Part shown: piece after piece, positions 1-14,807 of the stretch
Numbering within the stretch: the first letter of the stretch is position 1
Layout of the letters: each line of letters starts with the position of its first letter
DNA from: Chrysochromulina parva
Lineage: Eukaryota; Haptophyta; Prymnesiales; Chrysochromulinaceae
Assembly (NCBI GenBank): GCA_002887195.1
Contig: PJAB01001396.1
Span: 1-14,807, forward strand
Direction of reading: 5' to 3'
DNA: 14,807 nucleotides
Position numbers and translations under genes: made by a program
Notes under the pieces: model-generated
What the model was told of the DNA's origin: nothing
The model's input: the letters and a program-made list of their open reading frames with translations, nothing else
Databases searched by the model: none

Positions 1-1
1 G

Positions 2-427
2 CACAAGGTCAAGCACATCGACTTTATGAGCCTCGACATTGAGGGCCATGAGCCCGAGGCCATGTCGACCCTTAAGCTCGACCATGGCGGTGAGCACGGC
101 GTGACGATTGACGTCGTGTCGGCGGAGACGAATAGCAGCGCAGCGTATTGGCGCGCCGGCAACTACCGGCACTACTCGCCCAAGGGCATGGAGCAGGTCT
201 TCTTGAGGCCGGGGTATCAGATGCCCATCGAGGAGGCAGGCAAGCCAATTCTGTGGCCGGCGGAGGTGCCAACTTGCTCGGCGGAGTTGAAGGCGGAGTC
301 AAAAGCGAGATCGATGGACCCGGTCATGGCAGCGGCGATCCGTGCCAAGGAGGCAAGGGCGAAGGCGAAGGCGCGCGTTGTAAACCGAACCCAATCCCAA
401 ACGGCAAGTACCAATCCCAAACGGTAA
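2..427 (+). CDS. FkbM-type SAM-dependent methyltransferase, C-terminal part (5' end outside window)
   Basis: The frame is open from base 2 to the TAA at 425-427, so the N-terminal part, including most of the SAM-binding fold, lies upstream of the window. The visible start, HIDFMSLDIEGHEPEAMS, matches the acidic D-(V/I)-E-G-x-E segment typical of FkbM/Methyltransf_21 enzymes. It is followed by a strand-like IDVVSAETNSS segment and a GYQMPIEEAGK segment near the usual end of the fold. These enzymes O-methylate sugars or other small molecules; the substrate here cannot be told. The last 35 or so residues are rich in Ala, Lys and Arg (RAKEARAKAKAR) and look like a disordered tail. A 20-bp direct duplication (391-410 and 411-430) spans the stop codon; because 20 is not a multiple of 3, the second copy is read in another frame and supplies the TAA. 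The next gene runs convergently. Family assignment is moderately sure. Confidence 0.68.
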   Translation, partial: HKVKHIDFMSLDIEGHEPEAMSTLKLDHGGEHGVTIDVVSAETNSSAAYWRAGNYRHYSPKGMEQVFLRPGYQMPIEEAGKPILWPAEVPTCSAELKAESKARSMDPVMAAAIRAKEARAKAKARVVNRTQSQTASTNPKR

Positions 428-430
428 ATA
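391..430 (+). repeat. 20-bp tandem duplication across the stop codon
   Basis: Two adjacent copies of CCAATCCCAAACGGYAARTA differ at two positions. The stop of the upstream methyltransferase lies in the second copy, so the duplication has set the current C-terminus. Confidence 0.8.
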
Positions 431-666
431 CTGCTGTCAGTACCTCCAGAGGCTGGCACAGCAGCGTGCCCTGCGCCACTGCTCCTGGCTATTCCCCGAC
501 CCCGTGGTAAACTGGTGTAATAATGAACAAATCTTGAAAATGCCGATGCGGCCGTGCGGCTCCGCGCGGCGGACCGACCTGACCAGCACCGCGCAGCAGT
601 CTATTTCGTTTCATCCGATCGTCGGGCCTGGCCCTTTAGCCTTTACTTGTATCATGGCACGTGCGT
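428..666. other. Convergent intergenic region
   Basis: About 240 bp between the stop codons of two convergent genes, so it should hold both 3' ends. I see no clear hairpin, RNA gene or canonical AATAAA; an A/T-richer patch (around 508-540) is the only compositional change. Confidence 0.6.
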
Positions 667-2532
667 TCACGTGCCCACATCCCAGCCGATGCGCACCTGA
701 AGTAGCTTCCATTTGGCGACAGCTAACTTATCGCTGCCCGCTCGCGGGATGTTGACGATGCGGATGGCACACGCCCTCGATGCGTCACGGATTGGAATTT
801 CCATGACCGTTGCGACGGACACATTCCGCGTGATGGTACGATCCGCACCCGACCGGTGCCTTTGCAGCGTGGGTACCGGCACATCAGACGGTTGTGCCAA
901 CTGGATCGCGTCCAGCCTTTGGGGGACGCATGAGCAGCCATGCTGGCAGCTCACGCTCGCCACACCCATGTCTTGGTACGAGGTGAGATACGTGAGTGCC
1001 AACACCGCAGCGTCGCCTGGTTGCCCAGACGTGCCGTTTGCAGCATGCACCACAGTTGCAAAGGGCGCACGCGCGTCCACAACAAATCGAAGATCTGCAC
1101 CCGGCAGCAGGGACACGAGCCCCGGCTTGTACGCCGCACGTGGAGCAAGCGTTCGCGTACAGAACTGCCAGTGGCCACGTCCACGCAGGCAGTTCCCATT
1201 CTGCGTGCGCGTGGCTTTGAGCACGCATCGTCGCAGCACGTCGCACGCTGGCATGTCTGCAATCGGGGCAGCTCCGCCGTCACCACCCATGCTTTGCCAC
1301 AGGAGCTGTGGCCGCGCTGCAGCTTGCATCGTGACCAACATCGCTGCGTCTGCCGTTGCCGCGGTCGAGAAGTCGTAACACCGCCACGACATGTGGCCCT
1401 CACGTCCGCGGTTGACAAGCACGATCGCCGGCGGCAAGGACGCACGCGTGACCTTGGCGTGAACCACAGTGACCTTGGCGTGAACCACAGCTGATGACGA
1501 GCGCACTCGTTGCTCCTTGTACTGCAGCCAGGAGCGCCGCATGAAGTGAATGATCACATCTGCCATGTAATGGTAGCCGAAGCGGGACTGCTCGGGGTGA
1601 AGGCAGTCGGCGGCGACATCGGCGACTGTGAAATTGGGCCGTCCTGCCACGACGTCGTGAAAGATGGCGTCGCGCATCGAGAGACACGCCATCCCATACG
1701 CGGTACAGAAGCTCGCAAAGACGTCCTCGATGCCGGCCCACGTGCGAGAGACGACTGGCCGCTCCTTGCGCCGTAGGCCGTGCACGCTGTGACCACACCA
1801 CTGCCGGGTGGTCACCATCATCATCGCCGGTGGCACACCGCCGTCGCCAGATGCGATCCGCAGCAGCTTACGGATGATGCGCTCGGAGGCGGCAGCTTGA
1901 CTCGGGTGCCATCCCTGGCTACCAAGCTCCAGCAGCAAGAGATCTGAAGCTGTGATACGCTCGTTGGAGAGCAGACACGGCTCAATAGCCTTGGCCGTCC
2001 ACGCGTCGACCGCTGCGTTCTCAATTCGGTGCGCGTGATGAGGCCACGTCGCATTGATCCAATCCAGCACTTGCAAGACGAAGCCGCGGACAGGTCGGTC
2101 GGCATTATGGAGCAGGCCACGCATCTCGCTGTCTACGACGCCATAGCCGCGCGCAAAGCGCTTTTGCACTTGCACGCCGTCGAACTGGGAGCACCGTAGC
2201 TGCGGTTGATACTCAACTTGGCACCCACCCGACATGCCGACGGATGATCCGAGCACGCCAATCGATAGCGGCAGTCCCGACTCTAGCTTGGCCCAGACGC
2301 GCCGCATTGCCTGCTCCGAGGCATCCACCTGAAGGGAGCTACGCAGCTGCTCGTCTCTGAGCAGAAACGGTCGGCCTACGGGCGGCATGATGGGCTCGTG
2401 CATTGTTGGCCGCGCCGTACCGGTAACCCTCCTGAATTCACAGTACAGAAGTTCCTGAAACGTCGGCCTTTGCGGTACCGACCGGAATGACGAATAACAT
2501 GGGTGTGTGGTGAAGGAACCAATAAACGCCAT
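667..2532 (-). CDS. SGNH-hydrolase-like protein with C-terminal accessory domain
   Basis: From the first in-frame ATG (2532) the product is 621 residues; an ATG at 2403 (residue 44) is a plausible alternative and leaves room for a promoter. SGNH-type blocks are visible: LSIGVLGSSVGMSGG with the candidate nucleophile Ser around residue 97; LDWINATWPHHAHRIEN; LLLLELGSQGW around 199-208; and DCLHPEQSRFGYHYMAD with the Asp-x-x-His pair near 309 and 312. SGNH enzymes are esterases or acyl transferases, often acting on glycan acetyl groups. The block III position where the family usually has Gly-x-Asn reads Gly-Ser-Gln, which may alter the oxyanion hole. Residues of about 370-621 form a Cys-rich C-terminal domain ending near KWKLLQVRIG, of unknown role. 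A 7-residue unit, VVHAKVT, is tandemly duplicated at about 349-362. No signal peptide is evident. The first ATG overlaps the upstream gene's TGA by one base, a further reason to suspect the later start. Activity is inferred only. Confidence 0.7.
   Translation of the reverse strand: MAFIGSFTTHPCYSSFRSVPQRPTFQELLYCEFRRVTGTARPTMHEPIMPPVGRPFLLRDEQLRSSLQVDASEQAMRRVWAKLESGLPLSIGVLGSSVGMSGGCQVEYQPQLRCSQFDGVQVQKRFARGYGVVDSEMRGLLHNADRPVRGFVLQVLDWINATWPHHAHRIENAAVDAWTAKAIEPCLLSNERITASDLLLLELGSQGWHPSQAAASERIIRKLLRIASGDGGVPPAMMMVTTRQWCGHSVHGLRRKERPVVSRTWAGIEDVFASFCTAYGMACLSMRDAIFHDVVAGRPNFTVADVAADCLHPEQSRFGYHYMADVIIHFMRRSWLQYKEQRVRSSSAVVHAKVTVVHAKVTRASLPPAIVLVNRGREGHMSWRCYDFSTAATADAAMLVTMQAAARPQLLWQSMGGDGGAAPIADMPACDVLRRCVLKATRTQNGNCLRGRGHWQFCTRTLAPRAAYKPGLVSLLPGADLRFVVDARAPFATVVHAANGTSGQPGDAAVLALTYLTSYQDMGVASVSCQHGCSCVPQRLDAIQLAQPSDVPVPTLQRHRSGADRTITRNVSVATVMEIPIRDASRACAIRIVNIPRAGSDKLAVAKWKLLQVRIGWDVGT
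1448..1489 (-). repeat. Perfect 21-bp tandem duplication inside the SGNH gene
   Basis: Positions 1448-1468 and 1469-1489 are identical and add seven residues (VVHAKVT) in frame, in the linker between the catalytic-type domain and the C-terminal domain. Identity of the copies suggests a recent event. Confidence 0.9.
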
Positions 2533-3557
2533 CACGGCCAGTGATGCGCGTAGACACCCGCGTCTCTGAGCGACTGGTACATGCTCGTGGCGTTCTCCAA
2601 CGTGTAGAAGCACCAGAACTGCGGTGTGCGGCACCAGTTGTACGTTTGCCTCATGTAAGGATGGCCATAGTGCACCTCAAGCATGATCTCATCAATGAGC
2701 GCATGCGTCCCGTCGGCAAGCAGCGTCTGCACGATGTCGAACTCATACCCCTCCACGTGCTCCATCTTGACGACGACCGCGTCTGCTGGCTGCAGGCCGA
2801 GCATCGTCTCCAAAAAGTCAGAGAAGCCGATCGTCGAAGGCGTCGTCTCTGGTTTCGAGCGAGACCCAATGAACGCCTGCAGGAAGAAGTGGCGACGCGA
2901 AAAGGTTGCCGCACGGGTGGGGTGCATGCCATGAGGAGGCGCACGAGCTCGTCGTGCGGCGGCAGCTTGTAAAAGCCAGCGACGGCTTCAAAGGCTGGGC
3001 GGGGTCGTGCGAGACTCGATCCAGCGAACGTCACACAGCCAGCGAGCGAGCGTGATTCCGATATGGGAGATTGCTGTGAGGAGTCCTACCGTAATACTCA
3101 TCAAAGTCGAGGAGCGGCGTGTACAACTTCAACATTGAGAGGAAACCTTCCTTGGAGTCGAAGTGTTTCGCTCCAATGTCGATATAAACCGGCGGCAGTT
3201 GGAGAAGTTAGCGTGGTATCCGAGGAAGTGAGGGGGCACTCGCCTAAAGTAGCTCCTCGGCCCATTCAGTGGGCCGCGAAAATGCCCAGCTGGCCACAGC
3301 TGCTCGAGTGTGCTAAAGTTGGTCTCTCTGGGACAGGCTTTCGGATTGCGCCACCGACGGCGATGCGCCGGAGTCGCGCCCTTCCAACGGCGCGCCACCT
3401 CCATTTGCTCCTTTTCGGCGTCACCGCACATGACGGGCGGATGACCAGATGCAGCATACATAGCCTGCACGCGCGGTTCGCAGGGGTTCTGCGCGTGCAG
3501 GCCGGCAAGGAGGCCAAACAGTGCGAACCTGCGCGCGTGCACATCCCGGCGCTCCAT
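2532..3557 (-). pseudogene. Methyltransferase-like gene with one intron and two apparent frameshifts
   Basis: Three reading frames on the minus strand together resemble one algal FkbM-like methyltransferase. Part 1 starts at ATG 3557: a short hydrophobic N-terminus (RFALFGLLAGLHAQ) that may be a signal peptide or anchor, then about 120 residues ending at FSNCRR. At about 3189-3191 the frame must shift, as if one base were missing, to give VYIDIGAKHFDSKEGF, a SAM-binding motif I-like segment. A GT-AG intron (3089 back to 2995, 95 bp) splices FDEYY to AFEAVAGFYKLPPHDELVRLL. At about 2928-2930 a second one-base-type shift leads into the last part, with VVVKMEHVEGYEFDIV, LIDEIMLEVHYGHP and the end GVYAHHWP. 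The expected K-M-D-V-E-G-Y-E motif carries an extra residue (Glu-His in place of Asp). This may be a decaying gene, or one damaged by base-call errors; both shifts look like single-base losses. Its TGA overlaps the downstream gene's first ATG. Confidence 0.62.
2995..3089 (-). other. GT-AG intron in the methyltransferase-like gene
   Basis: On the minus strand the donor is G|GTAGGA and the acceptor CGCCCAG|CC. Removal joins DEYY to AFEAVAG in phase and skips an in-frame TGA. It is 95 bp long and has neither the introner core nor a minisatellite, unlike most introns of the neighbouring plus-strand gene. Confidence 0.72.
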
Positions 3558-4195
3558 CCAGCGGCGCAGCGGCGCAGGTCCGGTTCGCCGCGTGCGTCCC
3601 GTCCCGACACGCCTCGCCCTCCGGTACCACAGAAGTAGCACCAAAGGCGATTGCGAGACGCCTTCTCGCCCAAAGCGGTACCGTACCGGTAAAAAGACGC
3701 CGGGGTTTGGGAAAAAAGACTCCGGGAACGGTAATTTGTAAAAACATAGTCGACCAGATAAGAGATAACGAAACAGGCTTGCGCCGCCTGGTCGTTACTT
3801 GGACCCGCGGGTCGCGTCGCGCACATATCAGACAGATGTGCGTAGCGCGCGAGCGGGGTCGCGCGCCTCAGGGGATTGCGTCGACCTTGAGGATCCTCGC
3901 CGCATGGTGTGAATTTGGGTTTGAACATGCGCTAGAAGGGAGATACATCCCTTGAGAACCTTGAGGAGCTCCCGCTCGGCGCTCGCACTGAGCTCGGTCA
4001 GTGCATCGGCCTCTCTCCTCCTCACGCTGGCTCTCGTAAACATCGTGGGAAAACATGTTCGCAGTGCAGAACCCTTTTTTCCTTCTTTGTCCATTCACCT
4101 CTTTCGGGCAAGAGCGTCTTGCTCACGCCGGCGGCGGTGGCGGCGGCGGAACCTCTCTTGCTCCTCTCCGCTTGCCACAACTCGTTTCGATACAG
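3558..4195. promoter_or_regulatory. Divergent intergenic region, likely bidirectional promoter
   Basis: About 640 bp separate the starts of two divergent genes, so both promoters should lie here. Palindromes GGTACC (3623-3628 and 3677-3682) and ACCGGT (3685-3690) cluster on the side of the minus-strand gene. A comparable cluster (ACCGGT 2419-2424, GGTACC 2474-2479) precedes the SGNH gene. An A-rich patch lies at about 3690-3765. An upstream in-frame ATG at 4055 could extend the plus-strand gene by 47 residues, including a Gly run, but the ATG at 4196 (ACAGATGG) has the better context. No TATA box is evident. Confidence 0.4.
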
Positions 4196-7100
4196 ATGGC
4201 CGCCCGCGACCGAGAGCCTTCATCGCGGACCGAGTGGGCCACGATTACCGGGCCGCGCAACACCGCCGCGCCACCCGAGGATGAGCTTTTCTTCGACTTT
4301 GCCGCTCGGCATGCTGTCGAAGCCCAAGCCAATATGGCCATTGCGTACGAGACGGTAATCAACCAGATACCAGTGGTGGGCGAAGTGCAGAATCTCGTGG
4401 ACCAGGGCTTCAATTCCCTAAGGCGCGTCAGCATGCAAAAGGCCGATGAGGTCATTGCCCTGCAGGCAAGCCGCATGATGAGCTCGATCGGCGCGACGAT
4501 GCTGAACTCGCTGCACGACCACGCCATGCCGCGAGCCGTGCGCATCGTCGTCGACAACGTGTACGGCGAGCTCTGGCCTGAGGTGAAGCGCTCTCTTGTC
4601 GATTCGGTCATGCTCGACCTCGGCCTCGAATTCCGCGAGCTCCGCGCCAAGCAGGATATGCACCACGCCGATCCACCGCGCGGTTGGCTCAAGTGGTGCG
4701 CGGCCCGGCTGATCTACGCGATGGAGCCGTACGATTTGACCATCTGGGGCACGATCCGCAGCCCGCTCTCGCTCTTCATCAGGCTCCTCTTCCTCTTTCC
4801 TCTGTACGGCGTCTCCGACGTGATGGTCATCCTTCTCGCAGCCGCAAAGTACTTTACGGACTTCGACGAGTACGTGGCAGCGTGCCCACCTTGCATGGGC
4901 TCTCCCTGATGACCTCTGATGACCTCTGTTGACCTCTGATGACTTCGGATGGCCTCCCTAATCAGGTACGGCCTCATCGAGTTCATCGTCACAGCGAAGA
5001 AGCTCCAGTTCTTCACCTCGGGCCTCGTCGCCGGCTGCGTGGGCTTCGCCAAGCTCTTCGTGTGCGCCACGCAGCCCTCCGACGGCGAGCTGAGACTCGA
5101 GGACTTCGCAGGCGCCGTCCCGAGCAGCCCCGCGTACGCCTGCGCCGTCTTCTACCCCGGCTCGCACACAACGTTCCCATTTGAGTTCTTCTTGTTCGTC
5201 GTGCGCTCATTGCTGCTCTGGGGCGCCTTCGTGCTGCTCTGGCACTACGACGCGCTCGTCGAGGGTGGCCGTGTCGCCTTGCGCGCCCTACGGGGTCAGC
5301 AGAAGCTTCGTCACGAGGTACAGAGATTCGTCAGATTCGTCAGATTCGTCAGATTCGTCAGATTCGTCAGAGATTCGTCACGAGCTTCGCCAGCAGAAGC
5401 TTCGTCACGAGGAGCGTCGCGGGCTGCATGGGCTCCCCAGCATGCAACCGCCGCACGCCAGTGCTCACCACGGCGCCCCCCTCCCCCACAGGAGCGTCGC
5501 GGGCTGCATTGGCTCCCCACGACCATCGGGCTGCTCGTGCTCAGCTGGTCGCTCTGGCTCGCCATCTTCTGGCTCGTTGCTCTCAACCTTTACCAGGTGC
5601 CCCGATGGTGGGACGAGCCGTTGGCCAGATGGCTCGATCTGCTGCTCGTGTGCACGTGCGTGCAACTCTTCATCAACCGTCTACTCACATTCCCGTGTGT
5701 CACCGCCACGCCAGCCAAGGTAAGGCTTAGGCCTCTCCACACTCTGATGACTTTCTGATGACTTTCTGATGACTTTCTGATGACTTTCTGATGACTTTCT
5801 GATGACCTTCTGATGACCCTCTGATGACCCTCTGATGACCTTCTGATGACCCTCTGAAGACCCTCTGATGACCCTCTGATGACCTTCTGATGACCCTCTG
5901 AAGACCTTCTGATGACCCTCTGATGACCCTCTGATGACCCTCTAATGGCGCAGGTCTGCCTCGGCTTCTCGGTTATCACCCTCGTGTACCTCGCCCCACG
6001 CGCCGAGGTGGTCACCCTCCTCGGTCAACTGCTGTTTGGCATCGACGGCACCTCAGCCACCTCCGCCACCGCAGCCGACGCCGCCTCCGCCGCCTCCTCC
6101 TCCGCATCCTCCGCCACCGCCGCCGCCACAGCCGCAGAAGCCATGAGCGGCTCGCTGTTCCCGCCCGCCATTGGGTTCTCCTTTGTGAACTCAAGTGTGA
6201 ACGCAAGTGTGAACGCAAGTGCTCTCGAGATCTTCGAGCTCGATGCCGCAAGATGGCTCGGGGCGCTGCCGCTGCCGCACGCGCTCATCACGGCGCTCGC
6301 GGACTTGGAGCGTCTGCCCAAGCTGCTTGCCTTTGCGCTCTCGCTCGTCGCCTGCGTCCTCGCGTACGGGCTCATCGATCTGCAGGTGAGCTCCACGAGT
6401 GCTGATGGCCTCTGATTGCTGTATGATTGCTGTATGATTGCTGTATGATTGCTGTATGATTGCTGTTTGATTGCTGTTTGATTGCTGTTTGATTGCTGTG
6501 TGATTGCTGTTGATTGATGTAAAGATTGCCACTGATGGCTCGGCGCATGCATCCGTTCTCGCATGGGCAGCGCGTGGCATCTCGCAGGGACGAGGTCGCC
6601 GTCATCTCTCTCCAACGGCTGATGCTCGCAATCGACGCCGATGCCGAGGGCTCCATCTCACGTTCCGAGCTGCGCACCAAGTAAGGAAGGCCGTTGGCCG
6701 TTGGGCCGCTCCTGGATGCATGCACGCGCTCACCACCGCGCCATCGCCTCCCCGCAGGTTCTTTGCGTACTTCGTGCTGCCGTTGGCGTCGGCGCCCGCG
6801 GTGAACGCCCAGCACGACGCGGGTGGCGCCCGGGACGGCGCGCTCGCCGCCAGGGCGCGGCACGAGGCCACTCAGCGAGAGAGGCAGCAGAAGCTCGCGG
6901 TGCAGCAGGGGGAGCGCGAGTTTGAGTTCTTCTGGTCCGAGCTCAAGAAGAATGCCGACGGGCGGGTGGGAGCCCTACGACTGATGACCTTCTAATGACC
7001 TTCTGATGACCTTCTAATGACCTTCTAATGACCTTCTAATGACCTTCTAAGGGCGGGTGGGAGCCCTTCGACCTGCCTGCCTGCCTGAGTACCCTCGAGT

Positions 7101-8590
7101 GCGTCTGCGTGCGACCGAGTGCGACTGAGTGTGACTGAGTGCGACTGAGTGTGACTGAGTGCGACGGATGGCAGGTGGGCATGGAGGAGCTCGCGGAGCA
7201 TTACGGCGTGCTTCACCTCATACGGACCGCTCGCCCCTCAACGCGTGCCCAAGACGACGCACATCTGGACTCTCGCTACATCGAGCAGGCGAGCAGCCGC
7301 TGAGTGCACCAGATTGGCCTCCGATAGGCCGCTGATTGGCCGCTGAGTGGCCTCTCAGTGCCCTCTGGTGGCCGACGCAAGCTCAACGGCTCGAGGAGCT
7401 GCATGAAAGTGCTCACCACGGCGCGCCCCCCCTCGCCCCCCTCCCCTCCCCCCTCCCCTCCCCCTTTCAGCGGCTCGAGGAGCTGCATGCCAACCAGCAG
7501 ACCGACGGGCGGCTGAGCGCAAGGTACCCAGCTGGCTCGCCCCTCGCCTATTGCCTTGCATGCAAGTGCCCACCACGGCGCTCCCGCCCCCTTCCCCACA
7601 GGTACCCAGCTGGCTCGCTCGTCTATTGGGTGCTATGGGACGTCTTTGCCTTCGTCTTCGGATGGGCAGTCACGCTGCCCTTCCTCCTGTGCGAGCTCAG
7701 CCGTGTGCATTCCTTCGACGACCTGCTGCTCGACTGGAGGCTGCGCTGCGCCCTCTACTTCTGCAAGGTGTGCTTGATGAGTTCCTGATGACCCTTGATG
7801 ACCCTTGATGACGGCTTCTGCAAGGTGCACACATCGCCCTCATCTATGTTTTCGCGCGGCATGCAAGTGCTCACCACGGCGCTCCACCGCCCCCCCACCA
7901 GGTGGTGATCGCCCTCATGTCGTTCCCGTTCCTCGTCTTCGCGCTGCCCCTCGTGCAGGACTGGGTGACACACGTGAAGCCGACCGGCTATGACCGGAGT
8001 GGCAAGTACGGAGATTGAGATTGAGATTGAGATTGGGATTGGGATTGGGATTGAGATTGAGATTCACACGTGAAAAGCCGACCGGCTACGACCGGAGTGG
8101 CAAGTACGTGCCCAAGATGTGCGTCGCTCTGCATGCAAGCGCTCACCACGGCGCCTCGCCCCCTCCTATGGATCCTCACAGGTGCGTGCCCAAGATGAGC
8201 GTCGCTCAGATCAAGGCCAAGTTCCGCTTCCAGCAGACCGTGCGCAAGAAGCAGCAGCTGGCCAGCGCCGCCGGAGGCGTGCGTCCCTCGACGTGCTGCG
8301 GACTGCCGTGCGGACTTTGCGAGCGTGACGAAACTTGGTGGGACCGGATGCTCGGCATCGAGGTCTTGGACGGCGCGCACGACGTCGACGTTGACGGCGC
8401 CCATTGCGGCGCTCATGCTGGGCAGCAGGACGGCGTGGTGGACGAGGCACGCAAGGCGCGCGTCAAGCAGCTGCGCAAGGAGAGGCTGCCCGAGGCCACG
8501 CTGCTACCCATCGTGCATTCCAAAGAAGCCCACCTGGAGGGCAAGCTGCAGATCCATGGCGACCCCTCGTCCATGTACATGATGCTGTGA
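4196..8590 (+). CDS. Multi-pass membrane protein with EF-hand, 11 exons (function unknown)
   Basis: Exons: 4196-4869, 4966-5317, 5492-5719, 5954-6385, 6571-6680, 6758-6965, 7175-7288, 7471-7523, 7602-7767, 7902-8005, 8182-8590. Joined, they give 2,850 bases, exactly 949 codons plus TGA, and frame and phase agree at every junction. The N-terminal 185 residues are soluble and mostly helical. Hydrophobic segments lie near residues 188-217, 240-257, 293-318, 351-375, 388-408, 419-445, 533-560, 729-757 and 774-798, so about nine membrane passes. An Ala/Ser/Thr-rich stretch (about 451-478) and three N-glycosylation sequons (NSS, NAS, NAS, near 491-501) lie in the loop before the 533-560 segment. 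A textbook EF-hand loop, DADAEGSISRSE (584-595), and a weaker one, KKNADGRVGMEE (662-673, Lys in place of the first Asp), suggest Ca2+ sensing between two membrane blocks. The tail has a Cys-rich patch and ends SSMYMML. The FDEYGLIEFIV stretch recalls uncharacterised protist membrane proteins, from memory only. A channel or transporter role is a guess. Confidence 0.78.
4870..4965 (+). other. Intron 1 (GT-AG, 96 bp)
   Basis: Donor GA|GTACGTGG and acceptor AATCAG|GTACGG join FDE to YGLIEF in phase. The intron start and the downstream exon start share GTACG, as a short target duplication would leave. It contains about four imperfect 10-bp CTGATGACCT units and CTAAT just before the acceptor, a candidate branch point. 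Confidence 0.75.
5325..5380 (+). repeat. 9-bp minisatellite GATTCGTCA in intron 2
   Basis: Five perfect tandem units, then a two-base break and a sixth unit. It lies between two copies of the exon 2 end. Confidence 0.92.
5440..5491 (+). mobile_element. Introner-like element, copy in intron 2
   Basis: Starts GCATGCAA, contains GTGCTCACCACGGCGC, then a C-rich tract ending CCCACAG at the splice site. Flanking 28-bp direct copies (5412-5439 and 5492-5519, one mismatch) resemble a target duplication. Confidence 0.75.
5720..5953 (+). other. Intron 3 (GT-AG, 234 bp, mostly minisatellite)
   Basis: Donor AAG|GTAAGG and acceptor GGCGCAG|GTC join TPAK to VCLGF in phase. Apart from 24 bases after the donor and the last 12 bases, the intron is an 11-bp tandem array. 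It has no introner core. Confidence 0.82.
5744..5941 (+). repeat. 11-bp minisatellite CTGATGACYYT, 18 units
   Basis: Eighteen uninterrupted 11-bp units. The first five end in TTT, and later ones alternate between CTT and CCT endings, with two CTGAAG variants. Each unit holds a CTGAT or CTGAA motif; a CTAAT follows the last unit, 12 bases before the exon. Confidence 0.95.
6386..6570 (+). other. Intron 4 (GT-AG, 185 bp)
   Basis: Donor CAG|GTGAGC is near-ideal. The acceptor ATGGGCAG|CGC keeps phase and leads into the EF-hand exon (RVASRRDEVAVISL). A later AG at 6587 is out of phase. The 3' part contains GCATGC (6545-6550), possibly a decayed introner start, but no CACCACGGCGC. Confidence 0.7.
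6413..6510 (+). repeat. 11-bp minisatellite TGATTGCTGTW in intron 4
   Basis: Eight full 11-bp units plus one 10-bp unit. The last base changes in blocks (A in the first four, T in the next three, then G), as expected for stepwise expansion. Confidence 0.95.
6681..6757 (+). other. Intron 5 (GT-AG, 77 bp)
   Basis: Donor CAA|GTAAGG, acceptor CCCGCAG|GTTC; joins RTK to FFAYF in phase two. It interrupts the gene just after the EF-hand loop and consists largely of one introner copy. Confidence 0.8.
6718..6757 (+). mobile_element. Introner-like element, copy in intron 5
   Basis: GCATGCACGCGCTCACCACC followed by GCGC, a C-rich tract and CCGCAG at the splice site. One mismatch to the core, and no clear flanking duplication, so it may be an older copy. 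Confidence 0.68.
6981..7050 (+). repeat. 11-bp minisatellite CTRATGACCTT in intron 6
   Basis: Six units plus a CTAA remnant, of the same type as the array in intron 3 but mostly CTAAT, the classic branch-point core. It is bracketed by 22-bp direct repeats. Confidence 0.93.
7111..7160 (+). repeat. 10-bp minisatellite GYGACTGAGT in intron 6
   Basis: Five 10-bp units alternate GCGAC and GTGAC starts, a 20-bp higher-order pattern, close to the acceptor. It is distinct from the 11-bp array in the same intron. Confidence 0.9.
7289..7470 (+). other. Intron 7 (GC-AG, 182 bp)
   Basis: The only phase-preserving donor before the in-frame TGA is GAGCAG|GCGAGC, a GC-type donor with good flanks. The acceptor is CTTTCAG|CGG, joining SRYIEQ to RLEELHA. 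A degenerate GGCC/CTGATTGGCC array (about 7313-7372) precedes the introner copy. Confidence 0.65.
7401..7470 (+). mobile_element. Introner-like element, copy in intron 7
   Basis: GCATGAAAGTGCTCACCAC then GGCGC, a long C/T tract and CTTTCAG. An 18-bp perfect direct repeat, CGGCTCGAGGAGCTGCAT, flanks it at 7387-7404 and 7471-7488. The downstream copy is exon 8 coding sequence. Confidence 0.82.
7524..7601 (+). other. Intron 8 (GT-AG, 78 bp) with exon-derived donor
   Basis: Donor CAAG|GTACCCAGC, acceptor CCACAG|GTACCCAGC. The first 16 bases of the intron (7524-7539) equal the first 16 of exon 9 (7602-7617). Duplication of an AGGT-containing exon sequence thus supplied the donor. This is the simplest example here of an introner plus target duplication. 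Confidence 0.85.
7558..7601 (+). mobile_element. Introner-like element, copy in intron 8
   Basis: GCATGCAAGTGCCCACCACG then GCGC, a C-rich tract and CCCCACAG. One mismatch to the core. Confidence 0.82.
7768..7901 (+). other. Intron 9 (GT-AG, 134 bp, composite)
   Basis: Donor AAG|GTGTGC, acceptor CCACCAG|GTGGTG; joins LYFCK to VVIALM. Inside, 7815-7850 is a diverged copy of the exon 9/exon 10 junction (CTTCTGCAAGGTG, then ATCGCCCTCAT). It lies between a short CTTGATGACC array (about 7784-7813) and the introner. Confidence 0.78.
7859..7901 (+). mobile_element. Introner-like element, copy in intron 9
   Basis: GCATGCAAGTGCTCACCACG then GCGC, a C-rich tract and CCCACCAG. It matches the core exactly. 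Confidence 0.82.
8011..8064 (+). repeat. 6-bp tandem repeat GRGATT, nine units, in intron 10
   Basis: Four GAGATT, three GGGATT and two GAGATT units, placed exactly between two copies of exon-derived sequence. Confidence 0.95.
8131..8181 (+). mobile_element. Introner-like element, copy in intron 10
   Basis: GCATGCAAGCGCTCACCACG then GCGC, a C-rich tract and CCTCACAG. GTGCCCAAGATG, any base, GCGTCGCT is repeated on both sides (from about 8108 and from about 8186). Confidence 0.82.
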
Positions 8591-8708
8591 ACGCCGACGT
8601 GCGGCACGAGTGGGCGTTATTGGGGGAGAGTTTCACAGCCAATTCACAGCCCATTCACACCCATCACAAAATTTTCGTCGGAGGTTGGGCCGCTATCCCG
8701 CCACAGCT
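8591..8708 (+). promoter_or_regulatory. Short intergenic spacer / 5' leader with 11-bp repeat
   Basis: Only 118 bp separate the membrane-protein stop from the next ATG, so it must carry a 3' end and probably a 5' leader. It holds three 11-bp units (8632-8664) of the type TTCACAGCCMA, and an AAAATTTT patch at about 8668-8675. No recognisable promoter element is visible. Confidence 0.45.
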
Positions 8709-9545
8709 ATGCCTTCGCCAATGGTCCAGCCCTCGCCACGCCAGCCGCTCTCTGCTCGCCAGGATGCCCTTCAACAGCGGCCCTTGGAGGCTAAGGACTT
8801 TATGCAAGCAGCCCTCGCCACGCAGGCCGTGAGCGACTCCGTCAAGGCGCTCATGGACCTGGCCTCCAAGTACGACGAGGAGCCATCGCCGTCGCAGCTG
8901 CAGAATAGCCGGCCTCGCGGCGGCCGTGCTGCATCTCCGACGCCGCAGCGACCGCCGGCGGCGCCGCAGCAGCCGCAGCGACCTCCGGCGGTGCCGCAGC
9001 AGGAAGAAGCGTGGCGACGGCACCGTGAGTACAAGGCGTCTCCGCAGCGCTCGACGCCGCGGGAGCTGTCTCCCGGTGCCGCAGCCTTCCGGGACGCGGC
9101 GCGTGCGAGACAGCCATCGTCGGTGCAGCCTTCGCTCCGCGGCTCGCCCTCTGTGCTGCCGCCTCCATCGTCCTCAGCGCACTCGATAACCGCTCCGCTG
9201 CCGCAAGCGCCGCCACATGCACCGTCGCAAGCGCCGTCGGTGGTTGCCGCGCGCTCGATGCCGCCGCCGCCGCCACCACCCTCGTCAGCCGGGGCGACAC
9301 CCTCGGCCTCGTCGTCGACGGCGCTGCACAGCGGCGCCGGCGCGTGCGCCATCGCCGGCGGCGGTCCCGCCGCCCTGCCGCCTCGCTCCTCATCGCCCGG
9401 CCTGCCGCCTCGCTCCTCGTCGCCACGCGGGGAGAGGACCCCCTGGGCGCATGCAAGCGCTCACCACGGCGCCCAGGAGAGGACCCCCTGGGTGCCTGCT
9501 GCGCGCAACGTCGCGACGCCTCGGACGGCGTCGCCGCGTCGGCCG

Positions 9546-9577
<32 letters not shown>

Positions 9578-12481
9578 GGGCAGCGCGCCCGACGGCGCGA
9601 CCGCCTCGCCACGCAGCGTCGCGGCCAATTGCGTCATAGAGGGCGCGGGGCTCGCCGAAGCGACCATCCGCGTGCCTGCCAAGTTCACGATCCGTGCGTT
9701 CGACGTGCGCGGCGCGCCGAGCCGCACGGGCGGCGAGCGGTTTCGCGTCGTCTTCCGCGGGCGCTCCGCGCCGCAGTGGAGCTTACACGATGTGGGCGAT
9801 GGCACGTACGAAGTCACCTACACGGTGACCGTCTCTGGCGAGTACGAGCTGCTCGTGCTGCTCGATGGCGTCGCGCTCGCCGGCTCGCCGTTTCGGCTCG
9901 TCGTCAAGGCAGGCATCGCGTGCCCCTCCAGCTGCCTCGCGAGCGGCGCCGGGCTGCATGAGGCGAGGGCGGGCGAACGAGCCAAGATCAGCGTGCGTGC
10001 CGTCGATCTCAACGGCCAGATGAAGAGTGCGGGCGGCGACTTTTTTGTAGCGGCTCTGCACGGCCCGTTTGCACCCTCCGTGCCCGACGTGGCAGGGCTC
10101 ACCTTGCCCGCATCGCTCCGTCTGCGGCTGGGCGACCAGCGCAACGGTCACTACGTCGGTACTTACACGGTCACGGCGGCGGGCAGCTACATGCTGGAGC
10201 TTCTCGAAGAGACCACCGGCGCGCCTGTGCACGGCTCTCCGTTCCGGGTCGAGGTCCTGCCAGGGCCGCTACACCCACCCTCATGCCGCCTCACGCCTGC
10301 GCTCACCACGGCGCCGCCCTCGACGACCCCCGAGGCGCTCACCACGGCGCTCATCACGGCGGGAGAGCAGGCGAGCGTCGACGTGGCGCTTTTTGACGAG
10401 TTCGGCAACGCGCTGCCGCACGCGGCCGCACGCGGCTTGCGTGTGCGCTTCGCGACGCCCGAGATGGCGCCGCAACTGCGCGCCAAGCCGTTTCGCACTG
10501 ACCCGCCCTCGCCGCCCTACCCACGACAGCCGTGGTCTCCACTCAAGGGCAGTTCCGGAGCGCGGAGCGGCAGCGGCAGCCTCGCCAACGGCGGCAGCAG
10601 CGGCCTCACAGCGGCTTCACAGCGGCCTCACAGCGGCTTCACAGCGGACGGGATGGTACCGGTAAGCAGCGGCAGCTCGACGGACTTCACAGCGGCTTCA
10701 CAGCGCGACGAGGCGGCCGTTGAAGAGGCGGCCGGCGAGGCGGCGGCGCGGGACACGACCCTCGGCGTGCACGACTGCCGCCTGCTACCCCTCGAGCATG
10801 GTTCTGCCTCGAGCGCCGTCGCGGCCGGTGGCGTGAACAGCAGCTGCGTCAGCGGGATGGGGTTCAGCAGCGGCGGCGTCTTTGGCGCCGGCGCCGGCAC
10901 GTACAGCAGCTGCGTCAGCGGCTGCGACGGCGGCGGTGGCGGCGGCGGCGGCGGCGGCGGCGGTGCGAGCACTCGGCTTGTCTTCGTCCCCACCCACGCC
11001 GGCGAGCTGCGCGTGGTCATCCTCGACGGGAACGCGATGCTCGGGGGAGGTCCACTCACGTTCACAGTACGGGCCGGTGAGGTGCATCCTCCCAGCTGCC
11101 TGGTCCGCGGCGAGGGCGCGACGCATGCCGTCGCAGGTGAGCTCGCTCAACTGTCCGTGTTCGTGCGCGACCGCTTCGGCAACCCGGTGACGCATGAAGA
11201 TCGGCTGCCGATCGTAGCAGAGCTACGGGGCAAGCATCGCTCGCCTGTGCTGGCGCAGACGGTCGATCTGCGGACGGGGGAATATCAGCTGAGCTACACC
11301 GCGAAAGAGAGCGGCGAGCAGCCGTTGCATGTCTATATTAGGAAGGAGCCCATCGGCGGCTCGCCCTTCACAGTGCTCGTGCAAGCCGGCCGGGCGCTCG
11401 CCGCACAAAGCGAGGTGGACACGTCGAAGCTGCTCGGTTTGCGCGTGGGCGTGCCCGCTGCCTTTGTGGTCCACGCGTACGATCGACACAAGAATCGAGC
11501 GTGGCGCGGCGGCGAGCAGTTTGGGGCCGCGCTGCGTGGGCCCGACGGCCAACGCGTCGAGCTCAGCCTCACCGACCAGGGCGACGGCACGTACTCCGGC
11601 TCGATGGTCTGCCGTCAGGTGGGCATGCATCACCTCGAGACCTTTCTTGAACAAACGCCGCTTGGGGTCTCTCCGCATGCGATCTTGTGTGAGTCGGGGC
11701 CGCCGCGCGCGCGCTGCTCGGTCGCGCGTGCCAACTTTCTGCGCCGCGCCGACGGCGCGCTCACGGAGGGGTGCGCCGACGCCGACGGCGACGGCGAGGG
11801 CGACAACGTGGTTGCGCCGGGCGGCGCGTCGGCCGCCTCAGGTGGCGCGGTGCCGAGTCACGAGGGGGGAGCGTCACAGCCTCCACGTGTGCTCGTGGCA
11901 GGGGAGGAGGCGATGATCAGCCTCGCCTCCATGGACGCGAGCGGCAATGCCGCGCTCAGCGAGCCTGCCGACTGGCTCGTGCGCCTCTCGCCGTTGCGCT
12001 CGACCTCTGGCACCTCGGAGGTGGTGGCGCGCGTCCGCCGCAGCGCCGACCGACGCACCTGTGCAGCCGTGCTGAGCCTGGCTGCGGCGGGAGAGTACTC
12101 GTGCTCCGTGTTCCTGCGGGGCGAGCCGATCGACGGCTCGCCTTTCCTCTTGAACGTGCGCGCGGGACAAGTGGATGCTCGCCGCTCCGGGCTCGACGAC
12201 ACGCCGGGCAGCCTCCTCGACTGCTGCGCCGGCCAGGAAGGGCGCTTTGTGCTCGTGTGTCGCGACTCGTCGGGCAACCGCGTGGCTCAGGGCGGCGAGC
12301 GTGTCGCCGTGCAGCTGCGTTGCCTCGCGAATGGCCTCGCGCAGCGTGCCGCGGTCGTCGACCAGGGCGACGGGAGCTACTTGGTGCGCTATCGGCCCGA
12401 GGTCGCGTGTGAACACGAGGTGCATGCGTGGATCCTCCAACGGGCCACGCCCACGCCCGCCCAGGACGGCGCTGAGAGCGC

Positions 12482-12523
<42 letters not shown>

Positions 12524-13778
12524 CGGCAAGGAGGGGCGCGTGCGTTGGGCCGAGGAAGAGGGAACAGCCTTGCCCATGGGCGGCATGCCGTATAAACTCT
12601 GGGTGCTCCCTGGCCCCCTCTCGTGCGGCATGAGCGGCGAGCTGCCTGCCGAACGACGTGAGTACACCTTCGTCGCGGGCGAGGCCGGGATCCTCTCGCT
12701 GCAGCTGCGCGATGCTCTCGGCAACGCCCGTTCTCCGAGCGGCGAACACTTTGTAGCGACGCTCGAGCGACGGAGCCCAACGGGCGCAACGGGCGGCGGC
12801 GCGGCGGGCGCGGCGGCGGCGCTGGCCCCGGCGACCGCCGACTCGGCCGACTCGGAGATTGAATCTCGGGCCGACTCAGATCAGTCCAGCTTGGGCCTCC
12901 GGGCCGATCCGGAAGAGAGGCACGCGGCGAGTCTCGCCGAGGCGGTGCGCGAGGCGACGGCGGCGCCGAGGACCACGGATTACCATCCGCTGGCCACGCC
13001 CAAGGTGAGCACCAGCGAGGATGGGCAGCGACTGCGCGTCACCTTCACAGCCACGCGCGCCGAACAGCTGCTCCTCCACGTGGCCATGCGAAGCGCCGTC
13101 TCGGGCACCGACGGCAGCGAGGAGGTGCCCCTGAGGGGGTCGCCGTACACAGTGGACATTGTGCCCGGCGCAACGCTTCCCCGACGGTGCGAATCGTACG
13201 GCGAGGCGACGCACCGCGCGAGGGTGCGACAGCCGACGAGCTTCATCCTCGTCGCGCGCGACGCGCACGGGAACCGAAGGACGCACGGCGGCGATCACTT
13301 TCTGGTCTCGTTCCGTGGCCCGTGCAACCCTATTGGGCGCGTCTACGACCGCGGAGACGGCACGTACCGCGTCACGTGCACGTACGGCGTGAGCGGCCAC
13401 TGCAGCCTCGCAATCACGCTCCATCAGCAGCACGTGGCCGGCTCACCCTTCCGAATCATCGTTGACGGCCCCCTTCGACCGCCTCAAGCGCACCCAACTC
13501 ATGCCTCGATGGCGCCGCCCACGATGGCGCCGCCCATGGCCGACAACGACCAAGGTGGCCCACAGAAACGGCGTGCGCCGCCCACGGCGCCGGGCAGCAC
13601 CGCCACCGCCGGTGGCTCCGGAGCCGCGCCACGCGCCATCGTGGTCCATGACATTCGGGGCCGCGGCGCGGGCGGCGGCAATCGGCCGCTGAGCCCTCGA
13701 GGAGCGCCGGTAACCGTTAACAGCGCTGTCCGCGTCGGATTCCTCAGCAGTCCTAGCGTGAGCCCGCGGGAGCACTGA
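8709..13778 (+). CDS. Filamin-type immunoglobulin repeat protein (nine repeats)
   Basis: ATG 8709 (MPSPMVQPSPRQ) gives 1,689 residues in one uninterrupted frame; upstream in-frame sequence begins only with GTG. Residues 1-300 are Pro/Ser/Ala-rich and probably disordered, apart from a helical stretch KDFMQAALATQAVSDSVKAL. Nine filamin/ABP280 repeats follow, at about 307-402, 403-518, 519-790, 791-893, 894-996, 997-1153, 1154-1301, 1302-1487 and 1488-1586. Most show the hallmarks: VxAxDxxGN, GDGTYxVxYT, a GEYxLxVxLxG strand and a closing GSPFxxxVxxG. Repeats 3, 6, 7 and 8 are swollen by low-complexity inserts, including Gly runs of about 12 and 15. The tail (1587-1689) is Pro/Arg-rich. Filamin repeats act as protein-binding rods; no actin-binding CH pair, TRIM or NHL domain is seen, so the partner is unknown. 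Two regions related to the introners of the upstream gene are translated in frame (9431-9495 and about 10299-10361). Some inserts could be unrecognised introns. Confidence 0.82.
9431..9495 (+). mobile_element. Exonic, in-frame introner-like copy in the filamin gene
   Basis: GCATGCAAGCGCTCACCACG then GCGCCCAG (9449-9476) lies between 20-bp direct repeats (9431-9450 and 9476-9495, one mismatch). The repeat-to-repeat distance is 45 bp, so the frame is kept and it encodes HASAHHGAQ. It lacks the usual C-rich tract. Either it is translated or it is a very short intron. Confidence 0.7.
10299..10361 (+). repeat. Introner-core-related direct repeats in filamin repeat 3
   Basis: GCGCTCACCACGGCGC occurs at 10299-10314 and again at 10335-10350, followed by a variant (GCTCATCACGGCG). 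It is read as ALTTAP and ALTTAL in the third filamin repeat. The GCATGC start and terminal CAG of the intronic copies are absent. Confidence 0.75.
10603..10646 (+). repeat. 11-bp tandem repeat GCYTCACAGCG in coding sequence
   Basis: Four 11-bp units alternate CC and CT. As 11 is not a multiple of three, each unit is read in a different frame, giving LTAASQRPHSGFTA. Further copies follow at about 10684-10705. Confidence 0.92.
10837..10921 (+). repeat. 19-bp direct repeats 66 bp apart in filamin repeat 3
   Basis: ACAGCAGCTGCGTCAGCGG occurs at 10837-10855 and 10903-10921. The 66-bp offset keeps the frame, and both copies read SSCVSG. This is an insertion-with-duplication pattern like that around the introners, without the core. 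Confidence 0.8.
10929..10964 (+). repeat. GGC triplet run (polyglycine)
   Basis: Twelve Gly codons, nearly all GGC, end the low-complexity insert of filamin repeat 3. A second run of about 15 Gly codons lies at 12483-12527 in repeat 7. Confidence 0.9.
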
Positions 13779-14345
13779 GGAGCGAATGGACCGCGTCGAG
13801 TTGAGCGTGGACGCTGGCAGCATGCATGCCGTGTCGCGCCAGCGGCCACAGAGCCCAGAGGGGGTGCTTCGCTCTCCACCGCACTATAATGTATAAACCG
13901 TCCCACGTCACAGTCTAGTATATACACTGCGTCACTAGACTACAGTTGTTTAACCGGTCGCGTTCTTTCCATGATTCTCGTTCTGTGTAGACTCGCTTGA
14001 TTTTAACTTTTAGCTCGCGCGCGACGACGGACGAGCGGTGGATGAACACGTCGAAGAGGAAGAGGGAGTCGCGCAGTTGGTTCTTGCATCTTGGATCTTG
14101 GTAGGAAGATAGTCGCGCCCCCCCGACAGGCAGCCGAAGCGTTCGACCGGTATTCGACCGGTGCGTTACGTAGTGGTATCCAGGGAGTGGATTAAGGATG
14201 CGCCGCCGTCACAGACGGTCGATCCAAATCTAATTGCACGCCCAATCATCGAAAGCGCCGATGTGAGCTGCCAAAAAGAGCTCAAACTTGTATGTTGTGA
14301 GCAGTTTTGTGAGCCCCAAAACTCGTGTGCTTGCACATTGTGATC
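13779..14345. promoter_or_regulatory. Intergenic region: filamin 3' end and bestrophin promoter
   Basis: About 570 bp, less GC-rich than the filamin gene. The left part has TATAATGTATAAA (about 13884-13896), a possible 3'-end signal, and an 8-bp hairpin (13912-13919 with 13934-13941). ACCGGT occurs at 13953-13958, and TTCGACCGGT is directly repeated at 14142-14151 and 14153-14162, about 190 bp before the bestrophin ATG. No gene is supported here. Confidence 0.5.
13912..13941. terminator. Hairpin downstream of the filamin gene
   Basis: AGTCTAGT pairs perfectly with ACTAGACT across a 14-base loop, about 135 bp after the stop. It may lie in the 3' untranslated region; a role in 3'-end formation is only possible, not shown. 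Confidence 0.3.
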
Positions 14346-14807
14346 ATGGCAGAGTACCCCAAGAACGTGCCGGCACGCCTCCCGCTGCTACCTCAGGACA
14401 TCAAGTGGCTGTCTACCGAGTACTATCAAGAAGCCCTGTCCGGCTTCAACCTATATGAGCCGTTATATTGGCTGCCCACCATCTCGTACCGCGTCGGCGA
14501 CTTCATGTTCTGGCCATGGATGATATCTACCATAGCCACCACTCTCGGCTGCTGCTACGTGGCTTACTTTCCGCATCATACAGAGTACTTTGACATGCCG
14601 CTAGACGCGCACATCGTCATGGGCAGTGCCCTCTCCTTCCTCGTCGTCATGCGGACTGATGCCTCGATGAACAGATGGTGGGAAGCACGGTGCACGTGGC
14701 AGACGATCAAATCATCTGCCTGCAATATTGCTGCGTGCACCGCGCCGATCCTGCGCAGCCCGGAGGCCACCGAGCTTGTCCTGATGCAGCTGATGGCGAT
14801 GCTGATG
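14346..14807 (+). CDS. Bestrophin-family anion channel, N-terminal part (3' end outside window)
   Basis: The frame starts at ATG 14346 (MAEYPKNVPARLPLLPQ) and stays open for 154 codons to the window edge. A first membrane segment (FWPWMISTIATTLGCCYVAY) starts near residue 58. A second lies near 90-106 and runs into FLVVMRTDASMNRWWEAR. This matches the bestrophin/UPF0187 hallmark of a hydrophobic helix followed by F-R-x-x-x-x-x-x-R-W-W-E-A-R. Bestrophins form pentameric chloride or bicarbonate channels; in algae and plants some sit in thylakoids, others in the plasma membrane. No transit peptide is obvious, so location is open. It lies on the same strand as the filamin gene, after about 570 bp. 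Family call is fairly sure; gene ends and later introns are unknown. Confidence 0.78.
   Translation, partial: MAEYPKNVPARLPLLPQDIKWLSTEYYQEALSGFNLYEPLYWLPTISYRVGDFMFWPWMISTIATTLGCCYVAYFPHHTEYFDMPLDAHIVMGSALSFLVVMRTDASMNRWWEARCTWQTIKSSACNIAACTAPILRSPEATELVLMQLMAMLM

Follow-up and report, generated by a model that had tools for sequence, protein, structure and literature searches.

The origin of introns in large numbers is a long-standing problem, and transposon-like introners and introns made by break repair have been treated as separate routes. Earlier introner families are described with target site duplications (TSDs) of 3–9 bp (PMC9860276). The closest of these are the introners of Symbiodinium microadriaticum and Chrysochromulina sp. 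(Figs. 2B and 2C of PMC9860276), which are similar introns at many loci that carry one splice site and co-opt the other, with either the 3′ site carried and the 5′ site recruited (the type A arrangement below) or the other way round (type B); both are reported with 4-bp TSDs, those of S. microadriaticum together with terminal inverted repeats (TIRs). The invasive repeated introns of another protist, Amoebophrya, are comparable in kind but differ in having 8–20 nt inverted repeats, 3–5 nt direct repeats and mostly non-canonical borders (PMC7789003), and the ascomycete introner-like elements are likewise similar introns that multiply across genes (PMC9860276, PMC3443670). On the side of break repair, new introns of Daphnia pulex are reported with repeats of 4–12 bp and are attributed to staggered break repair with complex, multi-step internal repeats, the source of most such introns being described as unknown (PMC4202315).

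The family described here was found in the genome of Chrysochromulina parva, starting from the window, that is, the whole stretch of 14,807 nucleotides that was analysed (contig PJAB01001396.1). In comparison with the S. microadriaticum and Chrysochromulina sp. introners, its TSDs are of varied length (median 22 bp in the type A arrangement and 16 bp in type B), no TIRs were found, and both arrangements are built on one core in one genome. It differs from the Daphnia introns in being a single recurring family, and from the ascomycete elements in its long TSDs and in having some copies outside introns. Neither long variable TSDs nor mirror-image forms of one core were found among the titles and abstract openings listed in searches of the open-licence literature on introners and intron gain.

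The core and its two arrangements

A search of the 45.07-Mb assembly (2,199 contigs) shows that neither the core nor the core with its C-rich tract is limited to gene 1 of the window. The 24-bp core occurs 1,838 times with at most three mismatches (916 forward, 922 reverse; none for the reversed control), the 14-mer GCTCACCACGGCGC 1,083 times exactly (control 5), and GCTCACCACGGCGC followed within 30 nt by the tail CCCCACAG 467 times (control 0). A 5′ part, GTACGTTGATTGCCACTGATGACCTGCCTT, is found 114 times with at most three mismatches, and CTGCCTT joined to the core and then the tail six times exactly, both with a control of 0. Loci for closer study were chosen by exact core (L009–L088, the first in contig order), by the 5′ part (L089–L128) or by the tail (L138–L177); proportions use L009–L088 only, and the counts for orientation, splice frame, left edge and microhomology, and length divisibility pool these differently chosen loci. 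Among the core-selected clusters 77 of 92 are intron-like, as tallied by a rule that calls a random position Y-tailed in 415 of 4,000 cases, and 16 of the 92 hold more than one core. At L031, L037, L040, L050, L103 and L126 the exon copy plus core, or the element unit, is repeated in tandem, with at most about six units in an array.

The copies in introns follow two orders. In type A the exon is followed by a GT that opens a copy of the start of the downstream exon, then by filler (0–31 nt in most), the core, a C-rich tract ending in CAG (13–27 nt in 53 of 54) and the next exon; the element itself carries the branch-point-like CTCAC, the C-tract and the CAG, and the 5′ splice site comes from the downstream-exon copy. 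In type B an exon ending in CAG is followed by GTACGTTGATTGCCACTGATGACCTGCCTT and the core, 0–17 nt in most cases, a copy of the upstream exon end that again ends in CAG, and the next exon. The type B core often reads CACAGCGC in place of CACGGCGC; this form carries GTACGTTGATTGCC... with its own GT (GTACG), and takes its 3′ splice site from the upstream-exon copy. One splice site is thus carried and one co-opted in both types, in sets (54 A and 28 B) that admitted only introns with a GT or GC donor and, in type B, an AG acceptor, which makes the presence of those bases a matter of construction; 24 of 107 candidates without canonical sites were dropped when the sets were built. The original prediction, of an element that supplies a 3′ splice site, holds for type A, but type B shares the core and carries a 5′ splice site instead, and some copies lie outside introns altogether.

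Base preferences at the exon edges fit the idea that each type needs only the splice site that it lacks. Any of the four bases can open the exon after a type B intron (G 15, C 6, T 4, A 3), and in 25 of 28 the AG is preceded by C. At type A introns 42 of 54 exons have G at −1, and 29 of 54 have A at −2. The 5′ part and the tail seldom occur together: of 199 matches 10 have both, 45 only the 5′ part, 71 only the tail and 73 neither (Fisher p = 5e-5; the 5′ part was one of the grounds on which this sample was selected). Copies that lack the 5′ part have a left edge that is sharp at GCATGC. In a sub-form of type A, seen at L033, L055 and L088, the ending is CCCTAATTAG and not CCCCACAG.

The distance from CTCAC to the intron end has a median of 27 nt in type A (n = 55, interquartile range 25–28) and 32 nt in type B (n = 27, 29–35.5), and the core probably supplies the branch point, at CTCAC; its conservation may reflect this work rather than recency. 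Median intron lengths are 77 nt (A) and 78 nt (B). The type A element, at about 42 nt, is perhaps too short to serve alone, and the duplicated exon would bring the introns to about 77 nt in both types.

Copies in the window

The window has 12 occurrences of the 14-mer GCTCACCACGGCGC at up to two mismatches, where 0.62 would be expected and none of 200 shuffles reached 12; five of them (at 6283, 10301, 10337, 10349 and 14255) do not have the full core and lie in coding sequence or on the reverse strand. Gene 1 (4196–8590, forward strand), modelled with splice junctions picked by eye, has 11 exons and 10 introns: 4870–4965, 5318–5491, 5720–5953, 6386–6570, 6681–6757, 6966–7174, 7289–7470, 7524–7601, 7768–7901 and 8006–8181. 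When spliced it gives one frame of 949 residues, and when unspliced it stops after 237. By eye the protein is membrane-like with an EF-hand-like stretch, and no Pfam match was found at E 0.001.

The span first proposed for the elements, 5318–8181, runs exactly from the start of intron 2 to the end of intron 10 in this gene model, and the core is present, as predicted, in introns 2, 5, 7, 8, 9 and 10. GCATGCAAG is intact only in introns 8, 9 and 10 and is degenerate in 2, 5 and 7, where the core has two, three and one mismatches respectively. The C-rich tract and terminal CAG are seen in all six, and copies of the downstream exon start are found at introns 2, 7, 8 and 10, slightly longer than the 16–28 bp first given. 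Seven homologs of gene 1 were found and aligned across the junctions. Junctions 1, 3, 4, 6, 9 and 10 are gap-free within ten residues in the first three homologs (junction 4 is gapped in homolog P0004), and junctions 2, 5, 7 and 8 lie near gaps in most. Since 9 and 10 are the only core-bearing junctions that are gap-free against relatives (7 is so in one homolog), the alignment backs core-bearing introns 9 and 10 well and 2, 5, 7 and 8 weakly.

Two of these introns are simple. Intron 8 is the cleanest type A copy, with its donor GT inside the first TSD copy (7522–7540), core at 7558–7581, tail at 7582–7601 and second TSD copy at 7600–7618, identical at 19 of 19 positions. Intron 5, of 77 nt, has its core at 6718–6741 and a tail that runs to the CAG at 6757; no direct repeat was seen around it. 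The other four are composite, with minisatellite or repeat stretches upstream of the element. Intron 2 comprises a minisatellite part and then a type A element, with a disturbed start of 13 bp at 5440, core at 5453–5476 and TSD copies at 5410–5439 and 5490–5519 (29/30 identical). Intron 7, which has a GC donor, has its core at 7401–7424, its C-tract at 7425–7470 and TSD copies at 7383–7404 and 7467–7488 (21/22). Intron 9 contains a TGATGACCCT minisatellite and disordered copies of both exon edges, so that its repeat is partial, with the core at 7859–7882 and tail at 7883–7901. Intron 10 has a GAGATT repeat, a 43-bp copy of the upstream exon end (8066–8108, 88%) and then a type A element, with core at 8131–8154 and TSD copies at 8101–8129 and 8179–8207 (26/29).

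Judged from this layout, only introns 5 and 8 look like simple insertions, and the other four (2, 7, 9 and 10) resemble older introns that an insertion has lengthened, where the new element seems to have displaced the acceptor. The proposal of six intron gains therefore stands in its simple form for introns 5 and 8 but not for the other four, with their older, repeat-bearing upstream parts. The two repeat copies of intron 7 differ, with TCAACGG in the first and TCAGCGG in the second; it looks as though an old acceptor decayed once the new one was in place. Together with the 43-bp exon copy that precedes the type A insert in intron 10, this difference suggests that introners in gene 1 may also rebuild existing introns. 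Minisatellites of 10–11 bp units are present in introns 1, 3, 6 and 9 (4906–4956, 5743–5947, 6984–7050 and 7786–7812), and their unit, which is TGATGACC or, in intron 6, ATGACC, corresponds to an internal stretch of the type B 5′ part (CACTGATGACCTGCC); they may be aged type B introners expanded by slippage.

A further copy, overlooked in the original prediction, lies at 9431–9495 on the forward strand in gene 2 (8703–13775), which encodes filamin repeats (PF00630). This copy, which we call type C, is in a coding exon with no intron: a 20-bp duplication (9431–9450 and 9476–9495, 19/20 identical) surrounds the core at 9449–9472, and the 45 bp added keep the filamin-repeat reading frame. Two exact copies of GCTCACCACGGCGC without GCATGCAAG, at 10301–10314 and 10337–10350, are in the same kind of coding frame, with no duplication seen. 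Type C is comparable to the Rickettsia palindromic elements, short mobile sequences that lie in frame within coding genes; those elements, however, are bacterial, larger and not intron-making. The window ends in a truncated third gene (14346–14807) that matches a bestrophin family (PF25539).

Splicing, reading frame and target duplications

The CAG had been predicted to be the 3′ splice site of an introner, and reading-frame analysis fits precise splicing. Starting from 107 candidates, with 24 non-canonical, two that were too short and 31 without confident flanks left out, and with 13 confident introns uninformative because their length is divisible by three, the frame expected from splicing was found in 34 of 36 distinct informative introns (23 of 24 in type A and 11 of 12 in type B), and the frame expected from read-through in none. 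Flank frames came from a codon model trained on 69 open reading frames, and L059, a single intron with two cores, is counted once. When the confidence filter is omitted, 50 of 61 informative introns fit splicing, six fit read-through (L024, L025, L040, L048, L092 and L099) and five fit neither. The predicted sense orientation is borne out by 95 of 100 callable copies, the orientation of 68 of 168 being unclear; sense to antisense counts are 38:1 in type A, 36:0 in type B and 5:0 in copies with both features. The genome-wide core, the share of intron-like clusters, the sense bias and the frame fit all support an introner family, and on these signs we hold it to be very probably a spliced one.

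The family has a built-in control, in that copies outside introns should keep the reading frame and introns need not, and this is the pattern in the lengths. When 172 clusters were sorted by rule, 153 fell out as intron-like, leaving 19 others. Of the 19, two have no duplication, and insertion length is divisible by three in 16 of the remaining 17; without L170, a locus selected by its CCCCACAG tail, and the window introns at 7400 and 8130, which the rule failed to recognise, the count is 13 of 14, the exception being L086. At L036, one of the 14, neither strand gives an open frame through the copy, which is therefore not clearly coding. In intron-like single-core clusters, by comparison, the length remainders modulo three are 36, 35 and 30, with 35 of 101 divisible by three. 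The share of antisense copies outside introns is uncertain, being firm at one locus: L038 is antisense in all three orientation analyses, the flanks of L022 and L036 give antisense where the frames through their inserts do not, and for L014 it is the reverse.

Direct repeats, at a flank match score of at least 12, border 107 of 133 core copies against 21 of 297 flank pairs taken from different loci, some of these matches coming from tandem units of repeat plus core. In 71 canonical type A copies (duplications under 9 bp excluded) the TSD is 9–70 bp long, with quartiles at 17.5 and 29, and the longest (70 bp, L079) is a tandem unit; in 25 type B copies (those under 7 or over 60 bp excluded) it is 7–33 bp, and 16 are free of mismatches. 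No duplication could be detected in 16 of 112 A copies. The type A duplications are mismatch-free in 30 of 71, with 65 mismatches in 1,714 bases overall, which makes the recent or continuing gain of such introns plausible. At the end of the TSD that is neutral for splicing no strong motif was found; C is at −1 in 0.55 of A copies against a background of 0.33, and the first TSD base in B is only C or G.

In 29 copies without the tail the second repeat abuts GCGC. Fifteen of these match over at least eight bases and were set aside, as they mostly read into a neighbouring core (the neighbour at L075 is a CCACGGCGC stretch without the full core), and 3–6 nt of microhomology are present in seven of the remaining 14. 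Copying of the filler from sequence up to 200 bp away gave no convincing signal, with p ≤ 0.05 in 7 of 52 tests, and copies with similar tails have no general tendency to share filler, 118 of 500 permutations scoring as high. One striking pair with filler alike, L065 and L069, was seen in this test of parent-to-daughter carry-over.

Origin of the family

Given the observed copy number, duplications, two architectures and reading-frame fit, our main reading, at a probability of roughly 0.57, is of a very short introner family on a 24-bp core that inserts at nonspecific staggered breaks. Insertion would mostly duplicate 10–50 bp of exon on both sides. A type A copy would then be spliced with its own CAG and the GT that starts the upstream copy of the downstream exon, and a type B copy with its own GT and the CAG that ends the second copy of the upstream exon; with one site carried and one recruited in each case, the mRNA would be restored. 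Copies with neither splice site would survive where the frame is kept, and their presence outside introns makes insertion look independent of splicing, with selection as the presumed sorter that keeps exact-splicing or frame-keeping copies. Long, uneven TSDs without TIRs would fit nonspecific staggered breaks, filled by end-joining capture or by retroposition, rather than the action of a DDE transposase.

Between these two ways of filling a break we lean slightly to capture, because no link to a LINE was found at five reverse transcriptase loci, and we hold capture to be possible at somewhat under an even chance; the sharp left edge at GCATGC counts against it, as the ends are not random in the way that simple fragment capture would leave them. 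SINE-like retroposition, in which a LINE enzyme would copy an RNA, perhaps an excised intron, into DNA at a nick in the target, is a substantial minority possibility. Long TSDs of unequal length would result, together with microhomology at the 3′ junction; the TSDs do vary in length, and seven of 14 copies show such microhomology where they meet GCGC. The filler that type A has on its 5′ side also agrees with this route, as do the exact GT and CAG ends. The genome further contains large open frames with reverse transcriptase matches (L129–L133, the last preceded by what by eye is an endonuclease-like domain), which look like LINE-like elements without the core. Yet these five loci lack both the core, even at six mismatches, and CCCCACAG, apart from one 14-mer with two mismatches in L133, and the core is absent from four of their 3′ flanks (L134–L137). 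Type A copies, moreover, are edged at GCATGC and not truncated at varied points, Rfam gave no matches in six sources, three consensus sequences fold no better than shuffles, and antisense copies outside introns, firm only at L038, would oppose an RNA route.

The remaining explanations are much less probable. An ordinary MITE-like DNA-transposon introner moved by a DDE transposase would accord with the 78.5% of assessable introner families outside ascomycetes reported with TSDs, TIRs or both (PMC9860276), but is unlikely here given TSDs of 9–70 bp (A) and 7–33 bp (B) against 3–9 bp in the earlier families of that report, inserts of as little as 25–28 bp between the duplicated copies (the window copy at 9449), and the lack of detectable TIRs (longest inverted match in A on average 3.05 against 3.17 in shuffles, n = 112; one type B variant consensus has a 5-bp inverted match). 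The mechanism proposed for the fungal introner-like elements, in which intron RNA is reverse-spliced into transcripts or DNA, would explain why the junctions are splice sites and why the sense bias is strong; long duplications are unexpected under it, as are frame-keeping copies outside introns and the consistently antisense L038, and we regard it as very unlikely. We think equally little of the AGGT-duplication route, in which exon segments are duplicated in tandem and the core fills the junction: AG-GT segments are indeed duplicated and some clusters hold more than one core, but the same 24-bp core and CCCCACAG tail at many loci are impossible by plain duplication. That the core is an immobile branch-point and acceptor consensus shared in a GC-rich genome is the least credible of all, since near identity over 24 bp with a control of 0, direct repeats and in-frame copies outside introns oppose it, even with the core at branch-point distance.

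Material outside the assembly adds one record. The end of an IMG/VR contig (L178, 4420–4554) has a minisatellite and a type A element with CACCACAG joined directly to GTGAG, the remainder being phage-like by eye; the contig is probably chimeric, but shows the element in another metagenome record. A bacterial match (L179) has no tail and was rejected as chance. A 29-base stretch of the 5′ part and core start was not found in IMG/VR, from which records near the source genome may be omitted.

The family resembles both of the routes that have been kept apart, being a repeated element with break-repair-like footprints. More tentatively, and with odds we consider rather low, the core could be a portable 24-bp branch-point module with no dedicated transposase, captured at staggered breaks, so that intron birth would be a selected outcome of repair. 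If this is true, an insert would become one of a pair of mirror-image introns, an acceptor replacement or an in-frame peptide according to the end that it retains and the site where it lands. The family also provides one genome in which many intron gains, acceptor replacements and exonic insertions by a single sequence could be compared.
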